NCBI GenBank assembly: GCA_018304165.1 | Contig: JAGVWS010000030.1 | Span: 1 to 45,843, forward strand | Origin: Candidatus Pacearchaeota archaeon | GTDB lineage: Archaea; Nanobdellota; Nanobdellia; Pacearchaeales; GW2011-AR1 | Direction of reading: 5' to 3' | Length of the DNA stretch: 45,843 nucleotides | Shown: positions 1 through 45,843 of the stretch, piece after piece | How positions within the stretch are numbered: the stretch's first letter is position 1 | How the letters are laid out: each line of letters begins with the position of its first letter | Position numbers and translations under genes: made by a program | The notes under the pieces: model-generated | The model's input: only the letters and a program-made list of their open reading frames with translations | Databases searched by the model: none | Told to the model about the DNA's origin: nothing

Positions 1-4
1 AAAT

Positions 5-1927
5 TTACTCTCTTCTCGACAGCCTTACAGCAGCGATGATTATGGCTACAATCAGGATTATGTTTGCCAGAACTATAATCCACACCACCCAGTTTTCCCT
101 TATGCTGTTCCATAAGCCGCTGACCGGCGAGGATGTCGGCTGCACGAACACTGAAACTTCCTGGTCGCTTGTCTTTGTTCCTGATGCTGCTCTTATTGTA
201 AATCTCTGGTCTCCGGAAGCATCTTCATTAGGAGTCAGAGTTATAGAGACATCCTTGCTTTCTCCGCCTGCCAAAGTCACTGCAGAAGGCTCAACGCTCT
301 TCAACTGCGACCATGCCTCGTATCCGAACGGAACAATGGAAACCTGCATTGTATCCTTTCCAAGATTCTTTATTGATGTCCTTATTATCATGTCCCTTCC
401 GGCTCTGGCTTCTGATTCAAGAGTAGGAGAGATTAATATCTCGCTGCTCGGCTTGGCTATGCAATTACCCTGGACATTGAAAGACTTTAATATTCTTTCT
501 GTAAGATCTTCATAGTTGTCGCTTCCTTTGTTGTAGTGGTGCCTTGCCTGAAGCTCTAATTGGTATAATTTCTCTTCAGCATCCCGGGGAATTTCTATAG
601 GGAAGCTTATCTTCTTGCTTTCTCCAACATCTAAGTTTGTAACTGTAATGTCCTCGTCTATGCTCAGATCATCGCTTGTTAAGCTCACAAGCACTTTATT
701 CTGATCTTCCTTTCCTATATTATGAACTTCTGCTTCTACCGTTGCTCTCTCTCCGCATAACAATGGGCTTTCCACTTCAACGTCGGTCATTCCCACATCC
801 CACCTCTCCTTGCTTTCAAGGTTTATTGTCTCAAAGCTCGTGCTGCTCCAGTGAGAGACGCACTGCTCATCTTCATCAATATAAGCTTTTACATATATCC
901 TTCCATTGTCCGGAGTATCCGCCGGAAGAATGAAGTTGAAAAGTACTGATTCCCTCTCGTCCTGCTCAACAAAGACCGTCTGTTCCGCAGAATACAGATC
1001 ATTTCCATCACTTTTATCATAAACCATCAGTTCAACAGTTATGTCGTCATCATCATTAGCATTATTTTCAACCTTTACTTCAACTTCAACATCCTGCAAT
1101 AATTCCCATTTGAAGTTTCCGTTGCTTGAGGTTTCATCGCTTACAGAGACTATCCTGACATCATTTCCTCTTTCTCCGAAATCACAGAATTCATTTATGA
1201 ATTTAATAGTTGTCGTGGCGTTTGCAGAGCCTGACGATGCGCGCATTATCGTTGAAGTTTCCCCGAGAAGCAAATCAATGTCCTCAGGATCGCTTGAGTA
1301 AGACACATTGAGGGTTATGTTCTCTCCTGGATTTAACGAGAAAGGCTGTGCCTTTGAAGATACTAAGCTCAGAGATAATACCTCTCCCTCGCTGTCTGTT
1401 ATAGAATTATTAGCAATTGATGCAGTTATGCTATTTAGGACCTGGTTTCCGTCGTTTCTTAAAGTTACATTAGTCAGGTTTGCTGATTTTGTCAAAGCTG
1501 CTGGAGCTGGTGTGAAGATGAGGGAGTTGTGGTTGTTGAGAGTTATTGATACAGGAATGCTTGCTATTGAAGTTCCATTGGAATAATTTACTGCAATGGC
1601 TCCGGCAGTCGGAGAATTTGTGTATTTTGGAGCTGTTACCTGAAGGTTATATGTATTAGTTGCGCTGGGAGCAATAGCATCTGATGTCTTGCTCAAAGCA
1701 GGAGCCCATCCGCTCAATCCAGCAACAGATAAGATTATATTGGCATTAGCAATATCACTGCTTGTCAGATTAAAATTGAACATCAATGTTCTGGTTGTTG
1801 TATCATCGCTTGGAAGAGTAGAATTACTGAATGATACGGGAGCAGCAACGACAGCAGCACTTGCCAAACCTGCCAAAACAGTTATTAACAAAATGCTGAA
1901 AACCAAACCAAATATTTTTAACTTCAT
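5..1927 (-). CDS. Secreted, membrane-anchored beta-sandwich surface protein (COG1361/CARDB-like)
   Basis: This is a complete 640-residue protein. It has an N-terminal hydrophobic signal segment (about residues 5-25, ending in an Ala-rich stretch), a long extracellular part rich in Ser, Thr, Asn and Val, and one C-terminal membrane helix (about 610-635) followed by a short basic tail, SRRE. Repeated phrases such as LNPGENITLNVSY, VGESKKISFPIEI and AGGESKDVSITLTP are typical of the NEW3/CARDB beta-sandwich modules of archaeal S-layer-associated proteins. Two Cys-containing segments (FCDFGERGND and LLCGERATVEAEV) may form disulfides. The likely role is a cell-surface or envelope structural or adhesion protein. 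A TATA box lies about 30 nt before the start codon. The exact ligand or function is unknown. Confidence 0.75.
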   Translation of the reverse strand: MKLKIFGLVFSILLITVLAGLASAAVVAAPVSFSNSTLPSDDTTTRTLMFNFNLTSSDIANANIILSVAGLSGWAPALSKTSDAIAPSATNTYNLQVTAPKYTNSPTAGAIAVNYSNGTSIASIPVSITLNNHNSLIFTPAPAALTKSANLTNVTLRNDGNQVLNSITASIANNSITDSEGEVLSLSLVSSKAQPFSLNPGENITLNVSYSSDPEDIDLLLGETSTIMRASSGSANATTTIKFINEFCDFGERGNDVRIVSVSDETSSNGNFKWELLQDVEVEVKVENNANDDDDITVELMVYDKSDGNDLYSAEQTVFVEQDERESVLFNFILPADTPDNGRIYVKAYIDEDEQCVSHWSSTSFETINLESKERWDVGMTDVEVESPLLCGERATVEAEVHNIGKEDQNKVLVSLTSDDLSIDEDITVTNLDVGESKKISFPIEIPRDAEEKLYQLELQARHHYNKGSDNYEDLTERILKSFNVQGNCIAKPSSEILISPTLESEARAGRDMIIRTSIKNLGKDTMQVSIVPFGYEAWSQLKSVEPSAVTLAGGESKDVSITLTPNEDASGDQRFTIRAASGTKTSDQEVSVFVQPTSSPVSGLWNSIRENWVVWIIVLANIILIVAIIIAAVRLSRRE

Positions 1928-1955
1928 TTTTGTTATGCTTTTAGAGTTGCAACCA

Positions 1956-1963
1956 TTTATAAA
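1956..1963 (-). promoter_or_regulatory. TATA box of the surface-protein gene
   Basis: TTTATAAA lies 29-36 nt upstream of the start codon at 1927, the spacing expected for an archaeal promoter giving a very short or no leader. Confidence 0.5.
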
Positions 1964-2028
1964 GATTTATATTCTGTGGAATATAGTATTTTGCCTGCAG
2001 TATTTGCGGCAATAAGAACGGGGGAATG

Positions 2029-2036
2029 TTTATAAA
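2029..2036 (+). promoter_or_regulatory. TATA box of the small four-helix membrane protein gene
   Basis: TTTATAAA lies 41-48 nt before the ATG at 2077. This leaves room for a leader of about 15-20 nt, which contains the Shine-Dalgarno sequence at 2064-2071. It contrasts with the mostly leaderless arrangement elsewhere in the window. Confidence 0.5.
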
Positions 2037-2063
2037 CGGAAAATACCTCACCAGATTATTAAT

Positions 2064-2071
2064 AAGGAGGT
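2064..2071 (+). promoter_or_regulatory. Strong Shine-Dalgarno sequence
   Basis: AAGGAGGT is a near-perfect complement to the 3' end of archaeal 16S rRNA and sits 5 nt before the ATG at 2077. It fixes that ATG as the start, in preference to an in-frame ATG 51 nt further upstream that lies on top of the TATA region. Confidence 0.75.
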
Positions 2072-2076
2072 GTAAA

Positions 2077-2424
2077 ATGCCAAAGGGTAAGAGCTCTAAT
2101 ACTATCGGGGCATGGGCTTTTTTGATTGGAGTGATTTTAGCAGTGATACTTGGACTATTCCAGTCTAGCCTTGGAAACGTTGTTTGGATACCAATAGTGC
2201 TGGTGCTTATAGGACTTGTTGTTGGCTTGCTCAATGTGGGAGTAGGAGATGCAAATGCTTTCCTCATAGCATCATTGGCTTTAGTAATCGTTGCATTCAT
2301 GGGAAGCTCTGTGCTTGGAGTAATACCGCAAATAGCGGGAATACTTTCTGCATTGATGGTACTCATCGTGCCAGCCGCAGTGATAGTATCCTTGAGAGCA
2401 ATATTTGTTATTGCAAGAGACTAA
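2077..2424 (+). CDS. Small polytopic membrane protein, unknown function
   Basis: This 115-residue protein begins MPKGKSSNTIGAW. It is almost entirely hydrophobic after a short basic N terminus, with four predicted membrane helices (about residues 10-30, 35-55, 60-80 and 88-112) and small polar turns. A glycine-rich segment (LVVGLLNVGVGDANAF) sits between helices 2 and 3. The start is chosen by the strong AAGGAGGT ribosome binding site; the gene has its own TATA box and a downstream T-rich stretch, so it looks monocistronic. A strong SD plus dedicated promoter and terminator suggests an abundant protein. I do not recognise a characterised family. Confidence 0.7.
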   Translation: MPKGKSSNTIGAWAFLIGVILAVILGLFQSSLGNVVWIPIVLVLIGLVVGLLNVGVGDANAFLIASLALVIVAFMGSSVLGVIPQIAGILSALMVLIVPAAVIVSLRAIFVIARD

Positions 2425-2433
2425 AATCTCTTG

Positions 2434-2454
2434 TATTTTTTGTTTTTTTATTTT
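2434..2454 (+). terminator. T-rich transcription terminator
   Basis: Runs of 5-7 T (TATTTTTTGTTTTTTTATTTT) begin 10 nt after the stop codon of the small membrane protein, the usual form of an archaeal intrinsic terminator. Confidence 0.55.
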
Positions 2455-2876
2455 GTAGTTCAGGAAAGAAAGGAGATGTATAGAAAGAAGAATTTAATTT
2501 TTGTTAGATGGTGTTGACAATAGAAATAATGAGCATGAAGTAATCCGCGGAGAAATTATTGATATTTATAGTTCAGAAGTTATAGTAATGGACTTCATAC
2601 TAAAATTTAGGTGATTAGCTAAATTCCGCACTAATTTTTAATATAACTATTATCAATAGCATTTATGCTCATTCTAAACAGCCGTCTTAACATCAATTAA
2701 TATGCCGACGCTTGCATGCAGTTTAAATCAGCGTTTTACAGATATCAGTTAATTATTCTTGGTTATAAGGCAACTTACTGGTGCAATTATTGTCTAATCG
2801 CCTTTATTATATATTAGAGTTCCCCCGCTAATTGTTAGAATCATAGGGTTTATGCCTCATGCTAATTATATACTGA
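2455..2876. other. Intergenic region with weak structure and no convincing gene
   Basis: No plausible ORF is seen. A 9-bp inverted pair (AATGAGCAT at 2528-2536, ATGCTCATT at 2665-2673) encloses a 7-bp hairpin (AATTTAG at 2604-2610 with CTAAATT at 2619-2625). This could be a small folded RNA, but in AT-rich DNA the evidence is weak. Confidence 0.2.
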
Positions 2877-3518
2877 TTATTGCTGTGACTCTTTCATCCT
2901 CGTTATCCTGTCCAGGCTTATTATTTCTGAAGAATCCTCCTCAATTCTCGGGCATGCAGTATTAACCCAGAAATCAATGCTGAAATTTTCAAATTCTTTT
3001 GGATTTATATTATTGCAAAGGAACAAGTACAGCTTTCTATCAGGAGAATTATTTGAATTTGCGAAATTTATGGCCTTTTTTATATCATGCTGGCCTGGCT
3101 TGTTTGATACAAGCAAGCCGACACTATTAGCTGAGTAAAACCTTGACAGCTTTGCCTTCCTCTTCTTCTCAGCCTCTTCTATATATTTAGTACCAACTTT
3201 ATTTATTGAATAACCATCAAATAAAGTTATATTCTTTGATATCATGAATAAGTTAGGGTTGGTGGCGTGAAATTTACCAGAGCCAATGTGAAGAATGGGA
3301 AGTTCCTCTGCTTTTAAAGCCCTGCATCCGATAATCTGCAGGAATTTATGAACTTTAATTCCTGCCTTCTCCACTTCATCTTTTACATGCTTTGCCAGAT
3401 TATAATATTGTACGGAATAAGTGATGTGAATCTCTTTAGGCAGAATTTCAACTAACTCTTTGAGCTTCGCATTATCAAACTCAAGTTTCTTGATAGCGCG
3501 AACGAATAAAGTTTTCAT
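2877..3518 (-). CDS. Dph2-like diphthamide synthase fragment lacking domain 1
   Basis: This 213-residue protein matches domains 2 and 3 of archaeal Dph2, the radical [4Fe-4S] enzyme that makes the 3-amino-3-carboxypropyl-histidine precursor of diphthamide on aEF2. Visible landmarks are QIIGCRAL with Cys65, ILHIGSGKFH at 75-84, and VNTACPRI with Cys189. The 124-residue spacing of Cys65 and Cys189 equals that of the second and third cluster cysteines of Pyrococcus Dph2 (Cys163 and Cys287, from memory). The N-terminal domain of about 98 residues, with the first cluster cysteine, is absent; the family is usually about 340 residues. A CTTATAAAG box 22-30 nt upstream supports the short start as genuine. 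It may be a reduced enzyme, a partner subunit or a decaying gene. Confidence 0.7.
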   Translation of the reverse strand: MKTLFVRAIKKLEFDNAKLKELVEILPKEIHITYSVQYYNLAKHVKDEVEKAGIKVHKFLQIIGCRALKAEELPILHIGSGKFHATNPNLFMISKNITLFDGYSINKVGTKYIEEAEKKRKAKLSRFYSANSVGLLVSNKPGQHDIKKAINFANSNNSPDRKLYLFLCNNINPKEFENFSIDFWVNTACPRIEEDSSEIISLDRITRMKESQQ

Positions 3519-3760
3519 AATTATGAAGATAAAAATATCCTTATAAAGCCTTCCACGCCTCGCTTCGCTCAGCTTATTACCTCTAAGAACCTATCCTTAT
3601 ATGTCAAGAATCTTGGAATCCGATTCTTGAGCATGCTCAAACATCAAAAATGTTAATTTTTGAATGCACTCAAGAACATAAAGTTCTTGATGAACTAAGA
3701 CAAGTTTTTGACAGGCATAGGTTAGATAGTTTTGTAGTTGATAAATTGCCTATAACTAAC

Positions 3761-3827
3761 CCTATGCGGATAGACTGTAAGCTCTATCATAAACTAGACC
3801 TATGCGGATAGACTGTAAGCTCTATCA
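3761..3827. repeat. 29-nt direct repeat, two copies, 38-nt spacing
   Basis: The unit starting CCTATGCGGATAGACTGTAA occurs at 3761-3789 and 3799-3827 without mismatch, separated by 9 nt. The second copy overlaps the start of the next duplication. Confidence 0.9.
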
Positions 3828-3932
3828 ATTAGCCTAATGATAAAATTATTGTTCAGCCCATTATTGTAAATACGTAAGATCTATCAATTAGCCTAATGAT
3901 AAAATTATTGTTCAGCTCATTATTGTAAATAC
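3815..3932. repeat. 59-nt tandem duplication
   Basis: A unit beginning GTAAG and containing CTATCAATTAGCCTAATGAT occurs at 3815-3873 and 3874-3932. The two copies are nearly identical (for example GCCCAT in one and GCTCAT in the other), which implies a recent duplication. Confidence 0.9.
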
Positions 3933-4115
3933 AATTCATTACTATTATGGATAACTGCACAGGTTAGGTTACAAGAAGATGCAGTTAGACAGATAGAGAA
4001 CTGCAAAAAGCATGTCACATAAGTAACGCAGTTGTCTATAACTTAATGTCCTATTGAGTAACGCGTGTCAGTTAATTATAAGCTTAACCTTTTGTTTTTT
4101 AATAGAATTTCAGAA

Positions 4116-4541
4116 TCACTCTTCAAAAAAAGAATCCTTTGGCATTCCGCCCATGCCTGCGCCTGCTCCGGAGGGCATTGACATGCCGGGCTTGTAAATC
4201 TCTGCAAATGAAGGAGTTGCTATTACTGTGTTCTCTCCAAACCCGGCAACGCTCCCATCCATGGCCTCAACAGTTTTCTTTATCTTTGAGATAGCGCGCT
4301 TTAATTCAACAATATCGCGGGACTTCAGCTGCTTTATGTCAACCACAGCGATAGTATAACCTTCTCTTAAAGCTGCAAGAATGTCATTAATGTCCTCAAA
4401 CTTCCTCAGGATAAAAGATCTTATGACAATTTTAGACTTTCTTTCCCTTCTTTCAACGTCTATTTCCAGGTAATCCTCATCAATAGAAGAATTTCCTCCA
4501 AACCATCCTGATAAACTCTTTCTTATTGTTTCTATAGGCAT
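4116..4541 (-). CDS. sepF: Archaeal SepF, membrane anchor for FtsZ
   Basis: This 141-residue protein has the SepF/DUF552 core (about residues 38-118: KIVIRSFILRKFEDINDILA, then GYTIAVVDIKQLKSRD and GSVAGFGENTVIATP). An N-terminal segment MPIETIRKSLSGWFGG can form the amphipathic membrane-binding helix. In archaea SepF tethers FtsZ to the membrane and is the main divisome anchor. A Gly/Met-rich tail (about 119-136) precedes the terminal SFFEE. A TATTTAAAG box sits about 21-29 nt upstream. FtsZ itself is encoded about 9 kb away on the same strand, so the two are not in one operon here. Confidence 0.9.
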   Translation of the reverse strand: MPIETIRKSLSGWFGGNSSIDEDYLEIDVERRERKSKIVIRSFILRKFEDINDILAALREGYTIAVVDIKQLKSRDIVELKRAISKIKKTVEAMDGSVAGFGENTVIATPSFAEIYKPGMSMPSGAGAGMGGMPKDSFFEE

Positions 4542-4613
4542 GGAGAATTTAATTTGGTTAGGTATTTAAAGATTTCTATAGAATTTTATAAGATTGGTTT
4601 TTTATTTATAGCG

Positions 4614-4958
4614 CTACTTTGATGGCTTTTTCTTTGTTAATTCCTCTCTAATGGCATCTGCTCTTTCATTAATATCCTTTTCCTGCGATTCAAATGCCTT
4701 CACTCTTAAAGAAAGGAGTTTTACCTTCTTCTCAAGCTCGTCTTTCAGGGTGTTTTTTTCAGACTTAATCATTACCTGCCCGACTATCTTGAAAACTTCT
4801 CCTTTGGAGCCGGAAAGCTCTTCAAGAGCATGCTCGCTCTCACTTAGCTCAAAGTCAAAAGCCTGCTTTTGAAGGGATAAATTCTGCAGGTTCTGCTCAA
4901 GAATCTGAAGTTCCTGTATTCTCTCCGGTTGAAAATCGCTTTCCTTTTCGGCAACCAT
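4614..4958 (-). CDS. pfdB: Prefoldin beta subunit
   Basis: This 114-residue protein is almost wholly heptad-patterned. Two long coiled-coil helices (about 12-50 and 72-110) flank a beta-hairpin segment (GEVFKIVGQVMIKS, about 54-67). That is the prefoldin beta layout, and the GQVMIKS hairpin is the family signature. Four beta and two alpha subunits form the jellyfish-shaped hexamer that passes unfolded proteins to the thermosome. A GTTTAAAAAG box about 21-30 nt upstream gives it its own leaderless promoter. No prefoldin alpha gene was recognised in the window. Confidence 0.88.
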   Translation of the reverse strand: MVAEKESDFQPERIQELQILEQNLQNLSLQKQAFDFELSESEHALEELSGSKGEVFKIVGQVMIKSEKNTLKDELEKKVKLLSLRVKAFESQEKDINERADAIREELTKKKPSK

Positions 4959-4988
4959 TAATGGCCGAGCAGAAATATGTTTAAAAAG

Positions 4989-5288
4989 TTATGCTTGACC
5001 GTATTTTTCCCTTGCCTGATTGATTACATCCATTGCAGTATCCCCTTCAAGAACTTCTACTAATTTACAATAGACCCATACCTCTTCATGAAATCTGCCT
5101 TCGTTAAAATAAACCGAGCCGTTAAAATCCCATGCACTATGTCTTGAGAAGCATTCGCCTTCCTTTAATCTGTCAACAATATCTTCTTTCAAAATGCCGT
5201 CTAAATTTGAAAAAACAGGAGGCTTAATTTCTTCCCATCCTTTCTCAGATAGCCCGACAGGACTATATTTACTTAAATCAATAATCAT
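4989..5288 (-). CDS. Conserved-looking hypothetical protein, 99 aa
   Basis: I do not recognise this family. The protein is soluble and acidic, with aromatic-rich strands (WDFNGSVYFNEGRFHEEVWVYCKLVEVL) that suggest a small alpha/beta domain, then an amphipathic C-terminal helix. It lies 54 nt downstream of rpoP. Its promoter region (5312-5342) closely matches that of another unrelated hypothetical gene, 15174-15545, at the same distance from the start codon, which suggests shared regulation. Confidence 0.6.
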   Translation of the reverse strand: MIIDLSKYSPVGLSEKGWEEIKPPVFSNLDGILKEDIVDRLKEGECFSRHSAWDFNGSVYFNEGRFHEEVWVYCKLVEVLEGDTAMDVINQAREKYGQA

Positions 5289-5341
5289 GATAAGAAGCAG
5301 AATAGCCTGAATTTAAATATTATTGCAGTAGAATAGCCATC

Positions 5342-5479
5342 TTAAACAGCCTTCACTTTTTTAACAACTTTTCTTGGCTTGTAAAACACCTTGTAGCCGC
5401 AGCTAGGGCATACAAACCTCGCTTCAAGGTTCTTGTGAGATATCTTTTTCTCGCACTTAAAGCATTTATATACTGCCAT
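5342..5479 (-). CDS. rpoP: RNA polymerase subunit Rpo12 (P)
   Basis: This 45-residue zinc-ribbon protein begins MAVYKCFKCEKK, followed by FVCPSCGYKVFYK and a basic tail. The CxxC...CxxC pattern (Cys6, Cys9, Cys24, Cys27), small size and the GYKVFYKPR-type C-terminal strand are diagnostic of archaeal Rpo12/eukaryotic Rpb12. That subunit helps assemble the Rpo3-Rpo10-Rpo11 platform of RNA polymerase. It lies downstream of the eL43 gene on the same strand, separated by a tandem-repeat block. Confidence 0.88.
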   Translation of the reverse strand: MAVYKCFKCEKKISHKNLEARFVCPSCGYKVFYKPRKVVKKVKAV

Positions 5480-5790
5480 TGTAATTAATTATAATCTTGC
5501 CTTTTAAACTTTGTTGATTTTATAGGTTAGACAGATAATGCCAGAAGATGCAGGCATCATGTACAAATAGATTATTTAGATTAATATTGATTTATGAATT
5601 TTTGCTGTATATTAATTGTACAATTGATTTATTAAATAACTTCTAAATTAAGGAGGTATATTGATTTATTAAATAACTTCTAAATTAAGGAGGTATATTG
5701 ATTTATTATATCATTTATATTAAATTAAGGAGGTATATTGATTTATTATATCATTTATATTATCTTTATTATGTGGAGATTTTGAGGATA
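5480..5790. other. Spacer between eL43 and rpoP
   Basis: No gene is seen. More than a third of the spacer is the tandem repeat at 5624-5760; the rest is AT-rich sequence. Confidence 0.4.
5624..5760. repeat. Tandem repeat, 37-40 nt unit, about 3.6 copies, each full copy with an SD-like core
   Basis: Copies lie at 5624-5660, 5661-5697, 5698-5737 and, partially, 5738-5760. The first two are identical 37-mers; the third has a changed middle (40 nt) that the partial fourth shares. Each full copy contains TTAAGGAGGTATATTG, a strong + strand Shine-Dalgarno-like sequence with no gene behind it. Confidence 0.9.
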
Positions 5791-6009
5791 TTACCTTGCT
5801 AAGTAATAAGCTCCTGATGCAAATTTCTTGCCGCATTTTTTGCACTTCCATATGCCTGCTGACTTCCTTCTTGCTTTTAGAGACTTGCAGAAAGGGCATA
5901 CCTGCTTCTTTCTCTGCCTGCTTTCGACGCTGACGAAGCCCTCCCTGACTTTCCTGCCGTATCCTGCTCCGAATTTTCCTGCCTGCTTTACTTTTTTTGT
6001 GCGTTCCAT
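5791..6009 (-). CDS. rpl37ae: Ribosomal protein eL43 (L37Ae)
   Basis: This 72-residue protein starts MERTKKVKQAGKFGAGYGRK and carries a C4 zinc finger (CPFCKSLKARRK...WKCKKCGKKFASGAY). This is the standard size and architecture of the large-subunit protein eL43. The family-specific GKFGARYG-like N terminus, here GKFGAGYGRK, is clear. It probably heads a transcription unit towards rpoP and diverges from the homing-endonuclease ORF upstream. Confidence 0.92.
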   Translation of the reverse strand: MERTKKVKQAGKFGAGYGRKVREGFVSVESRQRKKQVCPFCKSLKARRKSAGIWKCKKCGKKFASGAYYLAR

Positions 6010-6135
6010 TTTGATTATGAGATAAATCTCTTTAATATAAATCTCTTAGAAAAAGAAGCTTTTTAAATCATTTGCTTTCACTTCTTTGGAATAGTTTCGA
6101 AGAGGTTATATAGTTTTCATGACATTAATTTATAG

Positions 6136-6981
6136 ATGGTAAGGTTGCATTATCATAGACTATCTCTTGAAGAAAAAGAGCAGATCAGACAATTAACAAG
6201 TAATGGCAAGAGTTTGAGGCAAATTCAAAGATTAATGGGTTTAGGCATTACAACAATCTACTATCAAGTTAGAAAATTCAAACCTAAAATGCATAAAGAT
6301 TTTAACGTTGGAGAATTAACGGATTTTGAGATAGGAGAGTTAATGGGGGCTTTCGCGGGAGATGGAAGCTTTTATCATAAAAAATATGATTCTATTAAGA
6401 ATAATGACTCGCGTTACAGGACTCGTTATCATTTGTCTTTAGTAACTGATATAAATTATCTAAATTACCTTTCAGATTTATTGAAAAAAATGAATTTGAA
6501 TCCTATTATATCCCATAGAGAAGAAGATAATTCTATTGTCCTAAATATCAATTCTAAAGATTTTTATAAACTGATTAGAGAATATTTAACTTGGGAAGAA
6601 GATAAAACTTTTACAATAAGATTGTTAAAACCTATTCAGATATATTCAGAAGATTTTTTACGGGGTTTTGCTCGAGGATTAATGGATACTGATGGATTTC
6701 TTAATGAAGGAAATGCAGGATGTGCATGTATATCTGAAGAGCTAATAAACAACCTAGCAGGGGTATATAAATTATATAACTTTGATATTTCAAGGAGTAG
6801 AATTATTAGAGACGGCAATAGAAGACCCATATTTTATATCAGAGTTTTAAGAAAGAGTCTTAAAAATTTTGGAGAAAAAATAGGATTCTCTAATTCTCAT
6901 AAAAGAGAAAAATTAAATTCTGTTTTAAATAAAGTGGGATCGCTGGGATTTGAACCCAGATCGCAAACTCCCAAAGCTTGA
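6136..6981 (+). CDS. LAGLIDADG homing endonuclease with N-terminal HTH
   Basis: This 281-residue protein has an N-terminal helix-turn-helix (about 12-47: LEEKEQIRQL, GKSLRQIQRLMGL) like those of transposases and resolvases. A two-motif LAGLIDADG domain follows. Motif 1 is IGELMGAFAGDGSF (66-79), with the acidic residue in GDG; motif 2 is FLRGFARGLMDTDGFL (174-189), with DTDG. Such enzymes cut long DNA sites and drive their own spread. No host intron or intein is visible, so it appears free-standing. The last ~16 codons, reading ...GFEPRSQTPKA, are antisense to the 3' half of tRNA-Pro, so the true C terminus has been replaced or extended by tRNA-gene sequence. Sequence around it is very AT-rich, consistent with a mobile gene. 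Confidence 0.85.
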   Translation: MVRLHYHRLSLEEKEQIRQLTSNGKSLRQIQRLMGLGITTIYYQVRKFKPKMHKDFNVGELTDFEIGELMGAFAGDGSFYHKKYDSIKNNDSRYRTRYHLSLVTDINYLNYLSDLLKKMNLNPIISHREEDNSIVLNINSKDFYKLIREYLTWEEDKTFTIRLLKPIQIYSEDFLRGFARGLMDTDGFLNEGNAGCACISEELINNLAGVYKLYNFDISRSRIIRDGNRRPIFYIRVLRKSLKNFGEKIGFSNSHKREKLNSVLNKVGSLGFEPRSQTPKA

Positions 6982-7008
6982 ATACTAGCCAAGTTGTACT
7001 ACGATCCC
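6935..7008 (-). tRNA. tRNA-Pro(TGG)
   Basis: The minus strand folds as a full cloverleaf. The acceptor is GGGATCG/CGATCCC, the D arm GTAC/GTAT, the anticodon stem CAAGC/GTTTG with loop TTTGGGA (anticodon TGG), and the T arm CTGGG-TTCAAAT-CCCAG. The discriminator is A and CCA is not encoded. There is no intron. The antisense homing-endonuclease ORF ends inside this gene. Confidence 0.93.
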
Positions 7009-7065
7009 AAACTAATAATTAAAATTAGATGACTTTTTAATCCTTACTAAAAGAAAAATTTAAAT

Positions 7066-7809
7066 TTACTTCTTGGCTGCTTTCTTAGCATCTGCGGGGG
7101 AGGCTTTCTTCGGTTCTGCAGCAGCCTTGCCAGATGCAGGAGCAACTTCTGCAGCCTGAGCAACAGTTCCGGGAGCTCCGGCCACACTTGGTTTGGCAGA
7201 GGCAGCGACGGCTTTCTTAGCTTCTTCTTCAGCTTTCTTCTCTGCCTCCTTCTTAAGCTCAAGCTCCTGCTTAGCCTTCAGAGATGCAAAATATCCGTCA
7301 AGAGCCTTTCTTTTTTCAGAGCTTGTATCTGTTTTTTGGGAGCTAATCTCAGAATCATAAGCCCCTTTCTCAATATCCCTGCTAATTTCCCTTGGATCCC
7401 TGCTTTCAACAAGTATTCCTGCGCTCAAGCATGTTCCCAAAACAGACTTTACTGCCGAGCTGAATTCTGATGCTATCATATTTGGATATTTTACTTTAGC
7501 AATAGAGATTATCTGCTCTATGGACATATTTCCGGACTTGAAAGTTTTTGGGGTTCCGGAGCCTTTCTCAATTCCCAATTCTTTTTTAATGAGGGCTGAT
7601 GTTGGAGGCGAAGAAACCTTAATGTCAAAGCTCTTCGTCTTTGTATTGACATCCAGGATTACGGGAACTTTCACTCCCTTAAAATCCAAAGTAGCCTGGT
7701 TGACTTTCTGAATTACCTGCCCGATGTTGATTCCCGTCGGCCCAAGCTGCTGCCCTATTGCCGGGCCGGGCTTCATGTCTCCGCCATCTACTAAAAGTTT
7801 AATCATCAT
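7066..7809 (-). CDS. rpl11: Ribosomal protein uL11 with long Ala/Lys-rich C-terminal extension
   Basis: Residues 1 to about 155 are a normal archaeal uL11. The N-terminal domain has KPGPAIGQQLGPTGINIGQV and the C-terminal RNA-binding domain has the segment after GSGTPKTFKSGNMS. uL11 forms the base of the stalk and GTPase-associated centre on 23S rRNA. Residues ~160-247 are an unusual addition: a charged helical segment (LKAKQELELKKEAEKKAEEE) followed by a low-complexity Ala/Pro/Lys tail. The gene is last in secE-spt5-rpl11. The uL1-uL10-P1 genes that usually follow it in archaea lie 13 kb away on the other strand. Confidence 0.92.
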   Translation of the reverse strand: MMIKLLVDGGDMKPGPAIGQQLGPTGINIGQVIQKVNQATLDFKGVKVPVILDVNTKTKSFDIKVSSPPTSALIKKELGIEKGSGTPKTFKSGNMSIEQIISIAKVKYPNMIASEFSSAVKSVLGTCLSAGILVESRDPREISRDIEKGAYDSEISSQKTDTSSEKRKALDGYFASLKAKQELELKKEAEKKAEEEAKKAVAASAKPSVAGAPGTVAQAAEVAPASGKAAAEPKKASPADAKKAAKK

Positions 7810-7856
7810 CTTATTACATCAACTTCCCTGGATTCATTTTGTAATTAACTATCATC

Positions 7857-8354
7857 TTATATAAACATTCCTTCCTCTTCTTCATTTTCTTCTTCCTTAA
7901 GCTCTTCGACTTCTTCCCTCCTTATTATCCTGAGATTATCTAACTTTACAGTTACCGGAATCGGAATTGCCGCACTTAAGATAGTGACTACTGCTTCCCC
8001 TTTCTGCTTGTCTATTCTTACAACTTTCGCTTTTTCCTTCTTGAAAGGCTCTGATATCATCTCAACAATGTCTCCCTTCTCAATATTAATGTCTTCAACG
8101 CTCGGCTCAATCATATTCTTAATCTCTTCATAAGTTATGGTCTTCCCTATTATTCCCTTGATATACTGCAGATTAAATGCTGCCTCTTCTGCATTTTCCC
8201 TGTCCTGAGCCTCCAATAAGATATATCCTCTCAGACCGTGGGGCCTTGAAACTGAATAAACTGCAAGGCTCTTCTTCCTGACTCTGTCAGCTATTGCTTC
8301 CAAAGCCCTGTCTTCTTTATTCGTCGTTACTTTAATAATAAATATTGAACCCAT
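7857..8354 (-). CDS. spt5: Transcription elongation factor Spt5 (NusG homologue)
   Basis: This 165-residue protein has the NGN domain (about 1-85: FIIKVTTNKEDRALEAIADR, VSRPHGLRGYILLEA, then IKGIIGKTITYEEI). A KOW domain follows (about 93-145: EKGDIVEMISEPFKKEKAKV), ending in an acidic tail of Glu runs. Spt5 clamps RNA polymerase and raises processivity, with Spt4 as partner; no spt4 is seen here. It sits between secE and rpl11, the conserved archaeal order. Confidence 0.92.
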   Translation of the reverse strand: MGSIFIIKVTTNKEDRALEAIADRVRKKSLAVYSVSRPHGLRGYILLEAQDRENAEEAAFNLQYIKGIIGKTITYEEIKNMIEPSVEDINIEKGDIVEMISEPFKKEKAKVVRIDKQKGEAVVTILSAAIPIPVTVKLDNLRIIRREEVEELKEEENEEEEGMFI

Positions 8355-8623
8355 TTTGCTATTTTGTTATTTTGTTATTGCTCATTTCTTTAATATCTGC
8401 CCTTTATAACTTTTTATGCCTGCTTTTATAGTCAAGGACTTCAATAGTTGAACAGTCAGTCATGGACTATCAAGGGAAAGACATGCTATTTTGCTCAATT
8501 AATTATGTCTTTCACTATATCTCTAATCCCAGATAAGCCTTGGCTTATTGAGAATTATAACATACTGCAGAAGAAGGGGTTTTTATATGTTTTGGTGGGG
8601 AAGGTGCTTCTGCTGTTTCATCA
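8355..8623. other. secE-spt5 spacer with inverted repeats
   Basis: No gene is seen in this 269-nt gap. It contains a 9-bp inverted repeat (GAAAGACAT at 8476-8484, ATGTCTTTC at 8505-8513) and a second one (ATAAGCC-TT-GGCTTAT around 8533-8548). These could be leader or terminator structures in the transcript running to spt5. Confidence 0.3.
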
Positions 8624-8821
8624 TCACTTAAAAACTCCAAGAACAAGGGCTATAATGAATCCAAGCAGTCCCAAGAGCAGAATTCCAATCCCGGATATCT
8701 TTGAGATTGACTTAAATTCATCTCTGCTTGGCTTTCTAAGAAGAGTCCAGACTCTCCTGCACTGCACAAAGAACGACGAAAGACCGGAGAACTTCTCTTT
8801 TAGATTCATACTGAAATCCAT
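8624..8821 (-). CDS. secE: Preprotein translocase subunit SecE (Sec61 gamma)
   Basis: This 65-residue protein has an amphipathic N-terminal helix with the conserved region FVQCRRVWTLLRKPSRDEF and a single C-terminal membrane helix (about 43-63, IGILLLGLLGFIIALVLGVF). This is the archaeal/eukaryotic Sss1 form of SecE that clamps SecY. A TTTTTAAA box at 8842-8849 lies 21-28 nt before the start, supporting the MDFSMNLKEK start and a leaderless mRNA. It heads the secE-spt5-rpl11 cluster. Confidence 0.9.
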   Translation of the reverse strand: MDFSMNLKEKFSGLSSFFVQCRRVWTLLRKPSRDEFKSISKISGIGILLLGLLGFIIALVLGVFK

Positions 8822-8854
8822 AAAGAAATATATTTGGAGATGTTTTTAAACCTG

Positions 8855-8979
8855 ATGCTCTATGAAAACAAATAATAAAGATGAAGAAAGTAAACCCAAT
8901 GCTCTATGAAAACAAATAATAAAGATGAAGAAAGTAAACCCAATGCTCTATGAAAACAAATAATAAAGATGAAGAAAGA
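8855..8979 (+). repeat. 44-nt tandem repeat covering the M3 peptidase start region, 2.8 copies
   Basis: The units start at 8855, 8899 and 8943. Each contains AAATAATAAAGATGAAGAAAG, and only the third copy continues into the peptidase gene. The first two copies therefore create duplicate start codons at 8881 and 8925, each opening a 12-codon ORF (MKKVNPMLYENK) that ends before the next copy's ATG. Confidence 0.92.
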
Positions 8980-10780
8980 TAATAATAAGGAAATAAAAAC
9001 TGAATGGGATCTTACTCCCTTGTTATTAAAGGATGATCCGGACTTTCAGAATTATTTAATGAAACTGGAGGGGGCTTACAGAAATTTTATAAACAGGTGG
9101 AAGCCGAGGAGGGATTATCTGGAAAATCCGGAGATTTTAAAGGAAGCCCTTGATGAATTAGAGAAGCTTCTTAGGGAATTCAGCGGAGGAGGGAAGGCAG
9201 GGTATTATTATTCTTTAAAGAACCAGCAGAACCAGGATGACATTGAAATCAAGGCCAGGCTTGCAAAGATTCAGGACAGATTAATCAAGCTTGGAAATGA
9301 AGTGCAGTTTTTTCCCCTGAACATTTCCAAGATACCTGAAATAAATCAGGATAAATTTCTAAAACATCCTGATTTGATTCATTACAGAAATTACCTTAAG
9401 AACTCATTCAGGGAAGCAAGGCACCTCCTCAGCGATGAGGAAGAGAAAATAATGAATATCAAGTCCGTTACATCTCATGAAAAGTGGGTGGACATGGTAG
9501 ACAGGCTGTTTTCAAAAGAATTGAGGCAGATAGAAATAAAAGGGACTGAGGAAGAGAAGAATTTCTGGGAATTGATGAGCTTGACAAGCAGTGCCGACAA
9601 AAAAACGAGAGACGGGGCTGCAAGGCTTGTCAATGAGGTAATATCAAAGAATATTGCAATTGCTGAAGAAGAAATTAATGCAATAATTACTGACAAGAGA
9701 AATAATGACGAATTGAGAAAATTCAGCAGACCTGATGAAGCAAGGCATTTAGGGGATGACATTGAGACTAATATTGTTGATTCAATGATAAAAGCAGTGG
9801 CTAACAGCTTTGATGTAGCAAGGGATTATTACAGGCTAAAGGCAGGGCTTCTTGGAGTTAAAAAGCTTGAATATCATGAAAGGAATGTTCCTTATGGAAA
9901 TATTGACAAAGAGTATTCCTATAATGATTCTGTAAAATTAATCTATGAAGTTTTCAAAAACTTAGATGAGGATTTTTCAGAGATATTTAAAAGATTCACC
10001 GATGAAGGAAATATGGATGTATTTCCAAGAAAGGGAAAAGCAGGCGGGGCATTCTGCATTCATTTAGGAAAGAATCTCCCTACTTATATAATGCTAAATC
10101 ACACAAACAGGCTTCAGGATGCTCTTACAATAGCCCATGAGAGCGGGCATGGCATTAATAATGAGCTCATAAGAGCGAAACAAAACGCAATTAATTTTGG
10201 AACTCCAACATCTACAGCAGAAGTCGCAAGCACTTTCATGGAGGATTTTGTCATTGAAAGGCTGATCAGCGAAGCTGATGATGAATTAAGGCTGGCTTTA
10301 ATGATGATGAAGCTAAATGAAGATGTAAGCACAATATTCAGGCAGGCAGCATGCTATGGCTTTGAAGCAGAACTGCACAAAACGCACAGAGAGAAAGGTT
10401 ATTTGTCAAAGGAAGAAATCGGCGCAATTTTCAAAAAGCACATGAGCGCTTATATGGGGGATTTTGTAAGCCAGGACGAAGGCAGCGAGAACTGGTGGGC
10501 TTACTGGAGCCATATAAGGAGGTTTTTCTACGTTTATTCATATGCTTCCGGCCTTCTGATATCAAAGTACATGCAAAAACAAGTCAGGAAAGACAAGAAA
10601 TTCATAAGCAAAGTCAAGGAATTTCTAAGCACAGGAACTTCTGAATCGCCAAAAAACATCTTCAAAAAAATGGGAATTGACATAACTGACGATAAATTCT
10701 GGGATGATAGTATCAGTGAAGTCCGCCAGCTTTTAGAAGAAACAGAAAAGCTGGCGAGAAAGATGGGGAAGATAAAATAG
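8969..10780 (+). CDS. pepF: M3B family oligoendopeptidase F-type metallopeptidase
   Basis: This 603-residue cytosolic zinc peptidase is of normal family length. The zinc motif HESGH is at 390-394, in the context QDALTIAHESGHGINNEL. The downstream conserved glutamate region (TAEVASTFMEDFVI, about 417-430) and the C-terminal EGSENWWAYWSHIRRFFYVYSYASG segment are characteristic of PepF. Such enzymes degrade short peptides, typically 6-20 residues. The start is set by ATG 8969, the third copy of a 44-nt repeat; the next residues (DNNKEIKTEWDLTPL) match the usual N-terminal WDLTPL motif. It faces convergently towards the DGR. Confidence 0.93.
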   Translation: MKKDNNKEIKTEWDLTPLLLKDDPDFQNYLMKLEGAYRNFINRWKPRRDYLENPEILKEALDELEKLLREFSGGGKAGYYYSLKNQQNQDDIEIKARLAKIQDRLIKLGNEVQFFPLNISKIPEINQDKFLKHPDLIHYRNYLKNSFREARHLLSDEEEKIMNIKSVTSHEKWVDMVDRLFSKELRQIEIKGTEEEKNFWELMSLTSSADKKTRDGAARLVNEVISKNIAIAEEEINAIITDKRNNDELRKFSRPDEARHLGDDIETNIVDSMIKAVANSFDVARDYYRLKAGLLGVKKLEYHERNVPYGNIDKEYSYNDSVKLIYEVFKNLDEDFSEIFKRFTDEGNMDVFPRKGKAGGAFCIHLGKNLPTYIMLNHTNRLQDALTIAHESGHGINNELIRAKQNAINFGTPTSTAEVASTFMEDFVIERLISEADDELRLALMMMKLNEDVSTIFRQAACYGFEAELHKTHREKGYLSKEEIGAIFKKHMSAYMGDFVSQDEGSENWWAYWSHIRRFFYVYSYASGLLISKYMQKQVRKDKKFISKVKEFLSTGTSESPKNIFKKMGIDITDDKFWDDSISEVRQLLEETEKLARKMGKIK

Positions 10781-10948
10781 CTTGTTCCGGATATCCGGAG
10801 AAATTTTGTTTAATATAGATATACAAAATTATACTAATTATGTTTACTGGTAATAAACAAATAAAATGAGGATTATTGTGATGAAACAAATCAGATATTT
10901 TATAATCATTTAGGTAATTGATGATATAATTTGCGTAAAAAGCAATAA

Positions 10949-11976
10949 TTAATCAAAAGTTTTGTAAATCATCCCCACTACTCTTCTTCTTACCATTAAA
11001 CTGTTTGCCCATTTTGCGTAGGCATTCCATCCTTGAAATATCTCCAGCATTTTATCGTAACTTATCTTTCCTTCTTTATACTTTTTAATTTTAGTCTTTA
11101 TTGACAGAATATTCCTCTTCCTCAAGAATTTGTGATGATAGAAGTTTCTGAATCCTACAAAATCAATGCCGGCGGATAAATATTTTATGAATGATTTGTC
11201 TGGATGTAGGGTTAATCTTAGCTTATTATTGAGAAAGTTGTTTATCTCTTCTTTCCATTTTGTTAATTGTTCCCTTGTTTCGTGCAGTATTACAAAGTCA
11301 TCAACGTATCTTATGTAATATTTAGCTCTTAATTGATGCTTTACAAAATAATCCAACTCGTTAAGATAGACATTTGCAAAGAATTGGCTTGTCAAGTTAC
11401 CTAATGGCATACCTAAAAGTCGTTCGCCCCCCCCCCGTTTGCAGAATTGGCTAATATTTGTTCAATCAACCATAAAACTTTATCATCGGTAATTCTTCTC
11501 TTAATAATACTCATAAGTATTTCTAAATCTACTTCTTGAAAATAATGCTTTATATCAGCTTTCAAACAAAAAGCATCCGATTTAAGATTATGAGTAACTT
11601 TTCTTTTGAAATAATCCAATCTTTTAATAGCAAATAAAGTACCCTTGTCAACTAGATTGGCACAGGAATCATAAATAAAGCTCTTTTCAAAAATTGGGCC
11701 GATGACATTAATTATAGCATGATGCACTATTCTATCTCTAAAGTCAGATTTTGAAATCTTTCGCGTTTTAGGGTCGCGAAGAATAAAAGTAACCAGAGGT
11801 TTGGGAGAGTAAGTCTGATTTTTCAGTTCTAGATGCAGAACATAGATATTTTCCCTTAAGCCAACTTCAAATTCACAAATATCTCTCTTCTTAGTCTTGC
11901 CCTTTCTGGCCTTCTTATATGCTAGAAAGAGATTTTCATAATCGCAGATTTGCTTGTATAGGGAATTTTCTATCAT
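10949..11976 (-). pseudogene. DGR reverse transcriptase, split by a frameshift at a G10 tract
   Basis: Together the two frames give a DGR-type RT of about 342 residues. The N part (from ATG 11976, MIENSLYKQICDYENLFLAY) contains FRDRIVHHAIINVIGPIFEK and CLKADIKHYF, with the first catalytic Asp. It runs out of frame at ten G (11427-11436) and stops at 11413. The C part has LGNLTSQFFANVYLNELDYF, where GNxxSQ is the DGR hallmark in place of the group II QGxxxSP. It also has RYVDDFVI (catalytic YVDD at 11297-11308) and a GIDFVGFR motif. Eight or eleven G would join the frames. This may be decay, a sequencing error or phase variation. RT would copy the template RNA with adenine-specific errors. Confidence 0.85.
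11427..11436. repeat. Homopolymer of ten C (ten G in the RT coding strand)
   Basis: This is a run of ten identical G/C pairs in AT-rich DNA, exactly where the RT reading frame breaks. Length change by slippage would switch the RT on or off. Confidence 0.9.
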
Positions 11977-12001
11977 GATGTGCCCGTAAGACCGAGTCAT
12001 T

Positions 12002-12085
12002 CTGCCATCATCATAGGAGCTAGCAAGGAGGTCGTTCCTCGAATTCAGGTCAAGATTACTGTTCAGATAAACCCCAGACAAGCCC
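12002..12085 (-). repeat. DGR template-position repeat (TR-like)
   Basis: This 84-nt segment lies directly upstream of the RT, where a DGR template normally lies. It is collinear with the variable repeat at 12437-12520: 71 of 84 positions are identical. Homology begins sharply at GGCTTGTCTGGGGTTTA on the minus strand and ends at GGCAG. An in-frame TAG lies just before it, so it is not part of a larger gene. Of 13 differences, five are at A of this copy; six more lie in four codons where both copies look like separate derivatives of an AAC or AAT codon. Confidence 0.75.
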
Positions 12086-12087
12086 AA

Positions 12088-12264
12088 CTAAATAGCCAAT
12101 TTACCTTCAGAGCAATAATTTCTTACTGCCTGCCTACGAAAGTCCACGCATGGGCTCTCTGAAATTCATGGCACAATCAACAAAAATGCGCTGATAAATC
12201 GGCGTGTGGCTCGGCTCTAAGCCGGGCAGAAAGAATAAAACAGATTAGTATAAATAACTTTTGT
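12088..12264 (-). other. Spacer between DGR target gene and TR, probable TR-RNA leader
   Basis: No Avd-like accessory ORF is present. A stem-loop (CGGCT-CTA-AGCCG at 12212-12224, extendable to 12208-12228 with one wobble) follows the target stop codon. In known DGRs, sequence flanking TR is part of the RNA used for cDNA priming; that role is an inference here. Confidence 0.35.
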
Positions 12265-13107
12265 TTAACCCTTCATTAGCTTCATTGCTTTTCCGTATTT
12301 CTTTTCAACTACAGCTATAGCTTCCTCAACTTGCCTGTCTCTTTCAACTTTCAATTCATTAAGCCTCATGCCCAAATTTTCGCGCGCAGCGCCTTCGGCG
12401 CTGAATTTTTGGTTCGCTTCGCTCACTAAAACCACCCTGCCATAATCATCGGAGTAAGCAAGGTAGTCGTTCCTGGAATACAGGCCAAGATCACTGTCCA
12501 GGTAAACCCCAGACAAGCCTTCTCCTCTTGCGTACCAAGTTCTGTTTCCACCTTTATCGAAAACAGGAAGACCTAACTCATCAACATCTGAGAATTTCTT
12601 CCCATCGTATTTTCCATCAAGCCTTTCATCACAAATTACTGTAAAATCATCTCTTGGAACAACGGAATAGCTTTCTGGAGAATCAAAACCTTTAACCATA
12701 AAAGGAAATTTCAGTTTGCCAGCTTTCTCTTCAGCTAATTCAGCAACTCTCTTTACAAGGGGCAGGTTTGTTGTATTAGAATCCTTCATGCTCCTTAATA
12801 CCAGAGCAGGAGTGCCAGAATAGTACTTACCCTTGACTATCCTCATAATTTCCGGCCTGCCTAAATCCCCCAAGTTAGCAACTCTCAGGCCGAGAGGCCT
12901 TACTAAAGAATCAATTCTGGCTTCTATAAATGGATTATCTCCTCTTAAAGTTTTAGTTTTAGGATCATAATCACACCAGCCAAGATTCAAATCTTTGATA
13001 GAATCGTAGATATCTTTTGCATCTTCCCCCTGAACGAAGGCTGAAACTACGCTTGCAGGCTGCCAGTCAAAATTTCCTGTGATTTTCCTTTTAGTAGTTT
13101 CTCTCAT
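12265..13107 (-). CDS. DGR target protein with internal variable repeat and C-terminal coiled coil
   Basis: This 280-residue cytosolic protein has no signal peptide. Residues ~186-230 (GGNRTWYARGEGLSGVYL... through YGRVVLVSE) resemble the C-type-lectin/FGE-like fold of DGR-diversified proteins. The variable repeat spans about 197-224, with Asp, Tyr, Asn and Ser at the changed codons. Unusually, the VR is not at the C terminus: about 50 residues follow, forming a charged coiled coil (NELKVERDRQVEEAIAVVEK). A GC-rich hairpin lies in that tail's coding DNA. The N-terminal 185 residues match no family I can name. A TATTTAAATC box about 23 nt upstream gives a leaderless start. It presumably binds a variable ligand; the partner is unknown. 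Confidence 0.8.
   Translation of the reverse strand: MRETTKRKITGNFDWQPASVVSAFVQGEDAKDIYDSIKDLNLGWCDYDPKTKTLRGDNPFIEARIDSLVRPLGLRVANLGDLGRPEIMRIVKGKYYSGTPALVLRSMKDSNTTNLPLVKRVAELAEEKAGKLKFPFMVKGFDSPESYSVVPRDDFTVICDERLDGKYDGKKFSDVDELGLPVFDKGGNRTWYARGEGLSGVYLDSDLGLYSRNDYLAYSDDYGRVVLVSEANQKFSAEGAARENLGMRLNELKVERDRQVEEAIAVVEKKYGKAMKLMKG
12387..12403 (-). other. GC-rich hairpin downstream of the VR
   Basis: CAGCGCC-GAA-GGCGCTG (coding strand) is a perfect 7-bp stem with a 3-nt loop, 33 nt past the VR end and inside the target ORF (it encodes SAEGA). Bordetella-phage-type DGRs require a comparable DNA hairpin beside the VR for target recognition. Confidence 0.65.
12437..12520 (-). repeat. DGR variable repeat (VR) in the target gene
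   Basis: This is the counterpart of 12002-12085 at a constant offset of 435 nt. It shows the changes AAC to GAC, AAT to GAT, GAC to GGC and AAT to TAT relative to the TR-like copy, all at adenines. Further changes lie in the codons CTC/TAC, AGC/TAC, TAT/GAT and GAT/TAT. All the strongly changed codons have C or T at the third position, as expected for AAY-based diversification. Confidence 0.8.
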
Positions 13108-13195
13108 GATTATGATAATTATAAGTACTATTTAAATCTTTCTATAGCGTCTTAACTTAATAGAAGTAACTAAAAACAACATCATCCTGTCTTCA

Positions 13196-14308
13196 CTACT
13201 CCACAAACTCAATCCCCAGCTCGCTTGACATCTCGGCCTGCTTTCTTTTCTCAGGCGTGGAAGCAGAACTGCCAATTATCTGCGAGCTTTTAACGCCCGT
13301 AATTATTACAAGAACTCTTATTGACTTGTCCATGTCCTCTGATATCTGCGCTCCGCCAATCATCTTTGCGTCGGGGTTTAATTTATTGCCGACATATTCA
13401 AGGACTGTCTTGTATTCTTCAAGGCTTAAATCCTGCCCTCCGATAACATTAATCAGAGCCCCTTCAGCATTGCTTATATCAACGTCTAGCAGGGGATTCT
13501 GAAGGGCTTTTTCTACTGCTTCAATAGCGCGGTGCTGTGAGTCTGACTCGCCCATTCCAATCAATGAAACGCCGCCGTTTGACATTACTGTCTTGACGTC
13601 GGCAAAATCAAGGTTAACAAGCCCTGCCTTCGTTATTAATTCAGTTATTCCTTTCACAGCATTGGTCAGGATTTCGTCTGCTATTTTGAAAGCTGTTGGA
13701 AGAGGAAGCTCCGGAGCTAATTCAAGAAGCTTGTCGTTTGGAATGACTATGAGAGTATCAACAATGCCGTCCATTCTTTCAAGCCCATAGAGGGCATTTT
13801 CCATTCTCTTATTTCCTTCAATTGTAAAGGGAAGCGTGACAACACCAATTGTTAATGCGCCCTGTTTCTTTGCAAGCTCGGCTATTATCGGAGCTGCCCC
13901 TGTTCCTGTTCCCCCGCCAAGGCCGCATGTTACAAACACCATGTCAGAATTTGAAAGCTTCTTCTTTATTTCCTGCTCCTGCTCGCGGGCTGCCTCCTCT
14001 CCTATCTTTGGATTGCTTCCTGCCCCTAACCCTCTTGTCAGCTCTTTTCCAATAAGGATTTTGTGGTCAGCATCTGTATATAGAAGATCCTGGGCGTCTG
14101 TATTTACTGCTATCATCTCTCCCCCTCTAATGCCAATTTCCCTCATTCTGCTTAGAGTGTTGCCTCCGCCTCCGCCAACTCCCACCACTTTTACCTTGGC
14201 AGTCTGCTTCTTGATAAGCTCCTCTAATTCCTTATCAACTTCCAGGAGTTCGGGGTTTATGTCAGCATCTCTTTGGAGGCTGGATTTTACAAAGATTTCT
14301 GCAGCCAT
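13196..14308 (-). CDS. ftsZ: Cell division GTPase FtsZ
   Basis: This 370-residue tubulin-like protein has [15 protein letters not shown] (nucleotide-binding loop), NTDAQDL, and the tubulin signature [12 protein letters not shown]. The T7 catalytic loop region is [11 protein letters not shown], and [16 protein letters not shown] lies in the C-terminal domain. It polymerises with GTP into the division ring, with SepF (4116-4541) as membrane anchor. The N-terminal extension of ~35 residues ([20 protein letters not shown]) is typical of archaeal FtsZ1. A TTTATAAA box 23-30 nt upstream indicates a leaderless mRNA. Confidence 0.95.
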
Positions 14309-14330
14309 GATTCTAAAAATGGTTTAGAAG

Positions 14331-14338
14331 TTTATAAA
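14331..14338 (-). promoter_or_regulatory. TATA box of ftsZ
   Basis: TTTATAAA lies 23-30 nt before the start codon at 14308. Confidence 0.6.
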
Positions 14339-14390
14339 TATTTAGACAAAATACTGCTATATTGATTCCCCTTCCTTCTTTGCTTATCCT

Positions 14391-15116
14391 TTATTTCTTG
14401 CCTGCCTTCTCTTCTTTGGCTTCCTTCTTTTCGCCTTCTTTTATATCTGTTTTTTCTTCTTTCACTTTGGCCCTTTCTTTTGCTTCCTCTATAACAAGCT
14501 CCATCCCAAGGATTTCCCTGAATTTCGGGGCGAAAACTTCCAAGAACAGCTTGAATTTGTCATCAATCTCAAGTATTATTTTCTTCTCTTTTTCCTTTAA
14601 CTCAAATTTAACATCCTTCCTGAAAAAGAATAATATTAATGACTTTATTTTTTCATTAATAGAATCAACTTTCCTGCTGGCTTTCAAATCATAAACCAAG
14701 TCCTTGCCGGCGAGAGGATTATTGAAATCAACAGTCACTCTGCCGCCGGAAACAGCAGATATTCGTGCAGGCATGCCGTCAAAGCTCATAACCATCCCTG
14801 CCTGAGGCATCATGTTCTGCTTCCTGAAAACGTCCATTGGGAGAACTTTTAGAAATTCCCTTCTCCTCTCACCAAAACCCTCCTTAGGAGAAACATCTAA
14901 TTTGTAATCCTGACCCATATCCTTTCCAACAAGAAAATCATCTATCTTCGGAAGAATCATTCCGTGGCTGACGCAAATCACCACTGGTTTATTATTTATT
15001 TCCAAACCAATCTTTTTGGCCTCATCAGGAATATTAGTATCAAAAATGTCGCCGCCCCTGATTCTTCCAGTGAAGCGCAATTCAATGAAATCGTTTTTAG
15101 CAATTGTTTCAGTCAT
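14391..15116 (-). CDS. FKBP-type peptidyl-prolyl isomerase (SlyD-like) with extra C-terminal domain
   Basis: This 241-residue protein has the archaeal FKBP/SlyD layout. An FKBP half (NDFIELRFTGRIRGGDIFDT, about 6-28) is followed by the inserted IF domain (about 90-135: FLKVLPMDVFRKQNMMPQAG, ending GMPARISAVSGGRVTVDFN). The chain then returns to FKBP with NPLAGKDLVYDL. A C-terminal alpha/beta domain (about 160-220) and a Lys/Glu-rich tail follow. It catalyses proline isomerisation and acts as a folding chaperone in the cytosol. A GGTTTAAAAA box lies ~23 nt upstream. Confidence 0.9.
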   Translation of the reverse strand: MTETIAKNDFIELRFTGRIRGGDIFDTNIPDEAKKIGLEINNKPVVICVSHGMILPKIDDFLVGKDMGQDYKLDVSPKEGFGERRREFLKVLPMDVFRKQNMMPQAGMVMSFDGMPARISAVSGGRVTVDFNNPLAGKDLVYDLKASRKVDSINEKIKSLILFFFRKDVKFELKEKEKKIILEIDDKFKLFLEVFAPKFREILGMELVIEEAKERAKVKEEKTDIKEGEKKEAKEEKAGKK

Positions 15117-15173
15117 GAAGAGCAGAAATGAGGGAGGTTTAAAAATTCTTAGGTTTAATTTATGACTTAGATT

Positions 15174-15545
15174 TTAGGGCAAATCTAATAATATTGCAAG
15201 ACTATGAACCTCGCCAATGGTCAAATGATGAGTTGAAATATGTCTAGAGCGGTCTTCAGCATCAGGTAGTTTTAATTTGATAAAACCCCCATTGACAAAG
15301 TATCTAAGTCTAATAGCACCATGTTCAAAGCCAAAGTTCTTATAAGTTCTTAATTGAGTTGGATGAGTCCTAACAATTTCTTCTCTTATACAATTATCTT
15401 CATATCTTTCAACTAATATATTTACAGCATTATCATAAGTAGAAACAGATATAGGTGTTTGAGAATCAGATTTCTTTCCCCTCCCTACAACCCATCTATG
15501 ACTAGGAAGGGGTATTTCATCCTGCTTGCCCCAATCAGCGCCCAT
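15174..15545 (-). CDS. Hypothetical protein, 123 aa
   Basis: The family is not recognised. The protein is soluble, with several conserved-looking aromatic/basic segments (PLPSHRWVVGRGKKSD, THPTQLRTYKNFGFEHGA) and a His-rich patch near the C terminus (RSRHISTHHLTIGEVHSL). Its promoter region shares a ~31-nt element with the gene at 4989-5288 at an identical 24-nt distance from the start codon. It lies between a coiled-coil gene and the FKBP gene on the same strand. Confidence 0.55.
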   Translation of the reverse strand: MGADWGKQDEIPLPSHRWVVGRGKKSDSQTPISVSTYDNAVNILVERYEDNCIREEIVRTHPTQLRTYKNFGFEHGAIRLRYFVNGGFIKLKLPDAEDRSRHISTHHLTIGEVHSLAILLDLP

Positions 15546-15593
15546 AGGGACCAGTCACTAATAGATTATTTAAGCATTATTGCAGGATAATAG

Positions 15594-15803
15594 CTACTTC
15601 TTCCTTTCTGACTGAGCTTCTATCTTCACTCCTAACTCTTGCAGAGCCTTAAGGTGAGCTTGGATTAATGATTCTGTAACCTGAACAATCCTTACAAGCT
15701 CATTCCTTTCAGCGAGGAGAGTATTGAGAGAGCCTTTATGATAACCAACGACTTCTTCCCTGCTTGCTGATGCCGATGATGTTTTTGATGCCTCTTTTGC
15801 CAT
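15594..15803 (-). CDS. Small coiled-coil protein, 69 aa
   Basis: After a Ser/Ala-rich start (MAKEASKTSSASASREE) the protein is one continuous amphipathic helix (about 18-66) with heptad leucines and isoleucines (NTLLAERNELVRIVQVTESL). It could be a truncated prefoldin-alpha-like or structural coiled coil, but it has no beta-hairpin, so I do not name it. It diverges from the aIF5A gene; the start codons are 51 nt apart. Confidence 0.6.
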   Translation of the reverse strand: MAKEASKTSSASASREEVVGYHKGSLNTLLAERNELVRIVQVTESLIQAHLKALQELGVKIEAQSERKK

Positions 15804-15825
15804 GATGATTATTATACCAAAAACA

Positions 15826-15833
15826 TTTATAAA
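15826..15833 (+). promoter_or_regulatory. TATA box of the aIF5A gene
   Basis: TTTATAAA lies 22-29 nt before the ATG at 15855, giving a leaderless or near-leaderless transcript. The same palindromic box could also serve the divergent coiled-coil gene. Confidence 0.6.
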
Positions 15834-15854
15834 CGTTCTCTATTTGAATCATTC

Positions 15855-16247
15855 ATGGCTCGCGGATTAATACAGGCAACAGCAGCAAAGAGCGGAACGG
15901 CGATAATAATTGACGGAAATGCATGCATAGTAAGAAGCAATGACATATCCAAATCAGGAAAGCATGGAGCAAGCAAGTGCAGGATTGAAGCTATTGGAGT
16001 TATTGACGACAAAAAGAGGGTCATAGCAGTTCCCGGAAGCGAAAGGTTCGAAGTGCCGACAATCGGCAAGAATAAAGGGCAGGTGCTGTCAATTGCAAAT
16101 AATACGGCAAATATGATGGACCTTGAGACCTTTGAAAATTTTGACATTAATTTCACTGAAGAGGCAAGAGAAATGGAGATAAATGAAGGAGACAGCGTGG
16201 AGTACTGGGACGTTGAAGGAGCAAAGATAATTAAGAGAAAGATATAA
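15855..16247 (+). CDS. eif5A: Translation factor aIF5A
   Basis: This 130-residue protein has an N-terminal SH3-like domain with the hypusination loop KSGKHGASK (about 33-41; the modified Lys is in GKHGA) and a C-terminal OB fold (about 70-130). It relieves ribosome stalling, for example at polyproline, after Lys is converted to hypusine or deoxyhypusine. The C-terminal GDSVEYWDVEGAKIIKRKI closes the OB fold. The gene is monocistronic, with a dedicated TATA box. Confidence 0.93.
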   Translation: MARGLIQATAAKSGTAIIIDGNACIVRSNDISKSGKHGASKCRIEAIGVIDDKKRVIAVPGSERFEVPTIGKNKGQVLSIANNTANMMDLETFENFDINFTEEAREMEINEGDSVEYWDVEGAKIIKRKI

Positions 16248-16319
16248 TTAAATAATTCGGCAGGATAAATAATAACTAATGCAATTAAATAATTCGGCAG
16301 GATAAATAATAACTAATGT
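16246..16319. repeat. 37-nt tandem duplication
   Basis: The copies at 16246-16282 and 16283-16319 start AATTAAATAATTCGGCAGGA and differ only at the last base. The first copy overlaps the stop codon of aIF5A. Confidence 0.92.
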
Positions 16320-16322
16320 ATA

Positions 16323-16402
16323 AACCCGCACGATAATGCTGCGTTAAGCGCGTAAATCAAGCATAAACAATCTGGTGAGCAGGTTTAACCAAGCGCCGGG
16401 TT
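16323..16402 (+). other. Candidate structured leader or small RNA upstream of eL40
   Basis: A GC-richer 80-nt segment is closed by AACCCG (16323-16328) and CGGGTT (16397-16402) and contains small internal stems such as GCA/TGC and GCG/CGC. A TATAAAC sequence abuts its 5' edge. It resembles no tRNA: the T arm fails. Confidence 0.25.
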
Positions 16403-16448
16403 CAACATTAACATTAATTATTAAGGTTAAGCTATCTAAAAACAAAAC

Positions 16449-16613
16449 ATGGCAACGAAAATACCTGAAGCAATGAACAGAATGTACAAGAATGTGTTTG
16501 TATGCAAGGACTGCAGTACAAGAATAAGAGTAGAGCCTAAGAAGATTCTATCCGGAAAAGTAAGGTGCAGAAACTGCGGAAGAAAGTCTTTCAGGGCAAT
16601 TAAGAAAAAGTAA
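16449..16613 (+). CDS. rpl40e: Ribosomal protein eL40
   Basis: This 54-residue zinc-ribbon protein begins MATKIPEAMNRMYKNVFVCK, then DCSTRIRVEP and VRCRNCGRKSFRAIKKK. The IPEA N terminus and CxxC...CxxC ribbon with basic tail match archaeal eL40, which sits near the GTPase centre of the 50S subunit. It lies about 200 nt after aIF5A and 50 nt before the site-2 protease gene. Confidence 0.85.
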   Translation: MATKIPEAMNRMYKNVFVCKDCSTRIRVEPKKILSGKVRCRNCGRKSFRAIKKK

Positions 16614-16663
16614 AATTACTAATTATAAACCAGCAAATGAATAATAAACAGAGCAGATAAATA

Positions 16664-18031
16664 ATGAACCTTATAATTACTTACGATTTGAGTTTTCTTG
16701 TAATCTTTACGCTTTTTGTAATAATCTTCCTGTATTCAAAGAGAAAGAATATTGCAAGGGAAGGGCTGCTGTACCTGTATAAAACACAGGTGGGTGTAAA
16801 GCTCATAGATTATATAGGCAGGAAGTTTGGAAAACAGATACGCTCGCTCCATTATGTTATCATAAGCATTTCATACCTTTTATTTGCAGGAATTATGTTT
16901 ATAATAGGACAGGCCATTTACATCTATCTAAAAGTTCCGGAAATAACTTCCGTCATAAAGACTCCACCTCTCCTGCCGTTGATTCCTTATTTCCCCCAGC
17001 TTTTTGGAGCTAAGAACCTGTTTCCGCCTTTTTACTTTGTATACTTCCTGGCAGCAATTGTAATAGTGGCATTCGTTCATGAGTTCTCGCACGGAATCCT
17101 TGCCAAAGCAAATAATGTGAGGATAAAATCTACAGGAGTAGCATTCCTCGGGCCGATACTTGGAGCTTTCGTTGAGCAGGATGAAGGTCAGATGAAAAAA
17201 CAAAAGAATGTGCCGCAAATGGCAATTCTCGGGGCGGGGGTTTTTGCAAATACAATTATAGCATTGATTTTCTTCATTCTTCTTTTAGCATCATTCAAGA
17301 TACTATTCGCTCCTTCAGGAGCTATATTTGCATCTTACAGCTATGGCATTGTCAATATAAGCGACGTGACAAATATAACAAATGTTTCAGGCAGCCTTCT
17401 GCAGCTGCAAACTCAAAACCAGAATTTCCTGATAGATTCAGATAGTCTGAAGCTTCAGCTTGAGAAATCAGAAGATACCGGATTTATAGTTGCATATCTT
17501 GACGCTCCTGCAATAAGAAACAATATCAGCGGGGCAATAACTGAAGTAAACGGAAATGAGATAAAAGACCTTGATGGATTTATAATGGGAATTGAAAAAT
17601 ATTCTCCGGGAAATGCTGTGATCATAAAGACTACTAAAGGAGAATACAATATAAATCTTGGCGAACATCCTGAAAATTCAAGCAGGGCTTTCTTGGGAGT
17701 AGGATTCAGAAATTCCCGTGAATCGCAGAAGTTCTACACAAAAATATTCTTCTTCAAAAATCCAAATGTATATTACAAGCCTTTGACATCTTTCTCTGTA
17801 TTTATTTATGACCTGCTATGGTGGATATCAATAATAAATATAATGGTTGCTTTGTTCAATATGCTTCCATTCGGGTTCCTTGACGGAGGAAGATTCTTCT
17901 ACCTGACCGTCCTGGGAATTACAAAATCAGAGAAAATTGCAATGAAATCATACAAAATTGCAACGAAGCTTGTTCTAATTCTCTTCATTCTTCTCATGAT
18001 AGCATGGGTTATTTCTTTCAGGTCCGGATAA
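16664..18031 (+). CDS. Site-2 family intramembrane metalloprotease (M50) with PDZ domain
   Basis: This 455-residue polytopic protein has the zinc motif HEFSHG (139-144) in a membrane helix. A PDZ-like insert (about 280-345: ISGAITEVNGNEIKDLDGFI) follows, and the second active-site motif NMLPFGFLDGGRFF lies near 400-415. Membrane helices lie at about 5-25, 65-90, 125-145, 185-210, 385-405 and 430-450. Such enzymes cut transmembrane regulators or clear signal-peptide remnants. The regulated substrate is unknown; no anti-sigma-like partner exists nearby, as expected in archaea. Confidence 0.9.
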   Translation: MNLIITYDLSFLVIFTLFVIIFLYSKRKNIAREGLLYLYKTQVGVKLIDYIGRKFGKQIRSLHYVIISISYLLFAGIMFIIGQAIYIYLKVPEITSVIKTPPLLPLIPYFPQLFGAKNLFPPFYFVYFLAAIVIVAFVHEFSHGILAKANNVRIKSTGVAFLGPILGAFVEQDEGQMKKQKNVPQMAILGAGVFANTIIALIFFILLLASFKILFAPSGAIFASYSYGIVNISDVTNITNVSGSLLQLQTQNQNFLIDSDSLKLQLEKSEDTGFIVAYLDAPAIRNNISGAITEVNGNEIKDLDGFIMGIEKYSPGNAVIIKTTKGEYNINLGEHPENSSRAFLGVGFRNSRESQKFYTKIFFFKNPNVYYKPLTSFSVFIYDLLWWISIINIMVALFNMLPFGFLDGGRFFYLTVLGITKSEKIAMKSYKIATKLVLILFILLMIAWVISFRSG

Positions 18032-18192
18032 AAACAATTTTTACAGCTTTTGCAGTATTTTGGCACTCTTGCATTACCGACGGCAAAATTTTCCCTGATT
18101 TTCTGCTTTCCGGAAAAATTTCTGATTTCAGAAAGATATTTAAAGAAAATTAACTCTTATGTTTTAATAAAAATCAGCAAAAAGAGGTTAAG

Positions 18193-18264
18193 ATGGCTAA
18201 AAGAAAAAAGAAAAAGGTTGCTAGAAGAACAAAGAGAAAACCTGCAAAGAAAAGAAGAAGATAA
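18193..18264 (+). CDS. Very small, highly basic peptide (23 aa)
   Basis: The sequence begins MAKRKKKKVARRTKRKPAKK and ends RRR: 18 of 23 residues are Lys or Arg. It has an AGAGGTTAAG ribosome-site-like sequence, a TATTTAAAG box about 50 nt upstream and a T-rich terminator directly downstream, so it looks like a real gene. It resembles a histone-tail or nucleoid peptide and could bind DNA or rRNA. Chance coding in AT-rich DNA is unlikely given this composition, but there is no family evidence. Confidence 0.55.
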   Translation: MAKRKKKKVARRTKRKPAKKRRR

Positions 18265-18572
18265 TTTTCTCAAGACTTTTGTTTTTGTTTTTTGTTTAAT
18301 GGTGCCGCGAACTTTTTTTAAAAAAGTTTTTAATCTTGATATATAAAACAGCTCACTCTGTTTTTAGATAGACTGCAGGATTATACCTTTAAGATAATAA
18401 TTACTCAGCCAATGATATTATTAATCTGGCGTATGCGAGTTGAAGGCTATTAATTATTATTGGCTGTTATTATAAAAATTCTGATACTTATATGACAACA
18501 TTAATCAAATTTTCTATCTGTATAATTCTGGAAGAAGTCAGATATCCCACAGAATTATTCATAACAAGAGTC
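18265..18572. other. Terminator and hairpin-containing spacer
   Basis: T runs at 18265-18297 and an inverted repeat (AACTTTTTT-TAAAAAAGTT around 18309-18328) probably end transcription. A 61-nt stem-loop follows: CAGCCAAT at 18406-18413 pairs with ATTGGCTG at 18459-18466, extendable through AT-rich pairs, with loop CTGGCGTATGCGAGTTGAAG. No ORF is seen. Confidence 0.35.
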
Positions 18573-18923
18573 TCACAGATAGATAATCCCTTCCTGCGTC
18601 AGGACGGCGAAGCGGACGCCAACAGGAAGAGAAAGAAGCGCAGAAATAAGGGCCATGTGCTCCTTGCCTGAGCCGGAAGCGATAGATAATGCAACTTCAG
18701 TTCCGCTGATTTTTCCCTTGAGTTTTTTCATAATATCCTCTTTTATCTCGAGAAGCTTTCTGCCGGAGTCTATTTTCACAAATTCATGCTTTTTGTCAGT
18801 GGAAAACTTCTCTGCGAACGCGTCTCCTATAAGAATTATGCTGTCCCAATCGCCGTTCTTTATCAATCCAGAAACATGAGCCCAAGTTCCTTTTCCTGAT
18901 GATAATAGAGCTACTAGTTCCAT
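18573..18923 (-). CDS. Conserved archaeal protein, predicted Rossmann-like, unknown function
   Basis: This ~116-residue protein starts MELVALLSSGKGTWAHVSGL and continues DSIILIGDAFAEKF; further on come GTEVALSIASGSGKEHMALI and a final VRFAVLTQEGI. Alternating hydrophobic strands and helices with Gly-rich turns suggest a small Rossmann or CARF-like nucleotide-sensing fold, but no catalytic motif is certain. Start 18923 is preferred over upstream Met codons because an ACTTATAAGC box lies about 24-33 nt before it. Confidence 0.6.
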   Translation of the reverse strand: MELVALLSSGKGTWAHVSGLIKNGDWDSIILIGDAFAEKFSTDKKHEFVKIDSGRKLLEIKEDIMKKLKGKISGTEVALSIASGSGKEHMALISALLSLPVGVRFAVLTQEGIIYL

Positions 18924-19167
18924 AACCATCAATAAAAACAACCAACTTATAAGCTTTTATATAGTAAAATGATAAAAGATTATTGACTTAATGAATATCA
19001 AGACAATAATTAATGTTAATACGCTTCATTAGGCTATGCAAGTAAAGTGCCATTATCAACTTATAAAAGTTGAGCTAAATTTTTATCAATAACAAATTAT
19101 GAGAATTCCTTTCCTGTTAATAGTTGTTAGTAGTTAACTATAAAAAAGAGCATTAACAGATAAATAC

Positions 19168-19617
19168 ATGGCTCGCGACCTTCCGCTAAATGAGGTAATT
19201 CTAAGAAAATATGAGAAGCCTTATTCAGCCGACAGAAGGGAAATTGTCAAGAAAATATGCCTTAGCCTTGGCTTGCTGCAGCCGGGCGACAGCAGGGACA
19301 TAATTATTGATATTCTTTCAGTATTGATTGATTCTCAAAAGAAGAAAGAAATGCTCACCAGCGACGAAATAAAATTAAGAGTGGAGAATATAAGGAAAAA
19401 CGGAAATTTTGAGATGAGGGGAATTGCAGAAAGCAATATCCGCCGCCAGCTTAAACGCCTCGCTGACATGATGCTTATTGACAAATTAGAAAACAAGTAC
19501 AGATTGAGTGAGTTTGAGACTCTTGAAAATATCTTTCATAATAAGTTTGAGAAATTCATAATCCCGCAGACAATTGAAAGGATAAAGGAATATTTGAAGG
19601 CGGTAGAGGAAGGATAA
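19168..19617 (+). CDS. Winged-helix-like DNA-binding protein, unknown target
   Basis: This 149-residue protein has an N-terminal segment (RDLPLNEVILRKYEKPYSADR) followed by a helix-rich winged-HTH-like domain (about 30-115: DIIIDILSVLIDSQKK, MLTSDEIKLRVENIRK, ESNIRRQLKRLADMMLIDKL, KYRLSEFETL). The C-terminal helix may dimerise. It is probably a transcription regulator. The start is supported by an in-frame ATG and a CTATAAAAAAG box about 20-30 nt upstream. The gene is isolated, with no clear partner. Confidence 0.65.
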   Translation: MARDLPLNEVILRKYEKPYSADRREIVKKICLSLGLLQPGDSRDIIIDILSVLIDSQKKKEMLTSDEIKLRVENIRKNGNFEMRGIAESNIRRQLKRLADMMLIDKLENKYRLSEFETLENIFHNKFEKFIIPQTIERIKEYLKAVEEG

Positions 19618-19669
19618 TATTAAATAATCCTGATACTTCAATAGTTAATACCGGAAGGAGAATTAGAAT

Positions 19670-19953
19670 ATGTATTCCAGTTTAACAGACTTTATTCTGA
19701 AGAAAAATTTAGAGATGCTTATGAATTATATAGGAAGCATCCGGACTTAGTTGCAGGGTTAAACAGAGTAACAATTGTTGCGGTTGTTATGGATTTCAGA
19801 AATGCTGGAATGGAAGATGAAGCTAAGAGTTTGGAAATGGCTCTATCATCAAGAAGCGGAGATGAAGAATTAAAAAGCGCCGTAGGTTTTGCTCAGTGGA
19901 TGATGAATCTGAGAGATAAAGTTAAGGGAAAACCGAGACTGGATTCTAAATAA
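19670..19953 (+). pseudogene. Frameshifted small TPR-like gene
   Basis: A good ribosome site (GGAAGGAG, 19653-19660) precedes ATG 19670, but that frame stops after 26 codons. From 19645 the neighbouring frame is open to 19953. It reads as a well-formed helical protein (EEKFRDAYELYRKHPDLVAG, MDFRNAGMEDEAKSLEMALS) with TPR-like spacing, yet it has no usable start before Met 19789. A one-base indel just after the start would explain both. It converges on the glycosyltransferase-TPR gene; the stops abut at 19953/19954. Confidence 0.5.
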
Positions 19954-21033
19954 TTATTCAATCTTCACTAATTTTTTATATTCTTGATTTAACTCAATCG
20001 CTCTCTTAAAAGCAAGGCCTGCCTCTGTTTTTCGGTTAGCAGAATCAAGAGCGAGGCCGAGATTAAAATAAAAATCGGCGTTCCTAGGATTTAATTTTAT
20101 GGCTTTCCTGAAATATTCTATTGCATTGTTAAAATCATTGTTTTGCGCATATGCTATCCCTAAATGCCCGTAAATCATCTCATGCTTTCCGAGGGATTCT
20201 GCTTCTTTCAAGCTTGAGAGAGCTCCTTTAATATCTCCCTTCTCCAGATAAATTGTTCCTTTCTCAAGCCACGCAAGGTGAAATTTAGGATTAATAGCTA
20301 ATGACTTATCAATCCATCCTCGCGCTTCATCCAGTTCTCCAAGGCTGTGGAGCTGGCATCCTAATTGATATCTCTGAAAGAAGTCATCCTCGCGCAGGTT
20401 ATTTAATTCCATATTGATGTACATTCTGGTTCTTTCCTTGTTATCTCTGTTAAGCATGCCATAGTGATGAATGGGAATATCTGTTTCTTCAATGTCCTTA
20501 TTTTCCCTCAATATGGATTTCTCGGCGCTGTCATGGACTGCTCCCTCGAAACTTATCCTTGAATCCTTCCTGAAAAGCCTTACAATTCTTCTTGGAACAT
20601 ATCCTGTTGCAATTGATGATTCCCTATAAGAATCATCTTTTGATGAAACCCACCCGAATTTGCCAATGGAGGAAGTATAATTCCTCTGAATTAACGAAAA
20701 GCCAAAAACATTCATTGAAGCATTACTAATAATCTTCTTTATTTTATCATGATCTTTCAATGATATTGACTCATCAGCGTCCAGATTTAAAATCCATTTC
20801 CCTTTCGCCCACTTAAGAGCGTAATTCTTGGCGTCGCTGAAGCTGTTGGTCCATTTGAAATCGTAAATCTTGTAAGTATACTTCTCAGCTATCTCCTTAG
20901 TTTTATCAGTTGAGCCTGTATCAATGAGGATTATCTCATCAACAAACCCTTGAACGCTTCTCAAGCAGCGGTCAATGTCTTTTTCGTTGTCCTTGGTAAT
21001 CATGATGAGGCTCAAAAAAATATCATTGGGCAT
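19954..21033 (-). CDS. Family 2 glycosyltransferase with C-terminal TPR repeats
   Basis: This is a ~359-residue protein. The GT2 domain (about 1-205) shows LSLIMITKDNEKDIDRCLRS, VDEIILIDTGSTDKTKEIAE and the metal-binding LNLDADES. TPR repeats follow (about 225-350, e.g. HLAWLEKGTIYLEKGDIKGA, NAIEYFRKAIKLNPRNADFY). This fusion is common in SunS-like and archaeal surface-glycan transferases; the TPRs probably bind the acceptor protein or a partner. Start 21033 is chosen over a Met 14 codons upstream, because a TTTATAAA box lies at 21053-21060. Confidence 0.88.
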   Translation of the reverse strand: MPNDIFLSLIMITKDNEKDIDRCLRSVQGFVDEIILIDTGSTDKTKEIAEKYTYKIYDFKWTNSFSDAKNYALKWAKGKWILNLDADESISLKDHDKIKKIISNASMNVFGFSLIQRNYTSSIGKFGWVSSKDDSYRESSIATGYVPRRIVRLFRKDSRISFEGAVHDSAEKSILRENKDIEETDIPIHHYGMLNRDNKERTRMYINMELNNLREDDFFQRYQLGCQLHSLGELDEARGWIDKSLAINPKFHLAWLEKGTIYLEKGDIKGALSSLKEAESLGKHEMIYGHLGIAYAQNNDFNNAIEYFRKAIKLNPRNADFYFNLGLALDSANRKTEAGLAFKRAIELNQEYKKLVKIE

Positions 21034-21052
21034 TAAACCTGCAGAGAAAAGG

Positions 21053-21060
21053 TTTATAAA
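21053..21060 (-). promoter_or_regulatory. TATA box of the glycosyltransferase gene
   Basis: TTTATAAA lies 20-27 nt before the preferred start at 21033 and would sit inside the coding region if the upstream Met were used, so it decides the start. Confidence 0.55.
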
Positions 21061-21157
21061 TAGTTTATCTTTCAACGATTTATTAGCATACTACATAACT
21101 ATTAAGCATCATTCTTGCTTAGTAGTTCACTGTAGGAGCTTATAGGATGTGATTTAT

Positions 21158-21781
21158 ATGAAAGAAAAAATCTTGAATGCTCTAAAAGAACTTAGAGCTG
21201 AAGGAAAAAGGAATTTTGAGCAGACAGCAGACTTAATTATTAATCTGAAGAAGTTTGACGTCAGGAAAGAAAGTGTCAATATAAGCGTTCCCCTGCCGCA
21301 CAAATTCAGAGACTATAAGATAGCGGCTTTCCTGGAGAACAAGAGCAGCGTCATTGACACAATAAAGAAAGATGAATTAAGGAAATTAACTGACAAGAAA
21401 GCAATAAAAAACCTGCTTAAGAAATATGATTATTTTATGGCTCAGGCAAGCCTAATGCCGGAGATTGCCAAGACTCTTGGTAAGTATCTCGGGCCGGGCG
21501 GAAAGATGCCGGCTCCCGGAAGAGGAGTTGTGATGAGTGATGATGAGAATACAATAAAGAAAGAATTGGCAAAATTCGAGGGTTCTCTAAGAATTAAAAC
21601 CAAAGAGCCGAGCATCAAGCTGGTAATTGGCAGAGAGAGTATGAATGATGAAGAAATAGCAGAAAACATAGAGGCGGTATACAAAGCAATTCTGCCATTA
21701 CTGGCAAAAGGAAAGGAGAACATAAAGAATGTAATGCTTAAATTCAGCATGAGTAAACCGAGGAAAATAGTACTAAGCTAA
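21158..21781 (+). CDS. rpl1: Ribosomal protein uL1
   Basis: This ~207-residue protein has the family landmarks LMPEIAKTLGKYLGPGGKMP (about 100-120) and IGRESMNDEEIAENIEAVY, ending in NVMLKFSMSKPRKIV. uL1 forms the L1 stalk for tRNA exit and, in archaea, represses its own operon. A GTG nine bases upstream is an alternative start. It is first in uL1-uL10-P1, with 10-nt spacing to rpl10. Confidence 0.94.
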   Translation: MKEKILNALKELRAEGKRNFEQTADLIINLKKFDVRKESVNISVPLPHKFRDYKIAAFLENKSSVIDTIKKDELRKLTDKKAIKNLLKKYDYFMAQASLMPEIAKTLGKYLGPGGKMPAPGRGVVMSDDENTIKKELAKFEGSLRIKTKEPSIKLVIGRESMNDEEIAENIEAVYKAILPLLAKGKENIKNVMLKFSMSKPRKIVLS

Positions 21782-21791
21782 TGGAGTTGAG

Positions 21792-22619
21792 ATGAGGAGC
21801 AAGACAAAGACGAGGGGAGTTGTGAAAAGGGAAAGGCCAATTCCGGAAGGCAAAATAAAGACTGTAAGTGAATTAGCTGGGGCTATCAGGGAAAACCAAA
21901 CACTTATGATAGCTTCAATAAAAAACCTCCCGGGAAGCCAGTTTCAGTCAATAAAGCACAAGCTTAGAGGAACTGCCAAAGTCAAGGTTCTTAAGAAGAG
22001 CACTATGCTGAGGGCTATAGATGGATTGAAAGGATCCGGAAAGAATCTGGAAGAGCTGAAAGATTATATCAAAGAAGACTGTGCTTTATTAATTTCTAAT
22101 ATAGACTCTTTTGAGCTCTCTTTGCTTCTGTCAAAAAACAAAAGCCCGGCAAAGGCAAGAACGGGGCAGGAAGTTCCGGAAGATGTCACTGTTGAAGCAG
22201 GTCCTACTGATTTAACTCCCGGCCCGGTAATAAGTGAATTAGGAGCTTTAGGAATTCCAATCCAGATTAAAGAAGGCAAGATAGAAATAAGGGAAGCGAA
22301 AGTCATACTTAAGGCAGGGCAGAAAGTAACTCCTGCAGCAGAAGCGATAATGTCCAAGCTCAGCATAATGCCATTCAGAGTCGGCTTTGAGCCATTGGCT
22401 GCCTTTGATGCCAAATCAGGAAAGGTCTACTCTACATTGAAGATTGATTCTGAAGGAACATTGAACGCATTAAAGGAAGCTTACTCTAGAGGATTGGCAT
22501 TCGCAGTAAAAATCGCTTACCCAGTCAGGGAAACAATACCATTCATTCTGGTAAAGGCAAAGATGAATTATGATGCTTTAGCAAAATTAATTAAATCAGA
22601 TTCGCAGGAAAATAAATAA
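21792..22619 (+). CDS. rpl10: Ribosomal protein uL10 (P0)
   Basis: This 275-residue protein has an N-terminal rRNA-binding domain (VSELAGAIRENQTLMIASIK, GTAKVKVLKKSTMLRAI). The archaeal insertion domain has DVTVEAGPTDLTPGPVISEL. The chain ends in helices that bind P1 dimers (LAKLIKSDSQ). The acidic SLFG-type C-terminal tail usual in archaeal P0 is absent: the protein ends SQENK. It forms the stalk base with uL11. Confidence 0.93.
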   Translation: MRSKTKTRGVVKRERPIPEGKIKTVSELAGAIRENQTLMIASIKNLPGSQFQSIKHKLRGTAKVKVLKKSTMLRAIDGLKGSGKNLEELKDYIKEDCALLISNIDSFELSLLLSKNKSPAKARTGQEVPEDVTVEAGPTDLTPGPVISELGALGIPIQIKEGKIEIREAKVILKAGQKVTPAAEAIMSKLSIMPFRVGFEPLAAFDAKSGKVYSTLKIDSEGTLNALKEAYSRGLAFAVKIAYPVRETIPFILVKAKMNYDALAKLIKSDSQENK

Positions 22620-22632
22620 TTCAGGAGGAAAA

Positions 22633-22926
22633 ATGGAATATGTATACGGAGCTTTGTTATTGCACAAGCTTGGACAGGGAATCAATGAAGAGAGCCTTAC
22701 AAGAGTGATAAAGGCATCCGGAGCGCAGGTTGATGAGGCGAAGGTAAGAGTCTTGGTGACAAGCCTTAAAGACGTCGACGTTGAGAAGGAATTAGCAAGC
22801 GCAAGCCTAGCGGTTGCAGCAGCGCCGGGCGCATCTGGAGGAGCAGCAAAGCCAGAAGAGAAGAAGGAAGAAAAGAAGGAAAAGAAAGAAGAAGCGGCGG
22901 AAGGGCTCTCGGCACTCTTTGGATAG
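22633..22926 (+). CDS. rpl12: Ribosomal stalk protein P1 (L12)
   Basis: This 97-residue protein starts MEYVYGALLLHKLGQGINEE, has the helical dimerisation domain to about residue 65 and an Ala-rich hinge. A Lys/Glu-rich linker follows, and the chain ends in the factor-binding tip LSALFG. AGGAGG at 22623-22628 supplies a strong ribosome site, fitting the higher copy number of P1 in ribosomes. T-rich sequence directly after the stop (22927-22947) is a likely operon terminator. Confidence 0.94.
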   Translation: MEYVYGALLLHKLGQGINEESLTRVIKASGAQVDEAKVRVLVTSLKDVDVEKELASASLAVAAAPGASGGAAKPEEKKEEKKEKKEEAAEGLSALFG

Positions 22927-22947
22927 AAATTTTTATTTTTTATTTTG
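22927..22947 (+). terminator. T-rich terminator of the uL1-uL10-P1 operon
   Basis: Consecutive T runs (ATTTTTATTTTTTATTTT) start at the stop codon of rpl12. Confidence 0.5.
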
Positions 22948-23040
22948 TATCCAAAGAGATAATTCTAGTCATGACTTTAAGGTAAAGATAATTCTAAAGA
23001 GACAAAGAATTTAAAGACAAAGTATCAATCCTAATTGTAA

Positions 23041-23121
23041 GCCCGCATCGCATAATGGTATTGCATCCGACTCGAAATCGGAGCCCTTCGGGGCATCCCC
23101 GTTCAATTCGGGGTGCGGGCG
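23041..23121 (+). tRNA. tRNA-Ser(CGA)
   Basis: The class II cloverleaf has acceptor GCCCGCA/TGCGGGC with discriminator G, D arm GCATAATGGTATTGC, and anticodon stem TCCGA/TCGGA with loop CTCGAAA. The long variable arm is GCCCTTCGGGGC and the T arm is CCCCG-TTCAATT-CGGGG. There is no intron and no encoded CCA. The convergent winged-helix gene ends one base after it. Confidence 0.94.
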
Positions 23122-23403
23122 TTATTCACTCAGCCCGAAAGAATCAGTGAATTCTGAAATCAGCTTGTACTTGGAGAGGTACTCATTGCCTTTCTTGGTT
23201 ATCTCATAAGTCCTGCCCTTTCCATTAACCAGCATAATCTCCTTTACCAAGCCCTTGCCAATCAGCTCTTCCATATAATCTCCCATCATGCTGTAAGAAA
23301 GGTTTGACTTGTAAAGGATGTGAGTTGGTTTTATTCTGCCACTCTTTTGCTTTACCAACTGGAGAATGTCATGAATTATTTCCAGCCTATTTCTTCTGGC
23401 CAT
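23122..23403 (-). CDS. Archaeal winged-helix transcription regulator
   Basis: This 93-residue protein resembles the HTH_45-type archaeal winged helix. Its segments are NRLEIIHDILQLVKQKSGRI, THILYKSNLSYSMMGDYMEE, LIGKGLVKEIMLVNGKGRTY and EITKKGNEYLSKYKLI. Its start overlaps the end of the upstream membrane-protein gene by 17 nt, so the two are translationally coupled. That context suggests the regulator and the 7TM protein act together, for example as sensor and DNA-binding effector. Confidence 0.8.
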   Translation of the reverse strand: MARRNRLEIIHDILQLVKQKSGRIKPTHILYKSNLSYSMMGDYMEELIGKGLVKEIMLVNGKGRTYEITKKGNEYLSKYKLISEFTDSFGLSE

Positions 23404-24079
23404 TTTTCAATATGATAAACAGGTTGATGAGCAGGAGCACATAACCTATAAGCTCTACGCTGTGCCCGACAGCATAGTGAAGGTAGCTGTTTGGCGAAAA
23501 GAAGAGTTCTGCCCTGCTTATAAATATTAGCAGGAAAGAAGCAAAAGTCAAAAATCTCCTCGCATTTTTCCTGCGGAAGTATTCTACATAGTAATGAGCT
23601 ACCATGAAGAAAATTAAAGCAAGAGAAACCAAGTAGAAAGCTGTTGCCTTATTAACACTGATGTAAATTGCTATAAAACCTATTATAATTGGGAGGATAA
23701 ATGCCCTGATGCTCTTTGTCCTGAAGCTTGCGTAATTTAGAGTGTACCATCCTGCAATGAATAAGGCAAAATAAGCTGCCAGAAGCCCTGCGCCGAGATA
23801 ATTAACCCTTGTTACAGCAAGGCTTCTTATATCACCTCCTATGTCTGTGAGCATCACCAGATTAAGAAGGGACCACATCAGGTAAGCAATTGCTATGCTT
23901 AAAAATCCAATGCTGAAAAACTTAATCTCCCTCTCCTTTGTTATTCTGTATATCTTCCACGCAAAGTATGAAATAGCGAATGAAATCAAAGTAACGACGA
24001 GCTCCATCAGGATAGAAGTAGCGACAAACCACTGGGGAATGAGATAAACTTGGACCATTTTCGCAGATATATAATACAT
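23387..24079 (-). CDS. Seven-helix membrane protein coupled to a winged-helix regulator
   Basis: This 230-residue protein has about seven predicted membrane helices with short basic loops (YRITKEREIKF, EYFRRKNARRF). It lacks kinase or other catalytic motifs. Size and topology resemble the 7TM sensor modules of archaeal receptors; that is an inference. Met at 24079 is preferred because a CTATTTAAAGC box lies 12-22 nt upstream, though Met 24058 is possible. The 3' end overlaps the wHTH gene. Confidence 0.7.
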   Translation of the reverse strand: MYYISAKMVQVYLIPQWFVATSILMELVVTLISFAISYFAWKIYRITKEREIKFFSIGFLSIAIAYLMWSLLNLVMLTDIGGDIRSLAVTRVNYLGAGLLAAYFALFIAGWYTLNYASFRTKSIRAFILPIIIGFIAIYISVNKATAFYLVSLALIFFMVAHYYVEYFRRKNARRFLTFASFLLIFISRAELFFSPNSYLHYAVGHSVELIGYVLLLINLFIILKNGQKK

Positions 24080-24494
24080 GAGCTGAAAATTGCTATTTAA
24101 AGCTTATGAAAGAATTTTCCAGAGCATGGTTCTTAATCCTTTTTTCACAAGTGCTTTATAAGGCATTTTCCTGTATATTTTAACATAATAACATAAAAGA
24201 GAGACTAATCATAAGCTCCAGACCATTTCCAACCTCCTCAAGGTGCTAAGGGAATTGCATCTTGATTCCTACTCAGGGGGGCTGAAATGCCCCCTTCGTG
24301 ATGCTCATAACATCAAAAACTCAGGCATATCATCACCAAGAAGATTATCAAAAATTATGCTCTGACTATTTCAGAGAAAGGCAAACAAAACCCAACACCA
24401 CCTTTTTCCTCCACCAACCCCGCGCAAGCGGGGGAGCTGGGGGTTTTTAATTCTATTAAAAAATAATGCTGTTAAAAAAACTTTATAAGAAAAT
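24080..24494 (+). ncRNA. Candidate structured RNA in a 415-nt ORF-free region
   Basis: Several GC-rich hairpins stand out in AT-rich DNA. These are GGGGGC-TGAAAT-GCCCCC (24277-24294), TGATG/CATCA (24299-24315), CTCTGA-CTATT-TCAGAG (24360-24376) and CCCCGC-GCAA-GCGGGG (24418-24433). A competing pair AACCCC/GGGGTT (24416-24421 with 24440-24445) leads into a T run. A CTTTATAAGG box near 24153-24162 could be the promoter, giving an RNA from about 24180 to 24448. I could not fit it to RNase P RNA or SRP RNA. The direction is inferred from the T run. Confidence 0.45.
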
Positions 24495-24761
24495 TTAGCG
24501 GAAAGAATATCTAAAGCCATCCCGCTTCTTTTCAATCACGCCGCCGATTATAGCTCCTATAGCTCCCATGATGGTTGCTCCCAGTATAGCATATCCAAAG
24601 CTTATAACTAATCCCTGCGGGTCTTCTACAATGATATTTCCTGTTATTCTCTGGAGAAATGAAATGTTTACTCCTATATGTGATGGAATGCTCGCTCCTG
24701 CCAAGAATCCCATAACAGCTCCAATGATGCCAAAGCTATTCCTCTTTTTTGACAGGTCCAT
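24495..24761 (-). CDS. Small Gly-rich membrane protein
   Basis: This 88-residue protein has two membrane helices, about 10-32 and 52-75. The second is Gly-rich (GYAILGATIMGAIGAIIGG), like small glycine-zipper proteins. It ends in a basic tail, EKKRDGFRYSFR. The function is unknown. A 28-nt duplication containing ATTATAAA lies in its upstream region. Confidence 0.55.
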   Translation of the reverse strand: MDLSKKRNSFGIIGAVMGFLAGASIPSHIGVNISFLQRITGNIIVEDPQGLVISFGYAILGATIMGAIGAIIGGVIEKKRDGFRYSFR

Positions 24762-24784
24762 ATGTAAATATAATATACATAGTG

Positions 24785-24840
24785 AGATAGATATTATAAA
24801 TACTTTGTTGCAAGATAGATATTATAAAGATTTCGTTGCA
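24785..24840. repeat. 28-nt tandem duplication with TATA-like core
   Basis: The copies at 24785-24812 and 24813-24840 read AGATAGATATTATAAA followed by a slightly diverged end. They lie upstream of the small membrane-protein gene and may duplicate promoter sequence. Confidence 0.8.
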
Positions 24841-25003
24841 AAATAATCTTCTTATAGTTAATGTTATAATATGATATATTAGCACAGAGTATAATCAAGT
24901 GATTAACAGAATTCTGCACAAATTACAGCCCATTATTTTATCATTATTGGTGTGGAGAGATTCATTGATGATTTACTGCTATAATCTCCTAGCTTAAACA
25001 TCA

Positions 25004-25354
25004 TCACATATTGCTGCAGCCATCGGCCTGCCTGTAGACATAGCCGCACTTCCTGCACTTGAACAAGTAAACATTTGACTCGTCGCTGAAGAAAGCGCCG
25101 AGGTCTTTAACATCTGCTTCTCCGTGGCCGCATTTAGGGCAGGTATGGGGAAAGCCTTCATCTCCTTTGTTATGAATGCTGGCATCAAAAACTCCCTTAC
25201 TATTATCTTTTTTAGATTGTATTTTGCTGGCAATTTTTATTCCGGAATCAAGCTGCTTGTAATTTCCGCATGAGCAAACAGCTGTTACCAAACCTGCATG
25301 GCTTTCAACTTTCATTATCTTGCTGCATTTGTCACAAAAGTGAATGGCGGACAT
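25004..25354 (-). CDS. TFS/Rpo9-like zinc-ribbon protein
   Basis: This 116-residue protein has two zinc ribbons. The N-terminal one is CDKCSKIMKVES...VCSCGNYK; the C-terminal one is HTCPKCGHGEADVKDLGAFF followed by CRKCGYVYRQ. This is the layout of archaeal TFS, homologous to TFIIS/Rpb9, which stimulates RNA cleavage by stalled polymerase. The loop corresponding to the catalytic Asp-Glu pair reads FFSDESNVYLFKC, keeping an acidic DE. The middle linker is Lys/Ser-rich. A paralogue role is possible. Confidence 0.8.
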   Translation of the reverse strand: MSAIHFCDKCSKIMKVESHAGLVTAVCSCGNYKQLDSGIKIASKIQSKKDNSKGVFDASIHNKGDEGFPHTCPKCGHGEADVKDLGAFFSDESNVYLFKCRKCGYVYRQADGCSNM

Positions 25355-25376
25355 GAATGAGAAAAAATAAGAGAGA

Positions 25377-26204
25377 TTATAACTCTTTCGCTACTATGCG
25401 AAAAGAGGCGTCATTATAGTAGGGATTATGTAGAACAATCAGGCTGTCTCTAGAGATATTGCAGGTTTTCTTATAACTAATCTTTCCTCGTGCAGAGCAT
25501 ACTCTGTTATAAGAAAACTCTTCATCTTCAGCTAATTTTTCATAATCTTTATTTGATGGAACAATGTAAACATCTATATCCCCATCAGAGTTTATGCTTA
25601 TAAGATACCTTGAGTTATTATTCCTGCTGCACAGAGGGTAAGCCATAATATAGCCTGCTGGTAAAAGTTTCTGTTCATCTATGTCTGTTTCGTATTTTGT
25701 CAGTATCTCCTTATACATTATGTTTTTTGTATCAATACTATGATTATAACCTAAAACGTGGCCTATCTCATGCTTTATTATATTCAAAATAGATTCATAA
25801 TTATAGGCTTGCCATTTACCAGAACACATGCTATCTCCTAATCCTATCTCAATAAAGCTATTGCCCAAAGTATAACCTATATGCTCTCCACCAAATTCCT
25901 TAACCCATTGAATACGAACATCAGCGTCATCTTCTGAGAATGCTTCTTTGAAAATATTCTTATCCCTCTCACCCCAATAAGAAGTTGCTTCTTTGACTGA
26001 ATCATAATAAAGAGGATCTACCCCATAAGGCAATGAACTAACATAGAATGTTATGTCCTTCTTATCTTCATCATGAGAATTATTCCCAGTACTATCTAAA
26101 ACATTATTAAAAAAATAGACGTTTATAACCACTAGTAATATTACGGCCCAAATTATATTCCCTATTAGGTTTGCCCTAGAATTATCTTTATTTACATCGA
26201 CCAT
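25377..26204 (-). CDS. Membrane-anchored matrixin-like metalloprotease (M10-like)
   Basis: This 275-residue protein has an N-terminal membrane anchor (about 14-34) and an extracellular metzincin domain with HEIGHVLGYNH (145-155). A following Met-turn candidate is NIMY (Met163). The zinc-binding HExxHxxGxxH plus Met-turn defines metzincins; matrixins are the best match. The C-terminal ~90 residues contain several Cys (LCSRNNNSRY, RVCSARG, KTCNIS) that may form disulfides outside the cell. The likely role is cell-surface proteolysis. Confidence 0.82.
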   Translation of the reverse strand: MVDVNKDNSRANLIGNIIWAVILLVVINVYFFNNVLDSTGNNSHDEDKKDITFYVSSLPYGVDPLYYDSVKEATSYWGERDKNIFKEAFSEDDADVRIQWVKEFGGEHIGYTLGNSFIEIGLGDSMCSGKWQAYNYESILNIIKHEIGHVLGYNHSIDTKNIMYKEILTKYETDIDEQKLLPAGYIMAYPLCSRNNNSRYLISINSDGDIDVYIVPSNKDYEKLAEDEEFSYNRVCSARGKISYKKTCNISRDSLIVLHNPYYNDASFRIVAKEL

Positions 26205-26324
26205 ACGGGGAATTGTTTCTAATAGTTTATAACATTATATATACTAAAAATGGAATCTCGAGCTTTGTCCAAATGTGGTTTGTAAACATTTTTAAGCGCT
26301 GAGCAATACTGTTATGAATAACAA

Positions 26325-26467
26325 GCCCGCATCGCATAAAGGTATTGCACCGGTCTTGAGAGTGTGGAGAATTTATTGTTCTCCGTGCATCTCCTCTCCT
26401 TTAAGACAGAAGAAATCAGGAAAACCGGGCCCTTCGGGGCATCCCCGTTCGATTCGGGGTGCGGGCG
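26325..26467 (+). tRNA. tRNA-Ser(TGA) with a 62-nt intron
   Basis: The exons are 26325-26360 and 26423-26467; the intron is 26361-26422, at the canonical 37/38 position. The spliced acceptor, D, variable and T arms are nearly identical to tRNA-Ser(CGA) at 23041. The anticodon stem is CCGGT/ACCGG and the loop CTTGAG+A, giving anticodon TGA. CTTGA pairs with TCAGG near the intron 3' end, forming the central helix of a bulge-helix-bulge with flanking GAG and AAA bulges. Confidence 0.9.
26361..26422 (+). other. tRNA-Ser(TGA) intron
   Basis: The length is set by comparison with the intronless 81-nt paralogue (143 minus 81 gives 62). No ORF lies inside it. It would be removed by the archaeal tRNA splicing endonuclease. 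Confidence 0.85.
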
Positions 26468-26483
26468 TTTTGACTTATAAAAG

Positions 26484-27044
26484 ATGAGTAAAACAAAGCT
26501 TATAACAGGCATTATTTTAGCAGTAATAATTTTGGGAGCAATTACATTAATAATGGCTAACAAGACTAACACAAATTCAGATAACAAAACAGCCGTTCTT
26601 GAAACTAACTATGGGACTATAAAGATAGAATTGTATTCCAAAGAAATGCCAATAACTGCCGGAAATTTTGAGAAGCTAGTGAGAGAAGAATTCTATGACG
26701 GAGTTGTGTTTCACAGGATTATTGATGGATTCATGATTCAGGGCGGCGATCCTACAGGCACCGGAGCAGGAGGACCCGGTTATGAAATTAAAGATGAGTT
26801 CACAAAAACATCACTTGATAAGAATGATAGAGGAACTATAAGCATGGCTAATGCAGGCCCAAACACCGGAGGAAGCCAGTTTTTTATAAATTTAGTTGAT
26901 AATAATTTCCTTGACGGAAAACATCCTGTATTTGGAAAGGTCATTGAAGGAATGGATGTCATTGATAAAATAGCAAAAGCTGAAACAGACGCCAATGACA
27001 GGCCGTCGGAAGAAGTAAGAATAATAAAAGCGTTTATGGAATGA
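26484..27044 (+). CDS. Membrane-anchored cyclophilin-type peptidyl-prolyl isomerase
   Basis: This 186-residue protein has an N-terminal membrane anchor (about 6-25, LITGIILAVIILGAITLIMA) followed by a cyclophilin domain. Signatures include YDGVVFHRIIDGFMIQGGDP (catalytic Arg in FHRII), GTISMANAGPNTGGSQFFI and HPVFGKVIEGMDVID. It would speed prolyl isomerisation of exported proteins. The start lies 17 nt after the tRNA-Ser(TGA) gene. Confidence 0.92.
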   Translation: MSKTKLITGIILAVIILGAITLIMANKTNTNSDNKTAVLETNYGTIKIELYSKEMPITAGNFEKLVREEFYDGVVFHRIIDGFMIQGGDPTGTGAGGPGYEIKDEFTKTSLDKNDRGTISMANAGPNTGGSQFFINLVDNNFLDGKHPVFGKVIEGMDVIDKIAKAETDANDRPSEEVRIIKAFME

Positions 27045-27083
27045 AAGAAAAATTTCTTCTGTTATAGTCACTGGCGATTTAAC

Positions 27084-27506
27084 TTATAAATCAACCCTCA
27101 TCTCAACCTCTCCTGTTTTCCTGAAGCCCGATTTTTCATAGAAGCCAATATTTTCAGGCCTGCAATGGAGAATAACTTTGTAGCAATCTCTTTCCTTAGC
27201 TCTTCTTAAAAGATCATCAAGCAGTAGTCTTCCAATCCCCCTGCTTCGATAATTTCTGTCAACAACCACATTCTCAATATGCCCGCGAGGCCTGCCTTCG
27301 TGAGAAAGGTTGTGCTGAATATATAACATTGAAGTCCCTATTACATTTCCATTATCTTCGCAAACATTAAGATAATAATTAGAATCTTTAAGTATTGCAT
27401 CAAGAACATCTCTTAATTTATCAGTGTCCTTATCCCCGCCAGAATGGCTTAACTGGGAAAGAATCTGCAGAGCTTTCTCCAAATCTTCTTTAGTTATCTG
27501 TCTCAT
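27084..27506 (-). CDS. GNA1-like glucosamine-6-phosphate N-acetyltransferase
   Basis: This ~140-residue GNAT protein contains the acetyl-CoA motif VVVDRNYRSRGIGRLLLDDL, preceded by RGHIEN. The C-terminal YKVILHCRPENIGFYEKSGF is strongly reminiscent of eukaryotic GNA1. It follows glmS by 20 nt, so it very likely acetylates GlcN-6-P made by GlmS, giving the eukaryotic-type route GlcN-6-P to GlcNAc-6-P to UDP-GlcNAc. A TTTATAAA spanning the glmS stop codon, 20-27 nt before Met 27506, could be an extra promoter and favours that start. Confidence 0.78.
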   Translation of the reverse strand: MRQITKEDLEKALQILSQLSHSGGDKDTDKLRDVLDAILKDSNYYLNVCEDNGNVIGTSMLYIQHNLSHEGRPRGHIENVVVDRNYRSRGIGRLLLDDLLRRAKERDCYKVILHCRPENIGFYEKSGFRKTGEVEMRVDL

Positions 27507-27526
27507 AATTATCATCTTTGCTATCT

Positions 27527-29311
27527 TTATAAAACTGTAACTGCCTTGGCCAAGTTCCGGGGCATGTCCACGTTTCTATTGTTAATAATTCCCAGATAAT
27601 AAGCAAGAAGCTGGACGGGAATGAGATTGATTATTGATGATAAGACGCCAAGGCTGGGAGGAGTTCTAATCCACAAGTCAAAAACTTCATTGTTTTCGGG
27701 ACTGATGCCAATGACAAAAGCTCCGCGTGATTTTACTTCAATTGCATTGCTTAATATCTCCTCTCTGACATCATCATCAGCAACTAATGCAATTACCGGC
27801 GTTCCTTTCTCAATTAATGCTATTGGTCCATGCTTTAATTCTCCGCCGGCAAATCCCTGTGCATGAATGTAGCTGACTTCCATTACTTTTATTGCCGACT
27901 CAAGGGCAATTGGATAATTAACGCCGCGCCCAATGATAAAGATACTTCTGCTGTCAGATATATTCTCTGCAACATACCTTATATGCTCAATATAACGCGG
28001 ATTAAGCATGTCATTAACTTCTCCTGCAAGGCTGACTAAATTTCTCATGCCTTCTTTTAATTTTCCGGCGCATGCATACGCAAGCAATAATGCTACAGTC
28101 ATCTGGGAAGTTGTAGCTTTAGTTGAAGCAACAGCTTTTTCCGGGCCGGCATTAATCATAAATGTGTAATCTGATACGCGGGTCATTGACGAGCCGATGC
28201 TATTGACGATTGATATAACTTTTGAGCCCTTCTCCCTGGCAATGCTTATTGCTTCAAGGACATCGGCAGTCTCTCCGCTCTGGGAAACTGCAATGACCAA
28301 AGTTTTCGGAATCAGAAAGTGCCGGTAATTATCGAATTCCGAGGCGGGAACAAAATTAACGTGCCTGCCTGCTATTTCTGAAAAGAAATACTCTGCAGAC
28401 TGGCAGACTTTAGCGGCAGTTCCGCAGCCGATGAAGAAAACTCCCTTTGCTTCGTTAATCATCTGCGCAACTTTCATCAGCTCTTCTGGATTCTGGTTAG
28501 CAGCCCTCCTAATGCTTTCTTTCTGCTCCATTATCTCCTTGAGCATGTAGTGATCGTAATCTCCTTTTTCTGCCTGTCCGGGACTCCAGTCAATAGTAAT
28601 TAATCTCTTATCAACAGGCAAACCATCGGATAACCTGAAGAATAGAGGAGAGCCATTAATTATCACTCCTTCGCCATCATCAATGTACATTACTTTGTTA
28701 GTATGCTCAAGAAAAGCGGGAATGTCTGAAGCTATGAATACCTCTTTCTCTTCATCAGAACTACCTTTAATTCCCACTATCAGAGGAGAACCCTTTCTTG
28801 AAGCAATCATCTCATTATTAAACGCATCTAAAACTATGAAAGCATTCCTGCCCTCTATTTTATCAGAAACATCCATTACTGCTTTTTTCAGGTTTCTTCC
28901 ATCCTTAATCACCATCTGCTCTATCAAATGAGAGATGACTTCAGTGTCTGTTTCACTCAGGAAATTGTGGCCTTCACTTATCAGATAATTCCTCAATTCC
29001 TGATAATTTTCTATAATTCCGTTATGAGCTACTGCAAATCTATTTGTGCAATCTCTATGAGGATGCGAATTTCTCTCACTTACACCGCCGTGAGTGGCCC
29101 ATCTTGTGTGGGCAATTCCCATTCTGCCTTCTATTAAATCACATCTAGAATTACTGATTCTCCCAACAGCTTTCCTTATAACTAATTTTCCATCAGAGAT
29201 AGTAGCAAAACCGAAGCTGTCATAACCTCTATATTCCAGGTTCTCAAGGGCTTTAAGCAGAATTGGGAAGGCTTCATTACCGAAGCTCCAGTATCCTGCT
29301 ATGCCACACAT
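27527..29311 (-). CDS. glmS: Glutamine-fructose-6-phosphate aminotransferase GlmS
   Basis: This is a ~594-residue enzyme. The N-terminal glutaminase domain begins MCGIAGYW, and Cys2 is the nucleophile after Met removal, so the start is 29311 rather than a Met two codons upstream. GIAHTRWATHGGVSERNSHP is the substrate loop. Two SIS domains follow (CGTAAKVCQSAEYFF, AVSQSGETADVLEAI; RGVNYPIALESAIKVMEVSY), and the chain ends RNLAKAVTVL. It makes glucosamine-6-P from fructose-6-P and glutamine. It is cotranscribed with the GNA1-like gene. A CTTATTTATATG box lies upstream. Confidence 0.95.
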   Translation of the reverse strand: MCGIAGYWSFGNEAFPILLKALENLEYRGYDSFGFATISDGKLVIRKAVGRISNSRCDLIEGRMGIAHTRWATHGGVSERNSHPHRDCTNRFAVAHNGIIENYQELRNYLISEGHNFLSETDTEVISHLIEQMVIKDGRNLKKAVMDVSDKIEGRNAFIVLDAFNNEMIASRKGSPLIVGIKGSSDEEKEVFIASDIPAFLEHTNKVMYIDDGEGVIINGSPLFFRLSDGLPVDKRLITIDWSPGQAEKGDYDHYMLKEIMEQKESIRRAANQNPEELMKVAQMINEAKGVFFIGCGTAAKVCQSAEYFFSEIAGRHVNFVPASEFDNYRHFLIPKTLVIAVSQSGETADVLEAISIAREKGSKVISIVNSIGSSMTRVSDYTFMINAGPEKAVASTKATTSQMTVALLLAYACAGKLKEGMRNLVSLAGEVNDMLNPRYIEHIRYVAENISDSRSIFIIGRGVNYPIALESAIKVMEVSYIHAQGFAGGELKHGPIALIEKGTPVIALVADDDVREEILSNAIEVKSRGAFVIGISPENNEVFDLWIRTPPSLGVLSSIINLIPVQLLAYYLGIINNRNVDMPRNLAKAVTVL

Positions 29312-29621
29312 CAGCATCCCAAGGATAATTCTTATTTATATGATATGAAAGAAAAATCTTGATTTCAGCTCCAGATGATTGATACATTTTAGCACTGATT
29401 AAACTGATAAAAGTAAAATATAGTCTATTAATAAATATAGGGGTAACTTAAATTACAGATGATTTTTTGATATTAATTACTGCAACGGCTTTATACTATT
29501 AGAATGATGGTTATTATTAATATTGTCTGACACTAACTAATTTTAGAAAGATATACATGTTAATATAATAATGACTATTATCCATAATATGTTTAAAACT
29601 TATTATGGATATATATTAAGC
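29312..29621. other. Intergenic region between glmS and the AMP phosphorylase remnant
   Basis: This is AT-rich sequence with no ORF of note. It holds the glmS promoter near 29331-29342 and a perfect 11-bp stem-loop at 29579-29611, entered separately. Confidence 0.4.
29579..29611 (-). terminator. Stem-loop downstream of the AMP phosphorylase gene
   Basis: TATCCATAATA (29579-29589) and TATTATGGATA (29601-29611) are perfect 11-bp arms around an 11-nt loop, 10 nt past the stop codon. It may be a terminator or an mRNA 3' end structure. Confidence 0.45.
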
Positions 29622-31024
29622 TTACGCAATCGGCTTCGCTTTCCTGTAAAAGTTCAGGGCTTCTTTCATTTCGCTTTGAGATTCAGCATAGAGCGTCAGG
29701 AGCTTCTCGCCTTTCTTTACTTTGTCTCCTAAATGCTTGTACAGATAAATTCCTGCAGCCTTGCTTGACGGGCATCCGGCTATTATTGCCGTCTGGTTTA
29801 TGCGCTTTATATCAATTTTTCTTATCACAAAGCTCTTGCCGGAGAATATGTCATTATGATACTTCGCTGTTCTGAAGTGAAGAGTTTCAATATTCTTCAG
29901 GCTTCCTCCCTGCGCTTTTATTATCTCCTTGAACTTATTATAAGCCCTTCCGGAATCAAGGATTTCCTTTGCCATTGCTTCTCCATGTCCTGGTTTTGCT
30001 TTCTTTGCCATTTCAAGAATCCTTCCTGCCATTTTTATGGCAAGTTTTCTCAATTTATAGCCGTTTGATTCCCTTCTTAAAACCCTTACAACATCAATAG
30101 CTTCAAGCAGGGGGCCGATGCCGTTTCCCCTTGGCTCACTCTCATAATCGAGGAAACACTCAATGTGAATCCCTAATTTCTTTCCTATTATTTCAAACTT
30201 CTTCTTAAGCTTGAGGGCATGTTTTTTGTCATAAACTTTCGCTGACGGGCCATAAGGAATGTCAATCAGGGCGTATTTTGCACCAACAGAAAGTTTTTTG
30301 GATATAATGCTTGCAAGAAGCTGGGGTTCAGGATCAAGGTGGAGCATTTTTTCAATTCTTATCAGTTTGTCGTCGGCAGGGGCAAATCCCAGAGTTCCGC
30401 CCCAGACAAAACAGGCATTTGTTTTCTTTACTATCCTTTCCAGCTGTTTTGGACTAAAGGATACTTTGCATAGAACTTCCATGCTGTCTGCCGTTCCAGC
30501 CGGGCTTGTAATTGCGCGGGATGAAGTCTTAGGCATTGTTAATCCTGCAGCGGCACAGATTGAAACAATAATGGGGGTTTCACGCCCGCTGATTCCTCCA
30601 ACGCTGTGCTTGTCAACTATCAATCTTTTCTTGAGGTGCAATCTCTGCCCCGTCCTGACCATTGCCTTCGTTAAGTCTTATTTGTTATGTCAGTAATTAT
30701 CTTCTTCAGCTCTTCATAGCTTAATGGAGCGCAGGCAAGCTTTTTGTGAATCAGCTCAATGCTCTCTTCGTGTGAAGTTTTGGCAACTTTGACCCTATCT
30801 CCGGGCTTGGCATTAATCAGACTGGCTGCCTCCTGAGAGAGTATAATCTCATTAGGCTTTACTATCTGCCCTGAAATGTCAATCATCGCAACAGCCTGGT
30901 GAGAGTTCTTATGAATCATAATTCTGCCGTCGGCATAAACTCCTATCCCTGAAGCTGTCCTGTTGTGCAGCATAGCCACGCTTCCGCCGGCAAACCATCC
31001 CATGAGACGAACTTTGAGAATCAT
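29622..31024 (-). pseudogene. AMP phosphorylase broken by an internal deletion
   Basis: Two frames together match archaeal AMP phosphorylase (about 500 residues). The N-terminal domain and start of the catalytic domain are at 30671-31024 (MILKVRLMGWFAGGSVAMLH ... YEELKKIITDITNK, then stop). The rest, from about 30677, reads DLTKAMVRTGQRL, then VDKHSVGGISGRETPIIVSI (phosphate-binding region) to the C terminus. The family normally has ~25 residues between NK and LTKAM; these are missing and the frame shifts there, so ~75-80 nt have been lost. The intact enzyme converts AMP plus phosphate to adenine and ribose-1,5-bisphosphate in the archaeal nucleotide/RuBisCO pathway. The large C part could be translated from Met 30662 but lacks the N-terminal domain. 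Confidence 0.85.
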
Positions 31025-31049
31025 TTATCCTCGCTCATTTTCAATTTCA

Positions 31050-31155
31050 TTTTTAATCAGCAAACGACATCATCTAACATCATTTATTTTCACCTATTTT
31101 TAATCCGCAAACAATATTATCTAACATCATTTATTTTCACCTATTTTTAATCAAT
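31050..31155. repeat. 47-nt tandem repeat, two copies plus start of a third
   Basis: The units start at 31050, 31097 and 31144 with TTTTTAATC. The first two share AACATCATTTATTTTCACCT and differ at a few positions. Confidence 0.85.
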
Positions 31156-31176
31156 GATTTTTAATCAGTAAAATCT

Positions 31177-31297
31177 AGCAGACAAGTAATATTTTTATAT
31201 CTTTCCTAAAGTATGTTAGCAGACAAACAACATCCTTATATCTTTCCTAAAGCATGTTAGCAGACAAACAACACCCCTATATCTTTCTTAAATCAAT
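31177..31297. repeat. 41-nt tandem repeat, three copies
   Basis: The units start at 31177, 31218 and 31259 with AGCAGACAA and contain ATATCTTTCCTAAA. Drift between copies (for example GTAATATTTT, ACAACATCCT, ACAACACCCC) increases in one direction. Confidence 0.88.
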
Positions 31298-31325
31298 ATC
31301 GTCTTAATCCATTAAATTCACGCTC

Positions 31326-32354
31326 TCACGAGAACAATCCTGACAGGTTCTTGTTCCTGTAAGCATCAAAGATAATTAGAAGGTAGGATAGTATCAACGG
31401 GCCAATTATGAATCCCAGAATCCCGAATGTGAATAATCCTCCAATCATCCCTATAAGAACTATGGCGGAGTGCATCTTTCCTGTCTTTGAGATGAAGTAA
31501 GTCCTTATAATCCCGTCAACAACAAAAGTTATAATCAGAGAATATACTGTGAGCAATACTCCCCCGACAACGTTGTTTGTTGACATAAGATAAATAGCAG
31601 CGGGAGCCCATACCATCCATACACCCAGAATCGGAAGGATTCCCATTATGACAGCAAGAAGTGTCAGGATGAGCGCGCCAGGAACCCCGAATATGAAGAA
31701 CCCTATGCCTACTACAATTCCAAGTATGATTCCCGTCAGCACAGATCCGTAAATGACTGCTTTCGTGATGTTCTTGAACTCCTGCATCATTCTCTGCTCA
31801 GTCTTTTCAGAGAATGGAGAGACGCTCTTAATATACTCCCCAAACTTTGAAGAATCCTTAAGAGCATAGAACAGAGTAAACAAGACTATCAATGCATGGA
31901 GCATGGAGTTTGGAATGTTGACTATGAATGATGAAAAGCTTGCAGACATTGAACCCGCCAGCTTCCCTACAAAGCCCGAAACTGAAGCCCCGAGATTTGC
32001 GTAGAAAACCTCGCTGAATACTCCCGGAGGGAATACCTGCCTTACAAACGCCATGATATCTATCTTCTGAAGATAAATAAAAAACTCAAATATCTGCCTT
32101 GTTATTACAGGAAATAAAAACCAGAAAGGAATGAAAATTATCAGCAGCACGATAAATATTATTACAAAAGCGGAAGTATTTCTTTCCCTGACAAAGCTGT
32201 AAATCTTCTTATAAACCGGATTAAAGACATAAGCCAGAAGGAGGCCGGTTACTATTGAAAAGAAAATAGGCTTTAAGATGATTGCTGACAGAATTATGAG
32301 GCCTATTACCAGAATTATCGCTATGACTCTGTTAAAATGCATTTCGGATGACAT
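31326..32354 (-). CDS. AI-2E family transporter (TerC/PerM-like permease)
   Basis: This 342-residue polytopic protein has two N-terminal helices (about 8-45). A long amphipathic extracytoplasmic-type segment follows, and then five helices in the second half, with VPGALILTLLAVIMGILPIL and GMIGGLFTFGILGFIIGPLI, the conserved family core. Members export small molecules or ions such as Na+; the substrate cannot be told from sequence. A TTTATAAA box lies about 15-25 nt upstream of the start. It is preceded by a long non-coding stretch. Confidence 0.88.
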   Translation of the reverse strand: MSSEMHFNRVIAIILVIGLIILSAIILKPIFFSIVTGLLLAYVFNPVYKKIYSFVRERNTSAFVIIFIVLLIIFIPFWFLFPVITRQIFEFFIYLQKIDIMAFVRQVFPPGVFSEVFYANLGASVSGFVGKLAGSMSASFSSFIVNIPNSMLHALIVLFTLFYALKDSSKFGEYIKSVSPFSEKTEQRMMQEFKNITKAVIYGSVLTGIILGIVVGIGFFIFGVPGALILTLLAVIMGILPILGVWMVWAPAAIYLMSTNNVVGGVLLTVYSLIITFVVDGIIRTYFISKTGKMHSAIVLIGMIGGLFTFGILGFIIGPLILSYLLIIFDAYRNKNLSGLFS

Positions 32355-32705
32355 GATTAAAGCAGAATGTATAAATTTATAAACCTTGCCTAAGAGAGGT
32401 TATAGATTTGTTATAGATAGTTTACCTAATCAATAAAATATACAGATAATTTGTCATGATAATACTAATAATGAGTAATATTCTATGTGCAGATTTGGGC
32501 TATGCAACATAAATTTAAATTAACTAAGAGTGTATATAAATATAGCAAGAATCTCTTTATTATAGTGAAAAACATAAATAATTGAGCACTCTCATTTATG
32601 TTTTCCGAATATAACAAATGACAAAAATGTTCAATTATTAAGGTCCTAGACTATAATAAAAAGTACTACACTAAGTTTATAAATTGAAACTATCCCTTTA
32701 CTGAA
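32355..32705. other. ORF-free region with a perfect 11-bp hairpin
   Basis: A GTATATAAAT box (about 32531-32540) is followed ~30 nt later by AAAACATAAAT (32569-32579) and ATTTATGTTTT (32594-32604), perfect arms around a 14-nt loop with GAGCACTC. A small RNA gene is possible; no ORF is seen. The promoter of the next gene (GTTTATAAATTG, near 32676-32687) is at the right end. Confidence 0.35.
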
Positions 32706-33440
32706 ATGAATAGTGTAATAAATAGGGTGCTGAATGGAAATTTTGACGGGGAAGTGCATAATGATTTTGTGAAGTTTGGAAGAGGAGTGTTCAAAGATAA
32801 ATACCTGATTGATGCCAAGAGACAGAAAGGGGGCATCTGGAGCATCAAGACAAGCGCGGAGTTTGCTAACTATCTTGTTAAATCCTGCGCAAATGAAAAC
32901 ATAAACAGCAATGACGGCAGTGAGCCTTTAAGAGTTACCGGAGTCATTGTCTCAACCAAGGATTTAAGGAATGAGCTGCCATTTCCAATCGCCAGAGTCA
33001 AACAATTCGCAGGAGTGAAGCAGGCGGTAATTGACTCTGATATTAAGCCTTCCGAAATCATCGCAGCCATTGATAAATTTCCAAAGGCTTTCTTTGCACT
33101 GTCATTCAGCTCAAAACTAAGCGCGCTGAAAATAAAGCCAAAGGCTCCTAAGTCAGCAAAGCCTTCCCCTAATGGGGAGGAAAAGCCAAAAGCAAGTTTC
33201 TGCACATTAAAAACAACTAATCAATTAATAGTTAATGATTTATTATTTGATATTAAAGAGAAAAGCTTCAATGAAGTGAACATCTCTCATGAAATAGAAA
33301 TAAAAAATATTAATATTCCAAAGGAAATAAGCGACCCTGTTGAAATGAGGGAGAAGGCGACGAGGGAAGGAACGATTAAGAGAAAGGTGATGCTTGATGG
33401 AAACAAAGTGTCTGAAGAAGAGAGGGAATTTGCGGCGTGA
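32706..33440 (+). CDS. Uncharacterised protein, 244 aa
   Basis: I do not recognise the family. The protein is soluble and Lys-rich. An N-terminal domain (VHNDFVKFGRGVFKDKYLID, WSIKTSAEFANYLVKS, then RVTGVIVSTKDL) is followed by a Pro/Lys-rich hinge (KPKAPKSAKPSPNGEEKPKA) and a C-terminal beta-rich part (NQLIVNDLLFDIKEKSFNEV through EGTIKRKVMLDGNKV). The strand pattern suggests two beta domains joined by a flexible linker. A GTTTATAAATTG box ~20-30 nt upstream indicates a real leaderless gene. Confidence 0.6.
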   Translation: MNSVINRVLNGNFDGEVHNDFVKFGRGVFKDKYLIDAKRQKGGIWSIKTSAEFANYLVKSCANENINSNDGSEPLRVTGVIVSTKDLRNELPFPIARVKQFAGVKQAVIDSDIKPSEIIAAIDKFPKAFFALSFSSKLSALKIKPKAPKSAKPSPNGEEKPKASFCTLKTTNQLIVNDLLFDIKEKSFNEVNISHEIEIKNINIPKEISDPVEMREKATREGTIKRKVMLDGNKVSEEEREFAA

Positions 33441-33474
33441 GATGAATTTCTAAAAAACGATGAATTTTAATACA

Positions 33475-33486
33475 CGACAATCATCG
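33475..33486. promoter_or_regulatory. Possible operator between TATA and start of the HTH_10 gene
   Basis: ACACGACAATCATCG resembles the palindrome found before the next gene. It lies between a TTTTAATA box and the start codon, a position that would block transcription if bound. Confidence 0.35.
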
Positions 33487-33493
33487 TATTCTT

Positions 33494-34141
33494 ATGTGGG
33501 TTTTGAAGATGAGGCTTTCAAGCGAAAAGCAATTTCTCGGAGGATTAGCTATGAAGCACAATGTATCGCTCACAGGTTACCCTCTTTCTTACTGGAAGGA
33601 TAGAAAATGGCTATATCTTGTTGCCGCTGGCTTCATATTTGGAGAAGAAAAAAATAAAAAGGCATTAATTAAAGACATAAAGAAAAGCAAAGAGTTAGTT
33701 AATATAGAAATAAACGGTGATTTCGCAATTATGATAATAAAGCAGCCGTTATTTTCAGAGGCGGCTTATGACCCCAGAATAATACGCCTGACTCCGGTAG
33801 TCATTAATAAGACTGGTTATCATATATGGGACATGGCTAGCTTTGATAGAAAGCTTTTAGTGAAAGTGCTTAACTTTGCGGAAAAATACCTCGACGGCAA
33901 AGTAATAAAATTCTGTGAAGAGAAAGTATCAAACATACAATTTACCCATCTTCTTCCAGAATTGACAAAGAATCAGAAGAAAGCAATGGAATTAGCAATA
34001 AACAAAGGATATTATAATTATCCCAAGCAGGTAAAAATGGAAAAGCTCGCGAGAATCATGGGAATTTCTTATTCAACATACCAAGCACACTTAAAAAAAG
34101 CTGAAGGCAAATTATTGCCAAGCATATTCGAGCAATTATAA
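33494..34141 (+). CDS. HTH_10 (bacterio-opsin activator-like) transcription regulator
   Basis: This 215-residue protein has an N-terminal ~145-residue ligand- or partner-binding domain (WLYLVAAGFIFGEEKNKK, EINGDFAIMIIKQPLFSEAA). The C-terminal HTH_10 has LTKNQKKAMELAINKGYYNY, then KLARIMGISYSTYQAHLKKA. This is the archaeal Bat-type regulator layout. Met 33509 is an alternative start. Similar ACACGACAAT sites precede this gene and the next one, suggesting autoregulation and control of its neighbour. Confidence 0.85.
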   Translation: MWVLKMRLSSEKQFLGGLAMKHNVSLTGYPLSYWKDRKWLYLVAAGFIFGEEKNKKALIKDIKKSKELVNIEINGDFAIMIIKQPLFSEAAYDPRIIRLTPVVINKTGYHIWDMASFDRKLLVKVLNFAEKYLDGKVIKFCEEKVSNIQFTHLLPELTKNQKKAMELAINKGYYNYPKQVKMEKLARIMGISYSTYQAHLKKAEGKLLPSIFEQL

Positions 34142-34166
34142 GAAAACAGCAGAATTTGTCAAAACA

Positions 34167-34178
34167 CGACAATTGTCG
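34167..34178. promoter_or_regulatory. Perfect palindrome CGACAATTGTCG just upstream of a TATA box
   Basis: This 12-bp perfect palindrome is followed immediately by CTATAAAG, 30-38 nt before the ATG at 34216. The site sits at the activator/BRE position and is a likely target of the HTH_10 regulator encoded next door. Confidence 0.5.
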
Positions 34179-34215
34179 CTATAAAGAATATAACACCTCT
34201 CGTTGTTATTGGGGG

Positions 34216-34833
34216 ATGACGGAAGAATTACAATCAGCGTCTTTGTACTTATTTACGCACTGGAAAAGAATAATGCCTTTTAGACTGCTTGATTGGGATA
34301 CCGGAAGAGAAGTTACCCCTGATAATCGTGATACTTTCCATTGTCAATCTTTCAAGTTATATTTGAACGATAAATGGGTAGGTTCTTTTTCTTGGAAAGA
34401 ACGAGAGCTAAAACCAAAGGAAATTAGAGCGTTATCACAACTAGATTTTGAAACTTTAGAAGAACTTATTTTTGAGTTTGATTTAGATGCTCAGGGGAGG
34501 AGTGGTTTTTTTGTATTGCCACCGAATTTATCTCACGAGAGAGAATTATACCAATTTGGCAAGGAAAAGATAGAATCTTTTTTTGAACCAATGCTTCCTC
34601 AAGAATTTCATGGAAGTGTTGAAGAATACAGCGAAGGATTGGACGGATGTGCTTTAGATTATAATGTAACAATCCACGGAACACCTTCAACAGCAGAAGA
34701 AATTAAGAAACTTGGAAACTCTTTCAGGAGGATTGGGGAGTTAAAAGGAATACTGGTGCCTAGTTTAAAGAGATACGTTCAAGCAAGAAAGGCTCTTGAA
34801 AGGCAGATTAGAAGCGCTTCTTTAAATCACTAA
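34216..34833 (+). CDS. Uncharacterised protein, probably controlled by the adjacent HTH_10 regulator
   Basis: This is a 205-residue soluble acidic protein of no family I recognise. Segments include RLLDWDTGREVTPDNRDTFH, YLNDKWVGSFSWKERELKPK and a C-terminal helical part (IKKLGNSFRRIGELKGILVP). Start ATG 34216 is preferred over a TTG at 34156, because the TATA box and palindrome lie between them. It is separated by only 33 nt from the following transporter gene. Confidence 0.55.
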   Translation: MTEELQSASLYLFTHWKRIMPFRLLDWDTGREVTPDNRDTFHCQSFKLYLNDKWVGSFSWKERELKPKEIRALSQLDFETLEELIFEFDLDAQGRSGFFVLPPNLSHERELYQFGKEKIESFFEPMLPQEFHGSVEEYSEGLDGCALDYNVTIHGTPSTAEEIKKLGNSFRRIGELKGILVPSLKRYVQARKALERQIRSASLNH

Positions 34834-34866
34834 ATATTAATATTATTAAAACATACAATTTTAATC

Positions 34867-36099
34867 ATGAAAACTCGCAGTAACATCTTCAACTGGGTAA
34901 TGTACGACTTCGCTAATTCGTTAGTAATGATTGTTTTCTTCCTATACTTCGCACAATGGATAGTCATTGACAGAGGGGTTAGCGACTTGAATTTCAACCT
35001 GACATTCACTATATCAGCGGTCATGCTATTACTGACAGTTCCAGTAACTGGAACTTATCTTGATAGGAGCTGGAGAAGAATAACAGGATTAAGGATTACG
35101 ACGGTGATGACTGCGTTATTCTACGGCATTTGCGCATGGATGGCAATAACCAATAATAATGCTGCTGCTCTAATATTTTTCACTCTAGGACTATACTCCT
35201 ACTTATTATCATTCACATTCTACACCCCACTAATTAATGATATTGCTCCTCCTGAAAGAAGAGGAAGAATTTCAGGTTATGGAATAGCTGCTAATTATCT
35301 AGGCCAAATAACCGGGCTTATTATTGCTCTTCCTTTCTCAACAGGGGCCATTAGCTTATTCGGAGGAGCAGCTAGGGCTGAAACACTATTGCCGGGTGTT
35401 ATAGGATTTATGATATTAGCACTGCCGATGCTGATATTTTTCAAAGAACCAATGAAAAATAAGAGAGAGAAAATAAAATTATCTCAGGCCATCAAAGAAA
35501 CTTTCAAAGAAACAAAATTCATGCTGAGATTCTCAAGCGTCGGATTCTTCTTATTATCCTATTTCTTATTCAATGATGCCATACTAACCGTTGTCAATAA
35601 TTTTCCAATATTTCTTGAGCAAGTATGGCGAGTCAGCGATACAACTAAGACTTACTTATTACTGGCAATAATGGTTACCTCGGCAATTGGAGGAACTCTT
35701 TCAGGACACCTAGCTGACAGGTGGGGTCATAAAAAGACAATGATTCTAGTGCTGATTGTCTGGGCTTTAATCTTCCCGATGATGGGATTCATTAGTTATT
35801 GGCCTTTATTCATAGCTATCTGTATAATGATGGGGTTATGGTTTGGAGCAAACTGGGCAGTAAGCCGTTCAGTTATGTCTTACGTTTCACCCCAAGGAAA
35901 ACATAATCTCTCCTTTGCTTATTACGGCCTTGCAGAGAGAGCATCATCATTCATAGGTCCTCTAGTCTGGGGAGGAATAGTTACCGGACTAATAACAATG
36001 GGAGCTTATCGTTACAGAATAGCAATGTTTTCACTAGCAATATTCATACTCTTAGGATTATGGGCAATGAGTAGAGTGAAGAGCGATAGAAAAAATTAA
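34867..36099 (+). CDS. MFS transporter of the UMF1/Atg22-like type
   Basis: This 410-residue protein has 12 predicted membrane helices. It has the UMF1-type N terminus NWVMYDFANSLVMIVFFLYF and the MFS loop motif GHLADRWGHKKTM between helices 8 and 9. The family includes vacuolar amino-acid effluxers and bacterial MFS_1-like permeases; the substrate is unknown. Its stop overlaps the stop of the convergent gene by 4 nt. Confidence 0.85.
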   Translation: MKTRSNIFNWVMYDFANSLVMIVFFLYFAQWIVIDRGVSDLNFNLTFTISAVMLLLTVPVTGTYLDRSWRRITGLRITTVMTALFYGICAWMAITNNNAAALIFFTLGLYSYLLSFTFYTPLINDIAPPERRGRISGYGIAANYLGQITGLIIALPFSTGAISLFGGAARAETLLPGVIGFMILALPMLIFFKEPMKNKREKIKLSQAIKETFKETKFMLRFSSVGFFLLSYFLFNDAILTVVNNFPIFLEQVWRVSDTTKTYLLLAIMVTSAIGGTLSGHLADRWGHKKTMILVLIVWALIFPMMGFISYWPLFIAICIMMGLWFGANWAVSRSVMSYVSPQGKHNLSFAYYGLAERASSFIGPLVWGGIVTGLITMGAYRYRIAMFSLAIFILLGLWAMSRVKSDRKN

Positions 36100-37037
36100 A
36101 AGCAACCGCAATAAATCACGCCACTCCCCTCTGCAGAGGTGGCGATTGTAGTTGTGATGAAAGCTGTTGCGGGGGCTGTTGCGAAGATGAATTGCGGGGG
36201 CTGTTGCGAAGATGAATGCAGAACATCATACTCTGTTTTTAATTGAGCAATCCTCTCACCAATCATTTTTCTGTATTTAGGAAATATATATTCAACTAAA
36301 TCATATGTTGCAATAATGCTCGGAAGTAAACCCCTGCCTTTTTGATAGCCCTCACCAAAGAATGTCCTTATTGATGCTCCGTGATGAGTCTTTCTGATGA
36401 GCCCGAGTACTTCCTTTAATTTCCCTTCTTCAACCATGCTTCTAACACCCTTCATCGCAATGGAAGCATATTTGTGCTGGAGCACTGCGATTTGTTCTGA
36501 GGAGAACTCATCATCAACCTCCTCAAGCTTTCCTCTCTTAATTGAAAGCACTGCGTCAATCTTCAAGAAATATCTGTCTTCATCCTCCCGGCTTTCCCAC
36601 TTTCTATTTTTAGGCGGAGGAAACTCTTCTTCAAGCTCCTCTTCCAGGGAAAGCGTGGTCAGAATCTCCCAACCGTTTTCCCTCATGCCCTTCACTCTCC
36701 CGCTGTCAGGATAGGTAATGCCGCAATACAGAGAATAAAAAACATCTCCTGCAATTCTCTTCTTCATGTCCTCATTGCGCTTCTCAACTACATCATCGCT
36801 CATGGGATTTGATTTTCCTATATCTTTCCTGCAGTCTGCCCTGCAGCCATTCCTGCCGTTATTTCCGCAATCATTGCTGTCACACCCACCTTCTGCATTA
36901 CCATCTGCACAGTCAAAATACTTTCTGCCTTCCCTGTCTCTATAACGGCGCCTGCTATTGTAAAGCTCAAGAGACCTCAATCTGCTCGCCTTGCTTGTTG
37001 AGCCACGCCACCTTCCTCTTGCAACAACCCAGACCAT
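36096..37037 (-). CDS. Uncharacterised cysteine-rich protein with duplication-shifted C terminus
   Basis: This 313-residue protein starts MVWVVARGRWRGS; the start is set by an ATATATAAAA box 21-30 nt upstream. A Cys/Asn/Gly-rich segment (about 41-72: FDCADGNAEGGCDSNDCGNN, then GCRADC) may bind metal. The rest is helical and charged (e.g. EELEEEFPPPKNRKWESRED, then KEVLGLIRKTHHGASIRTFF). A 25-bp tandem duplication at 36167-36216 shifts the reading frame. Without it the tail would read QQPPQQLSSQLQSPPLQ and stop at 36116; with it a hydrophobic Ala/Thr tail ending YCGCF is added. Confidence 0.6.
   Translation of the reverse strand: MVWVVARGRWRGSTSKASRLRSLELYNSRRRYRDREGRKYFDCADGNAEGGCDSNDCGNNGRNGCRADCRKDIGKSNPMSDDVVEKRNEDMKKRIAGDVFYSLYCGITYPDSGRVKGMRENGWEILTTLSLEEELEEEFPPPKNRKWESREDEDRYFLKIDAVLSIKRGKLEEVDDEFSSEQIAVLQHKYASIAMKGVRSMVEEGKLKEVLGLIRKTHHGASIRTFFGEGYQKGRGLLPSIIATYDLVEYIFPKYRKMIGERIAQLKTEYDVLHSSSQQPPQFIFATAPATAFITTTIATSAEGSGVIYCGCF
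36167..36216. repeat. 25-bp exact tandem duplication inside a CDS
   Basis: TTGCGGGGGCTGTTGCGAAG followed by ATGAA occurs at 36167-36191 and 36192-36216. Its length is not a multiple of three, so it changed the reading frame of the gene at 36096-37037. Confidence 0.95.
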
Positions 37038-37255
37038 GATACTGCATGGAAGAGGAGATATATAAAAGTGATGGATATTGCTGGGATTTGTAATACAATA
37101 ATTGTTGGCGATGAGCATGACAAGGGAATATAGATAATTGTTATGTTATCATTATAGTGATAGCATAAATTAGAAATTCTGCTTTTAAGAGATATATTAA
37201 TATTTACTCCGTCGTTAAAACACAAATTTAAAAATGATTAAGACTTTAACTATTT

Positions 37256-37447
37256 ATGATAAAAAAGCGAGACATGTGCAAATGCGGGCATGAATTCGTG
37301 GACCATTTACCCGAGCCTAGTGCCGGATGCGTCGCATGCACTCATCGCAAACCCAGAGAAGAACAATGCCAATGTTATGAAGATGCAGAATTGCCACGAG
37401 AAGAAGTCTGGGTTAAGCCTGATAAGAAAGGCTTGGAAAAGACTTAA
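37256..37447 (+). CDS. Small cysteine-rich, probably zinc-binding protein
   Basis: This 63-residue protein has CKCGHEFVDHLPEPSAGC and VACTHRKP, then EEQCQCYEDAE. Several Cys and His suggest a zinc-binding mini-domain. An AATTTAAAAA box lies 22-31 nt before ATG 37256, supporting a real gene and leaderless start. It is first of three small same-strand ORFs. Confidence 0.5.
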   Translation: MIKKRDMCKCGHEFVDHLPEPSAGCVACTHRKPREEQCQCYEDAELPREEVWVKPDKKGLEKT

Positions 37448-37487
37448 AAGAAAAACATAAAAAAATAATGAATGGGTTTAAGGAAAA

Positions 37488-37673
37488 ATGAAAATAAGAG
37501 AATTACATAAAAAATACGGCAGGAATGTGATTGATAAGCTACTATCTCAGGGAAAGTTAAATGGCAATACATTTATCTCAGATAATAACGGAAAAATTAT
37601 TGATATTCCGGAAGATGACGTTATAAGAGCTATTAGAGAAGAAAGGGGCGAAGAAGTGAGCGATTGGGATTAG
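37488..37673 (+). CDS. Small protein, 61 aa, followed in frame by the next ORF
   Basis: It starts MKIRELHKKYGRNVIDKLLS and ends in an acidic tail, EERGEEVSDWD. It looks like a small helical DNA- or protein-binding module. Its stop codon is TAG, and the same frame remains open for 75 nt up to the Met of the next ORF, with a protein-like reading (SEPRPQIKRKRLKGIDTSEK). One 153-residue gene with an amber codon is therefore possible. Confidence 0.5.
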   Translation: MKIRELHKKYGRNVIDKLLSQGKLNGNTFISDNNGKIIDIPEDDVIRAIREERGEEVSDWD

Positions 37674-37748
37674 GAAGGAGTTTATCTATCTGAGCCAAGA
37701 CCGCAAATAAAACGAAAAAGGCTTAAAGGAATTGACACTTCAGAGAAA

Positions 37749-37949
37749 ATGAATGAAGATATTGATAGAATAGTCATTCTAGAAAAAAACTTATTTGGTA
37801 ATTTAAGCAAGTGCAGGACCTGCAATATCAACTTCACTGCTATTCAGCCATGCATTGTTTGCCAATTAGTTATTGAAAGAGAAGAAAATCTGGGAAGAAA
37901 AATAACAAGAGAAGAATTTAGAGAATTGATGAAAGAATTATTAGGGTAA
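37749..37949 (+). CDS. Small CxxC zinc-binding-like protein, possibly the C-terminal half of the preceding ORF
   Basis: This 66-residue protein has CRTCNINFTAIQPCIVCQLV (two CxxC pairs, so a likely zinc knuckle) and a helical C-terminal tail (TREEFRELMKELLG). It is in the same frame as 37488-37673, separated by one TAG. The inverted repeat at 37945-37967 overlaps its stop codon. Confidence 0.5.
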   Translation: MNEDIDRIVILEKNLFGNLSKCRTCNINFTAIQPCIVCQLVIEREENLGRKITREEFRELMKELLG

Positions 37950-37967
37950 GTACAGTTTGTACCTACC
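37945..37967. other. Inverted repeat GGTAAGTACA-GTT-TGTACCTACC
   Basis: Ten-bp arms with one mismatch around a 3-nt spacer, spanning the end of the small zinc-knuckle gene. It could be a terminator hairpin or a protein-binding site. TTGTCGACAA, a 10-bp palindrome, lies 15 nt further on (37983-37992). Confidence 0.4.
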
Positions 37968-38119
37968 AGACCTTAATTTCAGTTGTCGACAAAATGTCGA
38001 TAACTCGCTAAATAGTGTTAGAACTATAAGTTAAGTGTAGACTGTATACTTTGTTGTTTTACAGCTAATTTTCTCTTTCTCCAGATATTTTTATTAATCT
38101 CCTCCCCCATCTCTTTATC

Positions 38120-38165
38120 ATGAAAATCCTTGAGCTTCATAAGGACGACATATCAAGGAACGCTT
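38120..38165 (+). pseudogene. Remnant of a radC 5' end (copy 1)
   Basis: ATGAAAATCCTTGAGCTTCA and the next 26 nt read MKILELHKDDISRNA, similar to the start of RadC (MKIKSLPDDSRPRER). The nearly identical copy 2 lies at 39343. The fragments lie on either side of the Bro-N gene and probably mark duplicated ends of an insertion or rearrangement. Confidence 0.55.
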
Positions 38166-38197
38166 TTAAAAGTCAAATTAATAAGAGGAGCAATCCC

Positions 38198-39064
38198 CTA
38201 AATAACGTTTACCTGCTCCAATAGCTTCTTTCTCTTCTTCTTTAGTTTCTCAGGCTCAGCCAGGAAGTTTTCCTGCATCAAAACGCTTTCTCCAGTTTTT
38301 GATTCAAGCTCTTTTCTTGCATTTCCAGCAACTTCTCCGCCCTGCCTTGCTGCAACTTTGTTCTCGCTAAGGCCTTCAGCATCCTTAGTTTTAGTTATTC
38401 TTGTTGTTGCTGCCTCTCCAAGCATAGTAAATATAATCTCTAAGTCATCCATGTGATCTCTCAAGTTTTCTCTTTTTAATTTCTTAAACTCTTTATATTC
38501 CTCAACAGTCTTTCCAAATGCTGCCTTGCTTATCTCATTAGTCAAAATTGCAAATTCTTTCTCTTCCTTAATCCCCCTATTCTTCCATTCATCCGTTAAT
38601 TCCTGCCTTATTGCTATGCCTCTAAGCCTTTTCTCAATCCACTCTTTAGAATACCCTTTTTGTTCGTAGAGCTGCTTCATCCTTTCCTGTGCTAATTCAG
38701 GGTTCTCTATCTCCTGCACCCTCTCATAGCCTACCTTTGCCAGCCACCTCTTGAATGGCTCTGCCTTCTTTGATGGTATTGACTGAATTAATCTAAACGC
38801 TCCTTTGGTGGATACACAATTAATTTTTTGTTTGCCTCCAGAGGTTGTTATCTCCAGGAGGGTGGCAATTTGCCCCCACCCTTCATTAAAGCCTTCATCC
38901 CTTCTTCTCATGTCTTTAAGATAACCATTTGGGTCTTTTGATTCAGTAAGTGTTGAGATAATATCTGCAGCTACAAACCACCATTCATTATTGAACAATC
39001 TTCTTCTTATTGCTTTACTGCCAAAAACCGCTATATGTGTAGTGTTATCATCCTCGATCATCAT
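38198..39064 (-). CDS. Bro-N domain (phage antirepressor-like) protein
   Basis: This 288-residue protein has a Bro-N domain (about 8-112): AVFGSKAIRRRLFNNEWWFV, ADIISTLTESKDPNGYLKDM, CVSTKGAFRLIQSIPSKKAE. A helical C-terminal part with QERMKQLYEQKGYSKEWIEK and a Lys/Glu-rich end follow. Bro-N proteins are DNA-binding antirepressors of viruses and mobile elements; the long C-terminal type is also found in microbial chromosomes. AGTTTAAATC about 20 nt upstream gives a promoter. The gene is flanked by radC 5'-end fragments, which suggests it arrived by insertion. Confidence 0.85.
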   Translation of the reverse strand: MMIEDDNTTHIAVFGSKAIRRRLFNNEWWFVAADIISTLTESKDPNGYLKDMRRRDEGFNEGWGQIATLLEITTSGGKQKINCVSTKGAFRLIQSIPSKKAEPFKRWLAKVGYERVQEIENPELAQERMKQLYEQKGYSKEWIEKRLRGIAIRQELTDEWKNRGIKEEKEFAILTNEISKAAFGKTVEEYKEFKKLKRENLRDHMDDLEIIFTMLGEAATTRITKTKDAEGLSENKVAARQGGEVAGNARKELESKTGESVLMQENFLAEPEKLKKKRKKLLEQVNVI

Positions 39065-39465
39065 ACATTACCAACTTCCTAGTTTAAATCTTTTATTAGA
39101 CATTCGTTAATAGTGAAAAGGATTAGTGAATCTCCCAACCACAGCAGAGCGGCGGGAATCTCTTTTTAATTAACTATTAGTATGACTCGCTATACTTATG
39201 CAAATAGAGTATCATTAACTTAGGTAAGGTTGATAACTGATTTACCAGCAAGCTTTACGATACCAACATATAGTCCTTTCCTCCCCTTTCTCCCTTTATC
39301 CCCATATGCTATTTTATTAATCCAGACTGCCTTTATTCTTCCATGAAAATCCTTGAGATTCATAAGGACGACAGGCCAAGGAACGCTTCCTAAAGCGAGG
39401 CGCTGAAGGGATGAGCAATGAGAGAAGACAGATATCTTATTAAATAAGCAAAGCTTATTCGTAAA
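39065..39465. other. Intergenic region containing the second radC remnant
   Basis: It holds the Bro-N promoter at the left and the radC fragment at 39343-39420. AT-rich sequence (CTTATTAAATAAGC, 39436-39449) before the protease cassette is its likely promoter region. No other gene is seen. Confidence 0.4.
39343..39420 (+). pseudogene. Remnant of a radC 5' end (copy 2)
   Basis: It reads MKILEIHKDDRPRNA, then, after a frameshift, resumes a RadC-like frame over CTAAAGCGAGGCGCTGAAGG (compare LKRGAEALSN of intact RadC). It matches copy 1 over ~46 nt and intact radC (40576) over ~75 nt at lower identity. Confidence 0.6.
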
Positions 39466-39666
39466 ATGGGAAATGAAGGAATGGAAGAAAAACGCGCTAA
39501 ATTTCTTAAAGTCTATGCCAATTTGCCGGAGGACATCAGAAAGGACATCCTGGTAATGGTAGATAATAAACCATACACATGGAACAGCACTTTTATAGAA
39601 ATAAAGGAAAACACAGCTCTCGGAGAGAAAATCTTAAAAACATTAGAATCCATGGGGTTATTATGA
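39466..39666 (+). CDS. Small protein, first gene of the caspase-like cassette
   Basis: This 66-residue acidic-helical protein contains KFLKVYANLPEDIRKDILVM, then PYTWNSTFIEIKENTALGEK and ILKTLESMGLL. Met 39481 is an alternative start. The stop overlaps the next start (ATGA at 39663), so translation is coupled. I recall similar small proteins in other archaea but cannot name a family. It may be a regulator or inhibitor of the downstream protease; that is an inference from the operon. Confidence 0.6.
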   Translation: MGNEGMEEKRAKFLKVYANLPEDIRKDILVMVDNKPYTWNSTFIEIKENTALGEKILKTLESMGLL

Positions 39667-39920
39667 CCTACGAAGAAACGGGCTCTAAAATAAACGAGGA
39701 CCTTCAAAAGTTAGTTGCCTTTAGGATAGAAACTTTACTGCCCCCTAACTTAAAGCTATCTGTTGGCTCTTACGGAAGTTTTAGCAAGGAAGAATTGATT
39801 GAGCACATTCAAAAAGGAGATGAAATAGGGCAGGCAATAATGGAATCTCATAGAAGTTTTATGAAGGCCTTGATGAGCGGCGAATTTACTGATGCCCTTG
39901 TAAGCGCAGTTCAAGAATGA
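39663..39920 (+). CDS. Small helical protein, second gene of the caspase-like cassette
   Basis: This 85-residue protein starts MTYEETGSKINEDLQKLVAF. The segment LKLSVGSYGSFSKEELIEHI is followed by KGDEIGQAIMESHRSFMKAL. It is mainly alpha-helical and acidic. Start ATG 39663 overlaps the preceding stop and its own TGA (39918-39920) overlaps the next ATG. The family is not recognised; the strict coupling implies a stoichiometric partner of its neighbours. Confidence 0.6.
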   Translation: MTYEETGSKINEDLQKLVAFRIETLLPPNLKLSVGSYGSFSKEELIEHIQKGDEIGQAIMESHRSFMKALMSGEFTDALVSAVQE

Positions 39921-40564
39921 AAACCGGAATGATTATTACAATGCCCAGGCATGATCAGGTCACTGAATACCTGTCTCAATTCTCTGCAGAGATTATAGAA
40001 GAAGCAGATTCTAAGGGGATAAGTGTAAGAAGATTAGAAGATAGTGAGGCAAATTCCGAAAGTTTTGAAAAAGCTGTCAAAAAGCTGGATTATAACTTTC
40101 TCTTCTTTAATGGACACGGGTCTAGTACTGAAATTATGGGGCACAAAACATGGATAATCATGCTAGGAAAGAATGAGAGTTTACTTCATGACAGAATAAC
40201 TTATGCCAGATCGTGTGATGCCGGAAGGACTCTTGGATTTAAGATAATTCAGGATTCGCAGAGGGCATGTTTTATCGGGTATAACAAGCCCTTTCAATTT
40301 TATACTGATGACAACTGGTCTTCCACGCCATTAAAAGATAACAAGGCGAGATTGTTTCTGGAGCCTTCAAATATTATCCCTATTTCTATTTTAAAGGGTA
40401 ATTCTGCAATAGTTGCTTGTGATAAATCAAAGAAAGCTTTTATGAAAAACATCCACAAACTCCTAAAAGAAAGGACTGAAGGGGCATATTTACTTGCCGG
40501 AGCCTTATGGAATAATTATACCGCGCAAGTTATCCTGGGGAATAATAAAGCCAGGATGATTTAG
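39917..40564 (+). CDS. Caspase/CHAT-like cysteine protease (clan CD-like)
   Basis: This 215-residue protein has a caspase-like core. A strand ends in YNFLFFNGHGSSTEIMG, with candidate catalytic His67 in NGHGS. The next strand, ITYARSCDAGRTLG, has candidate Cys100 in SCDAG. The H-G / C-x-x-G dyad order and spacing (33 residues) fit caspase, gingipain and CHAT proteases. The second half (about 110-215) is helical with KGNSAIVACDKSKKAF. No signal peptide is seen. It is translationally coupled to two small genes and lies 11 nt before radC. In other prokaryotes such proteases serve in programmed cell death or phage defence. Confidence 0.75.
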   Translation: MKTGMIITMPRHDQVTEYLSQFSAEIIEEADSKGISVRRLEDSEANSESFEKAVKKLDYNFLFFNGHGSSTEIMGHKTWIIMLGKNESLLHDRITYARSCDAGRTLGFKIIQDSQRACFIGYNKPFQFYTDDNWSSTPLKDNKARLFLEPSNIIPISILKGNSAIVACDKSKKAFMKNIHKLLKERTEGAYLLAGALWNNYTAQVILGNNKARMI

Positions 40565-40575
40565 AGGAAAATTAT

Positions 40576-41241
40576 ATGAAAATCAAGTCCCTTCCGGATG
40601 ACTCCCGCCCAAGAGAGCGCTTTCTGAAGCGAGGCGCGGAAGCGCTGAGCAACGCGGAGCTGCTGGCGATTATTCTAAGAACTGGCAACTTACAGGAAAA
40701 TGTCATTGAGATGTCCAACCGTCTTCTTTCCCAATATAATCTTGACAAGCTATTTGACTGCTCACTTAAAGAACTTCAAGAAATAAAAGGAATTGGTCCT
40801 AGTAAGGCGATGCAGATTCTTGCTATTGCTGAATTATCAAAGAGGGCAAGTCAAATCAAGAACCCCATTAAGAAAATAACCAATGCTAAAGATGTTTTTG
40901 ACCTATTCCATGAACGCCTTAAAGATGACAAGCAGGAAAACTTCATTGTCCTAATGTTAAGCGCTAAGAACAATATTATTGGCGATCAGCTTGTCTTTAA
41001 AGGCACCCTCGATAGTGCTCTAATTCATCCCAGAGAAGTTTTCAAAGCGGCCATCAGAAGCTCGGCATCAAAAATAATCCTTGTTCATAATCATCCTAGC
41101 GGCGATCCCGCACCAAGTGAAGATGATTTAAAAATAACACAAATCCTCATCGATGCCGGCAAGATGCTAAACATACCCATACTAGATCATGTGATAGTGG
41201 GAAAGGAAAAGTGGTGGAATTGGGTGGAGAGAAAGAAATGA
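40576..41241 (+). CDS. radC: RadC family JAB/MPN protein
   Basis: This 221-residue protein has an N-terminal conserved segment (SRPRERFLKRGAEALSNAEL), a helix-hairpin-helix (LKELQEIKGIGPSKAMQI, about 64-82) and a JAMM metal site, VHNHPSGDPAPSEDD (170-184). RadC/UPF0758 proteins are frequent in mobile and defence regions. Their biochemical role is unclear; metalloprotease or nuclease activity has been proposed. The start lies 12 nt after the protease gene stop, so it is probably in the same transcript. Two degraded copies of its 5' end lie upstream. Confidence 0.9.
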   Translation: MKIKSLPDDSRPRERFLKRGAEALSNAELLAIILRTGNLQENVIEMSNRLLSQYNLDKLFDCSLKELQEIKGIGPSKAMQILAIAELSKRASQIKNPIKKITNAKDVFDLFHERLKDDKQENFIVLMLSAKNNIIGDQLVFKGTLDSALIHPREVFKAAIRSSASKIILVHNHPSGDPAPSEDDLKITQILIDAGKMLNIPILDHVIVGKEKWWNWVERKK

Positions 41242-41274
41242 AAATTTTATAAGCTATTAAAGACATAAAAGATT

Positions 41275-41910
41275 ATGATAATTGACGACAAGCATAAGTG
41301 TAATTATTGTGACAAAGAGTGTTTTTCTAAATATTTTATATGTTCGGAATGCAATACCCTTAAATCTGAAGATTTAATAGATAGGTGTAGATGTGGAAAT
41401 TACAAGGATTTTTCAAATTATTTATGTTCTATTTGTGAGAAGATAATAAAAGAGAAAGGTATAAATGATTACGTAATAAAAGGAAGGATTGCAGAAGCAA
41501 TAATCGAAGAGATGTTTATTAATATGGACTATGAGGTATTCAGGTTTGGAATGGAAAATACGATTCCAGGTTTTGGAAGAAGAAAGTTCCCTAGACAGGG
41601 GGATGTAGCCCACCAAATAAGAAGCATGCCAGATTTTGTAGTAGTCAAAGATAATAAAACAAATTTTGTTGAAGTAAAATATCGTAGTGATGACAAGTTT
41701 CTTTATGAAGAGGAATTTGGGGCTGAGAATTATCCGTATCCTGAAGCTTACCTGATTTTAGTAACTCCAAAACACATTAAAGTGCAAAAAATTGCCAAAC
41801 TTGCAAGGGGTGAAGATTTTGTGTATCTTAACGATTGCCCTGATTTTCAAACAGATAAATCAGTTATCTTGCAGTATATAGAATTTTGTAAAAAATTCTT
41901 TAAAAACTAA
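41275..41910 (+). CDS. Zinc-ribbon plus PD-(D/E)XK nuclease-like protein
   Basis: This 211-residue protein has an N-terminal ~55-residue region with multiple Cys pairs (CNYCDKEC, CSEC, CRCG, CSIC), consistent with two zinc ribbons. A PD-(D/E)XK-like core follows: an Arg/Glu helix (IKGRIAEAIIEEMFINMDYE), RSMPDFVVVKDNKTNFVEVK with Asp120, Glu133 and Lys135, and a final helix. It is likely an endonuclease or a nuclease-derived DNA-binding protein. It lies just upstream of the HsdR-like gene on the same strand. Confidence 0.72.
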   Translation: MIIDDKHKCNYCDKECFSKYFICSECNTLKSEDLIDRCRCGNYKDFSNYLCSICEKIIKEKGINDYVIKGRIAEAIIEEMFINMDYEVFRFGMENTIPGFGRRKFPRQGDVAHQIRSMPDFVVVKDNKTNFVEVKYRSDDKFLYEEEFGAENYPYPEAYLILVTPKHIKVQKIAKLARGEDFVYLNDCPDFQTDKSVILQYIEFCKKFFKN

Positions 41911-41950
41911 CTAGGGAAAGAGTTTTATAGAGACTTAATCCTTAGATAGT

Positions 41951-44686
41951 ATGGATTTGTCTGAGAAAGAAACGCGAGAGAAAATTATTGATCCATGGCT
42001 GAATGATACGGCTGGATGGAGAGAAGATTATATTAAAAGAGAAGTTAATTCTATCAAATCTGACTTTAAGACTGGAAGTTATGAAATTAAGCGAGGCGAA
42101 GGAAAGGAAGAAGGTAAATTCATTGACTATGTATTATTAGATGAGCATAGCAAGCCATTAGCAATAATAGAAGCTAAGAGATTCTCACTAGACGCTGAAA
42201 AGGGAAGTATTCAAGCCACTACTTATCAAAAGGATATTGAATCACAGATAAATTTTGCAGTGCCTATTTTTATGACTAATGGGCAAAAGTGGTTCTTCAA
42301 AGAAAAAGGTTATCCTACACGAGAAGTTTCAGGCCCATTTTCACAAAAAGATTTGCAAAGAAGGACACAATTGGCTAAAGAAAGGCAAAAGTTAGGCAAT
42401 ATTGAAATAAACACCAATATTGTTAACAGGTCTAGAAATGTAGAAGCAGTAAAACAGATATTAAACCATCTTGAAAAGGGAAATAGAAAAGCGTTAATCA
42501 ATATGGCTACAGGTACTGGAAAGACAAGAGTCGCAATGGCCATAATTGAGGCCTTGATAAGAGCAAGATATGTGCAAAATGTATTATTTGTTGTTGATAG
42601 AATCTCCTTGGGAAGGCAAACCTTCAATGAAGGATTTGGAAGTTTTCTGAAAGGTGAGCCGAAAACTCTTCTAAATGAAGAACATGATTTTGAAATGGAT
42701 AAAAGAATGTATGTTTCAACAGTGCAAACATTGAAGAGCAAGAGAGCTGAAGGGGGTTTTAAACTTCAAAACTTTACACCAGGATTCTTTGATTTAATCA
42801 TATTTGATGAAGCACACAGATCTTATTATGATCAAGAGAGATTATTATTCAAGTACTTTGATGCAATTCAGATAGGATTAACAGCTACTCCTTCAAAGAG
42901 CGAAGCAAGAGATACCTATGACCTATTTGACTGCCCAAGAGGCGAGCCTACAGTGAAGTATGATTATGATGAAGCTGTTAGAGACAGTGTTCTTGCGCCC
43001 TATGAGGCACAAATAATTGCTACAAAGGTTACAGAATTAGGCATAAGGGGCATTGAACTTGATAACGAACTTAAAACAGAATTAATAAAACAAGATGAAG
43101 ACCCAGACCATTTCAAATCTCCGGGAAGTAGATTTGAAAAATATTTTACTGATGATAAGACCAATGAGTTAATTGTAATGGAGTTCATGAATAGTTGTTA
43201 TAAAACTGATGATGATAAACCTTGTAAGACAATATTCTTCTGCGCAAGTGTCAATCATGCCAATAGATTAAAAGAAAGATTTGATAGCCTATATCCTAAT
43301 CTATGCGATGACACGGTAGTCATAGTTTCTAATAAGGACAGGTATATGGATGAAGTCAAGAGATTTCTGAAAGACTCCAGTCCCAGGATTGCCTTATCAG
43401 TAGGAGTATTAGATACTGGAATTGACTTGCCTGAAATAATGAATTTAGTATTTGTTACTCCAGTATTTTCAAACATTAGATTTTGGCAGATGCTTGGAAG
43501 AGGAACTAGAAGCTTTTCAGCATGCAAGAATAAATCATGGCTTCCTACTATTGATGGAATTCATAATAAAAAAGATTTTAGACTCCTTGACTTTAAATTT
43601 GGTGATTTCACAAATGTCAAGCAACATCAGCTTGAAGTAACAGATAAATCTAGAATAACGGAGGATATGAAAGTAAAGATTTTCAATAAAGAAGTTGATT
43701 TACTAAATAAGAGTCTAACCAATAACGAAAAATCAATAATTGAGAAGAAGATTATTGATGATATCAATCAAATTGATAGAAAATCCTTCATTGTCAAGCC
43801 TAAGTTAGAGATAATTAAAAAAGTTGTTTCAAAAAAAATTGATTTAAAAGAACATATTGAGGCTCTAAAGAAAGAAATAGCTCCGCTTATTAAGTTCACA
43901 GATTTTGGGGATGCAAGAGTTCAAGTCTTTATATCGCGCTGCGTAGACCTGTTTAGTTATGTCAAAGCTGATGACTCAGAAGCAAAACTCCAAGAACAAG
44001 ACTTCTTAATGGAGAGGATTGAGAATGTTTGGAGTTCAAACCTTCAAGTTGTAAGAGCAAAGCATGAAAAAATCATGAAGGTCATGCAAGAAAAATTCTG
44101 GAATGAATTAACCTTTGCTGATATTGACTTCCTTATCAGAGAAATAGCTCCTTTGATGAAGTATTACGAACCGGAAAGAAAGAGGATAATCCACATTAAC
44201 GCCCCCGATATGTTGAGGAGCATTGAAGAGTTTAAAATGCCAATAAGAGAAGATCCAGACTTAGAGTATATTAAAAATTCTGAATTGATGCAAAAAATGG
44301 TCAAACAAGGAGTTACATGGAAGGAGCTTTACGAAATAGAAGAGGAACTAACAAAGCTTAATTCTGCCTGGACTATTGAAAATATCCAAAAAAGAGAAGA
44401 TTTTGTGTTATTCCTTAGAGGCATTCTCAATCTTAAAGACCTTCCAGACCCTCAAGAAATGATTAAGAATGAGTTTGAAAGGCTCATTGTTGAGAATAAT
44501 AAGCAATATAATGCCGGACAAATTAATTTCCTAAGGCTTCTTGAGAAGTTCTTCGCCTTTAATAAACACCTCACTCCTAAAGACCTTACCTCTCACCCCT
44601 TAACTGATGAGAATCCACTTGACAAATTTAGTTCTGAGCAGCTTAAGGAAATAATCAAAGAAGCAGAGAAGATAAGGATAAAATGA
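41951..44686 (+). CDS. HsdR-like nuclease-helicase (type I restriction R subunit family)
   Basis: This is a 911-residue protein. The N-terminal HSDR_N PD-(D/E)XK nuclease has FIDYVLL...AIIEAKRF, with Asp59, Glu74 and Lys76. The SF2 helicase has Walker A MATGTGKT (185-192), DEAH (286-289), TATP (311-314), and motif V/VI in GVLDTGIDLPEIMNLVFVTP and LGRGTRSFS. An EcoEI_R_C-like C-terminal helical domain runs to the end. Type I R subunits translocate DNA and cut it, but no HsdM or HsdS is in the window. It overlaps the downstream DUF3800 gene by 4 nt, so the pair may be a distinct defence module or part of a system that continues past the window. Confidence 0.9.
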   Translation: MDLSEKETREKIIDPWLNDTAGWREDYIKREVNSIKSDFKTGSYEIKRGEGKEEGKFIDYVLLDEHSKPLAIIEAKRFSLDAEKGSIQATTYQKDIESQINFAVPIFMTNGQKWFFKEKGYPTREVSGPFSQKDLQRRTQLAKERQKLGNIEINTNIVNRSRNVEAVKQILNHLEKGNRKALINMATGTGKTRVAMAIIEALIRARYVQNVLFVVDRISLGRQTFNEGFGSFLKGEPKTLLNEEHDFEMDKRMYVSTVQTLKSKRAEGGFKLQNFTPGFFDLIIFDEAHRSYYDQERLLFKYFDAIQIGLTATPSKSEARDTYDLFDCPRGEPTVKYDYDEAVRDSVLAPYEAQIIATKVTELGIRGIELDNELKTELIKQDEDPDHFKSPGSRFEKYFTDDKTNELIVMEFMNSCYKTDDDKPCKTIFFCASVNHANRLKERFDSLYPNLCDDTVVIVSNKDRYMDEVKRFLKDSSPRIALSVGVLDTGIDLPEIMNLVFVTPVFSNIRFWQMLGRGTRSFSACKNKSWLPTIDGIHNKKDFRLLDFKFGDFTNVKQHQLEVTDKSRITEDMKVKIFNKEVDLLNKSLTNNEKSIIEKKIIDDINQIDRKSFIVKPKLEIIKKVVSKKIDLKEHIEALKKEIAPLIKFTDFGDARVQVFISRCVDLFSYVKADDSEAKLQEQDFLMERIENVWSSNLQVVRAKHEKIMKVMQEKFWNELTFADIDFLIREIAPLMKYYEPERKRIIHINAPDMLRSIEEFKMPIREDPDLEYIKNSELMQKMVKQGVTWKELYEIEEELTKLNSAWTIENIQKREDFVLFLRGILNLKDLPDPQEMIKNEFERLIVENNKQYNAGQINFLRLLEKFFAFNKHLTPKDLTSHPLTDENPLDKFSSEQLKEIIKEAEKIRIK

Positions 44687-45354
44687 GTTACTTGTATATT
44701 GATGAGAGTGGAGATTTGGGGTTTAGTAGTAAAGGAAGCGAGTACTTTATCATAACTTGTGTAAAGATTGATGATGAAAGGGAAAACCTAAACTTTCAGA
44801 GGCTGGTCAAGAAAGTAAGGCTAAGAAAGCTCTCAAAGAAGTACAAAGAAATGCCTGAATTAAAATTCACAAATTCGCGCCATGAGATAAGAGATGCTTT
44901 TTTATCAAGAATAGCAAAGCTAAAATTAGAGATTTATTCAATTATTATAAAGAAGAGTCGTACTAAGAAAGAGCTGCAGGAAAATCTGCCAATTCTTTAC
45001 AATTATCTGATAAAGATTCTATTGGAAAAGCCACTTGCAAAACTGAGAAATAATATGCATCTCATGATTTGTTTGGATAGAGCAATGTCTCTGTCACAAA
45101 GAGAGAATTTTGAGAGTTATATTAAAACAGAATTTCTGTCAATATTCAATAGACTGCCTAATGTAAAGATTATACATGAGAATTCCAAGGAAAACCCAGC
45201 TTTACAAGCACTTGATTTTATATGCGGAGCATTTGGATATAAGTATAATACTGCCAAACTTAAAGACGACGCAGAACTCTACACAAACATAATAAAGAGC
45301 AGGATAGTAATTGAAAGAGATAATTTATTTAAAAGTGAGGCAACAAATGGCTAA
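44683..45354 (+). CDS. DUF3800 RNase H-fold protein
   Basis: This 223-residue protein has the DUF3800 start signature MSYLYIDESGDLGF (Asp, Glu and Asp of an RNase H-like metal site) and a later conserved MHLMICLDRAMSLSQRE. ENPALQALDFICGAFGYKYN carries the C-terminal catalytic-type Asp. The family occurs widely in defence islands, and its members are predicted nucleases. ATG overlaps the HsdR-like stop (ATGA), so the two are translated together and likely act in one system. Confidence 0.85.
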   Translation: MSYLYIDESGDLGFSSKGSEYFIITCVKIDDERENLNFQRLVKKVRLRKLSKKYKEMPELKFTNSRHEIRDAFLSRIAKLKLEIYSIIIKKSRTKKELQENLPILYNYLIKILLEKPLAKLRNNMHLMICLDRAMSLSQRENFESYIKTEFLSIFNRLPNVKIIHENSKENPALQALDFICGAFGYKYNTAKLKDDAELYTNIIKSRIVIERDNLFKSEATNG

Positions 45355-45457
45355 CGAACCCTATTTACTAGTCCTGAGCTCAATCCTGAGCCGTCATTCG
45401 TTCAATAGGACTTACTCGTTATTTTAAATAACACACACAACTATATAAACATTGAAT

Positions 45458-45479
45458 TAGGTTTACCTTGGTAGACCTA
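45458..45479. promoter_or_regulatory. Inverted repeat upstream of the last gene, probable operator
   Basis: TAGGTTTACC-TT-GGTAGACCTA has 10-bp arms with one mismatch. It lies 12 nt upstream of the TTTATAAA box at 45491-45498, a classic position for a dimeric regulator such as the ribbon-helix-helix protein encoded next. Confidence 0.55.
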
Positions 45480-45490
45480 AAATAGAAGGA

Positions 45491-45498
45491 TTTATAAA
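45491..45498 (+). promoter_or_regulatory. TATA box of the final gene
   Basis: TTTATAAA lies 24-31 nt before the ATG at 45522. Confidence 0.6.
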
Positions 45499-45521
45499 GA
45501 TATATCAAATTAGCCTATTAT

Positions 45522-45843
45522 ATGGCTACACTTAGAGAGGTTGCATTAAATTATCCAGACGAATACGTTTCAGTTTCTACAAAACTACCAAAAGCGGACG
45601 CAGTCTTACTAAAATTAATTTGCAATAGAAATAATCCTCCTATTCCCCCTTCAGAATATATCAGGAATTTAATTAGGGATAATATTAATTCTCCAAAGAA
45701 AGCCTTCTTAGCAGGTAAGAATAAAATTACTTACAACAAGACTACTAATTCTTTTGACTGGCGTGTTGAACTTGATTCGGGTCAAGAAGTAGAAGTTTTG
45801 AGTAGCTTATCAGTTGATTTTCTTAACAGTCTTAAGCATGAAA
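45522..45843 (+). CDS. Ribbon-helix-helix-like protein, truncated by the window end
   Basis: About 107 residues are visible, from MATLREVALNYPDEYVSVST. YVSVSTKLPKADAVLLKLIC followed by PPSEYIRNLIRDNI resembles a ribbon-helix-helix domain: a short strand, then two helices with a conserved Pro-Ser-x-Tyr start of helix B. These are common in antitoxins and plasmid-type repressors. The later part (NSFDWRVELDSGQEVEVLSS) would be a C-terminal effector domain. The inverted repeat just upstream suggests autoregulation. Confidence 0.55.
   Translation, partial: MATLREVALNYPDEYVSVSTKLPKADAVLLKLICNRNNPPIPPSEYIRNLIRDNINSPKKAFLAGKNKITYNKTTNSFDWRVELDSGQEVEVLSSLSVDFLNSLKHE

Follow-up and report, generated by a model that had tools for sequence, protein, structure and literature searches.

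A recurrent three-gene cassette of DPANN archaea couples a predicted minimal clan CD cysteine peptidase to two small proteins and is a candidate toxin-antitoxin or abortive-infection module

Near one end of the window, by which we mean the whole 45,843-nucleotide stretch of Candidatus Pacearchaeota DNA analysed here, three overlapping genes, A, B and C, encode two small proteins of unknown family followed by a predicted caspase-fold peptidase. The order A-B-C recurs at dozens of unrelated loci, far beyond chance, and we tentatively read it, with a probability of about 0.45, as a tripartite toxin-antitoxin or abortive-infection module of DPANN archaea in which A and B would restrain a protease toxin, C. 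The genome to which the window belongs, as contig C25, measures 867 kb and is 79% complete. A second cassette lies on contig C40 of the same genome; its C protein is 38% identical to that of the window, and both small genes stand in front of it.

All three genes lie on the forward strand and together occupy 1.1 kb. Gene A (39466-39666) encodes a 66-residue protein, gene B (39663-39920) a protein of 85 residues counted from the ATG at 39663, and gene C (39917-40564) a protein of 215 residues. An earlier note on this DNA had described them as joined by two ATGA overlaps, and both are present, at 39663-39666 between A and B and at 39917-39920 between B and C. Its stronger statement, that the coupling is strict, holds for the A-B junction, where an overlap of 4 nt is the rule, being present at 18 of 22 loci in the order, but not for B-C, where the spacing is looser, mostly -8 to +21 nt among the loci in the order; for these junction spacings, some start codons were set right by hand. 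The sole element recognised upstream of A is a TATA-like box, ATTAAATA, at 39439..39446 on the forward strand, 27 nt 5' of the A start codon, which is a probable archaeal promoter. With a criterion of at least 7 of 8 matches to TTTAWATA and a box start between -45 and -23 from the A start codon, such a box precedes 38 of 58 distinct cassettes, at a distance of ~23-35 nt from that codon, compared with 8-10 in control windows and a mean of 7.2 in shuffles. This arrangement agrees with an almost leaderless archaeal transcript that starts at A and, as far as sequence can tell, shows one promoter before A and three coupled genes.

Pfam, NCBIfam and PHROGs gave nothing usable for A, B or C, in agreement with the earlier description of A and B as small proteins of unknown family. 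PADLOC gave no match to A either, and a sequence search of the PDB with profiles of all three proteins returned nothing significant. Both small proteins are conserved over their whole length. A carries the motif P-x3-R-x-DII...KPYTWN...E, its Trp39 is invariant in 59 sequences, Gly56 of B is also invariant, and each protein has a near-invariant arginine, Arg25 in A and Arg21 in B. The two may be homologous to each other: comparison of A with B by hhalign gave P ~0.002 at a probability of only 15%, and a few A or B proteins weakly match the other's profile. An AlphaFold2 model of B (pLDDT 85, pTM 0.68) contains a helix, a beta-hairpin and further helices; nothing in the structural comparison reached significance, the highest-ranking hits being weak ones to prefoldin-beta subunits, and the model shows neither an antitoxin fold nor a DNA-binding fold of a known kind.

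We looked for naturally fused A-B or B-C proteins as a sign of contact between the partners, but the search returned only a B-B tandem and deletion products (L111 and L118). The tandem is an orphan 150-residue fusion of two B domains standing without A or C (L048/L120, contig C230 of genome G471); the same genome also has a complete cassette, and near the tandem lie a DUF3800 gene and a fragment of RadC. In the deletion product L118:1877-4714, A is joined to the C-terminal tail of C; an intact cassette, which belongs to a different lineage, lies 1.4 kb away, and the surroundings contain Bro-N and RhuM-like genes.

For protein C, an AlphaFold2 model built from an alignment of 23 homologues reached a pLDDT of 95.0 and a pTM of 0.91. 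Its best Foldseek matches in the PDB are SAVED-CHAT (8tl0, E 2e-6), caspase-4 (7wr0, E 8e-4) and gingipain R (1cvr, E 2e-3), the nine top matches all belong to clan CD, and among viral models compared with C, caspase and metacaspase proteins rank high. The earlier note had pointed to NGHGS and SCDAG motifs as the mark of a caspase/CHAT-type protease, and both are present. In the model, His67 of the NGHG motif (codon at 40115..40117, forward strand) comes right after strand 59-65, and Cys100 of the SC motif (codon at 40214..40216, forward strand) right after strand 94-98; in clan CD peptidases the catalytic His and Cys likewise each follow a strand. This predicted catalytic pair is kept in all 72 distinct full-length C homologues, as are Gly68 and Asp13; loss of the His/Cys pair, which the earlier note had named as grounds for refuting its reading, is thus not seen. 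With SAVED-CHAT, caspase-4 and gingipain as its nearest solved structures, the model shows C to be a minimal clan CD cysteine peptidase of the caspase/CHAT/gingipain fold with an intact His/Cys pair.

By sequence, C nevertheless falls in no named family. It is of clan CD but outside the CHAT and C14 families, because no profile match to CHAT (PF12770) or caspase C14 (PF00656) was found for any of the 23 homologues; Peptidase C25 (PF01364) also stayed below cut-off, with one of the 23 at E 0.0023 only. Membership of C in a PADLOC family was rejected, the matches being weak (Cas8b at E 0.005; PDC-S26 at E 0.0009, in one homologue). The acidic Asp13, invariant and placed behind strand 1, could form an acidic S1 pocket, which suggests, by analogy with metacaspases and gingipains, that C prefers to cleave after basic P1 residues.

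Our searches with the C profile imposed no selection for A or B, and still B stands beside C in all 72 distinct full-length copies and A in 71, in the order A-B-C. At the level of gene content, this shows A and B to be near-obligate small partners of C, and the strict tie between the protease and both small genes that had been proposed is borne out. The one copy lacking A, L111, has B and C intact and has lost A by deletion; its genome has two other complete cassettes. The C profile matches 23 of 200 genomes of the order, where A and B immediately precede C in each full-length match, and the B profile matches 40 of 378 genomes of the class, where nearly all matches outside the order are A-B-C again. 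In the phylum sample, C matches occur in 46 of 371 genomes when fragments are included and in 30 of 243 near-complete genomes. Related cassettes extend across DPANN archaea, in ~12% of the group's genomes, and some genomes hold several: two in that of the window, three in G380 and three in G572. A scan of the contigs of 85,000 species added Woesearchaeota, Pacearchaeota, Nanoarchaeota, one Aenigmatarchaeota chromosome (L095) and one 'ainarchaeum' (L103), and gave no cassette outside DPANN, an absence that is only suggestive because the search patterns came from one subgroup. Phage, plasmid and viral collections contained no relatives of the cassette at the sensitivity used, and with zero matches there we rejected the idea of virus or plasmid cargo.

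Two further matches proved to be something else. A B-like match in L106 is spurious: it corresponds to the C-terminal end of an Rrp41-like exosome protein in a housekeeping context. A C-like match in L132 (L132:1538-3148) is not a cassette; it is a 536-residue DPANN protein, distantly clan CD-like, with its own GHG...DSC motif, whose C-terminal segment bearing this motif resembles C behind a set of repeats, and it possibly represents a separate clan CD family.

Cassettes from the GTDB families f41, f42, f56 and f74 share 85-92% DNA identity in unrelated flanks, and this high identity is limited to the cassette and ~100 nt upstream of it. The C proteins of these cassettes are 88-96% identical; for ribosomal protein L1 the figure is 24-49% in those pairs that come from different families. 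Some cassettes are also far more AT-rich than their flanks (35% vs 50% GC; 37% vs 52%). Such comparisons show transfer of the three genes as one unit. The dN/dS of A, B and C is 0.03-0.2, and purifying selection therefore keeps all three genes functional. Where cassettes decay, a damaged C is found beside intact A and B at L107 (NGHG segment gone), L126 and L129 (stop or frameshift) and L130 (cut short); the other decayed copies are remnants. There are zero cases of an intact C without B. All seven breaks fall in C and none in B, a bias that has the expected direction but is not significant given that C is ~2.7 times longer than B (p ~0.1). At L057:1747-2100, a Cas1-like gene adjoins a remnant cassette in which B is left and C has decayed.

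A tripartite toxin-antitoxin or abortive-infection module fits these observations best because the partners come first and the effector last, the codons overlap, the cassette has its own promoter and is patchy and mobile, and an intact C never occurs without B. Compact organisation in an operon combined with mobile, patchy distribution, a criterion for type II toxin-antitoxin systems, is also what we find in the cassette. In the mechanism that we envisage, A and B would be synthesised first and, singly or as a complex, would bind C and hold it inactive. An upset of this balance, either by loss of the module or by an invader or stress acting on A or B, would leave C active; C would then cut cell proteins, probably after basic residues, and growth of the cell would stop. 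The conserved order, the invariant His/Cys pair, patchiness, multiple copies, unit transfer, purifying selection, the pattern of decay and the genomic surroundings all count for this reading. Counting against it, the observation that C is never without B could stem from operon integrity alone, L111 lacks A, the B model has no antitoxin or DNA-binding fold, and many neighbouring genes are housekeeping genes.

We consider unlikely another reading, in which A and B are themselves a toxin and an antitoxin, and C is an activating protease that cleaves the antitoxin. There is a precedent in the caspase homologue MaOC1, which lies beside a toxin-antitoxin pair and cuts the antitoxin at basic stretches, freeing the toxin (PMC7935541); C is likewise a clan CD protease adjoining two small proteins, and their near-invariant arginines could serve as cleavage sites. 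However, A and B match neither RelE/ParE, VapC nor any other toxin or antitoxin family. Moreover, contrary to the behaviour of a free toxin-antitoxin pair, an intact A and B without any trace of C was never seen, and every locus with intact A and B but no intact C shows a C that has plainly decayed or been cut.

The flanks of the cassette differ between loci, and housekeeping genes are numerous in them. Four cassettes have RadC within 1.5 kb where 0.13 would be expected (P ~1e-5), and six have Bro-N within 3 kb where 0.8 would be expected (P ~2e-4), in a test that assumes random gene placement and rounded genome sizes. Neighbours at other cassettes include MNT/HEPN pairs, Cas4-like nucleases, Cas1, an SLFN helicase and YhcG. 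By the genes around them, the cassettes thus tend toward mobile or defence-like regions, in agreement with the defence-like island suggested before. A place for radC and the nuclease genes in the unit is not supported, since the flanks vary between loci. In the window, radC starts at 40576, 11 nt past the gene C stop, as had been stated; as a fourth gene it was rejected, because only two loci have it 3' of C in the same orientation, the others having it elsewhere or on the opposite strand, and we keep it as a neighbour enriched by location and outside the unit. The nuclease genes said to follow radC are represented here by a weak PD-(D/E)XK/TnsA-like protein, an HsdR-like protein and a DUF3800 protein, but are absent after C elsewhere.

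In the window itself, the HsdR-like restriction helicase and the overlapping DUF3800 gene after it occupy 41951-45354 on the forward strand, and no modification or specificity gene was seen before the contig end. Upstream of the cassette, a Bro-N/DinD-like gene at 38198-39064 on the reverse strand matches the PADLOC candidate PDC-S13 (E 8e-88), and its relatives adjoin four other cassettes (L017, L073, L081 and L118). Reverse-transcriptase-like ORFs, recognised by eye, lie at 10949-13107 on the reverse strand; the C-terminal part of the adjoining gene, LSGVYLDSDLGLYSRNDYLAYS, is echoed at the start of an ORF on the reverse transcriptase side, LSGVYLNSNLDLNSRNDLLASS, and by eye the region resembles a diversity-generating retroelement together with its target. 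At 6136-6981 on the forward strand, between ordinary genes, stands an ORF that looks, by eye, similar to a homing endonuclease of the LAGLIDADG type.

The enrichment of defence-associated genes around cassettes would also suit a defence of the sensor-effector kind. A and B would then not inhibit C but sense or adapt and, on arrival of a virus, recruit and activate C or deliver its substrate, as the partner proteins of Craspase or the CalpL/T/S set do. Type III CRISPR signalling uses clan CD and Lon-type proteases as effectors (PMC11417357), and SAVED-CHAT is the nearest structure to C. But no nucleotide sensor, SAVED, TPR or Cas10 is fused to C or regularly beside it, A and B are only ~60-85 residues long, and the phage, plasmid and viral collections, at the sensitivity used, supplied no link to viruses, all of which makes this reading rather improbable to us. 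Less probable still is a unit outside conflict, in which C would mature or dispose of A, B or a derived peptide or would have a physiological role such as host attachment: A and B are under strong purifying selection, and peptide-maturation gene sets also combine small proteins with a dedicated cysteine protease, but inspection of A and B showed neither a secretion signal nor a double-glycine leader, both proteins are conserved from end to end, and patchiness, unit transfer, multiple copies and decay suit an accessory or selfish unit better.

Returning to the toxin-antitoxin or abortive-infection module, we found no description of the cassette in the open-access papers searched, nor by term searches within an archaeal immune-system survey (PMC12988326) and a paper on archaeal dark matter (PMC6393860), and PADLOC does not include it. 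There is a fair chance that the cassette, taken as a mobile protease-effector or toxin-antitoxin module, has a new class of toxin. The wider proposal, a DPANN-wide toxin-antitoxin or abortive-infection family built from a stand-alone caspase-fold protease toxin and two dedicated small restrainers of a new kind, falls a little short of an even bet. DPANN archaea are reportedly poor in CRISPR-Cas and restriction systems, and their defence is described as enriched in compact, mostly uncharacterised candidates (PMC12988326). A mobile three-gene unit in roughly one in eight DPANN genomes would, if our reading is true, be a sizeable missing piece of their defence, and archaea whose genomes measure close to 1 Mb would have a minimal death switch of the caspase type. 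A toxic C restrained by A and B would represent a class of protease toxin that customary type II toxin lists do not include. The cassette would also offer a very small system, 1.1 kb of genes tractable in E. coli, for studying how a caspase fold stays off and then switches on.

Among known systems, protease-gasdermin pairs differ in that no gasdermin gene lies beside C, whose partners are ~60-85 residues long and find nothing in Pfam or PADLOC. Caspases and metacaspases (C14) and gingipain R (C25) share with C the alpha/beta fold and the order of His then Cys, but are 11-14% identical to it and have no counterpart of A and B, and no homologue of C passes the cut-off of a family. SAVED-CHAT (8tl0) is the nearest solved fold, with a TM-score of 0.52-0.58 over the query, and is a His/Cys clan CD protease that serves as an immune effector in type III CRISPR signalling; C differs as a single 215-residue domain with two small partners in place of SAVED or any other sensor. 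No type III signalling gene is tied to C, and Cas1 or Cas4-like neighbours occur at few loci only. MaOC1 of Microcystis aeruginosa links the caspase fold with toxin-antitoxin control through a neighbouring ParE/ParD-like pair, and is thus also a clan CD protease gene adjoining two small genes (PMC7935541); those, however, form a recognisable toxin-antitoxin pair 3' of the protease gene, whereas A and B are of no known family and lie 5' of C with overlapping codons. Tripartite type II operons of regulator, antitoxin and toxin differ in their effector, the list of toxin superfamilies in PMC7935541 containing no protease, and for the cassette we infer both toxicity and neutralisation. They resemble it in placing two small genes 5' of a larger one behind their own promoter, and in overlapping codons, patchy spread, horizontal transfer and multiple copies.
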